Shown: positions 1-64,000 of the stretch, in pieces | Layout of the letters: every line of letters starts with the position of its first letter | Position numbering within the stretch: the first letter of the stretch is position 1 | Assembly (NCBI RefSeq): GCF_011927785.1 | Contig: NZ_JAATJK010000001.1 | Location: forward strand, 1,054,001 to 1,118,000 | Reading direction: 5' to 3' | Source of the DNA: Micromonospora profundi | Lineage (GTDB): Bacteria; Actinomycetota; Actinomycetes; Mycobacteriales; Micromonosporaceae | Length of the DNA: 64,000 bases | Made by a program: the position numbers and the translations under genes | Notes under the pieces: generated by a model | The model's input: only the letters and a program-made list of their open reading frames with translations | Databases searched by the model: none | Told to the model about the DNA's origin: nothing

Positions 1-108
1 TGGCTTCGGGTGACAGCGGGCACCCCTGCCGAGACCGACGCTTTCCTTACCGCGATGGAGACTGTGAGCTTGCGCGCCCCGCAGTCGCGACCGAAAGGCA
101 AGACATGA
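1..108 (+). CDS. hisC: Histidinol-phosphate aminotransferase, C-terminal end (partial)
   Basis: This frame is open from the window edge to a TGA at 106-108 and encodes WLRVTAGTPAETDAFLTAME, which resembles the end of actinobacterial HisC, the PLP enzyme that makes histidinol phosphate. The rest of the gene lies outside the window. Its stop overlaps the hisB start (ATGA, 105-108), so the two are translationally coupled. The last 15 residues, from Val at 64, are encoded by a degenerate copy of the 59-bp repeat found elsewhere in this window, so the tail appears to have been extended by repeat DNA. Only 35 codons are visible; the identity rests on this C-terminal motif and the position before hisB. 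Confidence 0.75.
   Translation, partial: WLRVTAGTPAETDAFLTAMETVSLRAPQSRPKGKT
64..107 (+). repeat. Degenerate copy of the 59-bp junction repeat (hisC/hisB)
   Basis: Positions 76-98 match the 3' half of the intact repeats (for example 24046-24068) at 22 of 23 bases, and 64-69 match its GTGAGC start. About 16 bases between these blocks are missing. The relic is read through as the HisC C-terminus in a frame shifted relative to the intact copies. It still carries CGAAAGG just upstream of the hisB ATG, serving as ribosome-binding site. Confidence 0.7.
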
Positions 109-716
109 GCAGGACCGCCCGGGTGGAACGGATCACCAAGGAGACCAAGGTTCTCGTCGAGATCGACCTCGACGGCACCGGCGCGGCCGAGATCAGCACC
201 GGCGTGGGTTTCTACGACCACATGCTGAACCAGATCGCCCGGCACGGCGGCTTCGACCTGACCGTGCGCACCGTTGGTGACCTGGAGATCGACGCGCACC
301 ACACGATTGAGGACACCGCGCTCGCCCTGGGCGCAGCGTTCGACCAGGCGCTCGGCGACAAGGCGGGCATCCGGCGGTACGGTTCGGCCACGGTGCCGAT
401 GGACGAGGTGCTGGTACGGGCCGCTGTGGACCTGTCCGGCCGGCCGTACGTGGTGCACGACGAGCCGCTGCTCGTGCCGTACATCGGGCCCGTGTACGCG
501 ACGAGCATGACCCGGCACATTTGGGAGTCGTTCGGTCAGGCGGCCCGGGTCACCCTGCACGTCGACGTGCTGCGGGCGGCCCGCCCGGGTGGCCACCCGG
601 ACGCGCACCACGTGGTGGAGGCGCAGTTCAAGGCGGTGTCGCGGGCGCTGCGCGAGGCCACGGCGATCGATCCGCGGGCGGCGGGCGCGATTCCGAGCAC
701 GAAGGGCGCGCTCTGA
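105..716 (+). CDS. hisB: Imidazoleglycerol-phosphate dehydratase
   Basis: This monofunctional HisB (203 aa, normal family length, no phosphatase domain) dehydrates imidazole glycerol phosphate to imidazole acetol phosphate, step six of histidine biosynthesis in the cytosol. The two manganese-binding motifs are present: HHTIED at residues 65-70 and HHVVEA at 168-173. The ATG at 105 is fixed by the ATGA overlap with hisC and by CGAAAGG upstream. The gene ends in TGATG (714-718), where the stop shares one base with the start of a repeat-derived micro-cistron. Neighbours hisC, hisH and priA confirm the operon. Confidence 0.97.
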   Translation: MSRTARVERITKETKVLVEIDLDGTGAAEISTGVGFYDHMLNQIARHGGFDLTVRTVGDLEIDAHHTIEDTALALGAAFDQALGDKAGIRRYGSATVPMDEVLVRAAVDLSGRPYVVHDEPLLVPYIGPVYATSMTRHIWESFGQAARVTLHVDVLRAARPGGHPDAHHVVEAQFKAVSRALREATAIDPRAAGAIPSTKGAL

Positions 717-775
717 TGAGCGCGAGGAGTGCAGCGCAGCGGAGCCCCGCAGTCGCGAATGGAAGGTGTCTCTGA
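716..775 (+). repeat. 59-bp-type junction repeat / micro-cistron between hisB and the small membrane gene
   Basis: An ATG at 716-718, overlapping the hisB TGA, opens a 19-codon frame (MSARSAAQRSPAVANGRCL) that stops at 773-775. That stop shares its A with the next ATG at 775. The core at 717-759 is identical, base for base, to copies at 15956-15998, 16015-16057, 24017-24059 and 24076-24118. After the core this copy diverges but keeps GGAAGG, a Shine-Dalgarno for the next gene. Whether the peptide is made or matters is unknown; the stop-start architecture is read directly from the sequence. Confidence 0.85.
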
Positions 776-948
776 TGGGTGGCGCTTTGCCGACGTTGCT
801 GCTGATCCTGGCGGGGGTGCTGGTGGGTGGCACGTGGTCGCTGTACCGGCAGGGTGCGCCGAAGGTCGCCGTGCTGATCACCGGGGCGCTCGCGGTGCTC
901 GCCACGGCCGCCGGTGTGCTGCGGCTGATCCCGGGGTCGGACACGTGA
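775..948 (+). CDS. Small two-helix membrane protein in the his operon
   Basis: This gene encodes 57 residues with two hydrophobic stretches (about 5-23 and 31-50) separated by a short basic loop (YRQGAPK), so it is probably an inner-membrane hairpin. The ATG at 775 is set by GGAAGG upstream and by overlap with the preceding micro-cistron stop. The stop overlaps the hisH GTG (GTGA, 945-948), implying coupled translation. I recall small membrane proteins at this place in other actinomycete his operons, but no function is known to me. It could anchor or modulate His enzymes; that is speculation. Confidence 0.75.
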   Translation: MGGALPTLLLILAGVLVGGTWSLYRQGAPKVAVLITGALAVLATAAGVLRLIPGSDT

Positions 949-1580
949 CCGCCGATGTGGTGGTGCTCGACTACGGCTCGGGCAATCTGCGGTCGGCGGA
1001 GCGGGCGTTGGCCGCGGCCGGCGCGGCCGTGCGGGTGACCGACGACCTCGCGGCGGCGGCTGCCGCCGATGGCCTGGTGGTGCCGGGCGTGGGCGCGTTC
1101 GCGGCGTGCATGGCGGGGATCGACGCGCTGGGCGCGGGTCCGGTGATCGCCGAGCGGGTCGCGGCGGGCCGGCCGGTGCTCGGCATCTGTGTGGGCATGC
1201 AGGTGCTCTTCGAGTACGGCGAGGAGCATGGGGTGGTGACCAAGGGGCTCGGTCTGCTGCCCGGTGGGGTGACCCGCCTGGCTGCTGTCCGGTTGCCGCA
1301 CATGGGCTGGAACACGGTTCGGGCGGCGCGGGGTTCGGTGCTGTTCGCCGGCCTGCCGGCCGAGAGCCGCTTCTACTTCGTCCACTCGTACGCGATGGGT
1401 GAGCCGGCTGCGCTGGCGGCTGCCGGTGCTGCCGTGACCACGGCTCACCATGACACCGATTTCGTGGCCGCCGTGGAGCGCGGGCCGCTCTCGGCTGCCC
1501 AGTTCCATCCGGAGAAGTCCGCCGACACCGGTGCCGCGCTGCTGCGCAACTGGCTCGCCACGCTGCCCAGCGGTGACTGA
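945..1580 (+). CDS. hisH: Imidazole glycerol phosphate synthase, glutamine amidotransferase subunit
   Basis: HisH (211 aa) releases ammonia from glutamine and channels it to HisF, forming imidazole glycerol phosphate and AICAR. The class I amidotransferase triad is complete: nucleophile Cys82 in GICVGMQ, His188 and Glu190 in QFHPEKS. The oxyanion-strand motif PGVGAF lies near 47-52. The GTG start at 945 overlaps the previous stop. Its partner hisF is not adjacent but at 5203 in this window, so the synthase subunits are encoded in separate transcription units. Confidence 0.96.
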   Translation: MTADVVVLDYGSGNLRSAERALAAAGAAVRVTDDLAAAAAADGLVVPGVGAFAACMAGIDALGAGPVIAERVAAGRPVLGICVGMQVLFEYGEEHGVVTKGLGLLPGGVTRLAAVRLPHMGWNTVRAARGSVLFAGLPAESRFYFVHSYAMGEPAALAAAGAAVTTAHHDTDFVAAVERGPLSAAQFHPEKSADTGAALLRNWLATLPSGD

Positions 1581-1643
1581 GCGTCGGCGCCGCCGGGCGC
1601 GGCCGGGTTGGCGCAGCCGTGGCACTGGCGCGCGGGTGGCGCG

Positions 1644-1967
1644 GTGAGCCGGGAGCGGGCCCGCCGACGGGCGGAGCGGGAGGCTGTGCTGGCCCGGGAG
1701 CGGGAGGTCCGGCAGCGCCGGGTGGCCCGCCGGCAGCGTCGTCAGGCGGTGGTCCGCCGGTTGACGCCTCGGGTGCGGCGGGGCCGCTCGGGTCGTCTGG
1801 CCCGGCACTCGCGGGGTGAGCGGGCGGCGATCGTGCTGCTCACCGGGGCGGCCGTGCTCATGATCTGGACGTTCGTCGACAATCTGGCGTTGCGTATCGC
1901 GCTGATCGTGTTGTTGCTGCTCGTACTGCCGGCGATCGTGGTGATCGCCTTGGACCGCCGTACCTGA
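1644..1967 (+). CDS. Arg-rich small membrane protein, unknown function
   Basis: The protein (107 aa from GTG 1644) has an extremely Arg/Glu-rich first 60 residues, probably helical and cytosolic, followed by two closely spaced transmembrane segments at about 61-78 and 83-102. The start is uncertain: an in-frame TTG at 1608 would add 12 residues, and neither start has a strong ribosome-binding site. It sits between hisH and priA on the same strand, so is co-transcribed. No enzymatic motif is visible; any link to histidine synthesis is by position only. Confidence 0.6.
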
Positions 1968-1981
1968 TCGAGGAGAAGACC

Positions 1982-2707
1982 GTGAGCCTCACCCTGTTAC
2001 CTGCCGTGGATGTTGCCGACGGCCGGGCTGTCCGGCTCGTGCAGGGCGCCGCCGACAGCGAGAGCATCTATGGCGAGCCGTTGGACGCGGCGCTGGCGTG
2101 GCAGCGCGACGGCGCCGAGTGGATCCACCTCGTCGACCTGGACGCGGCGTTCGGCCGGGGTACGAACGCCCACCTGCTTGCCGAGGTGGTGCGTCAGTTG
2201 GACGTGAAGGTGGAGTTGTCCGGTGGTATCCGTGACGACGAGTCGTTGCGCGCGGCGCTGGGTACGGGGGCGGCGCGGGTGAACATCGGCACGGCCGCCC
2301 TGGAGGATCCGGTGTGGTGTGACCGGGTGGTCGCGGAGTACGGCGATCGGGTCGCCATCGGGTTGGACGTGCGCGGTCATACCCTGTCGGCGCGGGGCTG
2401 GACCCGCGATGGCGGTGACCTGTACGAGGTGCTGGAGCGGTTGGACAAGGCGGGCGCGACGCGCTACGTGGTCACCGACATCACCAAGGACGGCACGATG
2501 CGCGGGCCGAACCTGGATCTGCTGCGCGAGGTGTGTGCGCGTACCGACCGACCGGTGATCGCCTCGGGTGGGGTGTCCACGTTGGATGACCTGCGGGCGC
2601 TGGCTGGTCTGGAGTCGATCGGTGTGGAGGGTGTGATCGCCGGTAAGGCGCTCTACGCGGGCGCGTTCACGGTGGCCGAGGCGCTGCGGACGCTGGCCGA
2701 GGCGTGA
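1982..2707 (+). CDS. priA: Phosphoribosyl isomerase A (bifunctional HisA/TrpF)
   Basis: A 241-aa (beta-alpha)8-barrel of the HisA family. It isomerises ProFAR in histidine synthesis and, in actinomycetes lacking trpF, also phosphoribosyl anthranilate in tryptophan synthesis. Visible are catalytic Asp10 (PAVDVADG), the phosphate-binding ELSGGI and NIGTAA segments, and the [12 protein letters not shown] loop (165-176). The start has GAGGAGAAG just upstream. The stop overlaps the RidA start (GTGA, 2704-2707). No separate trpF is seen among the trp genes in this window, which agrees with the dual role, though trpF could lie elsewhere in the genome. Confidence 0.93.
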
Positions 2708-3093
2708 CGACCACCAGGCTGGGCTCGGGCGGCCCGTGGGAGCAGCGGTACGGCTACTCACGGGTGGTCCGGGCCGGGCAGTTCGCCTGGACGGCGGGCT
2801 GCACGGCGACGGTGGACGGTCGGGTGGTCCACGTTGGTGACGCCGCGGCGCAGACCGCGCAGGCGCTGCGGATCGGGTTGGCGGCGCTCGCCGAGGTGGG
2901 TGCGGAGCCGGGTGACGTGGTCCGTACCCGGATGTACGTGACCGATCGGCTGCACGCCGACGAGGTCGGCCGGGCGCACAACGCGGTGTTCGGTGCGGTC
3001 CGGCCGGCCGCCACGCTCGTGGTGGTGGCCGCCCTGCTGGATCCGGATCACCTGGTCGAGGTGGAGTTGGAGGCGTACCTCGGCGACAGCTGA
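2704..3093 (+). CDS. RidA (YjgF/YER057c) family protein
   Basis: This 129-aa protein has the RidA fold pattern: [11 protein letters not shown] near the start, the [16 protein letters not shown] helix, [10 protein letters not shown], and the C-terminal VELEAYLG. Classical RidA deaminates reactive enamine/imine intermediates from PLP enzymes. The usual catalytic Arg lies in the RTRMYVTD region. It overlaps priA by four bases and closes the his operon, a placement common in actinomycetes. The exact substrate cannot be told, and it may be a RidA paralogue without deaminase activity. Confidence 0.85.
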
Positions 3094-3163
3094 GGTCGGC
3101 CCGGGCGGTGACCGCCTGGCCAGCCCGGCGGTCATTGCCGTGGCCATCCCGCAGGCAGATCGG

Positions 3164-3183
3164 TTGTGCACAACTTAATTGTG
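3164..3183 (+). promoter_or_regulatory. Probable OhrR operator
   Basis: Two overlapping inverted repeats lie 16 bp before the ohrR start: TTGTGCACAA (3164-3173) and CACAA-N5-TTGTG (3169-3183). The AT-rich CACAACTTAATTGTG resembles OhrR operators, which are built on TACAATT-AATTGTA-like palindromes. It stands out in otherwise very GC-rich DNA and is placed to repress ohrR and the downstream ohr. Confidence 0.65.
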
Positions 3184-3198
3184 GGCTACGGTTCAGTG

Positions 3199-3645
3199 GT
3201 GACCGATGATCTGCTGTTGCGCCGGCAGGTGTGCTTCGCGCTCTACGCCGCGTCCCGCGCCCTCACCGACGTCTACCGGCCGATCCTCGACGAGTTCGGG
3301 CTCACCTACCCGCAGTACCTGGTGCTGCTGGTGCTCTGGGAACGCCCCGACGACGCACCCACAGTGTCCGAGCTGGGCGGCGAGCTGCGGCTCGACTCCG
3401 GCACGCTCTCCCCGCTGCTCAAGCGGTTGGAGACGGCGGGCCTGGTGGCACGGCGGCGGTCGGCGCGCGACGAGCGACGGGTCGAGGTGGGCCTCACCGA
3501 GCAGGGTCGGGCGCTGCGGGAGCAGCTCTGCGACGTACCGCTGCGGGTCGCGCAGGCCACCGGGCTGAGCCTCGATGAGCTCGTGGCGCTGCGCGACACC
3601 CTCACCCGGGTCACCGACACCATCCACCGACAGAAGGAGCAGTGA
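3199..3645 (+). CDS. ohrR: MarR-family organic hydroperoxide regulator OhrR
   Basis: A 148-aa MarR winged-helix repressor. The N-terminal QVCFALYAASRAL contains the reactive Cys (residue 12) whose oxidation releases OhrR from DNA. LTYPQYLVLLVLWE and DSGTLSPLLKRLE form the helix-turn-helix, and RSARDERRVEVGLTEQGRAL the wing. The GTG at 3199 (or 3196) is preferred over an in-frame GTG at 3166, which lies inside the operator palindrome. Only one Cys lies in the N-terminal region; a second at residue 113 (EQLCDVP) may allow a disulfide form. The next gene is ohr, which it presumably controls. Confidence 0.9.
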   Translation: MTDDLLLRRQVCFALYAASRALTDVYRPILDEFGLTYPQYLVLLVLWERPDDAPTVSELGGELRLDSGTLSPLLKRLETAGLVARRRSARDERRVEVGLTEQGRALREQLCDVPLRVAQATGLSLDELVALRDTLTRVTDTIHRQKEQ

Positions 3646-3650
3646 CTCTC

Positions 3651-4082
3651 ATGCAGGTTCTCTACACCGCGTCGGCGACCGCCAAGGGCGACGGCCGCGA
3701 CGGCCACGTCGAGACCTCCGACGGCACGCTTGCTGTCGACCTGGCCGTGCCGAAGGAGATGGGTGGCGCCGGCGGTGCCGCCAACCCCGAGCAGCTCTTC
3801 GCCGCCGGCTACGCGGCCTGCTTCCACAGCGCACTGCGGGTGGTGGCCCGCCGGGCCAAGGCCGACGTGAACGGCTCGGTCGTCAACGCCGAGGTCGGCA
3901 TCGGCCCCAACGGCAGCGGCGGGTTCGGGCTCACCGTGCAGCTCCTCGTCGACCTGCCCGCCGTCCCCCGCGAGACCGCCGAGCAGATCGTCGAGCAGGC
4001 CCACCAGGTCTGCCCCTATTCCGACGCCACCCGCGGCAACATCGACGTCACGCTCACCGTCCGCGAGACCCTGGCCGCCTGA
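3651..4082 (+). CDS. ohr: Organic hydroperoxide resistance protein
   Basis: Ohr (143 aa) is a thiol peroxidase that reduces fatty-acid and other organic hydroperoxides. Both catalytic cysteines are present: Cys57 in AACFHSAL and Cys121 in VCPYSDA, along with the conserved Arg (GDGRDG) and Glu (NPEQLF) that shape the active site. The ATG at 3651 gives the usual MQVLYTA start; an in-frame GTG at 3642 overlapping the ohrR stop (GTGA) is possible, with AAGGAG just before it. It is co-transcribed with ohrR and should be induced by organic peroxides. Confidence 0.94.
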   Translation: MQVLYTASATAKGDGRDGHVETSDGTLAVDLAVPKEMGGAGGAANPEQLFAAGYAACFHSALRVVARRAKADVNGSVVNAEVGIGPNGSGGFGLTVQLLVDLPAVPRETAEQIVEQAHQVCPYSDATRGNIDVTLTVRETLAA

Positions 4083-4131
4083 CGTCCGCAGAACTCCTGG
4101 CCCCCACCGCGGACGAGAGGACCACCGCCTG

Positions 4132-5130
4132 ATGACCACCAACCGCGAGATCCACCTGGCCAGCCGCCCCCAGGGCTGGCCCACCGAGGACACGTTCCGG
4201 CTCGTCGAGACCGACGTGCCGACGCCCGGCCCGGGCCAGATCGTGGTCCGCAACCAGTACATGTCCGTCGACCCGTACATGCGGGGGCGGATGAACGACG
4301 TCAAGTCGTACGTGCCGCCGTTCGCCCTCGACGCGCCACTCGACGGCGGCGCGATCGGTGAGGTGGTGGCAAGCGAGGCGCCCGACGTCGCCGTCGGCGA
4401 CACCGTCCTGCACAACCTGGGCTGGCGGGAGTACGCGGTGCTCGGTGCCACCTCCGCCCGCAAGGTCGACCCGAGCCTCGCGCCCGTCAGCGCGTACCTC
4501 AGCGTGCTGGGCATGACAGGCCTGACCGCGTACGCCGGTCTGCTGGAGGTCGCGGCGATGAAGCCCGGCGAAACGGTCTTCGTCTCCGCCGCCGCCGGTT
4601 CGGTGGGCAGCCTGGTCGGCCAGATCGCCAAGCTCAAGGGCGCCGGCCGGGTGGTAGGCAGCGCCGGTACGGCCGCCAAGGTGCAGCGGCTGAAGGCGCT
4701 GGGCTTCGACGCCGCGTTCGACTACCACGACGGGCCGGTCCGCGAATCGCTGCGCGAGGCCGCCCCGGACGGCATCGACGTCTACTTCGACAACGTCGGT
4801 GGCGATCACCTGGAGGCGGCGATCTCGGCGCTGAACCTGCACGGTCGGGTCGCCATCTGCGGCATGATCGCGCAGTACAACGACACCGAGCCGCCGGCCG
4901 CGCCGCGCAACCTGGCGATGGTCATCGGCAAGCGGCTCACACTGCGGGGCTTCCTGGTGAACGATCACGGACACCTGCGCGAGGAGTTCGTCCGCGACGT
5001 CGCGGGCTGGCTGCGCGAGGGCCAGCTCTCCTACGACGAGACGATCATCGAAGGCATCGACAACGCCCCGGCGGCGTTCCTCGGCCTGCTGCGGGGGGAG
5101 AACCTCGGCAAGATGCTCGTTCGTCTGTGA
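4132..5130 (+). CDS. NADP-dependent medium-chain dehydrogenase/reductase (CurA/leukotriene-B4-dehydrogenase type)
   Basis: A 332-aa zinc-independent MDR protein that reduces the double bond of alpha,beta-unsaturated ketones or aldehydes with NADPH. Features are the N-terminal YMSVDPYMRGRM motif typical of this subfamily, the nucleotide-binding AAAGSVGSLVGQ near 153-164, and VDVYFDNVGG-like DVYFDNVGGDHL. It lies 49 bp after ohr; the 51-base gap (4079-4132) is also open without stops and ends in TGATG at the start. Proximity to ohr suggests detoxification of lipid-peroxide-derived carbonyls, which is inference. A strong hairpin follows the stop. Confidence 0.88.
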   Translation: MTTNREIHLASRPQGWPTEDTFRLVETDVPTPGPGQIVVRNQYMSVDPYMRGRMNDVKSYVPPFALDAPLDGGAIGEVVASEAPDVAVGDTVLHNLGWREYAVLGATSARKVDPSLAPVSAYLSVLGMTGLTAYAGLLEVAAMKPGETVFVSAAAGSVGSLVGQIAKLKGAGRVVGSAGTAAKVQRLKALGFDAAFDYHDGPVRESLREAAPDGIDVYFDNVGGDHLEAAISALNLHGRVAICGMIAQYNDTEPPAAPRNLAMVIGKRLTLRGFLVNDHGHLREEFVRDVAGWLREGQLSYDETIIEGIDNAPAAFLGLLRGENLGKMLVRL

Positions 5131-5143
5131 CAGGGACCTCTTA

Positions 5144-5175
5144 ACGGCGGCCGGCCCGAATGGGCCGGCCGCCGT
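5144..5175 (+). terminator. Hairpin terminator after the oxidoreductase gene
   Basis: A perfect 14-bp GC stem (5144-5157 with 5162-5175) with a GAAT loop begins 14 bp after the stop codon. There is no U-tract, as is usual in actinomycetes. It separates the peroxide module from hisF. Confidence 0.75.
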
Positions 5176-5190
5176 CGCGTGGGCGGAGGA

Positions 5191-5203
5191 TAGGCTTGCG
5201 GCA
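5191..5203 (+). promoter_or_regulatory. Leaderless promoter of hisF
   Basis: TAGGCT at 5191-5196 fits the actinobacterial -10 consensus TAnnnT and ends 6 bp before the hisF ATG, so transcription would begin at the start codon. The only GGAG-like sequence is too far upstream to be a normal ribosome-binding site. Confidence 0.5.
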
Positions 5204-5970
5204 TGACGGTGGCGGTACGGGTGATCCCGTGTCTGGACGTGGACGCCGGACGGGTGGTCAAGGGGGTCAACTTCCTCGACCTGCGCGATGCCGGTGACCC
5301 TGTGGAGCTGGCTGCCGCCTATGACCGGGCCGGCGCGGACGAGCTGACCTTCCTCGACGTCACGGCGTCCTCCAGCGACCGGGGCACCATGCTCGACGTG
5401 GTCCGCCGCACCGCCGAGTCGGTCTTCATCCCGCTGACTGTGGGTGGCGGGGTCCGGCAGGTCGCCGACGTCGACACGCTGCTGCGCGCGGGCGCCGACA
5501 AGGTCGGCGTGAACACCGCCGCCATCGCCCGACCGGAGCTGATCGCCGAGATCGCCGACCGGTTCGGCCGGCAGGTGCTCGTGCTCTCCCTGGACGTGCG
5601 CCGCGCCTCGCCCGGTGCCACGCCCAGCGGCTTCGAGGTCACTACGCACGGCGGTCGACGCGGCACCGGCATCGACGCCGTGGACTGGGCGCGGCGGGGC
5701 GCCGAGCTGGGCGCGGGGGAGATCCTGCTCAACTCGATGGACGCCGACGGCACCAAGGCGGGCTTCGACCTGGAACTGATCGCCGCAGTGCGGGCCGTGG
5801 TGGACGTGCCGGTGGTGGCCAGTGGCGGCGCCGGTGAGGTGGCGCACTTCGCGCCGGCGATCGGGGCTGGTGCGGACGCGGTGCTCGCCGCCAGTGTCTT
5901 CCACTTCGGTGAGCTGACGGTGGCCGAGGTCAAGGACGCGCTGCGCCGCAGCGGTCACCCGGTGCGCTGA
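5203..5970 (+). CDS. hisF: Imidazole glycerol phosphate synthase, cyclase subunit
   Basis: HisF (255 aa) is the (beta-alpha)8-barrel partner of HisH. It joins ammonia to PRFAR, producing imidazole glycerol phosphate for histidine and AICAR for purines. The first-strand catalytic Asp is residue 12 ([15 protein letters not shown]), and the second is in [21 protein letters not shown] and [10 protein letters not shown] are the phosphate-binding loops. It is a single-gene unit between a terminator and a convergent gene, and starts leaderless at ATG 5203. Confidence 0.96.
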
Positions 5971-5976
5971 GCCCGG

Positions 5977-6438
5977 TCAGTGGCCGCCGGTGTGCCCCTC
6001 CGGTGACCGGCGGGGCGTGGGGATCGAGCGGACGGCGTACTCCTGCACGGCCGCCGCGTGATCAGCCTCGTCCAGGCTCCAGTCGGCGTGACCGGGCGCG
6101 CGTCGGCGGCTCAGCACACCCTGCACCGTGTCCACCATTGTCGCCACCCCGGCGCGCGGCCGGGTACGCCAGAGTTGCTCGCCCTCGGCGGTGATCCGGA
6201 ACCAGCCGTCGGCCACGGTAACCAGCCCGGAGCCCACAAGCCGCTGGACGGCGGCCTCCACCTCGTGCCGCTCAGGGATCGCCCGGTTGAGGTGATCGGC
6301 TGTGGACAGAACATCGGCCAGCCGGACGCCCTCGGGCCGGCGGCTGGTCGCCGACCGACGGTGGCGCCCGGCCCCGCTCGCGATCACCAGCGACACGAAG
6401 ATCCAGGCGTCCGACCAACGCCAACCGTTCTCCCCCAT
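5977..6438 (-). CDS. Hypothetical protein with winged-helix-like segment
   Basis: The product (153 aa from ATG 6438) is not one I recognise. The N-terminus MGENGWRWSDAWIFVSLVIASG is partly hydrophobic. Residues from about 40 to 105 (LADVLSTADHLNRAIPERHEVEAAVQRLVGSGLVTVADGWFRITAEGEQLW, here read in pieces) look like a small winged helix with a Trp-containing wing. The tail is polar and His-rich. An upstream in-frame start at 6480 is possible, but the ATG at 6438 makes a cleaner N-terminus. It converges on hisF with only a few bases between. A DNA-binding role is inference. Confidence 0.6.
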   Translation of the reverse strand: MGENGWRWSDAWIFVSLVIASGAGRHRRSATSRRPEGVRLADVLSTADHLNRAIPERHEVEAAVQRLVGSGLVTVADGWFRITAEGEQLWRTRPRAGVATMVDTVQGVLSRRRAPGHADWSLDEADHAAAVQEYAVRSIPTPRRSPEGHTGGH

Positions 6439-6539
6439 GCAGAGATGATGACGGCGAGCGTCGCGGAAGGGAACACCCACAGTCGATAGTGCGCTATTAC
6501 ACCACCGTGGCGTGCCGGCCCGTGAACCGTCGGTGAGGC

Positions 6540-7211
6540 TCAGCCGGTCGGCGCGACAGGTTCGACACCTTCAGTAGCGGGCCGCACGGCATCGGGCCGG
6601 CTCGGCGCGGGTACCGCGAACAGCGGGATGAACAGTTGCGCGAGCGGCCCGATGGCCAGCGCGTAGGCGACGGTGCCCACGCCGACAGTGCCGCCGAGCA
6701 GCCAGCCCAGCGCGAGCACAGTGACCTCGATGGCGGTGCGCACCAGCCGGACCGACAAACCTGGCCGGCGGGCCACCATCCCGGTCATCAGCCCGTCGCG
6801 GGGGCCAGGGCCCAGGTTTGCGCCGAGGTAGAGGGCGGTCGCGGCGCCGTTGCCGACGATCCCGGTGATCAGCAGCGCGATCCGCGAGGCCAACGGTCCA
6901 CCGTCCGGCATCAGGGCCAATGTGGCATCCACGACGAGGCCGATCACCACCACGTTGCTGACCGTGCCCAGGCCGGGTCGCTGCCGCAGCGGGATCCAGA
7001 GCAGCAGCACCAGGGTCCCGACGATGATGGTGACAGTGCCGAAGGAGAGCCCGGTCAGCTCGGACAGCCCCTGGTGGAACACGTCCCAGGGGTTGAGGCC
7101 CAGACCCGAGCGGATCATCAGGGCCATGCTGACCCCGTAGAGGACGAGCCCGACGTAGAGCTGGATGAGCCGCCGCACCGGCCGATGCCGCAGATTGCCA
7201 ATCAGTGCCAT
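6540..7211 (-). CDS. YczE/YyaS/YitT-type integral membrane protein
   Basis: This 223-aa membrane protein has about five hydrophobic helices and the conserved loop RSGLGLNPWDVFHQGL typical of the YczE family. Its substrate is unestablished; transport has been proposed for related families. The ATG at 7211 is 7 bp from a TAGGGT -10 on this strand (7224-7219), so the gene is probably leaderless. It is divergent from a MocR regulator at 7271. YczE genes are recurrently paired with MocR-type (YczR) regulators, and the shared GGCCAAT repeats between them support regulation by that neighbour. Confidence 0.83.
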   Translation of the reverse strand: MALIGNLRHRPVRRLIQLYVGLVLYGVSMALMIRSGLGLNPWDVFHQGLSELTGLSFGTVTIIVGTLVLLLWIPLRQRPGLGTVSNVVVIGLVVDATLALMPDGGPLASRIALLITGIVGNGAATALYLGANLGPGPRDGLMTGMVARRPGLSVRLVRTAIEVTVLALGWLLGGTVGVGTVAYALAIGPLAQLFIPLFAVPAPSRPDAVRPATEGVEPVAPTG

Positions 7212-7226
7212 GCATGCCACCCTAGG

Positions 7227-7255
7227 GGCCAATCCTCCCGACGGAAGAGGCCAAT
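7227..7255 (+). promoter_or_regulatory. Direct-repeat operator for the MocR regulator
   Basis: GGCCAAT occurs at 7227-7233 and again at 7249-7255, exactly 22 bp apart (two helical turns). An inverted ATTGGCC lies at 7297-7303, inside the start of the mocR coding region. MocR proteins typically bind direct repeats in divergent promoters. The first repeat flanks the -10 of the membrane-protein gene and the second covers the mocR promoter. Confidence 0.55.
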
Positions 7256-7270
7256 ATTCGAGGAGTGGCC

Positions 7271-8728
7271 ATGTCAGGTCAGGTGCGAGGCGTCCAATTG
7301 GCCCGACTGCTCGGGCAGTGGCACGCCCTGCCGGGCCGCCGCCGCTGCCCCGACTACGCCGCTCTGGCCGCTTCCGTACGCGGCCTGCTCGCCGACGCCC
7401 GGCTGCCGCTGGGCGTCCGCCTCCCTGCCGAACGGGAGCTGGCCGAGGCGCTGCGGATCAGCCGTACCACTGTCACGGCCGCGTACCGGGAGTTGCGCGA
7501 GACCGGGCACCTGGCCAGCCGCCGGGGCGCCGGCAGCTGGACGATGCTGCCCGCCAACCACCGCGTCGCGAGCACCGGGCTGTGGACACCTGTGGACGAC
7601 CGGGACATGATCGACCTCGGTGTCGCCGCGCTCGCCGCGCCGCCGCAACTGCTCGACGCGGCCCGCGCCGCCACCGAGGATCTGCCCCGCTATCTGGGCG
7701 GCGCCGGCTACCACCCGACCGGGATCATCGAGCTGCGCGAGGCGGTGGCCGACGGCTACACCGCCCGCGGCCTGCCCACCTCGGCCGACCAGATCATGGT
7801 CACCAGCGGCACCCAGCACGCCCTGGACCTGGTGCTGCGGCTCGCCCTGCCACCCGGCGGGAGCGTGCTTGTCGAGTCACCTACCTACCCCAACGCGCTC
7901 GCCGCCCTGTCCGGCCGGCGAGCCCGGATCACCACCCACGGGCTGTCCGTCGACGCCGGCGGCTGGGAGCCCGACCTGCTGCTGGGCAGCCTGCGGCAGA
8001 CCCGGCCCAAGCTGGCCTACCTGATCCCGGAGTTCCAGAACCCGACCGGGCATCTGATGCCGGCCGCGCTGCGCGAGCAGGTGGCTGCCGTCGCCCACGC
8101 CGTCGGCACTGACTTGATCGTCGACGAGTCCTTTGTGGACCTGCCGTTGGGCGGCACCGAGCTGCCCCCGCCGGTGGCCGCGTTCGACAGGCACTCCCGG
8201 GTGGTGAGCATCGGCGGGATGAGCAAGCCGTACTGGGGTGGCCTGCGGATCGGCTGGGTCCGCGCCTCCGCTCCGCAGGTGCAGCGACTGGCCGCCGTCC
8301 GGGTCGGCGTGGACATGTCCAGCCCGGTGCTCGACCAACTGGTCGCCGTACACCTGCTCGCCGACGCGGCGACGATCGTCGCGGAGCGTCGGGTCCAGCT
8401 CGCCGCCCAGCGCGACGCGTTGCTCGGCGCACTGGCGCACCGGCTTCCGGACTGGCGGGTGAACGTTCCGCGCGGCGGCGTCACGTTGTGGGCCGAGCTG
8501 GACGGTCCGGTCTCCAGCGCGCTGGCCCGGGCCGCCGAGGAGGTCGGAGTCCGGTTGGCACCGGGCCCCCGGTTCGGTCTCGACGGCACGTTGGAACGGT
8601 TCCTGCGGCTGCCGTTCACACTGCCCGCCGCCGACCTGGTGGAGGCCGTGGGGCGGCTCGCTGCGGTCCGCTACGACCTGGACCGCGCCGGCCGACAACG
8701 CTGGCGGGAGCCCGCCGTCATCGCCTGA
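7271..8728 (+). CDS. MocR/PdxR-type PLP-dependent regulator (YczR-like)
   Basis: A 485-aa chimera of a GntR winged helix (about 30-95: VRLPAERELAEALRISRTTVTAAYRELRE in part) and a fold-type I aminotransferase domain (about 110-480). The PLP lysine is Lys319 in SIGGMSKPYWG; PEFQNPTGHLMP and VDESFVDLPL are other aminotransferase motifs. The ATG at 7271 has AGGAG 5 bp upstream; an in-frame GTG at 7265 lies inside that Shine-Dalgarno. It probably senses PLP or an amino-compound adduct and controls the divergent membrane gene, and perhaps itself. The effector cannot be read from the sequence. Confidence 0.9.
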   Translation: MSGQVRGVQLARLLGQWHALPGRRRCPDYAALAASVRGLLADARLPLGVRLPAERELAEALRISRTTVTAAYRELRETGHLASRRGAGSWTMLPANHRVASTGLWTPVDDRDMIDLGVAALAAPPQLLDAARAATEDLPRYLGGAGYHPTGIIELREAVADGYTARGLPTSADQIMVTSGTQHALDLVLRLALPPGGSVLVESPTYPNALAALSGRRARITTHGLSVDAGGWEPDLLLGSLRQTRPKLAYLIPEFQNPTGHLMPAALREQVAAVAHAVGTDLIVDESFVDLPLGGTELPPPVAAFDRHSRVVSIGGMSKPYWGGLRIGWVRASAPQVQRLAAVRVGVDMSSPVLDQLVAVHLLADAATIVAERRVQLAAQRDALLGALAHRLPDWRVNVPRGGVTLWAELDGPVSSALARAAEEVGVRLAPGPRFGLDGTLERFLRLPFTLPAADLVEAVGRLAAVRYDLDRAGRQRWREPAVIA

Positions 8729-8880
8729 GCCGCCGCTGTCGCGACCGACCGGCCGACCGCAGGGCCAGCGTCCCGAACCGCTCCCGTCTCGTCGCGGACC
8801 GCCCGAGGCAGGGTGAGCGGGCATCGCGGCGGTTCGCCGGAACGTGCCTTCGGCCCGACTGCGGCTGCCACAATCCCCTG

Positions 8881-10185
8881 GTGGACGTGGGTGCGGGGGC
8901 GCGTGGGGTCCAGCGGAGCGCACCGGGCTCCCGGGCAACCCACCTCGAACTCTTCTACGACCTGATCTTCGTCTTCGCCTTCCTGAACGTGACCACCGTA
9001 ACCGCCGAAAATCCGACAGTCCGCGGCCTCGTCCAGTGCCTGGTGGTGCTGGCGCTGCTCTGGTGGTGCTGGACGGGGTTCGCCGTGCTGGGAAACCTGA
9101 TCCGGACCGACCAGGGCATCGTCCCGCTGATCGGCTTCGCCACAATGGCCGCCGCATTCGTGCTGGCGCTGAGCCTGCCGAAGGCGTTCGTCGACCGTTC
9201 GGGCGGGCTGTACGGCCCGCTGGTCTTCGCGGCCGGCTACTTCCTGGTCCGGGTGAGCGAGACGTCGATCTTCATCTGGCTCGGTCGCCGGAACCAGGAC
9301 GTGCGTCAACGCTGGCTGCTGCTCGTCCTGCCGCCGCTGCTGGCCACGTCGCTCATCGTCGCCGCCGCGCTGCTGCCGCAGCGGCTTTTCGACGGAGCGG
9401 GCGAGGGGTCGGCCCGGCTGGTGCTCTGGCTCGCGGCCCTGGGCGTGGAGTACGGGGCTGGGCTGTTGTTGGGCGGCAGCGGGTGGACGGTGGTCTCCGC
9501 CGGGCACTGGGCGGAGCGGCACGGCCAGATCGTCTTGATCGCCCTCGGCGAGGCCATCATCGCGCTCGGGTTCTCTCCGGGCGGCGGCGCCGGTCTGCCG
9601 TTGACCTGGCCGGCGCTGATCGCCGCGGTGCTCGGCGTGGCGGTGGCCGCGACGCTGTGGTGGGCGTACTTCGACACCCTGGCGCTCGGTATGGAACAGG
9701 CCCTGCACCGGACCCGCGACCCGGTCGCCCGTGCCACTCTCGCCCGGGACACCTACACCTACCTGCACCTGCCGGTCATCGCCGGGATCATCCTGTTCGC
9801 GCTCGGACTCAAGGGGCTCATCCACGAGGCCGCCGATCCCAACACGCCGAGCTGGGGCGTTCCGTTGCCGAGCTTCGACCTGCTGGCGCTCTACGGCGGG
9901 GTCGCGCTCTACCTGCTCGCGCTCGCCGTGCTCGGCCGGCGGATGCTCGCCTCTCGCCGCTGGCCCACGATCGGCGGAATCGCGTTGCTGTTCGTGCTGG
10001 TGCCGGTGGCCGGTTCGCTGCCGGAGATGGTCGCGTTGGCCGTGCTGGCCGTGGCGACCTCGCTGGCCGTGTTGGCGCAGACGATCGTGGACGCCCATCA
10101 CCGACGAGGGGTCCGGCGGGTGGCGCTGGCGGAGCAGCTCGCCGCTGAGGAGGAACAGTCGAGGTGGCGGCGTCACCACCTGTGA
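8881..10185 (+). CDS. Low temperature requirement protein A family membrane protein
   Basis: A polytopic membrane protein (434 aa, roughly 12 helices). The diagnostic LtrA N-terminus is HLELFYDLIFVFAF, and the mid-protein block ERHGQIVLIALGEAIIALG is also typical. The family's biochemical role is unknown despite its name. The GTG at 8881 is the start that gives the conserved N-terminus; the frame is open far upstream but overlaps mocR there, and no good ribosome-binding site marks the start. The stop runs into a hairpin terminator shared with the convergent fadD-type gene. Confidence 0.85.
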   Translation: MDVGAGARGVQRSAPGSRATHLELFYDLIFVFAFLNVTTVTAENPTVRGLVQCLVVLALLWWCWTGFAVLGNLIRTDQGIVPLIGFATMAAAFVLALSLPKAFVDRSGGLYGPLVFAAGYFLVRVSETSIFIWLGRRNQDVRQRWLLLVLPPLLATSLIVAAALLPQRLFDGAGEGSARLVLWLAALGVEYGAGLLLGGSGWTVVSAGHWAERHGQIVLIALGEAIIALGFSPGGGAGLPLTWPALIAAVLGVAVAATLWWAYFDTLALGMEQALHRTRDPVARATLARDTYTYLHLPVIAGIILFALGLKGLIHEAADPNTPSWGVPLPSFDLLALYGGVALYLLALAVLGRRMLASRRWPTIGGIALLFVLVPVAGSLPEMVALAVLAVATSLAVLAQTIVDAHHRRGVRRVALAEQLAAEEEQSRWRRHHL

Positions 10186-10224
10186 GGGCCCCGTGCCGGC
10201 GGGCAGCCGGGACACGGGACCCTC
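10184..10224 (+). terminator. Bidirectional terminator between ltrA and the acyl-CoA synthetase gene
   Basis: A long hairpin starts in the ltrA stop codon. The outer arms 10184-10195 and 10213-10224 pair with one C-A mismatch, followed by an inner perfect CCGGC/GCCGG stem with a GGGCA loop. Both flanking genes end here. Confidence 0.7.
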
Positions 10225-10231
10225 GGTGGGA

Positions 10232-12058
10232 TCAGAGCTCGGCGAGGGTGCCGGCGTACATCTTGTCGATCTCGGCGGAGAAGTTGCTCTCCACTCCACG
10301 CCGCTTGATCTTGAGCGACGGGGTGATCTCGCCGTCCTCGATTGTCAGGTCGCGCGGCAGGATTGCCACCTTCTTGATCGTCTCCCAGCGGTTGAGCTTC
10401 GCGTTGAGCTGGGCGACGTACTCCTCGACCATCGTCTGTGCCTCCTGCGAGGTCACGATCTCGGTGTAGCTGCGACCCTCGAGCGGGCCGCCGGCGACCC
10501 AGCCCTGGATCGCGTCCGGGTCCAGCGTGACGAGCATCGTGCAGAAGTTGCGGGCCTGCCCGACGACGACCGCCTGCGAGGTGTACGGGCAGATCGCCTT
10601 GAACATGCCCTCGATGTGCGACGGCGCGATGTACTTGCCGCCCGAGGTCTTGACCAGGTCCTTCTTGCGGTCGGTGATCCGCAGGTAGCCCTGCTCGTCG
10701 AGGGTGCCGATGTCGCCGGTACGGAAGAAGCCGTCCTCGGTGAACGCGGCGGCGGTCTCCTCCGGCAGGTTGTGGTAGCCGCGCATCACCGGCCGACCAC
10801 GCACCAGGATCTCGCCGTCGGTGTCGATCCGGCACTCCAGGTCGCCCATCGCCCGGCCCACAGTGCCGATCCGCAGCCCCGACGGCGGGTTGACGAAGTT
10901 GCCGGCGCTGGTCTCGGTCAGGCCGTAGCCCTCGGAGATCGGCAGGTTGGCGGCGGCGAAGAAGGTGGCGATCTCCGGGCTGAGCGGAGCGGCACCGGAG
11001 ACGAGCACCCGCATCCGGCCGCCCAGGCGGGCCTGGAGCTTGCTGAAGACGAGCTTCTCGGCCAGCCCGTAGCGCAGCTTGAGCCCGCCGGGCACCGGCT
11101 TGCCGGCCTGCTCCAGGGCCACCTTCTCCTTGCCGACCCGGACGCCCCAGGCGAAGATCTTCGCCTTCGCGCCGCCGGCGCCCTGCGCGGTGGTCACCGC
11201 CCGGTTGTAGACCTTCTCGAACACCCGGGGAGCGCCGCACATCAGCGTCGGGCGGATGACCCCCAACAGGTCGACCAGCTTGTCCACCCGCCCGTCGACG
11301 TAGGTGGGCAGCCCGACGTGGATGGCGCCGCAGAGCAGCGTCTTGCCGAACGAGTGGGCAAGGGGCAGCCACAGGTACTGAAGATCGTCGTCGCGCAGCA
11401 GCCCCACCTCGGCCTGCGCCACGGCCTCCCAGCACCAGCCGCCGTGCAGCAGCTCGACGCCCTTGGGCTGACCGGTGGTGCCGGAGGTGTAGATCAGGGT
11501 GGCCAGGTGGTCCGGGCCGATGCCGGCCACCAGCATGTCGATCAGATCGGGCTCGTTGGCCAGCGCGGCGGCGCCGCGCTGCTCCAACTCGGCGAGGGTG
11601 AGCTGCGGTACGGCAGCGGCCGGGTCGGCGGCACCGTCGAAGAGCACCACGTGGGTCAGTGCGGGCAGGTCAGCACCCGCGATCTTGGCCGCCTGGTCGG
11701 GGTTTTCCGCGAACAGCACCCGCGAGCCGGAGTCCGCGATGATGAACGTCGCGTCCCCCGGTTCGGTGGTCGGATAGACGGTGGTGGTCGCCCCGCCGGC
11801 ACACATGATGCCGAGGTCGGCGATCACCCAGTCCAGTCGGGTGTTGGCGAGGATCGCGACCGGATCCTCCTGGCCGACGCCGAGCGCGTGCAGGCCGGCG
11901 GCGACCGCCTTGGCGCGCTGACCGACCTGCTCCCAGGTCAGCCAGTTGGGGCCCGAGTCGTCGGGCAGTGGGGACGCGAAGGCGTGGCGGTCGGGGGTCG
12001 CTGCCACGCGCTTGAGGAACATGTCCGGGATGGAGCGGTACGGTACATCGAGAGCCAT
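10232..12058 (-). CDS. Long-chain fatty-acid-CoA ligase (FadD15-like)
   Basis: A 608-aa AMP-forming acyl-CoA synthetase. The P-loop YTSGTTGQPKG is at about 190-200, followed by EGYGLTETSAGN, the TGDIG motif and the DRKKDLVKTSGGKYIAP hinge. It activates fatty acids to acyl-CoA via acyl-AMP, for lipid synthesis or degradation. The ATG at 12058 is preferred, with GAAGGCGG upstream; an in-frame GTG at 12100 would add a Pro-rich 14-residue tail and overlap a palindrome. Most members of this long form handle long chains; exact specificity is not readable. Confidence 0.92.
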   Translation of the reverse strand: MALDVPYRSIPDMFLKRVAATPDRHAFASPLPDDSGPNWLTWEQVGQRAKAVAAGLHALGVGQEDPVAILANTRLDWVIADLGIMCAGGATTTVYPTTEPGDATFIIADSGSRVLFAENPDQAAKIAGADLPALTHVVLFDGAADPAAAVPQLTLAELEQRGAAALANEPDLIDMLVAGIGPDHLATLIYTSGTTGQPKGVELLHGGWCWEAVAQAEVGLLRDDDLQYLWLPLAHSFGKTLLCGAIHVGLPTYVDGRVDKLVDLLGVIRPTLMCGAPRVFEKVYNRAVTTAQGAGGAKAKIFAWGVRVGKEKVALEQAGKPVPGGLKLRYGLAEKLVFSKLQARLGGRMRVLVSGAAPLSPEIATFFAAANLPISEGYGLTETSAGNFVNPPSGLRIGTVGRAMGDLECRIDTDGEILVRGRPVMRGYHNLPEETAAAFTEDGFFRTGDIGTLDEQGYLRITDRKKDLVKTSGGKYIAPSHIEGMFKAICPYTSQAVVVGQARNFCTMLVTLDPDAIQGWVAGGPLEGRSYTEIVTSQEAQTMVEEYVAQLNAKLNRWETIKKVAILPRDLTIEDGEITPSLKIKRRGVESNFSAEIDKMYAGTLAEL

Positions 12059-12085
12059 CGCTGTAGCCGCCTTCGGGGGTGGTGG

Positions 12086-12114
12086 CGTGACGGGCGTCAC
12101 GTCGTAACGGTTAC
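12086..12114 (-). promoter_or_regulatory. CRP-like palindrome and a second palindrome upstream of the acyl-CoA synthetase gene
   Basis: CGTGACGGGCGTCACG (12086-12101) is a perfect 6-4-6 palindrome with GTGA-N6-TCAC spacing, the pattern of actinobacterial CRP sites. Next to it GTAACGGTTAC (12104-12114) is a perfect 5-1-5 palindrome. They lie 28-56 bp before the preferred start. Regulation by a CRP-like or TetR-like factor is inference. Confidence 0.45.
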
Positions 12115-12196
12115 CGAAGAGTATTGCTTTCCACCAGGCATCGGCTAGCCCTGGAGATCATCCGGCTGCCCCCGTCCCACCAACCGGTACCGAGGA

Positions 12197-13165
12197 TCAG
12201 GCGTAGCGGGCAGCCATGACTGACCAGTCGTAGGTGGCACGAACCCAGTTGCGTCGGGACGCGAGCGGCTCGTGCAGTCCGTCGTCACCGCTGGCCAACA
12301 GCGCCTCCTCCGCGTCCAGGTACGCCGCCAGCCCCCGGTTGAAGCGGTCCGCGGCGGCCCGCAGCGCGTCCGCCTCGTCCAGCCCGCCCTCCTGGGCGAT
12401 GACTGTCACCAGGTTGTGCGCGTCCGGGTCGGCCCGGCTCTCCTTGCCGTAGGAGAACAGGTCGTTGCACCAGCAGATCAGGTCCACCGCCAGCAGGTCC
12501 AGAGCGGTCAGCGCCGGATCGGCACGTCGTGTCGGCCCCGGTGGTCGCCCCGACGCCAGGTCGGTAAGGGTGAGGCAGGGGTGGACGCCGCCGATGTGCC
12601 GCCGCAACTGGACGTACTCGGTGACCCCAGGGACCCGTTGGCGCTCCCGGTTGGTCGCCTCCCAGAGCAGCGCCAGCAGATACTCCCGCAACTGGCTGAC
12701 GAACCGCAGCAGCAGCGCCGAGCGGCCCTGCGCCCGGGTCCGGCGGCACAGGTCGTGCAGTGCAGCGCCCAGCGGGCCCGCCTCGGTCGGCGGTCGTGCG
12801 GCCGGATCACCGCACTGGTCCAGCACGTCGAGGAGCGCCCCGATGGCCGGCGCCAAGCGGCCCGGGTCGGTCCCGAGACCGTCCTCGTCGCAGGCGTCAT
12901 CCATGACGAAGAGCCAGGAGATCAGGTCGGTGAGAAGTCGGACTCCCTCCACTGGTCCGTCTGGGCAGGCCCGGCCGGCTAGGCCGGCGGCATCCGCCTG
13001 TTGCAATCGGCTAACTCTATGTCCGGAATCGACCAGCCCGAACGTTCGCGCCCACTTGACGCTCTCGTCCGCCACCCGATCCGTGGCCTTATGGCGCCCT
13101 CCCACAAAGGAAGGTTCCCGTAGCGCCGAAATCGCGAAACTGCGCATGCTCCGCCCCCACTTCAT
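12197..13165 (-). CDS. Class I terpene synthase
   Basis: The 322-aa product has both class I metal-binding motifs: the Asp-rich DDACDE (about 89-94) preceded by WLFVM, and the NSE triad NDLFSYGKE (about 234-242), matching (N/D)Dxx(S/T)xxxE. RNWVRATYDWS near the end fits the C-terminal region. Such enzymes cyclise farnesyl or a related diphosphate. The start is unclear: ATG 13222, 13165 and 13147 are all in frame, and the N-terminus lacks the usual F-x-x-P motif. No cytochrome P450 or prenyl diphosphate synthase gene is beside it, so it is an orphan and the product cannot be predicted. Confidence 0.8.
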   Translation of the reverse strand: MKWGRSMRSFAISALREPSFVGGRHKATDRVADESVKWARTFGLVDSGHRVSRLQQADAAGLAGRACPDGPVEGVRLLTDLISWLFVMDDACDEDGLGTDPGRLAPAIGALLDVLDQCGDPAARPPTEAGPLGAALHDLCRRTRAQGRSALLLRFVSQLREYLLALLWEATNRERQRVPGVTEYVQLRRHIGGVHPCLTLTDLASGRPPGPTRRADPALTALDLLAVDLICWCNDLFSYGKESRADPDAHNLVTVIAQEGGLDEADALRAAADRFNRGLAAYLDAEEALLASGDDGLHEPLASRRNWVRATYDWSVMAARYA

Positions 13166-13276
13166 GCCGCCCCGGCGCGGAACGGCGCGCTGAAGCGTAC
13201 GGGAGGAGGTATCGTTCCGCATCGCTCCCGCGTGCGTAATTCCGTGGAAGTTTCGTGACCGATTCAGTACAGACGG

Positions 13277-13906
13277 TCACATACCCAGGCTGGCGTTGCG
13301 CAGTTGCTGCGCCGACGCCGCCGGTCCGTCCAGCTGAACACGGGCCACCCGCTGCCGCCCGGAGAGGAAAAGCGTCAGCTCGCCCGGGGCACCCACCAAC
13401 CGCAGCGGCTCGCCACCGCGGCCGGTGGAGATCTCGCCGTAGCCGGGCGCTTGGACGTACAGGTCAGCGGGGAAACGGCGCAGCCTCATGCGGGCCAGAG
13501 GGGCTGCCCGCTTCCAGAGCGTGGCCTCCAGGCCACTGGACAACTCGCGCGGCTGCCACCCCGGCGCCGCCCGCCGCACGTCCTCGTGGTGGATGAAGAA
13601 CTCCACCGTGTTGACCAACTCGTCGGTCAACGGGTTGCTGACCGGGCTCCACACCGGCGGTCGACGCACCTGCGTCACCAGTTCCGGGTACGGCCGGGCC
13701 GCGATCTGGAGGCGGACCCGCTCGGCGTACGCGCGAAGCGGCGGCAGCAGGAGCCCGCCGGCCGCGTCCGGTCGGCGCTCCCGTAGCACCAGGTGCGCGG
13801 CGAGGTCGCGGGTCGCCCAGCCCTCGTTGATCGTCGGCGCGTCCGGCCCGAGGGCCAGCAGGAGATCGGCCAGCGACTGGCGCTCGGCTCGGGCGTATCG
13901 CGGCAT
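13277..13906 (-). CDS. TIGR03085-type metal-binding protein (maleylpyruvate isomerase/DinB-like fold)
   Basis: The 209-aa protein begins with MPRYARAERQSLADLLLALGPDAPTINEGW-like sequence (read in pieces) followed by TRDLAAHLVLRERRPDA, the hallmark of the TIGR03085 subgroup of mycothiol-dependent DinB-fold proteins. A central ELVNTVEFFIHHEDVRRA carries His residues suitable for a metal site, together with the His in AAHLV. Function is not established; thiol-S-transferase activity with mycothiol is the family-level guess. It is a single-gene unit on the minus strand, divergent from the ABC exporter. Confidence 0.8.
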   Translation of the reverse strand: MPRYARAERQSLADLLLALGPDAPTINEGWATRDLAAHLVLRERRPDAAGGLLLPPLRAYAERVRLQIAARPYPELVTQVRRPPVWSPVSNPLTDELVNTVEFFIHHEDVRRAAPGWQPRELSSGLEATLWKRAAPLARMRLRRFPADLYVQAPGYGEISTGRGGEPLRLVGAPGELTLFLSGRQRVARVQLDGPAASAQQLRNASLGM

Positions 13907-14068
13907 GGCCCGATCGTAGGCCCGGATGCCGTGCGCCGCCCGTCGAGCAGCTCAGCGCCTGGTGCGCCGTCCGGTGCGTGACTGTCGACATATCCGGTCC
14001 GGGTCGTCGGTGTCGGTGGCTACCGGTAAGGATGAGGGAGATAATTGTGGCTTACGGCGGGGGAGAGC

Positions 14069-15958
14069 GTGGCGAGCGGAACAAGTCGGGACGTACTCGG
14101 CCGAGGGCTGGGAGTCCTCCGGCAGGCCATCCGGGAACAGCCACGCATTTTTGCGGTGGCAGTGCTCGGCAGCGTGCTGTTCGGCGGAATGGTCATCGCC
14201 AGCGCGTTCGTGGTGGGCGCGGTTGTCGGTGACGTGGTGGTGCCGGCCATCGCCCGTGGCGAGGTGGCGACCGGCACGCTGGCGCTGGCCGCCGTGGCGC
14301 TCTTCGGCATCAGCGTGCTGCGGGTCGTGGGGATCTTCGGGCGTCGGCTCGGCGCCGGCTACATGCAGTACCGCCTCCAGGCGGCCTACCGTCGGCGGGT
14401 CACCCGCCGGTACCTGGACCTGCCGCTGTCGTGGCACCACCGCAACGCCACAGGCACCCTGCTGTCCAACGCCAACTCCGATGTGGAGGCGGCCTGGTAT
14501 CCGATCGCGCCACTGCCGTTCGCCGTCGGCACGTTGGTGATGCTGGTCGGCGCGATCGTCTCCCTGTTCGCCACCGACTGGGCGCTCGCCCTGGTCGGCC
14601 TCGCGGTCTTTCCCGCGCTGTTCGCGCTCAACGTGGTCTATTCCCGCCGGATGGCGCCCCGGCAGGCCCGGGCGCAGCGGCTGCGCGCCGAGGTCAGCGA
14701 GATCGCCCACGAGAGCTTCGACGGCGCGCTCGTGGTCAAGACGATGGGCCGCGAGGCGCAGGAGACCACCCGGTTCGCAGGTCGCGCCGGAGAGTTGCGG
14801 GACGCGCTGATCGCGGTCGGCCGCCTGCGGGGCGTCTTCGACCCGCTGCTGGAGACCCTGCCCAGCCTCGGCACCCTGGCGGTGCTTGTGGTCGGGGCGT
14901 TCCGGCTGCGCCAGGGCGCGATCAGCGTGACCGAGCTGGTCAGCGTTGCCTTCCTCTTCACAGTGCTGGCGTTCCCGGTGCGGGCCATCGGCTGGGTGCT
15001 TGCCGAACTGCCGCGCAGCGTCGCCGGCTGGGACCGGGTCCGCCGGGTGCTCGACGCCACCGGCGAGATGCCGTACGGATCCCGCGTGCTCGATCCGGCC
15101 ACCTCCGGCCCGGCCACGCTCACCTTCACGGATGTGCACTTCTCGTACCCGCCGGCGGAGGCGCACCAGACCGGCGCGAAGGTGCTCGGCGCTGTCGGGT
15201 TCACGGTGCCGGCCGGCCGCACGGTGGCTCTGGTCGGGCCGACCGGCGCCGGTAAGTCCACAATCGCCTCGCTGGCGGTGCGTCTCGTCGACCCGGACTC
15301 CGGCACCGTGGAGCTGGACGGTGTGGACGTGCGGGACCTGACCGCCGCCTCGCTGGCGAGCACCGTCGCCCTTGTCGCGCAGGTGCCGTTCGTCTTCGAC
15401 GACACCGTACGGGCCAACATCGCCCTCGACCGGCCGGGCATCGACGACGAGGTGGTCTGGGCGGCGTTGCGGCTGGCCGAGGCGGACGGTTTCGTCGCGG
15501 CGCTGCCCAACGGGCTCGACACGATGGTCGGCGAGCGCGGCACCTCGCTGTCCGGCGGGCAGCGGCAGCGGCTCACGTTGGCCCGCGCGCTGGCGGGGAG
15601 CCCACGTCTGCTGGTGCTCGACGACGCGACGAGCGCGGTGGACCCCCGGGTGGAGGCGGCAATCCTGGCGGGTCTGCGCTCGTCGGCGGGCGAGCCGGGA
15701 GCGCCGATGGCGTCGATCCTCGTCGTCGCGTACCGCCGGGCGACCATCGCGCTGGCCGACGAGGTGATCTACGTCGAGCAGGGCCGGGTGGTGGCCCGGG
15801 GCACGCACACCGAGTTGCTGGGCACGGTCCCCGGGTACGCGGATCTGGTGACCGCGTACGAGCAGGCGGAGGTCGAACGGGCGCAGGAGCGCACGTACGA
15901 CGAGGTGGCGCCGCTGCCGTCGGGCTTGGAGATCGAAAACGAGAGGTCGACCCGGTGA
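14069..15958 (+). CDS. ABC exporter half-transporter, subunit with degenerate catalytic site
   Basis: The 629-aa protein has six N-terminal membrane helices (about 25-310) and a C-terminal ATPase domain: Walker A GPTGAGKST near 390, signature LSGGQRQ near 493 and Walker B LLVLDDATSAVD near 514. The catalytic Glu after Walker B is Asp, so its own Walker site is probably poor at hydrolysis. The GTG at 14069 follows GGGGGAGA; an upstream TTG at 14045 is in frame but unlikely. The last codons (NERSTR) are a partial copy of the junction repeat. It forms a pair with the next gene. Confidence 0.9.
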   Translation: MASGTSRDVLGRGLGVLRQAIREQPRIFAVAVLGSVLFGGMVIASAFVVGAVVGDVVVPAIARGEVATGTLALAAVALFGISVLRVVGIFGRRLGAGYMQYRLQAAYRRRVTRRYLDLPLSWHHRNATGTLLSNANSDVEAAWYPIAPLPFAVGTLVMLVGAIVSLFATDWALALVGLAVFPALFALNVVYSRRMAPRQARAQRLRAEVSEIAHESFDGALVVKTMGREAQETTRFAGRAGELRDALIAVGRLRGVFDPLLETLPSLGTLAVLVVGAFRLRQGAISVTELVSVAFLFTVLAFPVRAIGWVLAELPRSVAGWDRVRRVLDATGEMPYGSRVLDPATSGPATLTFTDVHFSYPPAEAHQTGAKVLGAVGFTVPAGRTVALVGPTGAGKSTIASLAVRLVDPDSGTVELDGVDVRDLTAASLASTVALVAQVPFVFDDTVRANIALDRPGIDDEVVWAALRLAEADGFVAALPNGLDTMVGERGTSLSGGQRQRLTLARALAGSPRLLVLDDATSAVDPRVEAAILAGLRSSAGEPGAPMASILVVAYRRATIALADEVIYVEQGRVVARGTHTELLGTVPGYADLVTAYEQAEVERAQERTYDEVAPLPSGLEIENERSTR

Positions 15959-16076
15959 GCGCGAGGAGTGCAGCGCAGCGGAGCCCCGCAGTCGCGAACG
16001 AGAGGTCGACCCGGTGAGCGCGAGGAGTGCAGCGCAGCGGAGCCCCGCAGTCGCGAACGAAAGGCCAGCCCGGTGA
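15955..16076 (+). repeat. Two tandem 59-bp junction repeats / micro-cistrons between the ABC genes
   Basis: Two head-to-tail units follow the first ABC gene. GTG 15955 to TGA 16017 and GTG 16014 to TGA 16076 each encode 20 residues (VSARSAAQRSPAVANERSTR and the same with ...ERPAR at the end). Every junction is a GTGA overlap: with the upstream stop, between units, and with the second ABC start at 16073. The 43-nt cores (15956-15998, 16015-16057) are identical. The 3' end of the first ABC gene (from about 15936) repeats the unit's tail, so the array is a 2.4-copy tandem duplication of period 59. Confidence 0.9.
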
Positions 16077-17854
16077 GCGCGCAGACGGATGAGCGGGCGG
16101 CGAGGTCAGAGACGACCTGGCAGACGTTGCGGCGTGGGTTGGCGTTGTCGCCGGAGCTGCGGACGGGGTTGGCTGGCACGCTGGCTCTGGCGTTGGTCTA
16201 CATGGTGGGCCGGGTGGCGGTGCCTGTCGCGGTGCAGCAGGGCATCGACCGGGGCATCGTCGGTGGCCTGAACCTGACCGTGATCTGGTCGGTGGTGGCG
16301 ATCACCGCGGCGATCCTGGTGGTTACCACGCTCTGCGGTTACCTGATGATGCGGCGGCTGTTCACTGTCAGCGAGACGGCGTTGGCGAACGTGCGGACGC
16401 GGGCGTTCCGGCACGTGCATGACCTGTCGATGCTGCACCAGCAGTCGGAGCGGCGCGGTTCGTTGGTGTCCCGGGTGACGAGTGACGTCGACCAGATCAC
16501 CCAGTTCCTCCAGTGGGGCGGGGTGATCCTGCTCGTCAATCTGGGGCAGTTGGTGGTCACGACGGCCGTCATGCTGGCGTACTCCTGGCAGTTGACGCTT
16601 GTGGTGTTGGTGGCGTTCCTGCCGGCGGTGTTCATCATCCGGCAGTTGCAGCGTCGCCTCGGCGCGGCGTACGCGACGGTGCGTCAGCGCACCGGCACGT
16701 TGCTGGGCGCGATCGGCGAGAGTGTGGTGGGCGCGCCGGTGATCCGGGCGTACGGCATCGCGGGGCGTACGGCGCGGCGGTTGGACGACGCCATCGACAG
16801 CCAGCGTGTGGCGCAGCAGCGGGCGATCCGGATCAGCATCGTGGGCAGCTCGGTGGGTGAGCTGGCGGCCGGTGTGGCGCTGGCCGGCGTGGTGGTGCTC
16901 GGGGTGACGCTGGGGGTGGACGGCACGCTGTCGATCGGCCAGTTGACGGCGTTCCTGTTCCTGGTGACGTTGTTCATCCAGCCGGTGCAGATCGCCACGG
17001 AGGTGTTGAACGAGGCGCAGAACGCGATCGCTGGTTGGCGGCGGGTGTTGGACGTGCTGGACGTCGCTCCGGACGTGGCCGATCCGGGGGAGCAGGGTCG
17101 GGATCTGCCGGGCGGTCCGTTGGACATCCGGTTCGCCGGGGTGCGGTTCGCCTATCCGGGTGGTCCGCCGGTGCTGCACGACATCGATCTGGAGATCGCG
17201 GCGAAGAGTCGCGTGGCGGTGGTGGGGGAGACCGGCAGCGGCAAGACGACGTTCGCGAAGCTGCTCACCCGGTTGATGGACCCGTCGTCGGGTGCGGTGC
17301 TGCTGTCCGGGGTGCCGCTGTCGGAGGTCCGGTTCGATTCGCTGCGGTCCCGTGTGGTGATGGTGCCGCAGGACGGGTTCCTCTTCGACGCGACGGTGGG
17401 GGACAACGTCCGGTTCGCCCGGCCGGAGTTGACCGATGAGCAGCTCGCTGCGGCGTTCACCGAGTTGGGCCTGGCGGACTGGCTGGATGGTCTGCCGGCG
17501 GGCCTGGACACCCCGGTCGGTGAGCGTGGTGAGGCGCTCAGCGTCGGGGAGCGGCAGTTGGTGGCGTTGGCCCGGGCGTACGTGGCGGATCCGGATCTGC
17601 TGGTGCTGGACGAGGCGACAAGCGCTGTGGACCCGGCGACGGAGGTGCGCCTGCAACGGACGCTGGACGCCGTGACGCGGGGTCGTACGACGCTCGCGAT
17701 CGCGCACCGGCTCTCCACGGCGCAGGCGGCCGACGAGGTGATCGTGGTGGACCGGGGGCGGGTCGTGCAGCGCGGCTCCCATGACGAGTTGGTCCGGGAT
17801 GCCGATTCGGTCTACGGCCTGCTGTACGCGTCGTGGCTGGAGCAGACCAGGTAG
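16073..17854 (+). CDS. ABC exporter half-transporter, subunit with canonical Walker B
   Basis: This 593-aa half-transporter has a membrane domain (about 25-310) and an ATPase domain with Walker A GETGSGKTT near 386 and Walker B LLVLDEATSAVD with catalytic Glu near 510. Its signature motif is LSVGERQ rather than LSGGQRQ. With the previous gene's Asp in place of Glu, this is the expected make-up of a heterodimer with one catalytic and one degenerate ATP site, as in TM287/288 and BmrCD. The GTG at 16073 overlaps the last micro-cistron and has GAAAGG upstream. The substrate is unknown; drug or lipid export is typical. Confidence 0.92.
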   Translation: MSAQTDERAARSETTWQTLRRGLALSPELRTGLAGTLALALVYMVGRVAVPVAVQQGIDRGIVGGLNLTVIWSVVAITAAILVVTTLCGYLMMRRLFTVSETALANVRTRAFRHVHDLSMLHQQSERRGSLVSRVTSDVDQITQFLQWGGVILLVNLGQLVVTTAVMLAYSWQLTLVVLVAFLPAVFIIRQLQRRLGAAYATVRQRTGTLLGAIGESVVGAPVIRAYGIAGRTARRLDDAIDSQRVAQQRAIRISIVGSSVGELAAGVALAGVVVLGVTLGVDGTLSIGQLTAFLFLVTLFIQPVQIATEVLNEAQNAIAGWRRVLDVLDVAPDVADPGEQGRDLPGGPLDIRFAGVRFAYPGGPPVLHDIDLEIAAKSRVAVVGETGSGKTTFAKLLTRLMDPSSGAVLLSGVPLSEVRFDSLRSRVVMVPQDGFLFDATVGDNVRFARPELTDEQLAAAFTELGLADWLDGLPAGLDTPVGERGEALSVGERQLVALARAYVADPDLLVLDEATSAVDPATEVRLQRTLDAVTRGRTTLAIAHRLSTAQAADEVIVVDRGRVVQRGSHDELVRDADSVYGLLYASWLEQTR

Positions 17855-17900
17855 CGGGGGCGCCCGCGTGGGGCAGGTGGACGTGGTGGGCCCTGTGCTC

Positions 17901-17928
17901 TACGCTCCGGCTTAGGTAAGCCTAACCT
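17901..17928 (+). promoter_or_regulatory. Iron box (DtxR/IdeR-type operator) with upstream -10 element
   Basis: TTAGGTAAGCCTAACCT at 17912-17928 matches the DtxR/IdeR 19-bp consensus at 16 of 19 positions when extended two bases. TACGCT at 17901-17906 is a plausible -10, so the box would cover the transcription start and block it under iron-replete conditions. It lies 18 bp before the DUF2470 gene. Confidence 0.7.
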
Positions 17929-17945
17929 TCGAAGGGGGTCTCCCT

Positions 17946-18695
17946 ATGCGGCCCAGCCCCGCCGAGACCGTGCGTACTCTCGTCGCCGGTCGGCTGCCCG
18001 GTCTCATCCACCTGGCCCACCGACCGGGCCCGCACCACGCTCGGCACGTGACCGACCCCGACGGTCGGGTCCTGCTGCTGGTGCCGGTCGCCAGCCACCT
18101 CGCCGCCGCGTTGCAGCCAGACGGCGGGAGCGCCGACGTCGCCGTGGTCCTCGACGTGCTCGACCTGCCACCGGCGGCCGGCGCTCCGGGGTTGGGCCGG
18201 GCGTGGGTGTCCGGTTGGGCAGGTGAACTGCACGGCGACGAGGCACGCCGAGCGGCCGTCGACTTCGCCGCTGTCGAGCCGACAGGTGACCTGCTCGACG
18301 TGGGGACCCGTTTCCGGCTGTTCCGCTTCGAGGTGGCCGAGGTCCGCTGGGAGCAGGCGGGCGTCGTGCGGCGGATCGACCCGGGGGAGTACGCCGAGGC
18401 GGAGCCGGACCCGGTGCACCCGGTCGAGGCGCTGCTCCTGGCCGACCTCGCCGACCGCGACGCCGCCGAAATGACCGACTACCTGCGTCAGCAGCTCGGT
18501 TTGACCGAGCAGACCCCGGACGGGCCGCCGCGCGTGGTGCGCATCGATCGGTACGGCCTGGTGGTCGCCCTCGGCCGTCCCGCCGCCCGGCGTCGCATTC
18601 GGTTGGCCTTCCCGTGTCCGCTGGCCGGCCCAGAGGAGCTGGACGGGCTGCTTCCGACGCTGCGTCGCCGGGCCGAGGCCCGTCCGCCCCGCTGA
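17946..18695 (+). CDS. DUF2470-domain protein, iron-regulated
   Basis: The 249-aa protein has an N-terminal half with split-barrel, pyridoxamine-oxidase-like character (RVLLLVPVASHLAAALQ) and a C-terminal DUF2470 region (about 160-245) containing VHPVEALLLADLADRDAAEMTDYLRQQLG and DRYGLVVAL, quoted in pieces. DUF2470 is found in HugZ-like haem-degrading or haem-binding proteins. Together with the iron box just upstream, a role in haem iron use or iron homeostasis is likely but inferred. GAAGGGGG lies upstream of ATG 17946. No haem transporter gene is adjacent. Confidence 0.8.
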   Translation: MRPSPAETVRTLVAGRLPGLIHLAHRPGPHHARHVTDPDGRVLLLVPVASHLAAALQPDGGSADVAVVLDVLDLPPAAGAPGLGRAWVSGWAGELHGDEARRAAVDFAAVEPTGDLLDVGTRFRLFRFEVAEVRWEQAGVVRRIDPGEYAEAEPDPVHPVEALLLADLADRDAAEMTDYLRQQLGLTEQTPDGPPRVVRIDRYGLVVALGRPAARRRIRLAFPCPLAGPEELDGLLPTLRRRAEARPPR

Positions 18696-18757
18696 TCGGG
18701 CCGGCCTCCAGCCGCCGGCACCGGCCTACGGTCGGCCCCGTGACCGCCGCGACCTGT

Positions 18758-19354
18758 CTAGGTCGGCAGCGGCCCGGTCAGGTACCGCTGGATGGTCGGG
18801 CCGATGGCGGCGACAAGGGTCTCCGGGTCCGCCGAGGCGACCGGCTCCATCCGGACGACGTGCCGCATCAGGGCCAGGCCGATCATCTGGGTGGCCACCA
18901 GGGAACCGCGCAGCGGCAGCTCGTCCCTGTCGACGTCGAGCTGCTCCAGCACCCGCCGCAGCACCTGGGTGGTGACGAACTCGCGCAGCAGGCGGGCGGT
19001 CCACTCGTTGCTCACGGCGGAGCGCAGCAGCGCCTGCGCGGCACTGCCGGCCGGGGAGTCCCACACGCCGAGGAAGTTGCGAACCAGTCGCTCGCCGACG
19101 CCGTCCTCGTCGCCGGCGAGCACCGTCGGTACCAGCTGGCCGGGGTCGACCGGGAAGTTCATCGCGGCGAGGAACAGCTGGTCCTTACTGCCGAAATAGT
19201 GATGCACAAGCGCCGGGTCGACCCCCGCCGCGCTGGCGATGGCACGGATCGAGGCGACGTCGAAGCCACGCTCGGCGAACGCCGTGCGCGCCGCGTCGAG
19301 GATCGCCTCCCGGGTGTCCGGGTTGCCGGGTCTCCGACCGGTTCGCCGCGCCAT
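18758..19354 (-). CDS. TetR-family regulator
   Basis: A 198-aa TetR repressor. The helix-turn-helix (about 15-60) is clear: TREAILDAARTAFAERGFD, SIRAIASAAGVDPALVHHYFGSKDQLF. The C-terminal domain resembles the TetR_C group with LVRNFLGVWDSPAG, often seen beside ABC-2 exporters. It is the last gene of a minus-strand unit with the ABC permease and ATPase genes upstream, and probably regulates them through the tandem repeats at 20972-21003. The ligand is unknown. Confidence 0.9.
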   Translation of the reverse strand: MARRTGRRPGNPDTREAILDAARTAFAERGFDVASIRAIASAAGVDPALVHHYFGSKDQLFLAAMNFPVDPGQLVPTVLAGDEDGVGERLVRNFLGVWDSPAGSAAQALLRSAVSNEWTARLLREFVTTQVLRRVLEQLDVDRDELPLRGSLVATQMIGLALMRHVVRMEPVASADPETLVAAIGPTIQRYLTGPLPT

Positions 19355-19430
19355 CGTCGCCCTTCGTTCGTTTCACAGGCGCAGCCGCCGCACGGCCGCG
19401 CAGGTCTCAGCCGGTACGGCCGCGCAGGTC

Positions 19431-20186
19431 TCAGCCGGTACGTCGGCGCAGGGTGGCCGCCGCGAGCACCAGCGCCAACACCACAGCGCCGAGCACCACC
19501 GCCACGTCCCGCCACATCGTGCCGGTCGGTTCGGCGTGCGCGCCGACCTCCTGCAACGCCTCGACGGCGTACGACAGGGGGAAGGCGTTACTGAGCGCCT
19601 GGAGCCAGCCGGCCATCTGGTCACGGGCCACGAACAGGCCGCACAGCAGCAGTTGGGGGATCACCACGACCGGCAGGAACTGTACTGCCTGGAACTCGGT
19701 GCGGGCGAAGGCGCTGCAGAGCAGGCCGAGGGCGACACCGAGCACGGCGTCGACGACAGCGATGCCGATCACCAGACCGCTGCTGCCTGCCGTCTCCAGA
19801 TCGAAGATCCAGTACGCCACCGCAGCGGCGACCGTGGCCTGCACGGCGGCGGCCAGCCCGAACGCGATGCCGTACCCGAAGAGCAGGTCGAGCTTGCCCA
19901 GCGGGGTGGTGAGCAGGCGTTCCAGGGTGCCGGAGGCGCGTTCCCGGAGCATGGCGATGCTGGTGACCAGGAACATGATCACAAAGGGGAAGATGCCAAG
20001 CATCACCAGCGCGACCCTGTCGAAGGTGGACGGTTGACCGGGCGGGGTCGGCTGGTCGACGTACATGAAATAGACGAGGGTGAGCAGGGCGGTCGGAACC
20101 ACGAGGAGCAGCGCGATCGTGCGCCGGTCGTGCCTGAGCTGGCGCAGGATGCGACCGGTGGTGGCCGCCAGGATCCGCGGGTTCAC
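19431..20186 (-). CDS. ABC-2 type exporter permease
   Basis: A 251-aa permease with six hydrophobic helices and the ABC-2 features MLRERASGTLERLLTTPL (the cytosolic coupling segment) and NAFPLSYAVEAL near the end. The GTG at 20186 overlaps the stop of the ATPase gene (GTGA on this strand), giving [13 protein letters not shown] as N-terminus; the longer open frame upstream overlaps the ATPase gene and is spurious. With the ATPase it forms a drug- or lipid-type exporter. Family members include DrrB-like and YhhJ-like permeases. Confidence 0.9.
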   Translation of the reverse strand: MNPRILAATTGRILRQLRHDRRTIALLLVVPTALLTLVYFMYVDQPTPPGQPSTFDRVALVMLGIFPFVIMFLVTSIAMLRERASGTLERLLTTPLGKLDLLFGYGIAFGLAAAVQATVAAAVAYWIFDLETAGSSGLVIGIAVVDAVLGVALGLLCSAFARTEFQAVQFLPVVVIPQLLLCGLFVARDQMAGWLQALSNAFPLSYAVEALQEVGAHAEPTGTMWRDVAVVLGAVVLALVLAAATLRRRTG

Positions 20187-20953
20187 GACGCCTCCCGTCC
20201 GGTGCCCGAGGTACGGCCGGTGGTTTCCGTCGGGCCGGAGCGGGCCTCCTCGGCGCGGATCAGCCGCAGGAACGCCTCGTCGAGGTCGTCCACACCGGCG
20301 GACGCGCGGACCGCGTCCGGGCTGTCGTCGGCGATCAGTCGCCCCGCGCGGATCAGCAGCAGCCTGTCGCAGCGCGCCGCCTCGTCCATCACGTGGCTGG
20401 ACACCAGCAGTGTGGTGCCGGCGGCGGCCATCGCGTGGAACCGTGCCCACAGGTCGGCGCGCAGCACCGGGTCCTGACCGACTGTCGGCTCGTCGAGGAT
20501 GACCAGCTCCGGGTCGCCGACCAGGGCGCAGGCCAGTGAGGCCCGGCTGCGCTGGCCGCCGGAGAGGGTGGCGACCAGTTGACCGGCGGCCTCGGCCAGC
20601 CCGACGTCGGTGACCGCCTGGTCGGCCTCGGCGCGACCGCGTCCGTGCAGGGCCGCGAAGTAGCGGGCGTTCTCCCGAACGGTCAGGTCGGCGTAGACGC
20701 TCGGCGCCTGGGTGAGGTAGCCGACCTGGTGCCGCAGCGCGGGAGCACCAGCCGGCTGGCCCAGCACGGTCACCGTCCCGGAGGTGACCACCTGCACGCC
20801 GACCACCGCGCGCAGGAACGTGGTCTTGCCGCTGCCGCTGGGGCCGAGCAGCCCGGTGACGGCGCCGCGCGGAACGGTGCAGCTGATGCCGTCCAGCACC
20901 CGCCGGCCGCCCCTGTCGACCACCAGGTCACGGACCGCTATCGCGTCGGTCAT
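20183..20953 (-). CDS. ABC-2 exporter ATP-binding protein
   Basis: The 256-aa ATPase has Walker [10 protein letters not shown], signature LSGGQRSR, Walker B LVILDEPT and H-loop SSHVMDEA. It energises the permease that overlaps its 3' end. The ATG at 20953 is chosen because the frame upstream lacks family similarity and a GAGGTGCGG-like ribosome-binding site precedes it. Tandem 16-bp repeats lie 19-50 bp upstream, probably the TetR operator. Substrate unknown. Confidence 0.92.
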
Positions 20954-20971
20954 CCCGCACCTCCGATGGAA

Positions 20972-21003
20972 TTCAACACTTGATGAACTCAACGCTAGAT
21001 GAG
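20972..21003 (-). promoter_or_regulatory. Tandem 16-bp operator units upstream of the ABC-2 exporter operon
   Basis: Two adjacent units, TTCAACACTTGATGAA (20972-20987) and CTCAACGCTAGATGAG (20988-21003), share TCAAC-CT-GATGA and abut with a period of 16. The first has palindromic arms (TTCA/TGAA, and internally TCAA/TTGA). They are AT-rich against the background and sit in the exporter promoter, so they are likely binding sites for the TetR protein encoded in the same unit. Confidence 0.55.
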
Positions 21004-21126
21004 ATATCGAGGCCGCGCAACGCGCCCCGTCGCACCCAACGGAAGAACGGGCAGTACGCTCCGGACCGGACACCAGGTCCGCCATCGGGCATTGCGCACC
21101 GATCGGACGTGCGGCACGATGGCGCG

Positions 21127-22413
21127 GTGGGTCACGCTCCGTTACCGCACAGCGGGTTCCTTGAGGACTGGGCCGCACGGTTGCGGCAGGCCGCCGACCG
21201 GCCGGTCGTCGGCATCCTGCTGCGTGGCAGTCACGCCCGCCGGACCGCCACCGCCCACAGCGACGTCGACCTCGACGTGCTCGTCGGTGGCACCCCGTAC
21301 GCGGCCCGCCGCGCGTACCTGGCCGAGACCGCCGGCCGCGTCACCCACGTCTCGGTGGCCGCCCGTGACGTCCGCTCCTGGGTGCACCGGCTCGGCGAGC
21401 CGGCCGACTGGGCGTTCGGGCTGCCGGTCACCACGCCGGCCCGGCTGCTCTGGGCCGACCCGCACTGGCGGCCCCGCATCGACCTGCCGGTGCTCTGCCA
21501 ACCCGCCGAACCGCCCCGGCTGGAGGAACTGATCGCCATGCTCGGCAAGGCCGCCGCCGCGCGAGCCGCCGCTGACCGCCTCGGCGTCCGGCTCGCCGTG
21601 GCCGACCTGGCGCGACTGTGCCCGTCGGTGCTGCGCCCGGCGAACCCCTCGGTGCGGGTGGCATCTCGACGGGCGGCGTTCGCGGCGGCCCTGGAACTGC
21701 CGGTCGCCCCGCCCGGCTACCGGGACGACATGCTGCTCTGCCTCGGGCTGCGCCCTGGCACCACCGGGCAACTCTGGACCGCCGCCGTACGGCTGGTGGC
21801 CGGCACCCTGCCGTTGATCCGCCCGTACGCCGAGGAGATCGCCGAGGCGACCGGCACCGACCTGGCGGACGCTCTGGTCGACGGTCGGCTGGACCGCTAC
21901 GTCGCCCAGCTCGCCCAGCCAGCCCACCCCGGGCGGGAGCCGTCGCCAGTGTCCGCGCCGCGTGCAGGACAATGGGTCACTGTGCCCGTACCTGACGCGC
22001 CGGCGACCGGCGTACCCAGCGATCCGAGCGGCCCGACGGCTGCCGTGCCGGCCCGGCCCTCCCAGCTCGACCCGGCCATCGCGGCCCGGTTGCGCCGCAA
22101 CGCCGACGGTCTCGTCGCCGCGGTGGTCCGCGCCCACGACTCCGGCGATGTGCTGATGGTCGCCTGGATGGACGACGAGGCGCTGCACCGCACCCTCACC
22201 ACCGGCCGGGCCACCTACTGGTCGCGCAGCCGGCGCGAATACTGGGTCAAGGGCGCCACCTCCGGGCACCACCAGTACGTCCGCTCGGTCGCCCTGGACT
22301 GCGACGGCGATGCGCTGCTGGTAACCGTGGAGCAGGTGGGTGCCGCCTGTCACACCGGGCAGCGGACCTGCTTCTTCACGGAGCTGCCCGTCACCAGCCC
22401 GGAGGAGCTGTGA
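21127..22413 (+). CDS. Nucleotidyltransferase domain fused in frame to phosphoribosyl-AMP cyclohydrolase
   Basis: One uninterrupted frame (428 aa from GTG 21127) joins two unrelated domains. Residues about 1-270 are a minimal nucleotidyltransferase of the pol-beta superfamily: [20 protein letters not shown] holds the catalytic GS and DxD. Residues 286-428 are HisI. They are linked by a Pro/Ala-rich stretch with no stop codon. Either this is a real fusion or the upstream gene has lost its stop while HisI is also made from GTG 21982. The start is uncertain; GTG 21109 is also in frame. The transferred group and acceptor cannot be inferred. Confidence 0.65.
21968..21984 (+). promoter_or_regulatory. 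Candidate internal leaderless promoter and start for hisI
   Basis: GACAAT (21968-21973), one base from the strong -10 TACAAT, ends 8 bp before the in-frame GTG at 21982. This is the same geometry seen at other leaderless starts in the window (lgt, Nudix). It would let HisI be produced alone from within the fused frame. Confidence 0.45.
21982..22413 (+). CDS. hisI: Phosphoribosyl-AMP cyclohydrolase (HisI portion, possible separate product)
   Basis: HisI opens the adenine ring of phosphoribosyl-AMP in the third step of histidine synthesis, using Zn and Mg. This 143-aa segment contains the whole domain: [25 protein letters not shown], the metal-binding DCDGD, and [10 protein letters not shown] with the Zn-ligand Cys residues. 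No HisE domain is fused to it. It is listed separately because GTG 21982 with its own -10 may be the real start; otherwise it is the C-terminal domain of the longer frame. The stop at 22411-22413 overlaps a repeat-like micro-cistron leading to trpE. Confidence 0.85.
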
Positions 22414-22469
22414 CCACGCGCGTGCGGCGCGGCTGCGCGGCCGCGACCGAAAGGCAGGCTCAGCCATGA
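22410..22469 (+). repeat. Degenerate junction repeat / micro-cistron between hisI and trpE
   Basis: A GTG at 22410 overlapping the hisI stop (GTGA) opens a 19-codon frame ending in a TGA that overlaps the trpE ATG (ATGA, 22466-22469). Its 3' part CGCGACCGAAAGGCA (22442-22456) is identical to the hisC/hisB relic (86-100) and near-identical to the intact repeats. The 5' half has diverged. The stop-start layout is the same as at the intact copies. Confidence 0.65.
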
Positions 22470-24019
22470 CCGACGGCGCGGTGAGCCCGGATCCGGTCAC
22501 CTTCACCGAGCTGGCGGCCCGCTGGCGGGTGGTGCCGGTGACGCGCCGGCTGCTGGCCGACGCGGAGACCCCGGTCGGGGTCTACCGCAAGCTGGCCGGT
22601 GGGCCCGGCACGTTCCTGCTCGAATCGGCCGAGCAGGGCGTCGGCTCCGCCGGCATGGCCTGGTCGCGGTACTCGTTCATCGGCGTGCGCAGCAGCGCCA
22701 CGCTCGTCGAGCGCGACGGCGTGGCGACCTGGCTCGGCCAGCCGCCGGCCGGGCTGCCCACCGAGGGTGACCCGGTGCGGGTGCTGCGGGAGACCGTCGC
22801 GGCGCTTGCCGGCCCGGTCGCCGACGAGGCCAGCGGGATGCCGCCGCTGACCGGGGGCATGGTGGGCTACCTGGGGTACGACCTGGTGCGTCGCTTCGAG
22901 CGGCTGCCCGAGCTGACCGAGGACGACCTCGGTGTGCCGGAGTTGGGCATGATGCTCGCCACCGACCTGGTGGTGCTCGACCACTACGACGGCTCGGCGA
23001 TCCTTGTCGCCAACGCGGTGCTGCCACCGCTGGGCACTCCGGGCCGCGACGAGCAGGTCACCGCCGCGTACCACCACGCGGTGGGACGGCTCGACGCGAT
23101 GACCACCGCACTGTCCCGACCCATCCCGCCGATGATCTCCACGGTGGAGCGTCCGCCGGCCGGCGAGGTCCTCTGCCGTACGCCCGAGGGTGGCTATCCG
23201 AAGGCGGTGGAGGCGGCCAAGGAGGCGATCCGGGCCGGTGAGTGCTTCCAGATCGTGCTGTCGCAGCGGTTCGAGCGGGAGACGCACGCCGATCCGCTGG
23301 ACGTGTACCGGGTGCTGCGCACCAGCAACCCCAGCCCGTACATGTACCTGCTGCGCTTCGACGGGTTCGACATCGTCGGCTCGTCGCCGGAGGCGCACCT
23401 GAAGGTCACCGCGGGCTCGGACGGGCGACGACGGGCGTTGTTGCACCCGATCGCCGGTACGCGGCCCCGCGGTGGCACCCCGGCCGCCGACGCGGCGCTC
23501 GCCGCCGAACTGCTCGCCGACCCGAAGGAACGGGCCGAGCACGTGATGCTCGTCGACCTGGGCCGCAACGACCTGGGTCGGGTCTGCGAGCCGGGCAGCG
23601 TGGAGGTGCCCGAGTTCGCCACCATCGAGCGGTACAGCCACGTGATGCACATCGTCTCGACTGTGATCGGCACGCTGCGTGACGATCGTTCGGCGTTCGA
23701 CGCGCTCGCCGCGACCTTCCCGGCCGGCACTCTGTCGGGTGCTCCCAAGGTGCGGGCCATGGAGATCATCGAGGAGTTGGAGCCGGTCCGGCGTGGCGTG
23801 TACGGCGGCACTGTCGGCTACTTCGGCTTCGGCGGCGACCTCGACATGGCGATCGCCATCCGTACCGCGCTGATCCGCCAGGGCCGCGCGTACGTGCAGG
23901 CGGGCGCTGGGGTGGTCGCCGACTCGGATCCGGCCGCCGAGGACCAGGAGACCCGCGCGAAGGCCGCCGCAGTGCTGGCGGCGATCGCCGCCGCCGAAAC
24001 GCTCCGGGCTGCCCGGTGA
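22466..24019 (+). CDS. trpE: Anthranilate synthase component I
   Basis: TrpE (517 aa) converts chorismate and ammonia to anthranilate, the first committed step to tryptophan. The feedback-inhibition motif LLES is at 51-54, so tryptophan probably inhibits it. The C-terminal chorismate-binding domain shows PSPYMYLLRFDGFDIVGSSPEAHLKV, IAGTRPRG, DLGRNDLGRV, FPAGTLSGAPKVRAMEIIEELE and GAGVVADSDP (given as separate blocks). The ATG at 22466 overlaps the preceding micro-cistron; AAAGG lies upstream. No trpG is in the window. The stop overlaps another micro-cistron (GTGA). Confidence 0.96.
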   Translation: MTDGAVSPDPVTFTELAARWRVVPVTRRLLADAETPVGVYRKLAGGPGTFLLESAEQGVGSAGMAWSRYSFIGVRSSATLVERDGVATWLGQPPAGLPTEGDPVRVLRETVAALAGPVADEASGMPPLTGGMVGYLGYDLVRRFERLPELTEDDLGVPELGMMLATDLVVLDHYDGSAILVANAVLPPLGTPGRDEQVTAAYHHAVGRLDAMTTALSRPIPPMISTVERPPAGEVLCRTPEGGYPKAVEAAKEAIRAGECFQIVLSQRFERETHADPLDVYRVLRTSNPSPYMYLLRFDGFDIVGSSPEAHLKVTAGSDGRRRALLHPIAGTRPRGGTPAADAALAAELLADPKERAEHVMLVDLGRNDLGRVCEPGSVEVPEFATIERYSHVMHIVSTVIGTLRDDRSAFDALAATFPAGTLSGAPKVRAMEIIEELEPVRRGVYGGTVGYFGFGGDLDMAIAIRTALIRQGRAYVQAGAGVVADSDPAAEDQETRAKAAAVLAAIAAAETLRAAR

Positions 24020-24137
24020 GCGCGAGGAGTGCAGCGCAGCGGAGCCCCGCAGTCGCGAACGAAAGGTCGGCCCGATGAGCGCGAGGAGTGCAGCGCAGCG
24101 GAGCCCCGCAGTCGCGAACGAAAGGTCGGCCCGATGA
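24016..24137 (+). repeat. Two tandem 59-bp junction repeats / micro-cistrons after trpE
   Basis: GTG 24016-TGA 24078 and ATG 24075-TGA 24137 each encode a 20-residue peptide beginning (V/M)SARSAAQRSPAVANERSAR. The first overlaps the trpE stop, the two overlap each other (ATGA), and the second overlaps the next gene's ATG at 24134. Cores 24017-24059 and 24076-24118 are identical to each other and to the copies at hisB and the ABC genes. The tails (CGAAAGGTCGGCCCGATG) are identical here but differ from the ABC locus, indicating local tandem duplication. Confidence 0.9.
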
Positions 24138-24736
24138 GTGGGGCGGATGTTGGTGAGGGGCCGGAGGGCGGGGTGGCGACGGGTCGGCGTCAGCTGACGT
24201 ACGCCGTGCTGTTCGGTCTGGTGGGCGCGGCGCTGGCGCTGTGGGCGGCGACCCGGAGTTGGTCGGTGGAGGTGACGGCGCGTCCGGCCCCGTTGCCGGC
24301 GGTGCGTGATGTCCGCAGTGGGGCGGCGCTGCTGCCGTGGCTGCCGGCGTTGGCTCTGGTCGCGTTGGCGGGTGGCGGCGCGGTGTTGGCCACGCGGGGC
24401 TGGCTGCGCCGGGCGGTGGGTGTCCTGCTGGGGGTGCTGGGCCTGGCGGTGGCTGCTGGCGGTGGGTACGGGCTGGTCGCCGACCTCGGTGGTGTGGTGA
24501 GCAGGCAGTGGCCGGCGCTCTGTCTGCTCGGCGGTCTGCTGGCCGCGGTGGGCGGTGGGTGGACCGCGTTGCGGGGCGGAGGCTGGCCGGCGATGGGTGC
24601 CCGGTACGAACGACCGACGCGAACCGTTACAGAGAGTGAGCCTGAGGCGGCTGGGCGTCCCGGCCCGATGGCCGGGAGGCGGACCACCGAGGCGTGGGAC
24701 GCGCTGGACCGGGGCGAGGATCCGACGGCCACCTGA
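24134..24736 (+). CDS. Trp biosynthesis-associated membrane protein
   Basis: This 200-aa protein fits the actinobacterial Trp-operon-associated family (TIGR02234-like). It has four predicted membrane helices (about 19-35, 63-84, 90-112 and 124-140), a conserved WSVEVTARPAPLPAV segment after the first helix, and a polar C-terminus. It always sits next to trpE or trpC in these genomes; its role is unproven. ATG 24134 is set by GAAAGG and overlap with the preceding micro-cistron. A hairpin begins in its stop codon, so transcription may end here, with trpC on its own promoter. Confidence 0.85.
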   Translation: MSGADVGEGPEGGVATGRRQLTYAVLFGLVGAALALWAATRSWSVEVTARPAPLPAVRDVRSGAALLPWLPALALVALAGGGAVLATRGWLRRAVGVLLGVLGLAVAAGGGYGLVADLGGVVSRQWPALCLLGGLLAAVGGGWTALRGGGWPAMGARYERPTRTVTESEPEAAGRPGPMAGRRTTEAWDALDRGEDPTAT

Positions 24737-24762
24737 CGCGACGCACCGACCGGCGCGTCAGG
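24732..24762 (+). terminator. Hairpin terminator after the Trp membrane gene
   Basis: Perfect 9-bp arms CCTGACGCG (24732-24740) and CGCGTCAGG (24754-24762) enclose a 13-nt loop. The left arm includes the stop codon. It lies between this gene and a convergent small gene. Confidence 0.55.
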
Positions 24763-24817
24763 CGGCCTCGTCGCGGGTCGCCGGTCAGCGAGGCCCACAC
24801 CGACTTCGGCGCGGGTG

Positions 24818-25093
24818 TCAGCCGACGGGCTGGTGCTCCCGCTGCTCTTGCTGGCGGCGGGCGGCGGCACGGGCGGCGGCCAGTTCGGCCACCAGCCGGT
24901 CCAGTTCGGCGCGTCGGTCGGCGCGGGCCCGGTCGGCGCAGACCGCCTCCCAGGCGTTGCCGCGGGCGGTGCGCATCCGGTCCTCGCCGACGACGGCCCG
25001 TTCCAGGGTGTGCACGACGCTCACGGCGAGTGACGCAACGGTCCGCGAGATGGTGGTCAACCCGATGCTCTGGTTCGGCTCGACAATGCTCAT
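24818..25093 (-). CDS. Hypothetical protein with C-terminal coiled coil
   Basis: The preferred product (91 aa from ATG 25093) begins MSIVEPNQSIGLTTISRTVASLAVSVV and ends in an Ala/Arg/Glu-rich helix (DRLVAELAAARAAARRQQEQ). I do not recognise a domain. An in-frame start at 25306 would give 162 aa, but the extra N-terminus looks unstructured. GGGGTG precedes ATG 25093. The gene runs against the trp genes, so it interrupts the cluster between the Trp membrane gene and trpC. No function can be assigned. Confidence 0.55.
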   Translation of the reverse strand: MSIVEPNQSIGLTTISRTVASLAVSVVHTLERAVVGEDRMRTARGNAWEAVCADRARADRRAELDRLVAELAAARAAARRQQEQREHQPVG

Positions 25094-25517
25094 GGTCACC
25101 CCGCACGAGAAGTTGGCGACGGTCGGGCAGGTGCGCCATCGAGTCTGCCCGAGGACGATGCTGACCGGTTGACGTTTCGCCGGGGTGACCGCCCGGTCAA
25201 CTGTCTCGCCACGGTGCTGACCTGGGACGGGCCATTCGGCCTTGAGTTCGCTCACAGCATCGACAGGTGTCGTTGTCGCGCGGCGGACGTCCGCCGTCGA
25301 TGGCATGATCGATGGGTCGGCCCGGTTCGACCGGGGCCGCCGGGCTCCCGTCCCAGGGTGTGGCCGAAGCGGAGGTGGCGTTGCGTGACATTCCGTTCAC
25401 GGCAAGTCGGCCATTATGCCGCAAGCCTTTTCGTGAGCAGCGCCATACCCCGGCCTCCCGGCGTCGGTCGGCTGCCCCTAGCATCGGCCCATGACACCCG
25501 GAGAGGGGAGTCCGTTG
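25094..25517. other. Non-coding stretch upstream of trpC
   Basis: The region holds the start region of the minus-strand hypothetical gene and the trpC promoter. A -10-like TAGCAT (25479-25484) lies 6 bp before an in-frame ATG at 25491. An imperfect hairpin (about 25317-25343, with one bulged G) lies further up. I found no leader peptide with a run of Trp codons, so classical attenuation is not supported. Confidence 0.5.
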
Positions 25518-26381
25518 GTGACTGCTGAGCATGGGCACGCGGAGGGGGACGAGGCCGGTCAGGCGGCGCCCGCTAGCGTGCTGGACGAGATCCTGGCTGG
25601 CGTTCGTGAAGATGTCGCCCGACGCCAGGAGCAGATTCCGTTGGAGCGGATCCGTGAACTGGCAGCGGCGGCACCGCCTCCGCTGGACGCGTACGCGGCG
25701 CTGCGTAAGCCCGGCGTGGCGGTCATCGCCGAGGTGAAGCGTTCCTCGCCGTCGAGGGGCCGGCTTGCCGAGATCGCCGATCCGGCCGATCTGGCCGTCG
25801 ACTACGCGGCGGGCGGGGCGCGGGCGATCAGCGTGCTGACCGAGGGGCGTTGGTTCGGCGGCTCGCTCGACGACCTCGCGGCCGTCCGGGCTGCGGTCAC
25901 CGTGCCGGTGCTCCGCAAGGACTTCGTGGTCTCCAGCTACCAGATCCACGAGGCGCGCGCCCACGGTGCCGACCTGGTCCTGCTGATCGTCGCGGCGCTC
26001 GAACAGAACGCCCTGGTGGGCCTGTTGGAGCGGATCGAGTCGCTGGGCATGACGGCACTCGTCGAGGTTCACGACGAGGAGGAGGCCGACCGTGCCCTGG
26101 AGGCCGGCGCGCAGGTGATCGGGGTGAACGCCCGCGATCTGCGTACCCTGGAGGTCGACCGGTCGGTGTTCGAGCGGATCGCGCCCGGCCTGCCCAGCAG
26201 CGTCGTCAAGATCGCCGAATCGGGCGTCCGCGGGCCGCACGACCTGATCCGGTACGCCTCCGCGGGCGCCGACGCGGTCCTCGTCGGCGAGGGCCTGGTC
26301 ACGCAGAAGAGCCCTCGCGAGGCAGTGGCAGAGCTGGTCAACGCCGGTAATCACCCGGCAACGCCCCGACCGGCGCGCTGA
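25518..26381 (+). CDS. trpC: Indole-3-glycerol phosphate synthase
   Basis: TrpC (287 aa from GTG 25518) closes the indole ring from CdRP in a (beta-alpha)8-barrel. Conserved blocks are [13 protein letters not shown] (with catalytic Glu and Lys), [56 protein letters not shown] and IAESGV. GTG 25518 follows GAGAGGGGAG at good spacing. An ATG at 25491 would add nine residues and fits leaderless transcription from TAGCAT, so both are possible. It heads a trpCBA unit. Confidence 0.95.
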
Positions 26382-26419
26382 CCCCGCGCCGGTGTGACGC
26401 CCCACCGAGAGGATTTCCG

Positions 26420-27658
26420 ATGAGCGCCGATGCGCTGGCCCCGGTGGCCGGCCCGCAGCCCGACTCCGCCGGTCACTTCGGCCGCTTCGGCGGCCGGTTC
26501 GTCCCCGAGGCCCTGGTGGCCGCGCTGGACGAGCTCGACGGGGCGTGGCGCACGGCGATGACCGACGATTCCTTCCGGGACGAGTTCGGCGCGTTGCTGC
26601 GGGACTACGCGGGGACGCCGTCGCTGCTCTACGAGGCCCGGCGGTTCTCCGCGAAGGTCGGCGCGCGGGTGCTGCTCAAGCGGGAGGACCTGAACCACAC
26701 CGGGGCGCACAAGGTGCGCAACGTGCTCGGTCAGGCACTGCTCACCAGGCGGATGGGCAAGACCCGGGTGATCGCGGAGACCGGGGCGGGCCAGCACGGC
26801 GTGGCTACCGCGACCGCCGCCGCCCTGTTCGACCTGGAGTGCGTGGTCTACATGGGCGAGGTCGACACCGAGCGGCAGGCCCTCAACGTGGCCCGGATGC
26901 GGATGCTCGGTGCCACGGTCGTCCCGGTCACCACCGGCTCGCGCACCCTCAAGGACGCGATGAACGAGGCGATGCGCGACTGGGTGGCCAACGTCGACCA
27001 GACGCACTACCTGATCGGCACCGCCGCCGGGCCGCACCCGTTCCCGGCGATGGTCCGCGACTTCGTCCGTGGCATCGGCGACGAGGCCCGCCAGCAGTGC
27101 CTCGACCTCACCGGCGCGCTGCCGGACGCGGTCACCGCCTGCGTCGGCGGCGGCTCCAACGCGCTGGGCATCTTCCACGCCTTCGTTCCCGACGAGGACG
27201 TGCGGCTGTACGGCTTCGAGGCCGGTGGCGACGGCGTGACCACCACCCGCCACGCGGCCAGCATCACCGGCGGGTCGGCCGGGGTGCTGCACGGTGCCCG
27301 CACGTACGTGTTGCAGGACGCCGACGGGCAGACGCTGGAGTCGCACTCGATCTCCGCCGGGTTGGACTACCCGGGCGTCGGGCCCGAGCACGCCTGGCTG
27401 CACGACACTGGTCGGGCCAACTACCTGCCGGTCACCGACGACGAGGCGATGGCCGCGTTCCAGCTGCTCTGCCGTACCGAGGGCATCATTCCGGCGATCG
27501 AGAGCTCGCACGCGCTCGCCGGCACCGTCGCACTGGCGCCGAAGCTCGCCGCCGAGCTGGGCCGGGAGCCCACCATCGTGGTGAACCTCTCCGGGCGGGG
27601 CGACAAGGACGTGCACACCGCCGGGGACTACTTCGGCATCCTCGACAAGGAGAGCTGA
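26420..27658 (+). CDS. trpB: Tryptophan synthase beta chain
   Basis: TrpB (412 aa, TrpB1 type) condenses indole and serine using PLP. The PLP lysine is Lys98 in HTGAHKVRN; also present are [13 protein letters not shown], the phosphate-binding GGGSNALG, and the C-terminal NLSGRGDKD. It partners TrpA, whose ATG is two bases after its stop. AGAGGAT upstream of ATG 26420 is the ribosome-binding site. Confidence 0.97.
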
Positions 27659-27659
27659 G

Positions 27660-28463
27660 ATGAGCCGGATCGGGGTGGCCTTCGACAAGGCCCGGGCCGA
27701 CGGACGAGCCCTGCTGGTCGGATGCATGCCGGCAGGGTTCCCGACAGTCGAGGGCAGCATCGCGGCCATGACGGCGATGGTCGAGGCCGGTGTCGACGTC
27801 ATCGAGGTGGAGATCCCGTACTCCGACCCGGTGATGGACGGGCCGGTCATCCAGAAGGCCAGCGACATCGCGCTCGCCGGCGGGGTCCGCACGGCGGACA
27901 CGCTGCGCATCGTCGAGGCGGTGGCGGCCACGGGCGCCCCGGTGGTCACCATGACCTACTGGAACCCCATCGAGCGGTACGGCGTGGACGTGTTCGCCCG
28001 CGACCTCGCCGCCGCCGGTGGCACCGGCCTGATCACCCCGGACCTCATCCCCGACGAGGCGGACGAGTGGCTGGCCGCCTCGGAAGCCCACGGGCTTGAC
28101 CGCACGTTCCTGGTGTCGCCGTCGTCGACGGACGCCCGGCTGGCGATGACCGTGCAGCACTGCCGTGGCTTCGTCTACGCCACCGCCGTCATGGGCGTCA
28201 CCGGTGCCCGCGCACGTACCTCCGATGCCGCGCCCACCCTGGTCTCCCGGGTCCGGGAGGTCACCGACCTGCCCGTCGGTGTCGGTCTGGGTGTTGGCAC
28301 CGGCGCGCAGGCAGGCACTGTCGCCGGGTACGCCGACGGAGTGATCGTCGGCAGCGCTCTGGTGCGTTGCGTGCTCGACGCGTCGTCCGAGGCCGAAGGG
28401 ATGGCCGCGCTGCGTACCCTCAGCGCCGAACTCGCCGAGGGCGTCCGTAACCCCGTTCGCTGA
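27660..28463 (+). CDS. trpA: Tryptophan synthase alpha chain
   Basis: TrpA (267 aa) cleaves indole-3-glycerol phosphate to indole and glyceraldehyde 3-phosphate; indole is tunnelled to TrpB. Catalytic Glu49 and Asp60 occur at the classical positions in VIEVEIPYSDPVMDGP. Phosphate-binding GVGLGVGTGAQ and the VTGAR loop are present. AGGAGAG lies upstream of ATG 27660. It is the last gene of the unit and is followed by a long palindrome. Confidence 0.96.
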   Translation: MSRIGVAFDKARADGRALLVGCMPAGFPTVEGSIAAMTAMVEAGVDVIEVEIPYSDPVMDGPVIQKASDIALAGGVRTADTLRIVEAVAATGAPVVTMTYWNPIERYGVDVFARDLAAAGGTGLITPDLIPDEADEWLAASEAHGLDRTFLVSPSSTDARLAMTVQHCRGFVYATAVMGVTGARARTSDAAPTLVSRVREVTDLPVGVGLGVGTGAQAGTVAGYADGVIVGSALVRCVLDASSEAEGMAALRTLSAELAEGVRNPVR

Positions 28464-28512
28464 GTGACGCCCCCCACGACGGACGTGAGCGGGCTCGGCG
28501 GTCAGTTCCTTC

Positions 28513-28562
28513 CGAGCCTGATTCCTGTGAGTCATTTTGATGACTCACAGGAATCAGGCTCG
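28513..28562. terminator. 50-nt near-perfect palindrome, bidirectional terminator between trpA and the Nudix gene
   Basis: Left arm 28513-28535 and right arm 28540-28562 pair perfectly over 23 bp with a four-base TTTG loop. The arms (for example CCTGATTCCTGTGAGTCA) are far more AT-rich than surrounding DNA. The convergent position after trpA and the Nudix gene suits a bidirectional terminator, although its length and composition are unusual. Confidence 0.7.
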
Positions 28563-28609
28563 AAGACGTAGCACCGGCCCGGGGGCGGTCGACAGCAGTG
28601 CCGGCACGG

Positions 28610-29161
28610 TCACGGACGCAGCGACGGGCCTGTCGCTGCTTCGCCGCGTTGCTCCGGCGGCCGCCCGGCTCCCGCCCGCCCGCCATGGCTGGCGGGATCC
28701 CCGGAGCCGGTAGCCCAGGTGGTTTCGCGAAGAACGCCGGAGCGGCCGGCGACCGCGTCGACGACGGCCGCCCGGGTGAGCGGGGTGACCTCATCGGGCA
28801 GCTCGCTGGGGGCATGCCAGGACAGCCGGCAGCCCGGCGGCGGGCCGGCGCTCGGCCCGACCTCCGCCGCGCGGGCCCGGAACACATGCACCAGGACGTC
28901 CGGCAGCGGCCCGGCCCGGCCGGCCGGAGTGTCCGCCGGTGGGCCGCTCAGGTGGTAGACGCCGACCAGGTCGACAAGCTCGATCTCCCAGCCGGTCTCG
29001 GCGCGGATGTCGCGCAGCGCCGCCCGCACCGGGCTCTCCGCCGGGCGCAACCGGCCGCCGGGCAGCGCGTACCGGCGCTCGCCCCGACCCTGCCGGCAGA
29101 GCAGTACCCGACCGGCGGCGTCGGTGACGACCGCGGCGACCGCCCAGGTGAGCGTGCTCAT
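28610..29161 (-). CDS. Nudix hydrolase with degenerate Nudix box
   Basis: The 183-aa protein has an N-terminal Nudix fold (VAAVVTDAAGRVLLCRQGRG, YALPGGRL). The box GRLRPAESPVRAALRDIRAETGW matches GX5EX7REUXEEXGU except that the RE is RD and the first E of EE is A, so catalysis may be weakened or altered. The tail after about 140 is Gly/Pro/Arg-rich and low complexity. ATG 29161 lies 8 bp after a TAGGCT -10 on this strand, so it is probably leaderless. Substrate unknown. Confidence 0.8.
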   Translation of the reverse strand: MSTLTWAVAAVVTDAAGRVLLCRQGRGERRYALPGGRLRPAESPVRAALRDIRAETGWEIELVDLVGVYHLSGPPADTPAGRAGPLPDVLVHVFRARAAEVGPSAGPPPGCRLSWHAPSELPDEVTPLTRAAVVDAVAGRSGVLRETTWATGSGDPASHGGRAGAGRPPEQRGEAATGPSLRP

Positions 29162-29262
29162 GGACAAAGAGCCTACGGCGGCGCAAACCAGAAGTCATCG
29201 GGATGGCCGGGCGGTGGCCCGGGGTGCCGCTGCGGGGGTGGACAGCGGTAGCGTGTGCACCC

Positions 29263-30414
29263 GTGACCTACGCCTCGCTGTCCCCCCAGGCGGCTCTTCC
29301 CAGTCCCAGCACCGCGGTCTGGCAGCTCGGGCCGGTTCCGATCCGGGCGTACGCGCTGTGCATCATCGTCGGCATCGTGCTGGCCTGCTGGGTCACCGAG
29401 CGTCGCCTGCGCCAGCGGGGTGTCGCGCCCGGAGCGGTGCTCGACATCGCCGTGTGGGCCGTGCCCACGGGCATCATCGGCGCACGGATCTACCACGTGC
29501 TCACCTCGCCGGAAAAATACTTCGGCGCCGGTGGCGACCCGATGAAGGCGTTCGCCATCTGGGAGGGTGGTCTCGGCATCTGGGGTGCCGTCGCCGGTGG
29601 CGCGATCGGCGCCTGGATCGCGGCCCGGCAGCTCGGCATCCCGTTCTCAGTGGTGGCCGACGCGCTTGCCCCCGGGTTGCCGCTGGCCCAGGCGGTCGGG
29701 CGGGTCGGCAACTGGTTCAACAACGAGTTGTACGGCGGCCGGACGACACTGCCGTGGGGCCTGGAGATCCACCGGATGGACCCGGACAACCCGGGGCACG
29801 CGTTGCGGGATGACGCCGGCCAGCCGATTCTCGAACCGGGCCTCTACCAGCCGACGTTCCTCTACGAGGCGCTGTGGAACCTCGGCGTGGTCGCACTGGT
29901 CCTCGTGCTGGACCGCAAGCTGCGGCTCGGTCGGGGCCGGGCGTTCGCCGTCTACGTGATGGGCTACACCGTCGGTCGGTTCTGGATCGAGTTGATGCGC
30001 ACTGACGAGGCCAACCAGATCTTCGGTGTCCGGCTCAACGTATGGACCGCAGCCCTGGTCTTCCTCGGCGCGTTGCTCTACTTCGTGCGGGTCCGTGGCC
30101 CCCGGGAGTACCTGATCCCGCTCGGCGCGGCGGCCACTCCGACTCCGCCCACGACGTCCGACGTGTCCCAGGTCGACCTCTCCGAGCAGGAGGCCGGGGC
30201 GCGCGCCGCCGCCCCGGAGGGCTACCGGGTGGTAAGCGAGGAACAGTTCCGCACCTGGCAGGACACCGGCGTGGCACCACCCGAACCGGCCGACGGCGAC
30301 GACGACGGGAGCGACGAGCCGGCACCGACCGGTGACCCCGCGCGGACCGACGGCACGCGGGACGCGCACGACGGCGAGCGGGCCGACGCGCGCCCCGCCG
30401 ACCGGGACAGCTGA
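29263..30414 (+). CDS. lgt: Prolipoprotein diacylglyceryl transferase
   Basis: Lgt (383 aa) transfers diacylglycerol from phosphatidylglycerol to the lipobox Cys of prolipoproteins in the membrane. Seven hydrophobic helices are visible. The Lgt signature GRVGNWFNNELYGG is at 146-159, with the essential upstream GARIYHV. After about residue 290 the tail is long, acidic and Pro/Asp-rich, typical of actinobacterial Lgt and probably cytosolic. GTG 29263 lies 8 bp after TAGCGT (29249-29254), fitting leaderless transcription. Location downstream of trpA is conserved in actinomycetes. Confidence 0.95.
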   Translation: MTYASLSPQAALPSPSTAVWQLGPVPIRAYALCIIVGIVLACWVTERRLRQRGVAPGAVLDIAVWAVPTGIIGARIYHVLTSPEKYFGAGGDPMKAFAIWEGGLGIWGAVAGGAIGAWIAARQLGIPFSVVADALAPGLPLAQAVGRVGNWFNNELYGGRTTLPWGLEIHRMDPDNPGHALRDDAGQPILEPGLYQPTFLYEALWNLGVVALVLVLDRKLRLGRGRAFAVYVMGYTVGRFWIELMRTDEANQIFGVRLNVWTAALVFLGALLYFVRVRGPREYLIPLGAAATPTPPTTSDVSQVDLSEQEAGARAAAPEGYRVVSEEQFRTWQDTGVAPPEPADGDDDGSDEPAPTGDPARTDGTRDAHDGERADARPADRDS

Positions 30415-30429
30415 GCGAGGGCGATACCG

Positions 30430-31617
30430 ATGCGAAGCGCGGTGGTGGTCGGTGCCGGGGTCGGTGGCCTCGCGGTCGCTGGCGCGTTGGCCCGCTCCGG
30501 TTGGCAGGTCACCCTGCTGGACCGCGCCGAGCGGGTCCGCCCCGAGCCGACCGCCGTCGTGCTCTGGCCCAACGGGGTACGCGCGTTGCAGGCCCTCGAT
30601 CGTGGCGCCGGACTGGCCGCCATCGCCACCCCGCTGCCCGACGGTGGGGTCCGCCGCCCGGACGGGCACTGGCTGGTGCAGCCTCGGCCGACCTCGGTCG
30701 AGCGGATGCCGGTGGTGGTGCACCGGGAGGACCTGCACGACGCGTTGATCGCCGGGCTCGGTGACCGTGTCGAACTGCGTACCGGTGTGACAGTGCGCCA
30801 CGTCCGGGTCGAGCCGGGCGAGCGCCCGGGCGTCAGCGACGGGCGGCACACCATCGAGGCCGACCTGGTGGTCGCCGCGGACGGCACGGACAGCGTCATT
30901 CGCCGCCAGTTGGCACCCGAGTCCAGGGTGGTCAGCTCCGGCTGCGCGGCCTGGCGAGCCGTCATCCCCTGGTACCGCGCACCTCGGCTGCCCGCCGACC
31001 AGCCGATCGCCGGCGAGGTCCTCGGCGCGGGCTACCGGTTCGTGGCCGCCTCGCTGGGTGAGCGCGGCTCGTCGGGTGGCTCCACCCGGGGCGGCATCTA
31101 CTGGGTGGCCACCGCAGCCGGCGCTCCCCGTCCGGAGCCTCCGGAGACCCAGCTGGCGTTGCTGCGCCGCTGGTACGCGGGCTGGCCGGCGCCGATCGCC
31201 GACCTGCTCGACGCCACCGACCCGACCGACCTCGTCCAGCAGGAGGTCCGGGAGTTGCGCCCGTTGCCCCGCGCGTACGGCTTCCCGGTCGGGCCGGGCG
31301 GTGTGGTGCTGCTCGGTGACGCGGCGCATGCCATGCCGCCGCACCTCGGCCAGGGCGCGTGCCTGGCATTCGAGGACGCCGCCACACTCGCCTCCCTGCT
31401 GCGCGAGGCTCGACTGCCCGACGCCGTGCAGGCGTACGACCGGGTGCGCCGTCCCCGGGCGGCGTCAGTGGTCCGGCAGACCCGGCGCATGTCGGCGGTG
31501 CTCCAGACCCGGGGCCGGCTGGCGCTGCGCGCCCGGGACGCCGCACTCGGCACGATCAACTCGCGGCTGCTCTCCAGCACCGCCGCGTCCGCAGTCCAGT
31601 GGCGTCCGCCGGCCTGA
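30430..31617 (+). CDS. FAD-dependent aromatic-type monooxygenase
   Basis: A 395-aa group A flavoprotein monooxygenase. The N-terminal Rossmann motif is VVVGAGVGGLAVAGALARSG; DLVVAADGTDS is the DG motif; VLLGDAAHAMPPHLGQGACLAFEDA is the second FAD motif with GD. Such enzymes hydroxylate or epoxidise aromatic or polyketide substrates with NAD(P)H. It follows lgt by 15 bp with GAGGGCGAT upstream. The substrate is unknown and nothing nearby suggests a pathway. Confidence 0.88.
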   Translation: MRSAVVVGAGVGGLAVAGALARSGWQVTLLDRAERVRPEPTAVVLWPNGVRALQALDRGAGLAAIATPLPDGGVRRPDGHWLVQPRPTSVERMPVVVHREDLHDALIAGLGDRVELRTGVTVRHVRVEPGERPGVSDGRHTIEADLVVAADGTDSVIRRQLAPESRVVSSGCAAWRAVIPWYRAPRLPADQPIAGEVLGAGYRFVAASLGERGSSGGSTRGGIYWVATAAGAPRPEPPETQLALLRRWYAGWPAPIADLLDATDPTDLVQQEVRELRPLPRAYGFPVGPGGVVLLGDAAHAMPPHLGQGACLAFEDAATLASLLREARLPDAVQAYDRVRRPRAASVVRQTRRMSAVLQTRGRLALRARDAALGTINSRLLSSTAASAVQWRPPA

Positions 31618-31630
31618 CCGTTCCCCGGGT

Positions 31631-32476
31631 TCAGGGGATCAGGGCGGCGGGTTCGGCGATGCAGGCGGTGCCGATCCGGCGGAAGCCGACCCGCAGGTAG
31701 ACGCGGGCGATCTCCTCGCTGCCAGCGGACAGGAAGACGAGGTCGGTGCCGGCGGCGAGCAGCACCCGGGCGAGGGCGGCGGTCAGCGCGGCGCCCATCC
31801 CGCGTTGGCGGGCGGCAGGCAGGGTGGCCACCCCGGCGATCTCCGCCACGTCGTCCACACGCATCGCCATGCCGCTTGCCAGCGCGCCCTCCGTGGGCGT
31901 ACCGGCCAGCGCGGAGATCCGCCGACCGTCGGCGATCCGGGCGCGCTCCTCTTCCAGCGCGGCCAGCTCCAACTCGGTGACGGCCGCGTCCCGCTCGGCC
32001 GGTCCGGCCTCACCGGGCGCGGTGCCGGGGGTGCTGAACGACACGGCGGCCACCGCCCGCCGGGCCGCGACGTCGGCGGCGAAGTCCGGTGAGTCTGCCG
32101 CCAGCACCCGCACCGGTACGTCGCACAGCGTCGCCGGGTCCGGCAGCGCGGCCGGATCGAGCACCATCAGCGGCGCCTCCAGCACGTTCAGCCCCGCCGA
32201 GCGGGCCACAGCCAGCAGCTCAGGCGTGGTTTCGTGCACCCACTCGAGGGACTCGGGCAGGCCCAGTTTCCGCTGTCGCTCCCGTACCGAGGTAATGTCG
32301 GCCAGGGACGGCGGCTCATTGGCGTCGATCCGGGGTCGGGCGTAGAACGGCCAACCGTCGCCCTCGCGGACGAACAGCACAAGCGCGCCGTGGTCCTCCA
32401 CAGCTGCGACGTCCCGGGGCACGGCGTCGTAGAAGCGTTCCAACCGGTCGAAGACGTCCTTGTGTAGCGAATCCAC
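31631..32476 (-). CDS. GNAT-family N-acetyltransferase
   Basis: The 281-aa protein has a C-terminal GNAT domain (about 150-275): VAEIAGVATLPAARQRGMGAALTAALARVLLAAG carries the V-x-P-x-x-R-x-x-G-x-G acetyl-CoA motif, and VYLRVGFRRIG is motif B. The N-terminal 140 residues resemble the extension of two-domain GNATs (VPRDVAAVEDHGALVLFVREGDGW). It acylates an unidentified amine. It converges on the monooxygenase gene and is divergent from gltB. Confidence 0.85.
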   Translation of the reverse strand: MDSLHKDVFDRLERFYDAVPRDVAAVEDHGALVLFVREGDGWPFYARPRIDANEPPSLADITSVRERQRKLGLPESLEWVHETTPELLAVARSAGLNVLEAPLMVLDPAALPDPATLCDVPVRVLAADSPDFAADVAARRAVAAVSFSTPGTAPGEAGPAERDAAVTELELAALEEERARIADGRRISALAGTPTEGALASGMAMRVDDVAEIAGVATLPAARQRGMGAALTAALARVLLAAGTDLVFLSAGSEEIARVYLRVGFRRIGTACIAEPAALIP

Positions 32477-32621
32477 CGCGCGAGACTACACGTCCCAGAC
32501 TCTGGGCGGTGTGATCAATCTTGACTGGCCTTGCGCTGACCGCCCTAACGTAGACTCAATAGACCCCGGGCCGACGTCGTCCCTCACCATGATCAGACCC
32601 TGAGTGACGACAGGAGGCCCG

Positions 32622-35600
32622 GTGGCCTTTCCGTACCCGCAGAGCCCGCAGGCTTTGCCGACGCCCGGCCCCCGCCCGTCCGCGCAGGGGCTCTACGACC
32701 CGGCGCACGAGCACGACGCCTGCGGGGTGGCCTTCGTAGCGGACCTGCACGGCCGACGGTCACACTCGGTCGTCGCCAACGGGCTCGGAGCGCTCTGCCG
32801 GCTGGACCATCGCGGCGCCCGCGGCGCGGAGCCCAACACCGGCGACGGGGCCGGCATCATGATCCAGGTCCCGGACGCGTTCCTGCGCGCGGTGGCCGAC
32901 ATCGCGCTTCCGCCCGCCGGCGAGTACGCCACCGGCCTGGTCTTCCTCCCCGACAACGACGACGACGAGGCTCGCGCCCGCCGGGTCATCGAGAAGTACG
33001 CGGTGGTCGAGGGGGCCGACGTCCTCGGCTGGCGGGACGTACCGGTCGAGCCGTCCGGACTCGGCGAGACCGCCCTGGCGGCGATGCCCCGGGTTCGGCA
33101 GGTCTTCCTCGCCGCGCGTCGTCTCACCGACTCGCCCGCCGGCAGGGCCGGCACCCCGCTGCGCGACATCGACCTGGACCGGGTGGCGTTCTGCCTGCGT
33201 AAGCAGGCCGAGCGGGAGAGCGCCGAGCGGGGCGTGCCGGCGTACTTCCCGTCGCTGTCCAGCCGGACCATGGTCTACAAGGGCATGCTCACGCCCGACC
33301 AACTGCCGGAGTTCTACCCGGACCTGCGCGACGAGCGGGTGGACAGCGCGATCGCGCTCGTGCACTCCCGGTTCTCCACGAACACGTTCCCGTCCTGGCC
33401 GCTGGCGCACCCGTACCGGTTCATCGCCCACAACGGCGAGATCAACACGATCCGCGGCAACCGCAACTGGATGCAGGCCCGCGAGGCGCTGCTGCGCTCG
33501 CCCAACCTACCGGGCAACATTCGGCGGGTCTTCCCGGTCTGCACCCCCGCCGCTTCCGACTCGGCGAACTTCGACGAGGTCCTGGAGCTGCTGCACCTGG
33601 CCGGACGGAGCCTGCCGCACGCGGTGCTCATGATGATCCCCGAGGCGTGGGAGAACGATCCCGGCATGCAGCCGGACAAGCGGGCCTTCTACCGCTTCCA
33701 CGCGAGCCTCATGGAGCCGTGGGACGGGCCGGCGTCGGTGGCGTTCACCGACGGCCAGATCGTCGGCGCGGTGCTGGACCGCAACGGGCTGCGCCCGGGG
33801 CGTTGGTGGCAGACCGACGACGGCCTTGTCGTGCTGGGCTCCGAGGCGGGCGTGCTCGACCTCGACCCGGCCCACGTGGTCGCCAAGGGGCGGCTCCAGC
33901 CGGGAAAGATGTTCCTTGTCGACACCGTCGCCGGCCGGATCGTGCACGACGACGAGATCAAGTCCGAGCTGGCCGCCGCGCAGCCGTACGGCGAGTGGCT
34001 GCACGCCGGGCTGATCGAGCTGGACGACCTGCCGGCCCGCGAGCACACCGTCTACACCCATGACTCGGTCCGCCGCCGCCAGCAGACCTTCGGCTACACG
34101 CAGGAGGAACTGAAGATCCTCCTCGCGCCGATGGCCCGCGCCGGCGCCGAGCCGATCGGCTCGATGGGAACGGACACCCCGATCTCGCCGCTGTCCACCC
34201 GGCCGCGGCTGCTCTACGACTACTTCCACCAGCTCTTCGCCCAGGTGACGAACCCGCCGTTGGACGCCATCCGCGAGGAGCTGGTGACCAGCCTGGCGTC
34301 GACGATCGGGCCGGAGGGCAACCTGCTCGACCCGAACGCGGCGAGCTGCCGGCAGATCGTGCTGCCGCATCCGATCATCGACAACGACGAGCTGGCGAAG
34401 ATCCTCTCCATCGACGAGGACGGTGACCTGCCCGGCTTCAAGGCGGTCCGGGTCTCCGGCCTGTACCGGATCCGGGAGGGCGCCGCCGGCATCAAGGCCC
34501 GGCTGACCGAGATCTGCCGGCACGTCTCCGAGGCCATCGAGGACGGCGTACGCATCCTGGTGCTCTCCGACCGGGACTCCAACGCCGATCTCGCGCCGAT
34601 CCCGTCGCTGCTGCTCACCGCCGCAGTGCACCAGCACCTGGTGCGTGAGCAGACCCGTACGCAGGTGGCGTTGATCGTGGAGTCCGGCGACTGCCGGGAG
34701 GTGCACCACGCGGCTGTCCTGATCGGGTACGGCGCGGCGGCGGTCAACCCGTACCTGGCGTTCGAGTCGGTCGAGGACATGATCGCCACCGGCGCGCTGA
34801 CCGGCGTCGAGCCGGCCGTCGCGGTGCGCAACTACGCCAAGGGCCTCGGCAAGGGCGTCCTGAAGATCATGTCGAAGATGGGTATCTCGACGGTCTCGTC
34901 GTACTGCGGTGCCCAGGTCTTCGAGGCGGTCGGGCTGGACACCCGGCTGATCGAGCGCTACTTCCGGGGCACGCCCAGCCGCATCGGCGGAGTGGGCCTT
35001 GCGGGTGTGCACGCCGAGGTGGCCGCCCGGCACGCCCTGGCCTGGCCGCAGGCCGGCACCCCCGCCTCCGACCGGCTTGAGGTCGGCGGCGAATACCAGT
35101 GGCGCCGCGAAGGTGAGCTGCACCTGTTCAACCCGGAGACGGTCTTCCTGCTCCAGCACGCCACCCGCAGCCGGCAGTACGACGTCTTCCGCAAGTACAC
35201 GGCGAAGGTCGACGCGCTCGCCGCGCAGGCGGGCTCGCTGCGTGGGCTGTTCACCCTGCGTACGGGGGTCCGGCCGGCGGTGCCGATCGAGGAGGTCGAG
35301 CCGGCCACCGAGATCGTCAAGCGGTTCGCCACAGGCGCCATGTCGTACGGGTCGATCTCGGCGGAGGCGCACGAGACGCTCGCCATCGCGATGAACCGCC
35401 TCGGCGGCAAGTCCAACACCGGCGAGGGCGGCGAGGACGTCGACCGGCTGCACGATCCGCTGCGCCGCTCGTCGGTCAAGCAGATCGCCAGCGGCCGCTT
35501 CGGCGTGACGAGCGAATACCTTGTCAACGCCGACGACCTCCAGATCAAGATGGCCCAGGGCGCCAAGCCCGGCGAGGGCGGCCAACTGCCCGGCAACAAG

Positions 35601-37307
35601 GTCTGGCCGTGGATTGCCCGGACCCGGCACGCCACCCCCGGCGTGGGCCTGATCTCGCCGCCGCCGCACCACGACATCTACTCCATCGAGGACCTCGCCC
35701 AGCTCGTCCACGACCTCAAGTGCGTCAACCCGGCCGCCCGGGTGCACGTCAAGCTGGTCAGCGAGGTCGGTGTCGGCACCGTCGCCGCAGGCGTGGCCAA
35801 GCTCAAGGCCGACGTCATCCTGATCTCCGGTCACGACGGTGGCACCGGTGCGTCCCCGCTGAACTCGCTCAAGCACGCCGGCACCCCGTGGGAGTTGGGG
35901 CTTGCCGAGGCGCAGCAGACGCTGCTGCTCAACAAGCTGCGCGACCGGGTCACAGTGCAGGTCGACGGTCAACTCAAGACCGGCCGGGACGTGCTGATCG
36001 CGGCGCTGCTCGGCGCGGAGGAGTTCGGCTTCGCGACCGCGCCGCTTATCGTCTCCGGCTGCGTGATGATGCGGGTCTGCCACCTGGACACCTGCCCGGT
36101 GGGCATCGCCACCCAGAACCCGGTGCTGCGGGAGCGGTACACGGGCACCCCGGAGTTCGTGGAGAACTTCTTCCTGTTCCTCGCCGAGGAGGTCCGCGGC
36201 TACCTGGCCGAGCTGGGCTTCCGGTCGATCGAGGAAGCGATCGGGCAGACCGAGCTGCTCGACGTGGCCCCGGCGGTGACGCACTGGAAGGCGCACGGGC
36301 TCGACCTCGCGCCGGTCCTGCACCTGCCGGAGCTGCCCGCCGGCGCGGCCCGCCGTGGCGTACGCGCCCAGGACCACGGCCTGGAGCTGTCCCTGGACAA
36401 CGAGCTGATCGCGCTCGCGCAGCCCGCCCTGACCTCGGGCGCGCCGGTGCGGGTCGAGGTGGCGGTGCGCAACGAGCACCGCAGCGTCGGCGCGATGCTC
36501 GGCGGTGAGGTGACCCGCCGGTTCGGTGGCGCGGGGCTGCCCGACGACACCATCGAGTTCGTGTTGCACGGCACCGCTGGGCAGTCGTTCGGCGCGTTCC
36601 TGCCGCGCGGGGTGACCCTGCGGCTGCACGGCGACGCCAACGACTACGTGGCCAAGGGCCTCTCCGGAGGGCGGATCGTCGTCCGCCCGGACGCCGCCGC
36701 GCCGTTCCTCGACGCCGACGCCGCACCGGGCGAGCGCGCCGAGGACCAGATCATCGCCGGCAACACCATCCTGTACGGGGCCACCGCAGGCGAGGTCTTC
36801 CTGCGGGGCCGGGTGGGTGAGCGGTTCGCGGTGCGCAACTCCGGCGCGGTCGCGGTGGTCGAGGGTGTGGGCGACCACGGCTGCGAGTACATGACCGGCG
36901 GGACGGTGGTGGTGCTCGGCGCGACAGGCCGTAACTTCGCCGCAGGCATGTCCGGCGGTACGGCGTACGTGCACCGGCTGGACCGGGCCCGGGTCAACGC
37001 GGAGCTGGTCGACCTGACGCCGCTGGGCGAGCAGGAGCAGGCGCTGCTGCACGAGCTGGTCCAGCGGCACGTGGCCGAGACCGGCTCGTCGGTCGCCGAG
37101 GATTTGCTCAAGCGCTGGCCGGAGGCGGTGGCCGAGTTCACCGCTGTGGTGCCCCGCGAGTACCGCCGGGTGCTGGAGATCATGCGGGCCGCCGAAGCCG
37201 CCGGCCGCGATGTCGACGACGCGGTGATGGGCGCGCTCAGCGCACCCTCGGCCGCGCCCGTTCCGCCCGCTTCGCGGGTGGTCGCCCAGGAGGTGGCCCG
37301 TGCCTGA
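32622..37307 (+). CDS. gltB: Glutamate synthase (NADPH) large subunit
   Basis: GltB (1561 aa) makes two glutamates from glutamine and 2-oxoglutarate. The Ntn-amidotransferase nucleophile is Cys34 in HDACGVAF, so a 33-residue propeptide is probably removed. The central and FMN domains follow ([42 protein letters not shown]), then the 3Fe-4S Cys cluster [15 protein letters not shown] and the C-terminal GXGXG beta-helix. GTG 32622 has AGGAGG five bases upstream; GTG 32604 is also in frame. It overlaps gltD by 8 bp. Confidence 0.96.
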
Positions 37308-38838
37308 CCCGAACGGTTTCCTGCGCTACGACCGGCGACTGCCGGCCCGCCGCCCGGTGTCGGTGCGGATCAGCGACTGGCGTGAGGTGTACCCACCGGC
37401 CGGCGAGGAACTGGTCCGCGAGCAGGCCACCCGGTGCATGGACTGCGGCATCCCGTTCTGCCACGACGGCTGCCCGTTGGGCAACCGGATCCCGGACTGG
37501 AACGACCTGGTCCGCACCGGCAGCTGGGACGCCGCCGTGGAGTCGCTGCACGCCACCAACAACTTCCCCGAGTTCACCGGTCGGCTCTGCCCGGCGCCCT
37601 GCGAGGCGGCCTGCGTGCTGGGTATCGCCGGCGGGCAGCCGGTGACCATCAAGCAGGTGGAGGTGGAGATCGCCGACGCCGCCGCGGCGCGTGGCCTGAC
37701 GCCCCTGCCGGTACCGCCGCCGTCCGGCCGGTCGGTCGCCGTGGTCGGTTCCGGGCCGGCGGGCCTTGCCGCTGCCCAGCAACTGGCCCGCGCCGGTCAC
37801 GCGGTGACTGTGTACGAGCGCGACGACGCGATCGGTGGTCTGCTCCGGTACGGCATTCCGGACTTCAAGCTGGAGAAGCGGCACATCGACGCCCGGTTGG
37901 CGCAGCTCGCCGCCGAGGGGGTGCGCTTCCGCACCGGTGTGAACGTCGGTGTCGACGTCACCGCCGAGCAGTTGCGCGCCGAGCACGACGCAGTGCTGTT
38001 GGCCTGCGGCGCGTTGCAGGGCCGGGACACTCCGGAGACCCCGGGGCGGGCGCTGCGGGGCGTACACCAGGCGATGGCGCATCTGGTCGCGGCCAATCGT
38101 GCGGTCGCCGCGGCGACCATCGACCAGCCTGACGCCACCACTGTCACCGGTGAGGGCCGGGCGGCCCGCGCGGTGCTGCCGGACGGCACTCCTATCGACG
38201 CTGCCGGCAAGCACGTGGTGATCATCGGCGGCGGTGACACCGCCGCTGACTGCCTCGGTGTCGCGCACCGGCAGGGTGCCGCTGGCGTGCACCAGCTCGA
38301 CCTGTACCCGCAGCCGCCCAGCGAGCGCGACGAGGCACGGGACCCGTGGCCGACCTGGCCGTGGCTCCTGCGCAGCTACCCGGCACACGAGGAGGGTGGC
38401 GAGCGGGTCTTCGCGGTGGCGGTGCAGGAGTTCGTGGACGACGGCACCGGTCAGGTGCGGGCGGTCCGGATCGCCGAGGTGACTGTGGAGAAGCACGACG
38501 GTCGGCGGGTGGTCACCGTGGTGCCCGGCTCCGAGCGGGAGTTGCCGGCGGATCTGGTGCTGTTGGCGATCGGCTTCGAGGGCACCGAGCAGCAGCCGCT
38601 GCTGACCCAGTTCGGGGTGACCCGCAACGCTCGGGGTGCCATCGACGCCCGGGACGACTGGCAGACCGACGTCGACGGCGTGTTCGTGGCCGGCGACATG
38701 CACCGGGGCGCCTCGTTGATCGTCTGGGCCATCGCCGAGGGCCGTGCGGTGGCCGCCGCCATCCATGACTTCCTGGGCGCTGGCGGGGCGCTGCCCGCTC
38801 CGGTCGGCCCGGCCGCGCAGCCGCTCGCCGCGCGGTGA
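37300..38838 (+). CDS. gltD: Glutamate synthase small subunit
   Basis: GltD (512 aa) feeds electrons from NADPH to GltB. The N-terminal Cys-rich motifs [17 protein letters not shown] and CPAPCEAAC bind 4Fe-4S clusters. The FAD site is [21 protein letters not shown], the NADPH site [13 protein letters not shown], and the C-terminal FAD motif [16 protein letters not shown] 37300 overlaps the gltB end, so translation is coupled. A strong terminator follows. Confidence 0.96.
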
Positions 38839-38923
38839 TCCGCCGGATGCGCTGAGGCCGGTCGAGGTACCGCCGCTGCGACGGTGACTGGCCGATGTCC
38901 CCGACGGTCGAGGCTGGACGCGC

Positions 38924-38956
38924 GGAAGGCCCGCCGCGTGGGGCGGCGGGCCTTCC
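38924..38956. terminator. Bidirectional terminator between gltD and the M1 peptidase gene
   Basis: Perfect 14-bp arms (38924-38937 and 38943-38956, GGAAGGCCCGCCGC and its complement) enclose a five-base loop between two converging genes. Confidence 0.8.
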
Positions 38957-38972
38957 GGGTCGACGGACGGGA

Positions 38973-40505
38973 CTAGTGCCTCAGCAGGTCGTGGGCCTCG
39001 CGGATCTTGGCCCAGGACTTCGGCTCGGCCGGCGGGCCGGCCTTGCGGGCGGCCGAGGCCACGTCCGGCCGGCCGGCGGTGAACAGCCAGGTGGTGAACA
39101 ACTCGTCCAGGTCCAGTCCGGAGATCCGCTCGGCGAGGGCCTGGAACTGCGCGATGGTGCCGTTGCCGTAGCGGTGCTCGGCGGTCCAGGCCGGCAGGAT
39201 CGCGAAGAACGCGTCGTCGCCGACCGCCAGCCGGAGCTGGTGCAGGGCCATCGCGCCCCTGTCGTAGACAGCGTCGTCGAAGATCCCCGCCGCACCCGGG
39301 TCGCCAGGCAGCACCTGCCAGAACTCCGAATCGGCCGGGTAGCTGGCGTAGGTGAAGTCGAAGACCTCCTGCGCGGTGCCCTCGCCCTGCTCCTCCGACC
39401 ACAGCCACTCGGCGTACGAGGCGAAGCCCTCGTTGAGCCAGATGTCGCGCCACCCGGTCACCGACACCGAGTCACCGAACCACTGGTGGGCGTTCTCGTG
39501 GACCACCACGTACGTGTTGGCGCCGCGCCGCCAGAAGCCCGGGCCGTACACCGGTCGGGTCTGCGTTTCCAGGGCGAAGCTGATGCCGTCGACGGGCCCG
39601 GCCACGCCACCCTGCGCCTCGAACGGGTACGGGCCGAAGATCCCGCTCGCCCAGTCGACGATCTCGCCGGTCCGCTCGATGCTCGCCCGCGCGGCCGGCC
39701 CGAGCGCGCCCAGCGACGTGCTGTACGCGTTGATCACCGGCTGGCCGCCGGGCGTGGTGTCGGTGACGATGTCGTACTGGCCGATGGCCATGAAGGCCAG
39801 GTAGGTGGCGGTGGGGGAGGTGGTCCGCCAGATCCACCGGGTGCGGTTGCCGGGCTCGGCCAGCGGTGGCCGGGGCTGCACGCCGTTGCTGATCACCTCG
39901 ACACCGGTGGGCACCGAGACCGAGATGTCGAATGTGGCCTTGTCCAGGGGATGATCGTTGCTCGGGAACCACCACCACGCCGACTCGGGCTCGTTGACAG
40001 CGAGCGCCCCGTCGTCGGTGCGCGTCCAGCCGGTGTAGCCACCGATGAGCGTCTCGGACGGGATTCCGTTGTAGCGCACCACGATCGTCAGCTGCTGACC
40101 CCGGGTGATCGTGCGGGCCGGGGTGACCACCAACTCGTGCGCGCCCTCGGTGCTGGTGCTGGCCTCCCAGCCGTTCACCCGCACCGACTCGACGTCGAGC
40201 AGGAAGTCCAGGTTGAAACGGGAGAGGTCCTGTGTCGCGGTGGCGAGGATCGTGGTGGTGCCGGTGAGCCGGTCGGTGGCCGGCTCGTAGCGCAGCCGGA
40301 CGTCGTAGTGCGAGACGTCGTAGCCGCCGTTGCCGTAGTCGGGGAAATAGCTGTCGCCCAGGCCGGGCGCGCCGGGTTGCGGCGCGACCATGACGCTGGG
40401 CCGCCCCCAGGCGGTCGGCGCGGCCTGGCCGGGGGTGCCGGCGAGCATGGTGCCGGCGGTGGTGAGGGTCAGGGCGGCGGTGGCCGCCGTGAGGATTCGT
40501 CGCAC
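38973..40505 (-). CDS. Secreted M1-family metallopeptidase
   Basis: The 510-aa protein starts with a signal peptide (RRILTAATAALTLTTAGTMLAGTPGQAAP). It continues with an M1 N-terminal beta domain and the catalytic zinc motif HENAHQW (about 334-340) plus NEGFASYAEWL (about 357), the third ligand being that Glu. It is shorter than classic aminopeptidase N, lacking the large C-terminal domain. GTG 40505 is chosen because GGAGGGAG lies 8 bp upstream; the ATG at 40523 is inside that Shine-Dalgarno. It probably degrades extracellular peptides. Confidence 0.88.
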   Translation of the reverse strand: MRRILTAATAALTLTTAGTMLAGTPGQAAPTAWGRPSVMVAPQPGAPGLGDSYFPDYGNGGYDVSHYDVRLRYEPATDRLTGTTTILATATQDLSRFNLDFLLDVESVRVNGWEASTSTEGAHELVVTPARTITRGQQLTIVVRYNGIPSETLIGGYTGWTRTDDGALAVNEPESAWWWFPSNDHPLDKATFDISVSVPTGVEVISNGVQPRPPLAEPGNRTRWIWRTTSPTATYLAFMAIGQYDIVTDTTPGGQPVINAYSTSLGALGPAARASIERTGEIVDWASGIFGPYPFEAQGGVAGPVDGISFALETQTRPVYGPGFWRRGANTYVVVHENAHQWFGDSVSVTGWRDIWLNEGFASYAEWLWSEEQGEGTAQEVFDFTYASYPADSEFWQVLPGDPGAAGIFDDAVYDRGAMALHQLRLAVGDDAFFAILPAWTAEHRYGNGTIAQFQALAERISGLDLDELFTTWLFTAGRPDVASAARKAGPPAEPKSWAKIREAHDLLRH

Positions 40506-40706
40506 CGGGTGGACTCCCTCCATCGAGTGTTCGCAGGGCCAACCTAATCGACGACCGTGAACGTCGCTGGCCCGCCGCGCGGTGCTGACGAGCTATTCCA
40601 TTGATGTGCATGTTTCGCTAGCATTACCGCCTAGTAACAACTGTTCCGTCCCTGGCCACGCGCGCGGTCGCAGGATCCCACCACCCCTGTCCTGTGGAGG
40701 TCCGTC

Positions 40707-41504
40707 ATGCCCCACCGCCCGCTGGCCCGCGCCCTCGCCGCGCTTGTCGCCCTCTTCGCCGCCGCCCTCGGCGCCGTGCTGGTTCCCGGCACCGCGCAGG
40801 CCGCCGCCGTCAACTACGTCGCGCTCGGCGACTCCTACTCCTCAGGTGTCGGCGCCGGCCCGTACGACACGTCGGGTTGCCTGCGCAGCCAGAAGTCGTA
40901 CGCCCCGCTCTGGGCGGCCGCCCACGGCGTGACCAGCTTCAACTTCCGGGCCTGCGGCGGTGCGGTCACCGCCGACGTCCTCAACGACCAGGTGAGTGCG
41001 CTCAGCGCCAGCACCACACTTGTCACCATCACCATCGGTGGCAACGACGCCGGATTCGTCAACGTCATCACCAGTTGCCGGTTCGGCAGCACGTCGTCCT
41101 GCACCAACGCCGTAAACACCGCCAAGAGCTTCGCCACCTCGACGCTGCCCGCCCGGCTCGACGCCACGTACGCCGCCATCCGCAACCGGGCGCCCAACGC
41201 CCGACTGATCGTCCTGGGCTATCCGCGCCTGTTCGAGACGAACTCCTGCGGCTGGCTGGCGATGAGCACCTACAAGCGCACCATCCTCAACGAGGCGGCC
41301 GACGTGCTCGCCTCGGTCACCGCGAGCCGGGCCAGCGCGGCCGGCGCCACCTTCGCCGATACCCGCGGCTACTTCTCCGGGCACGGCGTCTGCGCCGGCG
41401 ACCCGTGGATCAACGACATCTCGGGGATCATCGAGGCGTACCACCCGGACGCCGACGGCTACCGCTACGGCTACCTGCCGGCGCTGAACGCCGTCACCGG
41501 CTGA
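40707..41504 (+). CDS. Secreted SGNH/GDSL hydrolase
   Basis: The 265-aa protein has a signal peptide (about 1-33, ending GTAQAAA). SGNH blocks follow: GDSYSSG with nucleophile Ser, the block II Gly in RACGGA, TITIGGNDAGF (block III) and YHPDADGY with catalytic His. Six Cys in the mature part suggest three disulfides, as in Streptomyces esterases and lipases of this type. It is likely an extracellular lipase or esterase. TGTGGAGG lies upstream of ATG 40707. A terminator follows. Confidence 0.9.
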   Translation: MPHRPLARALAALVALFAAALGAVLVPGTAQAAAVNYVALGDSYSSGVGAGPYDTSGCLRSQKSYAPLWAAAHGVTSFNFRACGGAVTADVLNDQVSALSASTTLVTITIGGNDAGFVNVITSCRFGSTSSCTNAVNTAKSFATSTLPARLDATYAAIRNRAPNARLIVLGYPRLFETNSCGWLAMSTYKRTILNEAADVLASVTASRASAAGATFADTRGYFSGHGVCAGDPWINDISGIIEAYHPDADGYRYGYLPALNAVTG

Positions 41505-41520
41505 CCCGTACCCAGTGCCC

Positions 41521-41555
41521 GGCGGTCGACGGTCCACCGCGGACCGTCGACCGCC
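41521..41555 (+). terminator. Hairpin terminator after the SGNH hydrolase gene
   Basis: Perfect 15-bp arms GGCGGTCGACGGTCC (41521-41535) and its complement (41541-41555) enclose the loop ACCGC, 17 bp after the stop codon. Confidence 0.8.
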
Positions 41556-41659
41556 GCGCGCCGACCCGACCCGTGTGCGCCGCGTCGGTACTGTGCCGGT
41601 GTCACCGCCGTCCGTTAGGGTTTCGGCGAACCGGACGGCCGTGGCGTGGGAGGCAGAGC

Positions 41660-44239
41660 GTGGGCAGGCTCGCGTCGGCGTACGGGCAGGCGGTCACCGC
41701 CCACCGGGCGGCCCGCGTCCACCTCGACACCGCCCGGGGCGCGCTCGGCGCGGCCCCGCCCCCCACCTCACCGGCTGGCGGAAGTGACCTGGTGGCCCGC
41801 CTCGCACGACTCGGCGGCACCCTCGCCACCCCGACACCGGGCGCCACCACAGTGACCGACGCCCCGGCCGCCGTCCGGGTCGGCGAGGCGTCCACTCCGG
41901 ATGGCGGCTTCCCGGTGCTCGTGCCACTCGGCGGCGGGCACCACCTGGCGCTGGACACCGACGCCCGCGATCCCCGGGTCGCCGCGCTGCTGCGCGCGCT
42001 GGTGCTGCGGCTGGTCGCCACCGCGCCACCCGGGCACGTCCGGGTCGCCGGCATCGACACCGCCGCGCTGGGCGCGACGTTCGGTCCGTTGCGTCCGCTG
42101 CTCGACGCCGGTGTGCTCGACCCGCCGGCCAGCACCGACGCCGAGGTGACGGCCCTGCTGGCCGCCGCCGAACGCCACGCCCGCGCCGCGCAGCACGCCG
42201 AGCCGCACAACAGGCAACTGCTGCTTGTGGTGGCTACCGCCGCCCCACCGCCGCGCGAGTTGGCGCGGCTCGCCGCGCTCACCCACGCAGGCCCGGCCGC
42301 CGCCGTCTGCGTGCTGCTCGCCGGCCACCCGTCCCGGCTGCCCGGCGAGACCTCCCCGCCGCTGGGTGGCACCACCGCCATCCGGCTCACCGAGGGGTAC
42401 GCGCACGTCGGCGACCCGCCCGGCATCCCGTTCAGCGTCGACGGGCAGGGCCTCGCCGCGCCCGTGCGGCTCGACGGCGATCCGCCCCCCGCCTCGGTAC
42501 GCGCGCTCGCCGAGCACCTCGGCGCCGCCGCCCGGCGCACCGAAGCATTGCCCTTCGCCGACCTGCTGCCCGAGCGGCGCTGGGCCGAATCCGCAGGCAA
42601 CGGCCTGCGGACCGTCATCGGCCGTGCCGGCTCCGGCCCGCTGACCGCAGCCGCCAACACCCCGCTGACGGGTGCCTTCGACACCCCACTGACTGTCGCC
42701 TTCGACGACGCCACCCCGCACTGGCTGGTGGGCGGGCGCACCGGCGCCGGCAAGACCGTCTTCCTCCTCGACGTCCTCTACGGGCTGGCCGCCCGCTACT
42801 CACCGGCTGAGCTTCAGCTCTACCTGCTCGACTTCAAGGAAGGTGTCAGCTTCACCGAGTTCGTGCCCACCGGGCGTGACCCGTCCTGGCTGCCGCACGC
42901 CCGCGCGGTCGGCATCGAGTCCGACCGCGAGTACGGCCTCGCCGTCCTTCGTGAACTGCGCCGGGAGGCACAGCGCCGGGCCACCACCTTCAAACGGCAC
43001 GGCGTCACCAAACTCGCCGACCTGCCCCCGGCCAACGCGCTGCCGCGCATCGTGGCGGTCATCGACGAGTTCCACGTACTGCTCGCCGGCAACGACGCAC
43101 TGGCCCGCGAGTCCGTCGACCTGCTGGAGGAGCTGGCCCGCAAGGGGCGCTCCTACGGCGTACACCTTGTGTTGGCCAGCCAGAGCATGACCGGCATCGA
43201 GGCCCTCTACGGGCGGGCCGAGGCGATCTTCGGGCAGTTCGCGTTGCGGGTGGCGCTGCCCGGCGGAGGTGGGGTGCTCGACCCGCTCAACGACGCCGCG
43301 GCGGCCCTGCCGATCGGCTCGGCCGTGGTCAACACCGCGGCCGGCGCGGTAGGCGCGGACACGGTGCTGCGTTTCCCCGACGCGCACGCCGCCGCCGCCG
43401 ACCTCACCGCCCTGCGCCACGAGCTGTGGCAGGCCCGCCCGCCGGGCTCGCGCGCACCGGCGGTCTTCAAGGGGTACGAGGCGGCGCGCGTCGAGGACGA
43501 TCCCACGTTCGCGGGGTTGCGCCCCGGTGGCCGCCGCCCGATGGCACTCGTCGGTCGGACTGTCGACGTGCACGGCACCACAGCGCTCTTCCTCATGGAC
43601 AGCACTCCGGGCCGGCACCTCGCGGTCGTCGGCACCACACCGGGCGGCGCGGACGTGCTGCGTGCCGCGACACTCAGCCTGGCCCGCCAGCACATCCCGG
43701 GCGACGCACGGTTCCAGCTGGCCTCGCTGGTCAGCGCCGCCGACCCGGTCGTCGACGAGACCGAAGCGGCCCTGCGGGCAGCCGGTCACCCGGTGCACCG
43801 CCTGGACACCGCCGGGCTGCGCGACCGGATCGCCGCGTTGGCCGCCGAGCCGTCCGGCCGCGAATACCTTGTGGTGTTCGGCATGGACGCCGCCGCGCCG
43901 GTCCTCGCGGCGGCCGACCCGGTGACCTTCCGCTCCGGCCTGGACGACCTGCGTACCCTGCTGCGCCACGGCCCCGCCCAGGGTGTGCACCTGCTCGGCT
44001 GGTGGCGTGGGCTGCGCCGGCTCGCCGACGACCTCGGCGGCACACAGAACCGCGACGACGTCGCCTGCCTCGTCGCGCTCAACGTGCCCGGTCCGGAGTT
44101 GGCCCTGCACCTGGGCGTGCACGACCTGGCCTACACGCCGCGCGCCGACCGGGCGCTGCTTGTCGACAGGCACGACCAGCGCACCAGATTGATCGTGCCG
44201 TTCGCCCGGGACGGGCACGAGCCGGACGGGGAGCGGTGA
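41660..44239 (+). CDS. FtsK/SpoIIIE-type ATPase, unknown system
   Basis: The 859-aa protein has no membrane helices. The N-terminal 330 residues are Ala-rich without known motifs. A central FtsK-type ATPase contains Walker A GGRTGAGKT (about 356-364), YLLDFKEGVSF, Walker B IVAVIDEFHVLL (about 464-475) and ELARKGRSYGVHLVLASQS, all typical of FtsK/SpoIIIE translocases. A second, degenerate ATPase-like part follows (VDVHGTTALFLMDSTPGRHLAVVGTTPGG), as in multi-ATPase EccC or TraB-like proteins. GTG 41660 has GGGAGG five bases upstream. The stop overlaps the next gene's GTG, so they form a two-gene unit. Confidence 0.8.
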   Translation: MGRLASAYGQAVTAHRAARVHLDTARGALGAAPPPTSPAGGSDLVARLARLGGTLATPTPGATTVTDAPAAVRVGEASTPDGGFPVLVPLGGGHHLALDTDARDPRVAALLRALVLRLVATAPPGHVRVAGIDTAALGATFGPLRPLLDAGVLDPPASTDAEVTALLAAAERHARAAQHAEPHNRQLLLVVATAAPPPRELARLAALTHAGPAAAVCVLLAGHPSRLPGETSPPLGGTTAIRLTEGYAHVGDPPGIPFSVDGQGLAAPVRLDGDPPPASVRALAEHLGAAARRTEALPFADLLPERRWAESAGNGLRTVIGRAGSGPLTAAANTPLTGAFDTPLTVAFDDATPHWLVGGRTGAGKTVFLLDVLYGLAARYSPAELQLYLLDFKEGVSFTEFVPTGRDPSWLPHARAVGIESDREYGLAVLRELRREAQRRATTFKRHGVTKLADLPPANALPRIVAVIDEFHVLLAGNDALARESVDLLEELARKGRSYGVHLVLASQSMTGIEALYGRAEAIFGQFALRVALPGGGGVLDPLNDAAAALPIGSAVVNTAAGAVGADTVLRFPDAHAAAADLTALRHELWQARPPGSRAPAVFKGYEAARVEDDPTFAGLRPGGRRPMALVGRTVDVHGTTALFLMDSTPGRHLAVVGTTPGGADVLRAATLSLARQHIPGDARFQLASLVSAADPVVDETEAALRAAGHPVHRLDTAGLRDRIAALAAEPSGREYLVVFGMDAAAPVLAAADPVTFRSGLDDLRTLLRHGPAQGVHLLGWWRGLRRLADDLGGTQNRDDVACLVALNVPGPELALHLGVHDLAYTPRADRALLVDRHDQRTRLIVPFARDGHEPDGER

Positions 44240-45159
44240 CGGTGTCCTTCGAGGAGTACGCGGCGTTGGCCCGACAGCTCGCCGAGCAGCGCCGCACCGT
44301 CGAGCGGGACGCCGCCGCCGAGTCCGAACGCCGCCGCGACCTGCACGCCACCGCCGACTACCTGCACCAGCGGTTGACCGCCCAGGGGCACCGCCTCGAC
44401 CAGCTCGGCCGCGCGATCGGCATCGACCAGCCGGCGACCGCCCCTGCCGCCGACCCCGTGTCCGGGTCCGGCCCAGGCCCGGTGGCTGGCTCGGCTCCGG
44501 GGCCGGTTTCTGGCGCGGCCTCGGGTCACGTTCCCGGATCAGGGCTGTCGGCCGGGGACTCCGGCGTCCGGAGCGGGTCGTCCGGGGTGCCCGGACCGGG
44601 GGACGGCGGGTCCGCCGGCGTAGCCGGCCCGTCGGGGCGGTCGGGTGTCGAGGCGTACCCCCAGATGCCTGAGGCGCGGCTGGCGCTGCCGACGGCGGCG
44701 AGCCCGGCGGGCGTCGGGGTGCCGGCGCAGCGCGCGGCGGCGGTCGACCCGGCGATGGAGCTTGAGTTGGCGCGGCGGATGGCCGACGAGGCGGACCGCC
44801 ACGGGCAGCAGGCCGAGTTGCTGGCCCAGCGGCCGGCGCTGCTGCCGACGTGGTCGCCGCTGGCGCGGGCTGTCGCCGTGTACGCCGGCTGCGGGGCGGC
44901 CGCCGGGGTGCTCATGCTGACGCTTGTGCTCGCCTCCGGCGTCGGCCTTGTCGACGGCTTCACGCTCGGCGCGTGGATCTGTGCCGGGCTGCCGGCGCTG
45001 GCGTTCTTCGGCGGTTACCTGGTGCTGGGCCGGTGGGGGAGGCCCCACACGGTGGCCGGCACCCCGCCGCGCTACCTGCCGTTGGGGTTCCTGATCTGCT
45101 TCCTGCTGGTGCCGCTGGGCTACTGCGCCTACCTTCTGCTGTTCCGCGCGCTGCGCTGA
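44236..45159 (+). CDS. Coiled-coil membrane protein, partner of the FtsK-like ATPase
   Basis: The 307-aa protein has an N-terminal coiled coil (about 5-60: LARQLAEQRRTVERDAAAESERRRDL), a long Gly/Pro/Ser/Ala low-complexity linker (about 70-170), a second helical stretch (ELARRMADEADRHGQQAEL) and three or four membrane helices at the end (about 212-305). The GTG at 44236 overlaps the ATPase stop (GTGA). It could anchor the soluble ATPase at the membrane. I do not recognise the family; the pairing is the main clue. Its 3' end overlaps a convergent gene by 31 bp. Confidence 0.7.
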   Translation: MTVSFEEYAALARQLAEQRRTVERDAAAESERRRDLHATADYLHQRLTAQGHRLDQLGRAIGIDQPATAPAADPVSGSGPGPVAGSAPGPVSGAASGHVPGSGLSAGDSGVRSGSSGVPGPGDGGSAGVAGPSGRSGVEAYPQMPEARLALPTAASPAGVGVPAQRAAAVDPAMELELARRMADEADRHGQQAELLAQRPALLPTWSPLARAVAVYAGCGAAAGVLMLTLVLASGVGLVDGFTLGAWICAGLPALAFFGGYLVLGRWGRPHTVAGTPPRYLPLGFLICFLLVPLGYCAYLLLFRALR

Positions 45160-46208
45160 GCGCTCCCAGCCCGCCCCAGCTCGGTCAGCTCCTGATCCAG
45201 CAGGTCAGCCAGTCGCTCGAACCGCGCCAGGTGAGTCTCCCTGGTGATTCCCCGGCTGGGCATCTCGACTGTCATCAACAGGTACAGGTGCAGGCGGTAG
45301 AGGCTGAGTCGCCGCAGAGCGGCCTCGTCGAAGACCACCGGGCCGGGCGCGGCGGCGCGGTAGCCACGCAGGAACGGATGGTCGGGGTCGTCCTCGACCC
45401 GCCGGTACAGCAGTGGAGACACCAGGTCCATGAGCGGATCGCCGAAGAGGAACCGCTCGCCGTCGACAATGCCGCGCAGACGCAGGGTGCCAGCGGCGTC
45501 GGCGTCGGGTTCGGGTTCGGGTTCGGGTTCGGCGAGCAGGTTGCCGTCCCAGCCGTCGAAGTGCAGCAGCGACGGCCGGCGTACCTCATCGAGGGCTGAC
45601 GCGTACCGCTCGGGCAGCTCGCGGATCCGTGCCGGCGAGGTGGGCAGCGGCACGTCCCAGTCCACAGCGTCGGCGAGCAGGCCGTCGAGCATTGCGGCGA
45701 AGGCCTGGCGCCACGTCGCACCGCTGGCCCGGCCGCCGTCGTACCCGTAGCGGTCGCCGCTGACCCGGTGCAGGGCGGCGATGGCGGCGCCGAAGTCGTA
45801 GCGGGCCGGGGCGTCGTCGAGGTGCCGCTCCGACTCCGACCACTCCCAGAGGGACCGTCCCGGCAACAGGCCGCTGACCAGCCACTCGCCGAGGTCCGGA
45901 TCGGTGCCGTGGTGCAGCAGCGGTGGCACCGGCACCTGCGGCGCGTACGTGGCCACCAGGCGGAAGTATCGGGCCTCGGCGCCGCACAGGCCCCGCTCGT
46001 AGCGCAGCAGCGGTGCGTCGGGCGGCGGTGCCACCTTCAACACCACAGCGCGCCCGTCGTCGAGCGCCACCCGCCACACCGTCGCGAAGCCGCCACCTTC
46101 GAGCCGCCCGCAGTCCACCATGCGGCGGTCCGGGCCGAAGGACGCCTCGACATAACGCTGTACCTGAGCGCGGTCCAGCGACCGCTGGGTATGGCTGAGC
46201 CCTTCCAC
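45129..46208 (-). CDS. Aminoglycoside phosphotransferase-fold kinase
   Basis: The 359-aa protein has the APH/choline-kinase fold: GGFATVWRVALDDGRAVVLKVAP (nucleotide loop and Lys), the catalytic loop LLHFDGWDGNLL (HxDxxxxN), and the metal-binding IVDGERFLFGDPLMDL. Such proteins phosphorylate antibiotics, sugars or other small molecules; resistance cannot be assumed. An EPEPEPEPDADA stretch after the catalytic loop is encoded by a GGGTTC repeat on the plus strand. The 3' end overlaps the preceding gene tail-to-tail. Confidence 0.82.
   Translation of the reverse strand: MEGLSHTQRSLDRAQVQRYVEASFGPDRRMVDCGRLEGGGFATVWRVALDDGRAVVLKVAPPPDAPLLRYERGLCGAEARYFRLVATYAPQVPVPPLLHHGTDPDLGEWLVSGLLPGRSLWEWSESERHLDDAPARYDFGAAIAALHRVSGDRYGYDGGRASGATWRQAFAAMLDGLLADAVDWDVPLPTSPARIRELPERYASALDEVRRPSLLHFDGWDGNLLAEPEPEPEPDADAAGTLRLRGIVDGERFLFGDPLMDLVSPLLYRRVEDDPDHPFLRGYRAAAPGPVVFDEAALRRLSLYRLHLYLLMTVEMPSRGITRETHLARFERLADLLDQELTELGRAGSAQRSARNSRR
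45507..45530 (+). repeat. Four-copy GGGTTC microsatellite within the kinase gene
   Basis: Four perfect GGGTTC units encode alternating Glu-Pro on the minus strand. Because the unit is 6 bp, copy change keeps the frame, so only the length of the Glu-Pro linker would vary. Confidence 0.85.
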
Positions 46209-46396
46209 CTGTCGTCCCCGTCTCCCCGTCGTGACGCCCGCCAGAGTGCCAGAACCGCCGGCGAACCATCGCCCCGCTGCCGTCGGTCCCGCATTGACGC
46301 TGTCGGATAGGTGTCACCGCGCGTGGCGAGGGCTGTGCAGCGCCGTGATCTTCCCTATCCTGACGTGTTCACCGATGGCTAGCGACGTGGAGTGTC

Positions 46397-49300
46397 GTGG
46401 ATCCTCGACAGGTACGACGTCTGGCAGAGCAGTCCGCCAACTTCGGGTTTCTCAAGGAGCACCCGCTACTGGTCTGGTACGGAGCGGGTGCTGAGCTGCT
46501 CGTTTATGTCGACGCCCAGGCCGCGATGTTCAAGATCCGTGCCTTCGGTGACGAGTTGGCCAAGGATCTCGTCCGCCGCACCGGTGCGAAGCCGCAGAAG
46601 AACGACTTCTACCACCGGGTTCAAGCGCTGTATAGCGACGGCACCCTGGTCGCGGAGACCTATCACGCGTTCGACCGCCTTCGTGATCAGGGCAACAAGG
46701 CCGTACACGATCATCTGGGTGAGGTACGTGCGGCGCTCGACATGCTGCGCACCTGCTTCGAGCTGGGCGTCTGGTTCCACCGGGCGTTGACCGGCGACAG
46801 GACTGCGCTTGGTTTCGTGCCGCCGTCTCCGCCGCCCCGTCAGGTGTCGCAGAGCATCGCGGACGGGCTCCAGGCGGAGATCCAGCGTTACAAGGACGAG
46901 CTGGCACAGACCAAGCTCCTGCTGGAGGGCAAGGCGTCGCTGGCGCAGGCCCAGGCCGATGCGATGGTCGCCGCGGATCGTGCCGTTCGCGATGCCGATG
47001 CCCGTCGTGATCAGGCCGCCGCCCTGGTGGCGAGCTTGGCACCGTCCGCCGAGGCGGAGCAGGCGGCGCTCGACAGCAAGGGGACACCGAAAGTCTCGGC
47101 CGCTCGCCGGGAGGAGTTCATCGCCCGCGCGCGTCGCGCCTCACACGAACCGCTCAACGAGATGCAAACCCGGGTCGAGATCGACCGGCAGTTGGGCGCC
47201 GCCGGCTGGATCGTCCAGGACGAGGCCCAGATCAATCTGTACGCGGGGACCGGCGTCGCCGTCCGCGAGGTGACCCTGGCGACTGGTCGGGCCGATTATC
47301 TGCTCTACGTCAACCAGCGGCTGGTCGGCGTGATCGAGGCCAAGCGGGAGGGGACCGCGCCGCGTGGCGTCGAGGCGCAACTCGACCGCTACCTCAACGG
47401 TCTCACTGCCGAGCAGAAGCTCGCTGCGTGGCACCGGAACGACCCGCTGCCCTTCGGCTATGTCGCTACGGGCACCGAGACGGCTTTCGTCAACCGGCTC
47501 GACCCGTTTCCACGTACCCGTGAGGTCTTTGCCTTTCACCGGCCCGAGACGTTCGCGCGGTGGATGCGGGAGGCCGACGACGATCCGGCGGCACCGACGT
47601 TGCGGGCCCGGCTGCGGCGGATGCCGGCGCTGGACCGCCTGGGCCTGCGGCCCGCTCAGGTGGACGCCATCGACGGTCTGGAACGTTCGCTCGCCGAGGA
47701 TCGGCCGCGCTCGCTGATCCAGATGGCGACAGGTGCCGGCAAGACGTTCACAGCGGTCACCAGCAGCTACCGGCTGCTCAAGCACGCCCGCGCCACCCGG
47801 ATTCTGTTCCTCGTCGACCGCAACAACCTCGGCAAACAGACCCTTCGGGAGTACGCGGGCTACCAGACCCCGGACGACGGGCGGAAGTTCACCGAACTGC
47901 ACAACGTCGACCGGCTCTCCGGTGCCGGCATGCTCGACTCATCCGCCGTGGTCATCTCCACCATTCAGCGGCTCTACGGCGCGCTGCGCGGCGACGACCT
48001 GCCGGACCCCGACCTCGACGACCGGGCGTACGACGACTACGAGTTGGACGAGCCGGCCGAGGTCGCCTACAACCGACAGCTCCCGCCGGAGACTTTCGAC
48101 CTCATCGTGGTCGACGAGTGTCACCGCTCGATCTACGGCAAGTGGCGGGGCGTCATCGAGTACTTCGATGCCTTCGTGGTCGGGCTGACCGCGACGCCGG
48201 TCAAACAGACGCTGGGTTTCTTCCAGCAGAACCTGGTCTCCGAGTACACCTACGAGCAGGCGGTCGCCGACGGGGTGAACGTCAGCTTCGACGTGTACCG
48301 GATCAAGACGGAGATCACCGAGAAGGGCGCCGACATCGAGGCTGGTACGGTCGTGCCGCTGCGTGACCGCCGCACCCGGGCCGAGCGCTACCAGGAGCTG
48401 GAAGACGACTTCACGTACGGCGGCAGCCAGGTCGGGCGGTCGGTCATCTCGAAAGGGCAGCTCAAGCTGGTGCTGGAAACCTTCCGGGAGAAGCTGTTCA
48501 CGGAGATCTTCCCTGGCCGCTCGACCGTGCCCAAGACGCTGATCTTCGCGCGGGACGACAACCACGCCGAGGAAATCGTGCAGATGGTGCGGCTCGTCTT
48601 CGGGCGGGGCAACGACTTCGCCGCGAAGATCACGTACGCCTCGCGTAAGGGTGGCGACAACCCGGACACCCTCATCCAGGCGTTCCGCAACAGCCCGGAG
48701 CTGCGCATCGCGGTTACCGTCGACATGATCGCCACTGGCACCGACGTACGCCCATTGGAGTGCGTCTTCTTCCTCCGGCCGGTCCGCAGCGCCACCTACT
48801 TCGAGCAGATGAAAGGGCGTGGCGCTCGCACCATCGACGCCGCCGAGTTCCAGGCCGTCACCCCTGACGCCGAGGTGAAGGACCGGTTCGTCATCGTCGA
48901 CGCGGTGGGCGTCACCGAAGCCGATCTGGACGAGGCGGTGCCGCTGCAACGGCACACGGAACGGCAGATCTCACTGCGCGACCTGCTCAAGAAGGCAGGC
49001 ACCCTGACCGCCGACTCAGACGAGGTAGCCACCCTCGCCGCCCGGCTGGCAAGGCTGGAGCAGCAGCTGACCGACGACGAGCGCGCGGAGCTGGCGGCCC
49101 TCGCCGACCAGCCGCTCACCGGCATCGTGCGGGGCTTGGTCGACGCGGTCGCCCCCGAGCAGCTCAACCCCGCCAAGGAAGCCGGCCCGGACGCCGTACG
49201 CGACCTGCTGGCCGGGGCGCTGCGTCCGCTTGCCGCGAACCCGGCGCTGCGCGAACGCATCCTGGAGATCCGCCGCGCGCACGACATCACCATCGACGAG

Positions 49301-49888
49301 GTGAACGCCGACAAGCTCATCTCGGCGGCCGGCGTGCCGCCCGAGGAACGCGCCCAGGTCACCGTCAAGAGCTGGCACGACTATCTGGAGGAGCACCGGG
49401 ACGAGATCACCGCTTTGCAGGTCTTCTACGAAGGGCGGGGGAGAGTCGGGTACGCCCAGCTCAAAGAACTGGCGGCGCGGATCGCCCGGCCGCCGCAGGC
49501 GTGGACGCCCGAGTCCTTGTGGAAGTCGTACGTGCTGCTCGGCCGCACCGCCGAGGCGTCCGGCAGCAGGGGAGTGACCGACCTTGTCAGCCTTATCAGG
49601 TATGAGTTGGGGCTCGACCAGGAGCTGCGCCCGTACCGCAGCCTTGTCGAGGAGCGCTTCCGTGGGTGGCTGCTCCGGCAGGAACAGTCAGGCGCTACGT
49701 TCACTGCCGACCAGGCGTGGTGGCTGGAGAGGATCAAGGACGTGATAGCGGTCAGCGTGGAGATCACCCCCGACGATCTGGAGGGCGCGCCGTTCAGCGA
49801 GCGGGGCGGGATCGACGGGTACGCGGGCGCGTTCGGCAAGCGCGCCGAGCCATTACTGAACGAGCTGAACCAGGAGCTGTCCGCGTGA
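46397..49888 (+). CDS. hsdR: Type I restriction enzyme, R (motor/nuclease) subunit
   Basis: The 1163-aa EcoEI-like HsdR has an N-terminal DUF4145-like segment (1-120), a helical spacer, then the PD-(D/E)XK nuclease (GRADYLLYVNQRLVGVIEAK, ending near 315). The SF2 helicase shows Walker A MATGAGKT (about 442-449), VVDECHRS (about 570-577), GLTATP and MKGRGART. The C-terminal EcoEI_R_C region spans about 960-1160. It translocates and cuts unmodified DNA with HsdS and HsdM. GTG 46397 is the start; TATCCT near 46354 may be the -10. The stop overlaps hsdS (GTGA). Confidence 0.95.
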   Translation: MDPRQVRRLAEQSANFGFLKEHPLLVWYGAGAELLVYVDAQAAMFKIRAFGDELAKDLVRRTGAKPQKNDFYHRVQALYSDGTLVAETYHAFDRLRDQGNKAVHDHLGEVRAALDMLRTCFELGVWFHRALTGDRTALGFVPPSPPPRQVSQSIADGLQAEIQRYKDELAQTKLLLEGKASLAQAQADAMVAADRAVRDADARRDQAAALVASLAPSAEAEQAALDSKGTPKVSAARREEFIARARRASHEPLNEMQTRVEIDRQLGAAGWIVQDEAQINLYAGTGVAVREVTLATGRADYLLYVNQRLVGVIEAKREGTAPRGVEAQLDRYLNGLTAEQKLAAWHRNDPLPFGYVATGTETAFVNRLDPFPRTREVFAFHRPETFARWMREADDDPAAPTLRARLRRMPALDRLGLRPAQVDAIDGLERSLAEDRPRSLIQMATGAGKTFTAVTSSYRLLKHARATRILFLVDRNNLGKQTLREYAGYQTPDDGRKFTELHNVDRLSGAGMLDSSAVVISTIQRLYGALRGDDLPDPDLDDRAYDDYELDEPAEVAYNRQLPPETFDLIVVDECHRSIYGKWRGVIEYFDAFVVGLTATPVKQTLGFFQQNLVSEYTYEQAVADGVNVSFDVYRIKTEITEKGADIEAGTVVPLRDRRTRAERYQELEDDFTYGGSQVGRSVISKGQLKLVLETFREKLFTEIFPGRSTVPKTLIFARDDNHAEEIVQMVRLVFGRGNDFAAKITYASRKGGDNPDTLIQAFRNSPELRIAVTVDMIATGTDVRPLECVFFLRPVRSATYFEQMKGRGARTIDAAEFQAVTPDAEVKDRFVIVDAVGVTEADLDEAVPLQRHTERQISLRDLLKKAGTLTADSDEVATLAARLARLEQQLTDDERAELAALADQPLTGIVRGLVDAVAPEQLNPAKEAGPDAVRDLLAGALRPLAANPALRERILEIRRAHDITIDEVNADKLISAAGVPPEERAQVTVKSWHDYLEEHRDEITALQVFYEGRGRVGYAQLKELAARIARPPQAWTPESLWKSYVLLGRTAEASGSRGVTDLVSLIRYELGLDQELRPYRSLVEERFRGWLLRQEQSGATFTADQAWWLERIKDVIAVSVEITPDDLEGAPFSERGGIDGYAGAFGKRAEPLLNELNQELSA

Positions 49889-51282
49889 CCGACCTGCCCA
49901 AGGGCTGGGCTCAGGTGACGCTCGGTGAGGTTGCGCTGTCGGTGAAGAACGGCATCTTTGTATCCAGGCCCGGGACTCAACCAGACGGCGTCCCAATCCT
50001 TCGGGTCAGCGCTGTCCGACCAGGGTCGTTGCAGCTGGACGACGTTCGTTACACCGGCATGGATCGCGACTCTCTCGCCCAGTCTGATGCCCTGCTCGCA
50101 TCTGGCGATCTCCTCTTCACGCGCTATAACGGGAACATTGATTACGTTGGCGCTTGCGCTGTGGTGCCAGACACTGCGAGGGCCCTCACCTACCCGGATA
50201 AACTAATCCGTGTTCGAGTTGATGCCGAACTTGCCGATCCGTTTTACATCGGATACGCGTTCGAAAGTCCGCAAGTCCGATCATTCGTGCGTTCGGTTGC
50301 GCGCACTACCGCCGGCCAGGCTGGCATCTCCGGCTCAAGCCTGAAGTCAGTGCCAATTCTGTTGCCGCCCCTCGCCGAGCAGCGCCGTATCGTTGCCGAT
50401 CTTGGTGCCTTTTTAGCCCACCTTAAAAGGGGGCGCGATGCGGTAACCTCCGCCGAAGGTCGGGTTTTTATCCTGCGAAAGGCGCACCTTCGAGAGCTTA
50501 GGGACCGAGCAGTCGCGGCCGGCGGCGTACTCACTCGAATAGGTGCGATAGCCGATACGTCGCTTGGGAAGATGCTTGACTCAGCTAGAAATCAAGGTGA
50601 GCCGACTCCATATCTTCGTAACATAAATGTCCGATGGGGCCACATAGATCTAACTCAGGTCTCCACCGTGCCCATGTCGGCTGACGAGCGGCTGCGCTTC
50701 AACCTACTTCCGGGCGACTTGTTGCTGTGCGAAGGCGGTGAGCCGGGGCGATGTGCTGTTTGGAGTGGGGAGGTAGCGACCATGACCTACCAAAAGGCTC
50801 TTCATAGACTTCGCGTGCGGCCGGGACTGGAGCCCCAATGGTTGGCGCTGGCTCTTGAAGAAGCGGTGCTTAACAAGCGCACAGCTCATCTTGAAACCGG
50901 CTCTACAATTAAGCACCTACCTCAGGAAAAGCTGCGACAAGTTGAGGTTGTCGTTCCGGATATCGAAATTCAACGGCGACTTGTAAGCGAGTTTGCGGCC
51001 ATCGAGAGCGGGATTGATGCAGTCGTTAAAGCTTGTCGGGAAGCTAAGAGTCGGGGCGAAATCTTGAAGCGGATGCTTCTCGCGGCGACCTTGGCGGGGC
51101 GGCTTTGGTCGCAGAATTCCAACGATGTGCCGGCGTCGGAGCTGCTCGCGCGCATCAAGGCCAAACGAGCAGCCGCATTGCCAAAGCAGAAGACGCGCTC
51201 CCGGCGTACCCAGAGAGAGTTGGCGGCTCCGCCGACCAGGGTGACCGGCGACGACTACCAGCAGGAGGCACTGCCGCTGTGA
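49885..51282 (+). CDS. hsdS: Type I restriction-modification specificity subunit
   Basis: HsdS (465 aa) recognises the bipartite DNA target. Two target-recognition domains are visible, each ending in a conserved region and helix: first TRD to about residue 155 (SLKSVPILLPPLAEQRRIVADL, then helix), second to about 365 (LRQVEVVVPDIEIQRRLVSEF, then helix). Codon and base use shift: roughly the first 70 and last 170 bases are GC-rich like the host, while the middle is clearly more AT-rich, suggesting swapped TRDs. The GTG overlaps hsdR and the stop overlaps hsdM. The recognition sequence cannot be deduced. Confidence 0.93.
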   Translation: MTDLPKGWAQVTLGEVALSVKNGIFVSRPGTQPDGVPILRVSAVRPGSLQLDDVRYTGMDRDSLAQSDALLASGDLLFTRYNGNIDYVGACAVVPDTARALTYPDKLIRVRVDAELADPFYIGYAFESPQVRSFVRSVARTTAGQAGISGSSLKSVPILLPPLAEQRRIVADLGAFLAHLKRGRDAVTSAEGRVFILRKAHLRELRDRAVAAGGVLTRIGAIADTSLGKMLDSARNQGEPTPYLRNINVRWGHIDLTQVSTVPMSADERLRFNLLPGDLLLCEGGEPGRCAVWSGEVATMTYQKALHRLRVRPGLEPQWLALALEEAVLNKRTAHLETGSTIKHLPQEKLRQVEVVVPDIEIQRRLVSEFAAIESGIDAVVKACREAKSRGEILKRMLLAATLAGRLWSQNSNDVPASELLARIKAKRAAALPKQKTRSRRTQRELAAPPTRVTGDDYQQEALPL

Positions 51283-52802
51283 GCACTCTGGATTCTCGCC
51301 GGTTGGTGCAGAAGCTGTGGAACTACTGCGACGTGCTGCGTGACGACGGTGTCTCGACCATCGACTACGTGGAGCAGTTGACGTTCCTGCTCTTCCTCAA
51401 GATGGCCGACGAGCGGGCCAATCGATCGATCCGACCGGAGCAGATCGTGCCCGACGAGCTGAGCTGGCAGACGCTGCTCGATTCCGAGGGCAAGAAGCTT
51501 GAGGCCCAGTACCGGAACGTTCTCGAAGAGCTGGCCCTGGAAGGCGGCACCCTGGGCACGATCTTCCGCAAGGCACAGAACAAGATCCAGGACCCGGCGA
51601 AGCTCAAGCGGCTCATCGTCGACCTGATCGACAAGGAGGAGTGGTCCAGCACCGGGGTAGACGTCAAGGGCGATGCCTACGAGGAGCTGCTCGCCAAGGG
51701 TGCCGAGGACGCCAAGTCGGGTGCCGGGCAGTACTTCACCCCACGTGCGCTGACTGCCGCCATGGTCGACTGCATGCAACCCACCCCCGATGACACCATC
51801 ACCGACCCGGCGTGCGGTACCGGCGGCTTCCTGCTCGCCGCGTTCGATTTCATCCAGCAGCACCACGGCAGTGACCTGACCCCGGACCAGCGGCGGCGGC
51901 TCGCCAACGGCGCGATCACCGGCACGGAATTGGTCGACGGCACCGCACGGCTGGCCGCGATGAACATGCTGCTGCACGGCATCGGCACCCCCAGTGGCGA
52001 TTCTCTGATCACCATCGGGGATGCGCTCGGCAAGGAGCCGGACCGCCGCTACAGTCTGGTCCTCGCGAACCCGCCGTTCGGCCGTAGCTCCTCGATCCGG
52101 ATGATTGGCGAGGACGGCCGCTCCACGCGTGAAGAGCGGGAGATCGAGCGGAACGACTTCTGGGCCACCACCGCCAACAAGCAGCTCAACTTCGTCCAGC
52201 ACATCGCCTCGCTGCTGGAGATCGACGGTCGGGCCGCGGTTGTCCTGCCGGACAACGTGCTCTTCGAGGGCGGCGCGGGGGAGACGATCCGCCGCCGACT
52301 GCTCAAGCAGTACGACCTGCACACCATGCTGCGCCTGCCCACCGGCATCTTCTACGCCGGTGGGGTTAAGGCTAACGTGCTCTTCTTCGAGCGCAAGCGC
52401 GCCCGCGAGGAGCCGTGGACGCAGAAACTGTGGGTGTACGACTTCCGCACCAACCAGCACTTCACTCTCAAGCAGAACCCGCTACGTCGTGAACATCTCC
52501 AGGATTTCGTCGACTGCTACCTGCCGGGCAAGGACCGCGCCGAGCGGGTCGAAACCGAGCGGTTCCGGCCCTTCTCCTACGAGGAGTTGATCGCCCGCGA
52601 CAAGGTGAACCTCGACATCACCTGGCTCAAGGACGCGTCCCTGGAGGACGCCGACGCCCTGCTGCCGCCAGAAGTCATCGCGCAGGAGATCGTCGAGGAC
52701 CTGGAGTCGGCGCTTCGTGAGTTCGCCGCCATCGCTGAGGCTCTCGGTGCGGCCGGAGCCGGAGGAGATGCTGCCCCCGCCCGGCCAGCATCGCTGGATT
52801 AA
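51279..52802 (+). CDS. hsdM: Type I restriction-modification methyltransferase subunit
   Basis: HsdM (507 aa) methylates adenine in the HsdS target. An N-terminal helical HsdM_N domain (1-130) precedes the N6-MTase domain, with AdoMet motif DPACGTGGF (176-184) and catalytic NPPF (264-267). KGDAYEELL and GQYFTPRALTAAMV are typical. GTG 51279 overlaps the hsdS stop (GTGA). The order R-S-M is a less common arrangement. The GC-rich codon use matches hsdR and contrasts with hsdS. Confidence 0.95.
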   Translation: MSTLDSRRLVQKLWNYCDVLRDDGVSTIDYVEQLTFLLFLKMADERANRSIRPEQIVPDELSWQTLLDSEGKKLEAQYRNVLEELALEGGTLGTIFRKAQNKIQDPAKLKRLIVDLIDKEEWSSTGVDVKGDAYEELLAKGAEDAKSGAGQYFTPRALTAAMVDCMQPTPDDTITDPACGTGGFLLAAFDFIQQHHGSDLTPDQRRRLANGAITGTELVDGTARLAAMNMLLHGIGTPSGDSLITIGDALGKEPDRRYSLVLANPPFGRSSSIRMIGEDGRSTREEREIERNDFWATTANKQLNFVQHIASLLEIDGRAAVVLPDNVLFEGGAGETIRRRLLKQYDLHTMLRLPTGIFYAGGVKANVLFFERKRAREEPWTQKLWVYDFRTNQHFTLKQNPLRREHLQDFVDCYLPGKDRAERVETERFRPFSYEELIARDKVNLDITWLKDASLEDADALLPPEVIAQEIVEDLESALREFAAIAEALGAAGAGGDAAPARPASLD

Positions 52803-52843
52803 CCAACGTTGCCAGTGATCGAGCTAGCATAGAAGGGCGCCGG

Positions 52844-54931
52844 ATGATGAATCCCCTCCAGGTGCGGCACGTCCGCGAATCATTAATGCGCCAGTTCGAG
52901 GATTGTGTCGACCTCAGTGACATTGATGACAAGGCGCCACCGCGGCACCGTGAGCAAGCTTTCCTGTCTCGGGCGCTAGCGGCGATGGCGGTCCAGCACC
53001 TCGCCGGTACTGGTTCGATGGAGGCAGCCGCCGCCGTAATTGATGGCTTCGATGACTGGGGAATTGATGCGGTCGCGGTAAGCAAGGATGCGCCACATGT
53101 GTGGCTGGTCCAAGCTAAGTGGAGCGACAACGGCAATGCAACGCTGGACCAAGCAAGCGCCCTGAAGTTCAAGCAGGGTTTCGACCTGCTGCTGCGCGAG
53201 GAGTACGCCCGATTCAATAAGCGCTTCCAGGCGCTCGCTGATGAGGTCGACAAAGCATTTGCGGAAGGTGACGTGAAGATCACCTTGGTTATCGCTTTGC
53301 TGGGCCGTCCAGTGCTTGCTGACGCGGTCGATTACGTTCTGCATCAGGCATGCAAGGAAACTGAGCCGATGACGGATGTGAAAGTCATGGGGTTGGTTGA
53401 TTTTCACGATATTGTCCGCTCGGGTGTCGATGGGCCAAAAATCGACATCACTGCTCGCCTCGACGGGTGTGCATCAGTGGCGGAGCCGTTTAAGGCTTAC
53501 TACGGAACCATGTATGCCAGCGAGGTGGCTTCTTGGTACGACGATCACGGCGACCGGTTGTTTGCTAAGAACATTCGAACGTCGCTTGGGGTCACCGCGG
53601 TTAACCGAAGCATCACCGAGACGCTGGTGAAGCGTCCCGATCATTTCTGGTACTTCAATAATGGAATAACCGTGCTTTGCGACAGCGTTCGCCGTACTGC
53701 AAAATTCGCTAATACTGCCGGAGGTCCAGGGGACTTCGTCTTAAGTGGAGTCAGTGTGGTTAACGGTGCCCAAACAGTGGCTGCGATGCATGCTGCCGTT
53801 AAGCAGGCGCCCGAGGTGGCAGCCTCAGGTCGGGTGTGGGTGCGCCTCATCTCGCTTGAAGATTGCCCCGACGGTTTCGCCACCGAAGTGACGCAGGCGA
53901 CCAACACGCAGAACCAGGTCAAGGCCCGTGATTACGCCGCGCTTGACGAACGGCAGTCGAAACTGCGAGATGACTTCGCCCTGTCGCTGCAGAAGGCTTA
54001 CGTGTACAAGCGTGGTGACACAGACCCTGCGCCTGATGCTGGATGCTCCATCGTTGAGGCTGCCACCGCTCTGTCCTGTGCTCATCGGAACCCAGAGTTG
54101 GCGATGCGCGCAAAGCAGAACCAGGAACTCCTGTGGGAATTCGGCACGAACGGAAGCTATCGTCTGCTCTTTGGTTCTCAGCCGAGTGCTTATCGAGTGT
54201 GGCGATCTGTCCTGCTCCTCCGGGCTGTTCAAGCGCACCTGAGCGAAGGCGCTCGGACTCGAGAAGGGCGAGCAGTTCAGGTTTCTGAACATGGTGACCT
54301 GCTGATAGTTCACCTGGTTATGCAGCAACTTGCCGACGAACCTTTCGATGACCAAAACGCTGATTGGCGACCCGTGCTGGATCGAGCCGTGGACCTATCG
54401 GAAATCGCGCTTGAATGGTTGATCCATCATTTTGATGCCGAGTACCCGGCAAGCTCCGCTCTGGTCACGTTCAAGCATCCACAAAAATGTCGCCAGCTAG
54501 TAGCTTTGGTGCTCGAATCTCTTCGAAGTGGCCAGCCGCGTCCGGATCTTCCTGCCGAATACAGTCCCACGCCAAGAGAGACCGAACGGAAGGCGGCAGC
54601 GGTCGTTGTCATCGTCAACTCGGGCCGCGTGGCCGACGGTGCGCCGGTGGAATTCCGGCCGGTGACCAGCCCGGAACGGAAAGCCTTGTTGCCATGGATC
54701 GACGAAGACCCGCGACGAGGGCAGGCCACTTGGGTGAACGACCGACGTCGGCCGCTGCTGTGGGCTGCGGACGGCGAGCAATATTCGCCGACAGGGTTAA
54801 CCATGAAGATGCTGAAGACGGCGCCGGGCGAGCCGCCGAAGGCCGTTCAGGGAACGACACGATGGTTCGTGCCAGGGTCGGGTTCGTTGGCGCAAATTGC
54901 TGCGGAGATCCGCTCCACAGAGATCGATTAG
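52844..54931 (+). CDS. AIPR (abortive phage infection) family protein with N-terminal nuclease-like motif
   Basis: The 695-aa protein has an AIPR core (about 215-560) with LFAKNIRTSLG (239-249), WYFNNGITV (269-277) and VVNGAQT (305-311), found in abortive-infection proteins. Before it, DGFDDWGIDAVAV and LVQAKWS (about 67-93) form a GIDA...QAK pattern like Mrr/PD-(D/E)XK nucleases. The gene is AT-richer than its neighbours, a sign of transfer. It starts 41 bp after hsdM with a -10 TAGCAT (52825-52830) and AAGGG upstream of ATG 52844, so it can be expressed alone. It likely aborts infection; the target is unknown. Confidence 0.85.
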   Translation: MMNPLQVRHVRESLMRQFEDCVDLSDIDDKAPPRHREQAFLSRALAAMAVQHLAGTGSMEAAAAVIDGFDDWGIDAVAVSKDAPHVWLVQAKWSDNGNATLDQASALKFKQGFDLLLREEYARFNKRFQALADEVDKAFAEGDVKITLVIALLGRPVLADAVDYVLHQACKETEPMTDVKVMGLVDFHDIVRSGVDGPKIDITARLDGCASVAEPFKAYYGTMYASEVASWYDDHGDRLFAKNIRTSLGVTAVNRSITETLVKRPDHFWYFNNGITVLCDSVRRTAKFANTAGGPGDFVLSGVSVVNGAQTVAAMHAAVKQAPEVAASGRVWVRLISLEDCPDGFATEVTQATNTQNQVKARDYAALDERQSKLRDDFALSLQKAYVYKRGDTDPAPDAGCSIVEAATALSCAHRNPELAMRAKQNQELLWEFGTNGSYRLLFGSQPSAYRVWRSVLLLRAVQAHLSEGARTREGRAVQVSEHGDLLIVHLVMQQLADEPFDDQNADWRPVLDRAVDLSEIALEWLIHHFDAEYPASSALVTFKHPQKCRQLVALVLESLRSGQPRPDLPAEYSPTPRETERKAAAVVVIVNSGRVADGAPVEFRPVTSPERKALLPWIDEDPRRGQATWVNDRRRPLLWAADGEQYSPTGLTMKMLKTAPGEPPKAVQGTTRWFVPGSGSLAQIAAEIRSTEID

Positions 54932-55133
54932 CTTCCTGGCGACTGCCCTTGCCGCGTAACGGCGGCAGGTGCATTGCTGCCAGAGAAGCTGCCTCGGTCG
55001 TCCCATGGAGTCGATCGGCAGGTGTTGGGCGCGGCCATGTAATCGGTCTAGTTGAGCGAGATGCCGCCCCGTTGGTCTCCGCGCCTGGCATGTGGGCTCT
55101 CGGTCCGCCTGTCCCCGGCGAGCTTTCGAGAGC

Positions 55134-55541
55134 TCAGCGGGTGATGCGGATGGTCTGTTCGAAGTTCGCGTAGTCACAGCCGTTGTCGCCGCAGACCTCG
55201 GCGTTTCCGCCGATCAGCGCCTCGCCGTTGTGCAGGACGCGCCCACCCTCCGACACCCACGCCCGGCCGGTCGCGGTTCGCGGTTCACCGGCGCAGGAGA
55301 GGGGTGCCCAGCCGGAGGCGTACGCCACAGTGTTGCCCGAGCGCTGCCTGATGATCAGCTCGGTGCCGCCGGACATGCCGGCCGGGCAGGTGACGGTGAG
55401 GGTGATGTCCAGGGCGACGCCCTTCGCGACGAGGGTCGCGGACGTGACCTCGATGGTGCTCGCCGCGCTCGCCGGCGACGGCGTCAGCAGGGCGAACAGT
55501 GACAACCCGAGCAGGGCGATGGTGGTGGTGATGCGGCGCAC
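55134..55541 (-). CDS. Secreted protein, unknown function
   Basis: The 135-aa protein has a clear signal peptide (about 1-27, RRITTTIALLGLSLFALLTPSPASA), cleaved near ASA-AS. The mature part is beta-rich (STIEVTSATLVAKGVALDITLTV, quoted in pieces) with four Cys, possibly an Ig-like sandwich with disulfides. GTG 55541 follows AAGGAGAA at five bases; an upstream in-frame start at 55583 would put a basic stretch before the signal. It lies just downstream of the defence island. No domain recognised. Confidence 0.75.
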   Translation of the reverse strand: MRRITTTIALLGLSLFALLTPSPASAASTIEVTSATLVAKGVALDITLTVTCPAGMSGGTELIIRQRSGNTVAYASGWAPLSCAGEPRTATGRAWVSEGGRVLHNGEALIGGNAEVCGDNGCDYANFEQTIRITR

Positions 55542-55610
55542 GGCGGTTCTCCTTGTCCGGAGTGGGTGCTTACCTGCGGTCACCGTAGCCGTCGGCGGTG
55601 CTCACATCCA

Positions 55611-56078
55611 TCAATCGATAGTGGATTGTTCAGTGGACGTGCGCTCGATGATGACGACCGGGATCTCGCGGTCGGTCTCCTTCTCGTAGCGGGCGTACGT
55701 CGGGAAGACCTCCGTCATCACCGGCCACAACCGGACCCGCTCCTCGGCGGTCGCCGTACGCGCCCGAGCGGCGAACCGTTCGGCACCCACCTGGATGTCC
55801 ACTCTCGGATCCGCGCTGAGGTTCAAATACCAGGCGGGGTGCCTGGCCGAACCCCCGTTGGACGCGACCAGCACGTGGTCGTCGCCGTCGCGGCCGTACA
55901 TCAACGCGGTGCGGCGCAGCTTGCCCGACCGGCGTCCGCGGGTGGTGAGCAGCAGCGAGGGTACGCCGTGGAAGGTGCCCCCGTCGGCGCCGTCGGTCTC
56001 GACGTAGCGCCGGATGTGGCTGGCGACCCAGCCGACCGGGCTGTCCTCGATCGTCTCGTGCTGGTCCTGCGCGGTCAC
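55611..56078 (-). CDS. Deazaflavin (F420)-dependent nitroreductase-like protein
   Basis: The 155-aa split-barrel protein belongs to the DDN family: GVPSLLLTTRGRRSGKLRRTALMYGRDGD and VASNGGSARHPAWYLNLSADPRVDIQVG are its signature blocks, binding the deazaflavin cofactor F420. Members reduce quinones or nitro compounds. F420 use is typical of actinomycetes. ATG 56078 begins MTAQDQHETIEDSPVGW. The physiological substrate is unknown. Confidence 0.9.
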   Translation of the reverse strand: MTAQDQHETIEDSPVGWVASHIRRYVETDGADGGTFHGVPSLLLTTRGRRSGKLRRTALMYGRDGDDHVLVASNGGSARHPAWYLNLSADPRVDIQVGAERFAARARTATAEERVRLWPVMTEVFPTYARYEKETDREIPVVIIERTSTEQSTID

Positions 56079-56207
56079 GCCATCCCCTCCGTCATCGAAC
56101 CCGGGCCGGTCGATCAGCCCTGTCGATCATATGTGGAGGTTCGCGTGGCGTGGCCGCGTCGTGCGGGGCGTGGAGAAGGGGCGCGGGCCGCTGGTGACGG
56201 AAAGAGG

Positions 56208-57185
56208 TCAGCCGCGCGAGCGCGGTAGGCAGCACTTCTTGTACTTCGCGCCCGAGCCGCACCAGCAGGCGTCGTTGCGGCCGGGCGGCCAGGACGTCAG
56301 GCCCACCTCGTCGAGGCTGTCGGCGTACCCGTCGAGGGTTTCCTCGTCGATGGGGTCGTCGCCGGCGAAGGCAGCCAGGCCCTCGACGGTGCCGGCGACC
56401 ACGCCCAGGTCCGCGCCGGCCAACCCGGACGCCTCGGTGAGCGCGCGTTCGATCTGGGCGCGGTGCTCGTCCCGCGTCTTCGGGTAGCTGTCGACAAGCG
56501 CGGGCCAGCGCGTCAGCAACGCGGTGAACTCGGCCTCCGGCCAGAACAGCAGCGTCGCCGGGCCGTCGTCGAGCGCCTCAAGGGCGTGGCTGCTCGCGGC
56601 GCGTAGCCGGTCGGCGAGGGTGTCGTACTCGTCGTGGGGGAGACCCATCTCCTCGCGCAGGTCGTGTCGTTGCTGGGCCAGGCCGTAGATCATGGCGGCG
56701 GCCTCGTCCTGCGCGTCCTCGGAGGCGTGCTGCTGGCTCCGCGTCCGTTCCATGATCGCGTCAAGCGCGCCGGTGATCCACTCCAACGCCGTCTCGGCGT
56801 GGCCGGATTCGGACAGCTCGTCGATGAGGTACGTGGCGTCGGGGTTGGTCTCCAGCAGGGGACGCAGCTCGGTCAGCTCGGCAAGGCCCTCGTCCTCGCG
56901 GTCGAGGCGCAGCAGCAGGCCGCCGCGCACCGCGCGGGCGTACGCGTTCTCGTCGGGCTGTTCGGCGATGGCGCGGGTGGCCAGGGCGAGCGCGTCGGCC
57001 AGGTCGCCGGCCTGCTTCAGGATGTCCGCCGCGACAAGCAGCGCGTACCCGGTGTCGTCGGGGTCGGCGACCCGTCCCTCGTCGACGGCGCTTACCAGCT
57101 CGGCGGCAAGCGCGGCCGGATCGGGGCTCTCAAGGCCCAGGGCGCCGAGCTCTTCGATCCGGTCGGCGGTCAGCGGTTCGGACAT
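56208..57185 (-). CDS. SEC-C motif protein with TPR-like repeats
   Basis: The 325-aa protein is helical with TPR-like repeats (about 45-130: YALLVAADILKQAGDLADALALATRAI and similar). It ends in a SEC-C zinc motif GRNDACWCGSGAKYKKCC (about 303-320), the CxC...CC zinc ligands known from SecA. An Asp/Glu-rich composition suggests a cytosolic protein. SEC-C domains bind zinc and often protein partners, but the function here is unknown. Confidence 0.82.
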   Translation of the reverse strand: MSEPLTADRIEELGALGLESPDPAALAAELVSAVDEGRVADPDDTGYALLVAADILKQAGDLADALALATRAIAEQPDENAYARAVRGGLLLRLDREDEGLAELTELRPLLETNPDATYLIDELSESGHAETALEWITGALDAIMERTRSQQHASEDAQDEAAAMIYGLAQQRHDLREEMGLPHDEYDTLADRLRAASSHALEALDDGPATLLFWPEAEFTALLTRWPALVDSYPKTRDEHRAQIERALTEASGLAGADLGVVAGTVEGLAAFAGDDPIDEETLDGYADSLDEVGLTSWPPGRNDACWCGSGAKYKKCCLPRSRG

Positions 57186-57247
57186 GGGCGCATCCTGACG
57201 GCGGCGAACGGTGGGCGGGAAAGCGGCAAGCGTACCCCCGGGGAATG

Positions 57248-57283
57248 CCGGAGCCCGGGACGGCGGGCCGCCGCGGGCTCCGG
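57248..57283 (-). terminator. Hairpin terminator of the MFS transporter gene
   Basis: Arms CCGGAGCCCG (57248-57257) and CGGGCTCCGG (57274-57283) pair perfectly, and the intervening CGGCGGGCCGCCG adds an inner stem. It lies just downstream of the MFS stop on the minus strand. Confidence 0.6.
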
Positions 57284-57288
57284 TGCGC

Positions 57289-58755
57289 TCAGCGGGTCGC
57301 GGGCACGGGGGCCAACTCGGCGGCTAGCTCCGACTCGATGACCGTCGTGGTGGTCGGCCGGCGACCGGCCGACGCCCGCCGGGCGGACGGGACGGCGAGG
57401 GCCGCGAGCGCGGCGGCCAGGGCGATCGCCGTGAGGACGAGAAACCCGGTAGTGAAGCCGGCCTCCCGGGGAAGGCCGTTGGCCTGCGGGTTCGCGGTGA
57501 TCACTCCGCTGATCACGGCGGCGCCGATCGCGCCGCCGATGGTACGGATGTTGGCGTTCATGCCGGTCGCCACGCCGGTCTGGCTGGCGGGCACGCTGGC
57601 GACGATCAGGTTGGCCATCGAGGCGAAGGCGAGGCCGATGCCGAGGCCCATGAGACCGCCGGCGATGGCGACCTGCCAGCGGGCGTCGTGCGCGAGGGTC
57701 AGCAGCGCCGCGGCGATCACGTTGAACGTGGCGCCGGTGGCGAGCTGCGCCTTGGCACTGAACACCGCCTGAAGGCGGCTGGCGACGAGCCCGGCGACGA
57801 ACATCGCGACGAGCATCGGCAGCAGGAGCAGCCCTGACTGGCCGATGCTGGCGCCGAAGCCGTAGCCGGCCACTGTCGGGGTCTGCACGAACTGCGGCAG
57901 GAACGCGTACACGGAGAACATCGACGCGCCGTAGAGCAGGGCGACCAGGTTCGTGGTCCAGACGCCGGGCAGGCGCATCATCCGCATGTCGATGAGCGGG
58001 TTGGGTGAGCGGACCTCGGCGACAAGCCAGCCGACCAGCAGCACCACGGCGAGCGCCAGCAGGCCGAGCACCCAGGCGGAGGTCCAGCCCCACGCCCCGC
58101 CCTGGCTGATGGGCAGGAGCAGCGCGACAAGCCAGCCGGAGAGCAGCACGGTGGCGCGCCAGTCGATGCGGCCGGGGCTGCGCACCGGCGACGCGGGCAC
58201 GAACAGGTAGGCGACCACGGCGGTCAAACCGACCACGACCATCGGGATCCAGAACAGCCAGCGGTAGCTCAGCGAGTTGACGATCGGTCCGGCGAGCACG
58301 ATGCCGAGCCCACCACCGACGGCGACGATCGCCGAGATGGCGGCGACCGCGCTGGAGACCCGGGCGGCGGGGAACTCGTCGCGGATGATGCCGAACGACA
58401 GTGGGAAGACCGCGCCGCCGATGCCCTGCACGACCCGGGCGACGATCAGTACGCCGATGTTCGGCGCGACGGCGGCCACCAGACAGCCGAGGGCGAGCGC
58501 GGCGAGCGAGACGACGAGCATCCGCTCCTTGCCGACCATGTCGCCGACCCGTCCGAGGATGGGCGTGAAGATCGAGGCGGAGAGCAGATACGCGGTGAGG
58601 ACCCAGGTCACTGTGTTCTGGGAGGTGTGCAGATCCTGCTGGATGGTCGGCAGCACCGGCGTGATCAGCGACTGGAGCATCGAGAAGAAACCGGCGCCAG
58701 CGGCGAGCACGGTGAAGGTGAGCCGACGCGAGCTGCGTCGGGAGGTTACTGCCAC
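57289..58755 (-). CDS. MFS multidrug efflux transporter (DHA2, 14-helix type)
   Basis: The 488-aa transporter has about 14 hydrophobic helices. The MFS motif A is GRVGDMVGKERM after helix 2, and ITPVLPTIQQDLHTSQNTVTWVLTAYLLSASIFTPILG (in pieces) is the DHA2-type helix 1-2 region. Such proteins export drugs or antibiotics by proton antiport. It is divergent from a TetR gene whose operator copies lie between them, so it is presumably repressed and ligand-induced. ATG 58755 begins MAVTSRRSSRRL; GGGGAGC precedes it. Confidence 0.9.
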   Translation of the reverse strand: MAVTSRRSSRRLTFTVLAAGAGFFSMLQSLITPVLPTIQQDLHTSQNTVTWVLTAYLLSASIFTPILGRVGDMVGKERMLVVSLAALALGCLVAAVAPNIGVLIVARVVQGIGGAVFPLSFGIIRDEFPAARVSSAVAAISAIVAVGGGLGIVLAGPIVNSLSYRWLFWIPMVVVGLTAVVAYLFVPASPVRSPGRIDWRATVLLSGWLVALLLPISQGGAWGWTSAWVLGLLALAVVLLVGWLVAEVRSPNPLIDMRMMRLPGVWTTNLVALLYGASMFSVYAFLPQFVQTPTVAGYGFGASIGQSGLLLLPMLVAMFVAGLVASRLQAVFSAKAQLATGATFNVIAAALLTLAHDARWQVAIAGGLMGLGIGLAFASMANLIVASVPASQTGVATGMNANIRTIGGAIGAAVISGVITANPQANGLPREAGFTTGFLVLTAIALAAALAALAVPSARRASAGRRPTTTTVIESELAAELAPVPATR

Positions 58756-58882
58756 GAGAAGGGAGCTCCCCTGGTTGCATACGGAAGGAGGTTCTGGGCC
58801 TGCGGTCTGGTCGCGGGGCGGAGGTCGCGGGCCCGGGCGTTCGGGTGGCCAGACGGATCGGGCGGGCCCGGGGTAAGCTAAG

Positions 58883-58944
58883 CGGAGGCAAGCCTCCGGG
58901 ATTACGGAGGGGTGCCTCCGATAAACTTAGTGGAGGGCTGCCTC
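58883..58944. promoter_or_regulatory. Three palindromic operators between the MFS and TetR genes
   Basis: GGAGGCAAGCCTCC (58883-58896), GGAGGGGTGCCTCC (58905-58918) and GGAGGGCTGCCTCC (58931-58944) share GGAGG-N4-CCTCC-type arms with centres 22 and 26 bp apart. TAAACT (58921-58926) between the second and third is a plausible -10 for the TetR gene. The sites lie in a divergent TetR/MFS promoter region, as expected for the TetR operator. Confidence 0.75.
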
Positions 58945-58972
58945 CGGTTGCAATAGTGAGGTGACCCGCGTC

Positions 58973-59554
58973 ATGTCCAGCGGCGGACCCATGCCCGAGG
59001 TCTTCGCACGGCGACCCAAACGGGCCGACGCGCGGCGGAACTACGACGCCCTGATCGCCGCCGCACGCGACGCGTTCGCCGAGAACGGCGCGACCGCCTC
59101 CCTGGAGGACGTGGCGCGGCGTGCCGGGGTGGGCATCGGCACGCTCTACCGCAACTTCCCGACCCGACAGCACCTCTTCGAGGCCGTCTACGTCGAGGAG
59201 GTCCGGGCGCTCAGCCGCTCCGCCGAGGACTTCGCCGAACTGCCCCCGTGGGACGCTTTCGTCGCGTGGCTGCACCGCTTCGTCGCGTACGCCGCCACCA
59301 AGCGGGCGCTCGCCGAGCAGTTGCTGCACGACTCGGAGATCTTCCGGACCTGCCGTACGGAGATCTACGCGGCCGGCGAGCCGTTGATGTGCCGCGCGCA
59401 GGCCGCCGGCGTGGTGCGCGACGACATCGGATTCGACGACGTGTTGCGGCTGATCAGCGGCCTCACCATGGCCCAGTTCCCCTCACCCGGGCAGCGAGAC
59501 AGGGTGCTCGGCGTGGCTCTCGACGGGCTGCGTCCCCCGGCCCTGACCCGCTGA
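58973..59554 (+). CDS. TetR-family regulator of the MFS transporter
   Basis: The 193-aa repressor has the TetR helix-turn-helix: NYDALIAAARDAFAENGATASLEDVARRAGVGIGTLYRNFPTRQHLFEAVY (in pieces, about 20-68), followed by a ligand-binding domain of the SCO1712-like group (RALAEQLLHDS). The start is uncertain: ATG 58973 follows GAGGTGA at suitable distance; GTG 58961 and ATG 58991 are also in frame. Three operator copies upstream suggest autoregulation and control of the divergent MFS gene. Inducer unknown. Confidence 0.9.
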   Translation: MSSGGPMPEVFARRPKRADARRNYDALIAAARDAFAENGATASLEDVARRAGVGIGTLYRNFPTRQHLFEAVYVEEVRALSRSAEDFAELPPWDAFVAWLHRFVAYAATKRALAEQLLHDSEIFRTCRTEIYAAGEPLMCRAQAAGVVRDDIGFDDVLRLISGLTMAQFPSPGQRDRVLGVALDGLRPPALTR

Positions 59555-59877
59555 CCGCTCAACGGTCGACGAGCAACAGCCATTCGTCGTCGAGCTCGTC
59601 GACGACAGTTCCCTCCGGCCAGCGGTGACCGCTGTCGACCACCGCTCGAGCCTGAGGTTCGTCCGCGGCTACGGCCACGGCATGCCAGCCACCAGCTGCG
59701 TCCGATATGGAGCGTGGTGGTTATGCCCGTTTGCGCCTCCGGCGGAACAACGGGTTACCCGCGCGTAACAAGCCATTGACGTTTCCGAATTGTTGCGGGC
59801 ATCATCGTCGCACGGTCGACCGGACACCCCCACCCACCTGCCCGGTTCGCCGGGTGCCTCCACCCAGAGGTGCCACC
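59555..59877. other. Intergenic region with a lipase promoter and a doubtful small ORF
   Basis: A 39-codon minus-strand frame (59678-59559, VAVAADEPQARAVVDSG... ending LLLVDR) has GC-rich codons but no clear ribosome-binding site and no family I recognise; it could be a remnant. Nearer the lipase gene, TTGACG (59776-59781) and CATCAT (59800-59805), 18 bp apart, form a plausible promoter. Nothing else is recognisable. Confidence 0.35.
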
Positions 59878-60654
59878 ATGCTGCTCCGAAAGACCGCCCT
59901 CGCCCTGACCCTCGCCACCGCCGCAGTCCTCGCCACCACCGCGCCGGCGGCAGCCGCCCCCGCAGCCGCCCCCACTTCCGCGCCAGCCGTGGCGGCGGCC
60001 AGAACCGTCATCGTGGTCGGCGGGCTCAGCGGCATCGCCGTCGCGTACGAGCCGATCGCCAACCGGCTGCGCGCCGACGGCTACCGGACCTTCGTCTACC
60101 AACTGCCCGGCCTCGGCTTCGGCGACATCCCGGCCTCCGCCCGCGCGTTCGCCGGCTACGTCGAGCAGGTACGCGCCAGCACCGGCGCGTCCACTGTGGA
60201 CGTCGTCGCCCACTCCGAAGGCGGCCTGGTCAGCCGCTACTACCTCAAACGGCTCGGCGGCACCGCCACGATCGGCCGGTACGTCAGCCTCGGCACACCG
60301 CACTACGGCACGTACGTGGCGAACATCGTGGCGTTCCTCGGCCTCGGCAGCTGCGCCGGCGTCGTGGCCTGCCAGCAGATGAGCATCGGTTCGGCGTTCC
60401 TCGCCGACCTCAACGCCGGCGACGACACACCGGGCGCGGTGCGCTACACGACAATCCGCACCCTCCAGGACGAGCTGGTCCGTCCCACCGGCAACGCCGC
60501 CGTCAACGACGGGGCGACGAACGTGCTGATCCAGACGTACTGTCCGCTGCGGGTCGTGGGGCACCTCGGCCTGGTGCTCGACGGCACCGCGTACACAATC
60601 GTGCGTGGCGCCCTGGCCGACGGCCCGGTGCGACCCAACTGCCTTGCGGTCTGA
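59878..60654 (+). CDS. Secreted alpha/beta-hydrolase (lipase/PGAP1-like)
   Basis: The 258-aa protein has a signal peptide (about 1-27, RKTALALTLATAAVLATTAPAAAAP). The alpha/beta-hydrolase core shows VIVVGGLSGIAVAYEPIANRL, the nucleophile elbow AHSEGGLVSRYYL, SLGTPHYGTYVA, and a late VVGHLGLVL with the probable catalytic His. It resembles Streptomyces extracellular lipases/triacylglycerol esterases. GAGGTG lies upstream of ATG 59878. A terminator follows directly. Confidence 0.85.
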   Translation: MLLRKTALALTLATAAVLATTAPAAAAPAAAPTSAPAVAAARTVIVVGGLSGIAVAYEPIANRLRADGYRTFVYQLPGLGFGDIPASARAFAGYVEQVRASTGASTVDVVAHSEGGLVSRYYLKRLGGTATIGRYVSLGTPHYGTYVANIVAFLGLGSCAGVVACQQMSIGSAFLADLNAGDDTPGAVRYTTIRTLQDELVRPTGNAAVNDGATNVLIQTYCPLRVVGHLGLVLDGTAYTIVRGALADGPVRPNCLAV

Positions 60655-60694
60655 CCGGCGTGGGGTGGTCCCGCTCGGGACCACCCCACGCCGG
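60655..60694. terminator. Bidirectional terminator between the lipase and aldo/keto reductase genes
   Basis: Perfect 18-bp arms (60655-60672 and 60677-60694) with a GCTC loop begin right after the lipase stop, between two converging genes. Confidence 0.85.
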
Positions 60695-60703
60695 TGACTG
60701 TGC

Positions 60704-61576
60704 TCAGCTCGCCTTGCTCAGCGCCTCGAACTCGTCGTCGGTGAGTTGCACCTCGGCCGCAGCCACGTTCTCCTCCAGGTGCGCCACCGAGGACGTACCG
60801 GGGATCGGCAGCATCACCGGCGAGCGGCGCAGCAGCCAGGCCAGCGCGAGCTGCGCGGGCGTCGCGCCGTGCTCGGTGGAGATGGCGTCCAGCGGGCCGC
60901 CCGGCCGGGCCAGCTCACCGGTGGCGATCGGGAACCACGGGATGAACGCGAGGTCGTTGCGCTCGCAGTGGTCCAGCACGTCCTCGGCGCTGCGGTTGAC
61001 GAGGTTGTAGAGGTTCTGCACCGACACGATCTCAGTGATCGCGCGTGCCTGCTCGATCTGCTCCACGCTCACCTCGGACAGCCCGATGTGGCGGATCTTG
61101 CCCTCCTCGCGCAGCAACGCCAGCTCGCCCAACTGGTCGGCGAGCGGCACCTTCGCGTCGATCCGGTGCAGCTGATAGAGCGGGATGCTGTCCAGGCCGA
61201 GGTGGCGCAGGCTCAGCTCACACTGTTGGCGCAGGTACTCCGGGCGGCCCAGCGGGCGCCAGTCGCCGGGGCCGGAACGGCTCAGCCCGGCCTTCGTCGC
61301 AATGACAAGATCATCGGTGTACGGGTGCAGGGCCTCACGGATCAGCAACTCGGACACGAACGGCCCGTACGAGTCGGCGGTGTCGATGAACGTCACGCCC
61401 ATCTCGACGGCCCGGCGCAGCACCCGTACCGCCTCGGCCGGGTCCTTCGGGTCGCCCCAGACACCCGGCCCGGTGAGCTGCATCGCCCCGTAGCCGAGCC
61501 GGTTGACAGTGACGTCGCCCCCGATCCGGTACGTGCCGGACGCCTTCGCCGGCTGCTTGCTCAGGTCGGTCGCCAT
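60704..61576 (-). CDS. Aldo/keto reductase
   Basis: The 290-aa barrel enzyme reduces aldehydes or ketones with NADPH. Motifs are GVTFIDTADSYGPFVSELLIREAL (catalytic Asp and Tyr), VIATKAGL (catalytic Lys), YQLHRID (His), and the C-terminal PIPGTSSVAHLEENVAA cofactor loop. ATG 61576 begins MATDLSKQPAKASG; a longer frame to 61627 adds a doubtful N-terminus. Substrate unknown; this type resembles YdbC/YeaE-like oxidoreductases. Confidence 0.92.
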   Translation of the reverse strand: MATDLSKQPAKASGTYRIGGDVTVNRLGYGAMQLTGPGVWGDPKDPAEAVRVLRRAVEMGVTFIDTADSYGPFVSELLIREALHPYTDDLVIATKAGLSRSGPGDWRPLGRPEYLRQQCELSLRHLGLDSIPLYQLHRIDAKVPLADQLGELALLREEGKIRHIGLSEVSVEQIEQARAITEIVSVQNLYNLVNRSAEDVLDHCERNDLAFIPWFPIATGELARPGGPLDAISTEHGATPAQLALAWLLRRSPVMLPIPGTSSVAHLEENVAAAEVQLTDDEFEALSKAS

Positions 61577-61810
61577 ACGCGGATCCCCAATCGTCTTGGT
61601 CGTGACCGGGACGAAACACCCGATCACCTACTGATCGTGCCCTGGGACCGGCTCGCCATGCGTCCGGCGCGTCGATTGTGCGCCGCGACACGGCAGTTGC
61701 GCCGAGCGGCCGGTACCGCCGTCGGTGACGTGCGACGCTGAGCGCGTGCCGGTACGGAGGGCTCGGGCAGCCCGACCGATGCGGGCCGGCGCGACGGCGG
61801 AGGGAGCACC

Positions 61811-62176
61811 ATGGCGGGGGAGCCGCAGGTCGACTTCGCGCTCGACACGTACGAGTGCATCGTGATCTATCCCGGCGCGGCCGGCCGTGCCCTGCCCGCC
61901 GAGACGGTGCAGCGGTTGCAGGCCGAGCACGCCGAGCACATGCAGGCGTTGCAGCGGCGCGGCATCGTGCTGGTTGCCGGCTCGATCGACGGCACCACGA
62001 GCAATCCGGAACCCCCGATCGGATTCGGGCTGGCCCGCACCGGAAGCGTCGACGACGTACGCAGCGTGCTGGAGGCCGACCCGGCCGTGCAGGCCGGCCT
62101 CTACCGGATCGACGTGCTGACCTTCCTGTGCCCGGCCGGCTCGCTTGAGTTTCCGCTGGTCAAGACCGAGAGCTGA
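61811..62176 (+). CDS. YCII-related domain protein
   Basis: The 121-aa protein has a ferredoxin-like YCII fold: TYECIVIYPGAAG, a helix LQAEHAEHMQALQRRGIVLVAGSID, and DVRSVLEADPAVQAGLYRIDVLTFL. The conserved His (AEHMQAL) and Asp of the family are present. YCII proteins may be small enzymes or ligand-binding proteins; no activity can be named. GGAGGGAGC precedes ATG 61811. It stands alone before pyk. Confidence 0.82.
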   Translation: MAGEPQVDFALDTYECIVIYPGAAGRALPAETVQRLQAEHAEHMQALQRRGIVLVAGSIDGTTSNPEPPIGFGLARTGSVDDVRSVLEADPAVQAGLYRIDVLTFLCPAGSLEFPLVKTES

Positions 62177-62489
62177 CCGGCCGGTCCGGCGGCGGGTGTC
62201 GGGCGGACGACCGCGGGTGTGGTCCACCGGTGCTACGGTCGCGCCCACGGGGGGTCTGGTCCGGGCGTGCACTGGAGCCGTGGTCCGGGCGCTGGCGCGG
62301 GAGCACCCCCGAGTGGACACGCCGATGGAGGCGTACCATTCCGGGCGCGCGGTCGCCGATGCCCGTCGCCACAACGTTCCCGGTGCGGTTCCGCCCGCCG
62401 GCCCGACGCGCACCGCGCGTCGTTGGACAAAAGTTCCGCTGCCTGCAAGGGGTCGGCCCCGAGTCCGACCCGAAGGAGAGACTAGCCTG
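62177..62489. other. Upstream region of pyk
   Basis: No convincing gene lies in these 313 bases. A -10-like TACGGT (62234-62239) without an obvious -35 may drive pyk, and AAGGAGAG is the pyk ribosome-binding site (about 62473-62480). Open frames here lack good starts and family likeness. Confidence 0.4.
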
Positions 62490-63938
62490 ATGGGCGTGAC
62501 ACGCCGCGCGAAGATCGTCTGCACTCTTGGTCCCGCCACCTCGTCCCCGGAGCGCATCCGGGGTCTCGTCGAGGCCGGCATGAACGTGGCGAGGCTCAAC
62601 TTCAGCCACGGCAGCCACGCCGACCACGAGGCGGTCTATCGACTGGTCCGGGAGGCGTCCGAGGCGGCCGGCAAGCCGGTGGCCGTCCTCGCCGACCTGC
62701 AAGGCCCCAAGATCCGCCTCGGCCGGTTCGCCGACGGCCCGCACGAGTGGCGCACCGGCGACTCCGTCGTGATCACCGGCGACGACATCGTCGGCAGCAA
62801 GGAGCGGGTTTCCTGCACGTACCGGAAGCTGCCGCAGGAGGTGCGTGCCGGCGACCGCCTGCTGATCGACGACGGCCGTGTGGCTGTCGAGGTCACCGAC
62901 GTCACCGGCAACGACATCCGCTGCCTCGTCACCGAGGGTGGCCCGGTCTCCAACAACAAGGGCGTCTCGCTGCCCAACGTGGCGGTCAGCGTGCCAGCCA
63001 TGTCGGACAAGGACGCCGAGGACCTGCGCTTCTCCCTGGGGCTCGGCGTCGACCTGGTGGCGCTCTCCTTCGTCCGCTCGGCCGAGGACATCAAGCTCGT
63101 ACACGGCATCATGGCCGAGGAGGGCGTGTTCCGGCCCGTGCTGGCCAAGGTCGAGAAGCCGGAGGCCGTGGACAATCTCGAAGCCATCGTGCTGGCCTTC
63201 GACGGCGTCATGGTCGCCCGCGGTGACCTCGGCGTCGAGATGCCGCTGGACGAGGTGCCGCTGGTGCAGAAGCGCGCCGTGCAGCTGTGCCGGGAGAACG
63301 CCAAGCCGGTCATCGTGGCCACCCAGATGCTCGACTCCATGATCGAGAATTCCCGGCCCACCCGGGCGGAGGCCTCCGACGTGGCCAACGCCGTGCTCGA
63401 CGGCGCGGACGCGGTGATGCTCTCCGGCGAGACGAGCGTCGGCAAATATCCGGTGCTGACCGTCAGCACAATGGCCAAGATCGTGACGACCACCGAGTCC
63501 GGCTCGATCGGGGTGCCCCGGTTGCAGCACGACCCGCGTACCCACGGCGGCGCGCTCACAGTGGCCGCCTCGTCGATCGCCCGGGCCATCAACGCCAAGG
63601 CGCTCGTCGCCTTCTCGCAGACTGGCGACACCGTCCGTCGGCTCTCCCGGCTGCACTGCGACCTGCCGCTGCTTGCCTTCACCCCGGTCCCCGAGGTGCG
63701 CGACCAGCTCGCATTGAGCTGGGGCGTCGAGACCTTCCTGATGCCGTTCGTGCAGCACACCGACGACATGTTCCGTCAGGTCGACCAGGCGCTGCTCGGC
63801 CTCAACCGGGCCAACCCCGGCGACTACGTGGTGATCGTCGCGGGCAGCCCGCCCGGCACCCCCGGCTCGACAAACACGCTGCGCGTCCACCAGCTCGGCT
63901 CGCTTGTCGACGCCGCGTCGGCGCGGGCTTTGCAGTGA
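62490..63938 (+). CDS. pyk: Pyruvate kinase
   Basis: Pyk (482 aa) makes pyruvate and ATP from phosphoenolpyruvate, the last step of glycolysis. Conserved blocks: KIVCTLGPATSSPERIRGL, GMNVARLNFSHGSH, DLQGPKIRLG, the catalytic VLAKVEKPEAVDNL, VMVARGDLGVEMP and MLDSMIENSRPTRAEASDVANAVLDGADAVMLSGET (in pieces). The C-terminal domain (about 345-480) includes the allosteric region FSQTGDTVRRLS. ATG 62490 has AAGGAGAG upstream. The stop overlaps the next gene (GTGA). Confidence 0.97.
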   Translation: MGVTRRAKIVCTLGPATSSPERIRGLVEAGMNVARLNFSHGSHADHEAVYRLVREASEAAGKPVAVLADLQGPKIRLGRFADGPHEWRTGDSVVITGDDIVGSKERVSCTYRKLPQEVRAGDRLLIDDGRVAVEVTDVTGNDIRCLVTEGGPVSNNKGVSLPNVAVSVPAMSDKDAEDLRFSLGLGVDLVALSFVRSAEDIKLVHGIMAEEGVFRPVLAKVEKPEAVDNLEAIVLAFDGVMVARGDLGVEMPLDEVPLVQKRAVQLCRENAKPVIVATQMLDSMIENSRPTRAEASDVANAVLDGADAVMLSGETSVGKYPVLTVSTMAKIVTTTESGSIGVPRLQHDPRTHGGALTVAASSIARAINAKALVAFSQTGDTVRRLSRLHCDLPLLAFTPVPEVRDQLALSWGVETFLMPFVQHTDDMFRQVDQALLGLNRANPGDYVVIVAGSPPGTPGSTNTLRVHQLGSLVDAASARALQ

Positions 63939-64000
63939 GCGACGGCCGCGCCGCGGTCGGCCAGGCCGCCGTGGACCAGCTGCTGGAGGTGCTGGACCTC
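63935..64000 (+). CDS. Probable acyl-CoA thioesterase II, N-terminus (partial)
   Basis: A GTG at 63935 overlapping the pyk stop (GTGA) opens VSDGRAAVGQAAVDQLLEVLDL, cut by the window edge. The LLEVLDL segment resembles the start of TesB-type acyl-CoA thioesterases, which commonly follow pyk in related actinomycetes. Only 22 codons are seen, so identity is tentative. Confidence 0.55.
   Translation, partial: MSDGRAAVGQAAVDQLLEVLDL

Follow-up and report, generated by a model that had tools for sequence, protein, structure and literature searches.

A short dispersed repeat of Micromonosporaceae lies in constrained phase at stop-start gene overlaps and is probably tolerated as a translational relay

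MITEs, ERIC sequences and Correia-type elements are small non-autonomous dispersed repeats that are sometimes found between the genes of an operon, and Rickettsia palindromic elements insert in frame into genes, where they extend proteins by a multiple of three nucleotides (3n). Coupled translation across gene junctions is known from overlapping gene pairs, where termination-reinitiation is experimentally established; of 14 pairs tested by Huber et al. (2019; PMC6728339), 13 are reported to be strictly coupled. The repeat that we describe here resembles REP and REPIN sequences with their RAYTs, as characterized in PMC3116915, in being short, dispersed, clustered and non-autonomous, with many copies per genome. 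Unlike REPs, which the same source describes as palindromic and extragenic, it lies within gene overlaps, in one orientation and without a supported palindrome fold, and its arrays are direct tandems rather than inverted pairs of a palindromic unit, with folds not above those of shuffled sequences. Both joints of the repeat belong to the same type as those of the ATGA and TGATG pairs of PMC6728339; there, the overlap joins two genes directly, whereas here at least one cistron of 20 codons is interposed and the overlap is duplicated. Among the matches listed from open-access literature, mainly titles and the beginnings of abstracts, there was no account of the repeat or of the junction rule described below, which is weak evidence of absence. 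We consider it probable that the repeat is a dispersed element tolerated at stop-start overlaps, where it would preserve termination-reinitiation coupling by way of a relay cistron of about 20 codons.

The window analyzed is a stretch of 64,000 nucleotides from Micromonospora profundi (contig NZ_JAATJK010000001.1, positions 1,054,001 to 1,118,000). It holds five copies of the repeat, all on the forward strand, at 716, 15955, 16014, 24016 and 24075 (47-nt query, at most 3 mismatches), compared with a chance expectation of 0.00 and none in 100 shuffles (Table 1). The original prediction, made from the letters of this window, had described five copies with a shared 43-nt core and a 59-nt spacing that form micro-cistrons of about 20 codons tied to their neighbors by stop-start overlaps, and the anatomy proved to be as claimed. 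The core common to the window copies is TGAGCGCGAGG...GTCGCGAA, the tandem spacing given by a repeat finder is 59 nt in both arrays, and each unit is an open frame of 19-20 codons. In the first unit of each tandem array (15955/16014 and 24016/24075) the upstream TGA is contained in the GTGA of the unit, and in both arrays the NTGA of the next start closes each unit. The hisB copy has a TGATG joint at both sides (TGA 714-716 with ATG 716, and TGA 773-775 with ATG 775). Exit starts of the window units are preceded by GAGAGG, GAAAGG or GGAAGG, which had been proposed to act as the next Shine-Dalgarno sequence.

Table 1. Repeat copies and their partner genes in the window (positions counted from its first letter)
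Feature	Positions	Strand	Support
Degenerate, truncated sixth copy (GTGAGCTTGCGCGCCCCGCAGTCGCGACCGAAAGG)	~64..98	+	sequence; core match G000:C1:1054074
hisB, imidazoleglycerol-phosphate dehydratase; upstream partner of copy 1	105..716	+	PF00475, E 9.5e-56
Copy 1; begins ATGAGCGCG, finishes GGAAGGTGTCTCTG; micro-frame MSARSAAQRSPAVANGRCL*; TGA 773-775 overlaps ATG 775	716..774	+	
ABC transporter 1, upstream partner; start per ORF tool	14045..15958	+	PF00005/PF00664
Copy 2, unit 1 of ABC/ABC array; GTGAGCGCG...GAACGAGAGGTCGACCCG, 59 nt	15955..16013	+	
Copy 3, unit 2 of ABC/ABC array; 59 nt; exit Shine-Dalgarno GAAAGG; micro-frame VSARSAAQRSPAVANERPAR* into GTGA of next gene	16014..16072	+	
ABC transporter 2, downstream partner; start GTG 16073	16073..17854	+	PF00664/PF00005; end per ORF list
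trpE, anthranilate synthase I, upstream partner; start approximate	22460..24019	+	PF00425, PF04715
Copy 4, unit 1 of trpE array; GTGAGCGCG...GAAAGGTCGGCCCG, 59 nt	24016..24074	+	
Copy 5, unit 2 of trpE array; ATGAGCGCG...GAAAGGTCGGCCCG; micro-frame MSARSAAQRSPAVANERSAR* into ATGA of next gene	24075..24133	+	
Tryptophan-associated transmembrane protein, downstream partner; start ATG 24134	24134..24736	+	PF09534, E 4.9e-30

Several smaller observations concern the same stretch. By eye, the frame upstream of hisB continues through the truncated copy at 64-98, which supplies its C-terminal tail (...SLRAPQSRPKGKT*); the TGA of this frame (106-108) overlaps the hisB start at ATG 105, and from position only the gene is probably hisC. 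The 57-codon frame on the 3' side of the hisB copy gave no Pfam match. The C-terminus of ABC transporter 1 (15930-15958) reads ENERSTR*, compared with mostly EVDR*-type ends in relatives, and agrees with the last part of a repeat unit. It looks like the in-frame fused end of a further unit, as though recombination had removed the bulk of an additional copy. Elsewhere in the window, the repeat finder reported a perfect 24-nt tandem duplication (ACGGCCGCGCAGGTCTCAGCCGGT twice, 19392-19439), a length that is a multiple of three.

A search for the core beyond the window, envisaged with the original prediction, gave 47 matches in the genome of origin at up to 3 mismatches (reversed-pattern control, 1). 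These fall in 34 places, mostly at stop/start junctions: 30 arrays with an NTGA head, recognized with a loose pattern, one copy inside a gene (L030), the degenerate copy ahead of hisB, a decayed copy (L042), and L039, which looks like a chance match in coding sequence. The neighbors of the copies are co-directional genes. For the 30 headed arrays of this genome, Pfam matches were obtained for 26 downstream and 27 upstream partner proteins, two of the latter (hisB and trpE) having been supplied as references from the window, and pairs such as ArgJ/AA_kinase, RNase PH/Ham1, aminotransferase/AAA_26 and GCS2/FGE-sulfatase are plausible operon neighbors by their Pfam assignments.

Reading phase was followed in 95 arrays from four genomes, 92 of them headed; two genomes (G034 and G004) contributed 20 stretches each and so only part of their copies, and the head pattern allows 3 mismatches, with odd heads (e.g. 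L033, L279, L283) kept in the counts. Most headed arrays carry the stop/start codon overlap, of ATGA or TGATG type, by which overlap-coupled gene pairs are recognized. The frame set by the last head meets its first stop within an NTGA in 73 of 92 arrays, in TGATG or TAATG in 4 and elsewhere in 3, and it runs on in 12. A less circular measure takes the reading frame of the downstream gene from its GC content by codon position. By this measure 89 arrays could be classified (3 were ambiguous), and the last unit stands in overlap phase (phase 2) to the downstream gene in 74, in frame (phase 0) in 12 and in phase 1 in 3. The binomial probability of the phase 2 count against 1/3 is 5e-22, a value that overstates independence, as some arrays are orthologous. 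The genome of origin alone gives 26/2/1 (overlap/in-frame/out), and a separate set of 57 arrays, taken from stretches of relatives no longer than 20 kb, gives 46/8/3. On the other side, the upstream frame is in register with the TGA of the unit in 78 of 81 arrays (11 ambiguous), and this TGA is the actual upstream stop in 25 of the 30 headed arrays of the genome of origin, the other five upstream genes ending 2-10 nt earlier. Tandem spacings inside arrays are looser (20 in phase 2, 15 in phase 0, 3 in phase 1; n=38). The phase across the repeat is thus constrained: the last unit keeps a length of 3n+2, or of 3n if it is fused in frame. Exit distances in the 67 arrays used for the flank comparison are 53, 56, 59, 62 or 65 nt, values set by the selection of those arrays.

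Filled junctions also retain the signals for initiation. The upstream stop is kept in the entry NTGA, for which a Shine-Dalgarno sequence persists in the tail of the upstream gene, and the exit start, usually again an NTGA, lies behind a Shine-Dalgarno sequence. Across 69 arrays the mean pairing energy is -7.5 kcal/mol at the entry and -8.83 kcal/mol at the exit, compared with -3.17 kcal/mol for random coding 16-mers; pairing of -5 kcal/mol or better is found for 53 entries and 64 exits, and for 27% of the random 16-mers.

Comparison of orthologous junctions with and without the repeat, also suggested along with the original prediction, shows the same sites to be filled or to be bare NTGA. At the junction of trpE with the membrane gene, many relatives have a bare ATGA or GTGA and others have 1-3 units after the same NTGA; among the matches listed, the 5 named loci from other genera of the family all have a trpE that finishes with a bare ATGA. 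Within the genus, the ABC/ABC junction is likewise filled in some relatives and a plain NTGA overlap in others, and at a third junction the sister loci L202 and L201 are filled and empty, respectively. Core matches are present at 18 of 66, 33 of 54 and 4 of 64 loci for trpE, ABC/ABC and the third junction, the last with an additional diverged copy in L185. On the trpE tree the presence of the repeat requires at least 13, 16 and 4 changes at these junctions, counts that do not separate gain from loss and that over-estimate change, as degenerate or diverged copies were scored absent (e.g. L196, L203 and L217 at trpE, L185 at the third junction). Strongly supported branches force 11 changes of the trpE label, which is mildly clustered (13 changes versus a shuffled mean of 16, with 20-27 of 500 shuffles as low). 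The number of units at one junction varies from 1 to 5 between species. The presence of the repeat is labile. Because the outgroup junctions are empty, gain is simpler than loss, and insertion at pre-existing NTGA overlaps would be the simplest reading. At the ABC/ABC junction of L240 and L243, the first units are truncated yet the entry GTGA is intact, which suggests unit loss under the same constraint on the joint.

These comparisons bear on the proposal that the repeat has been selected as a translational-coupling linker. Its position at junctions and the constraint on phase are upheld, but the adaptive part is not, given that many relatives have plain NTGA overlaps and that presence changes often. 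An adaptive linker would be a positively selected part that couples two genes or sets their ratio, each unit adding a strong second Shine-Dalgarno sequence and an extra termination-reinitiation step, such that the number of units tunes the ratio of downstream to upstream protein. The constrained phase, the strong exit Shine-Dalgarno sequence, the often plausible operon partners and the range of one to five units at a single junction would all fit such a role. Nevertheless, we regard it as unlikely, since many relatives do without the repeat at the same junction, none of the three junctions is filled in every locus, and a tolerated insertion predicts the phase constraint equally well.

The encoded peptide is not conserved. 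Variants A, C and D read ...SPAVANER..., whereas variant B reads ...RAPQSRTK..., its spacer length compensating, and substitutions at codon positions 1/2/3 number 21/47/48 in variant A, 45/45/45 in B and 3/7/6 in C. We conclude that phase is constrained and the peptide is not. A conserved peptide was rejected on the grounds that the 3' half of variant B lies in another frame and that third positions show no excess over second positions. The same results make it very improbable that the unit is a regulatory micro-ORF, whose peptide or codons would sense a signal in the manner of an attenuator or leader peptide and so regulate the downstream gene. The nucleotide sequence is conserved, the frame is open and there are copies in the his-trp region of the window, as such a device would require; against it, the peptide differs between variants A/C/D and B, the substitutions lack a third-position excess, no fold is shared, and the partner genes are drawn from unrelated pathways.

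The original prediction also held that the core can fold into a hairpin with a CGCGA/TCGCG stem, and this claim is not supported. Folding of 12 typed unit variants gave z-scores of -1.5 to +1.6 relative to shuffles and no shared structure. In 113 distinct units the five pairs of the stem are formed in 540 of 565 cells, almost all by invariance, and for this reason the count is uninformative either way; where the stem varies, 2 cells are compensatory versus 25 broken. Neither the folds of the 12 variants, which are not above shuffles, nor the stem pairs counted over the 113 units support a function of the hairpin. We accordingly give hardly any credence to an RNA hairpin or REP-type processing element that affects mRNA stability: the stem could pair, as just described, but the folds, the broken pairs and a search of Rfam, with no match up to an E value of 1 in window positions 15800-16200, all speak against it.

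We instead favor the reading in which the repeat is tolerated. It would insert repeatedly at NTGA overlaps of co-directional genes and then often multiply in tandem. Ribosomes ending the upstream gene would restart at the overlapping NTG with the help of the old Shine-Dalgarno sequence, read the micro-cistron of about 20 codons, come to its stop within the following NTGA, and from there reinitiate on the true downstream gene. With such a relay across the micro-cistron, the insertion would be nearly silent for translational coupling. Selection on phase, rather than on a peptide or a hairpin, would then maintain what is mainly a passenger. That length is mostly kept such that protein synthesis could cross the repeat points to a passenger of the genome, one organized around the apparatus of translation.

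The flanks of the filled sites offer some indication of how copies might spread. At the filled site L202 the arrangement is AGGAGGCGTCGTGA-core-AGGAGGCGTCGTGA, which is to say that Shine-Dalgarno sequence, spacer and NTGA are duplicated. In 67 arrays the suffix shared by entry and exit flanks averages 1.84 nt, compared with 0.70 nt after permutation (0 of 5000 permutations as high), and the signal is weak for variant C alone (164 of 5000). Long duplications are rare, with at least 10 nt shared in 2 of the 67 arrays and at least 4 nt in 10; long exact cases are L040, L007, L202, L212, L319, L213 and L241. Where duplications are clear they span about 13-18 nt and contain the Shine-Dalgarno sequence and the NTGA. 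L219 (filled) and L228 (empty) form a close pair in which the spacer at the exit is no copy of the target flank, and a search of the L219 genome for a donor of this spacer found only the spacer itself and a site with 3 mismatches. As the spacer is not derived from the target, the return point of copying seems to vary. Copying may enter at NTGA(GCG) and return at the Shine-Dalgarno sequence or at the NTGA, and spread could occur by template switching at short homologies (NTGAGCG, AGG) or through some recombinase, both of which fit.

A more specific version of the spreading step, which does not contradict the favored reading, is site-specific transposition, wherein a recombinase or transposase would recognize NTGA-type start regions and would mobilize the repeat as a non-autonomous, MITE-like element, duplicating about 13-18 nt of the target. 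Several insertions have an exact flank duplication, presence is scattered, and the ends are conserved around a middle that varies, genus g6 having a version of about 98 nt (L323). However, no autonomous copy or enzyme was identified, the terminal inverted repeat is only about 5 nt (CGCGA/TCGCG), the in-gene copy exists without an NTGA, and flank matches are usually short or absent, so that we hold this possibility to be doubtful, if still worth entertaining. With respect to MITEs, ERIC sequences and Correia-type elements, the repeat differs in these short inverted ends and in a flank duplication that, where clear, carries translation signals; the duplication that would correspond to a target-site duplication is clear in few loci and significant overall. 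Among the 5'-half matches listed for the genome of origin, none was shown adjoining a transposase. A phage or plasmid origin was rejected, as the viral contigs searched gave no exact 21-nt match to the repeat and plasmids gave no blastn match to a 51-nt unit.

The copy inside a gene illustrates how phase may govern survival. L030 (G000:C1:464492, around 1479) is a copy of variant C that sits within a peptidase gene and keeps its frame (ASARSELASPAVASNDG...); we take the gene to encode a PepN-like peptidase. The distance between conserved blocks of this gene is 75 nt, compared with 18 nt in 12 of the 12 relatives of the same genus that gave a match, and hence the insert is 57 nt, or 3n. Survival might thus follow 3n inside a gene and 3n+2 at a joint, the single in-gene case being an illustration rather than a statistic. 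This frame-keeping insertion into a coding gene, found for one copy only, is what likens the repeat to Rickettsia palindromic elements, short repeats that are likewise tolerated by respecting the reading frame; proteins that contain such elements are named in PMC2635572. The rule at junctions is unlike that of the Rickettsia elements in being 3n+2, which yields a separate cistron.

Taken further, these features would describe a class of mobile DNA that targets a translation signal, entering at the NTGA and leaving a duplicated Shine-Dalgarno-spacer-NTGA at its exit, with both genes intact and a disposable micro-cistron as the relay. We advance this idea tentatively, as one that may well prove wrong. 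If it is true, 'translation-silent' insertion into operons constitutes a niche, and phase (3n+2 at junctions, 3n in genes) is its survival rule. It would show that the interior of an operon, expected to be closed to insertions, is open to a repeat that mimics a stop/start joint. Moreover, orthologous junctions with one to five relay cistrons form a natural series in which the efficiency with which ribosomes terminate and restart could be measured. For annotation there is a risk that the micro-frame is mistaken for extra N-terminal sequence (MSARS...) belonging to the downstream gene.

With regard to its wider distribution, a search of 81 genomes of the genus found the repeat in every one, with 5 to 75 matches each and none in controls. 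Across the family, matches at up to 2 mismatches occur in 70 of 150 genomes, which represent 23 of 44 genera, some genomes having only one or two weak matches, and in the order 37 of 249 genomes match, with a match in 1 of the 207 that lie outside the family. Its distribution is patchy across the family, and almost no other member of the order carries it. As part of the favored reading, we think it likely that the copies make up a family of short dispersed Micromonosporaceae repeats whose core measures about 40-46 nt and whose length including the joint is mostly 53-65 nt. Copies examined in other genera keep both ends and vary in the middle, and several lie away from NTGA joints (e.g. L307, L316, L322). 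L323 and L308 (genus g27) have the same ends with the middle expanded or replaced, the spacing in L323 being about 98 nt. In L304 (G088), an array of six matches has a 60-nt spacing and units that start with GTGAAGCGCGAGG, and its frame rule differs from that of the junction type.
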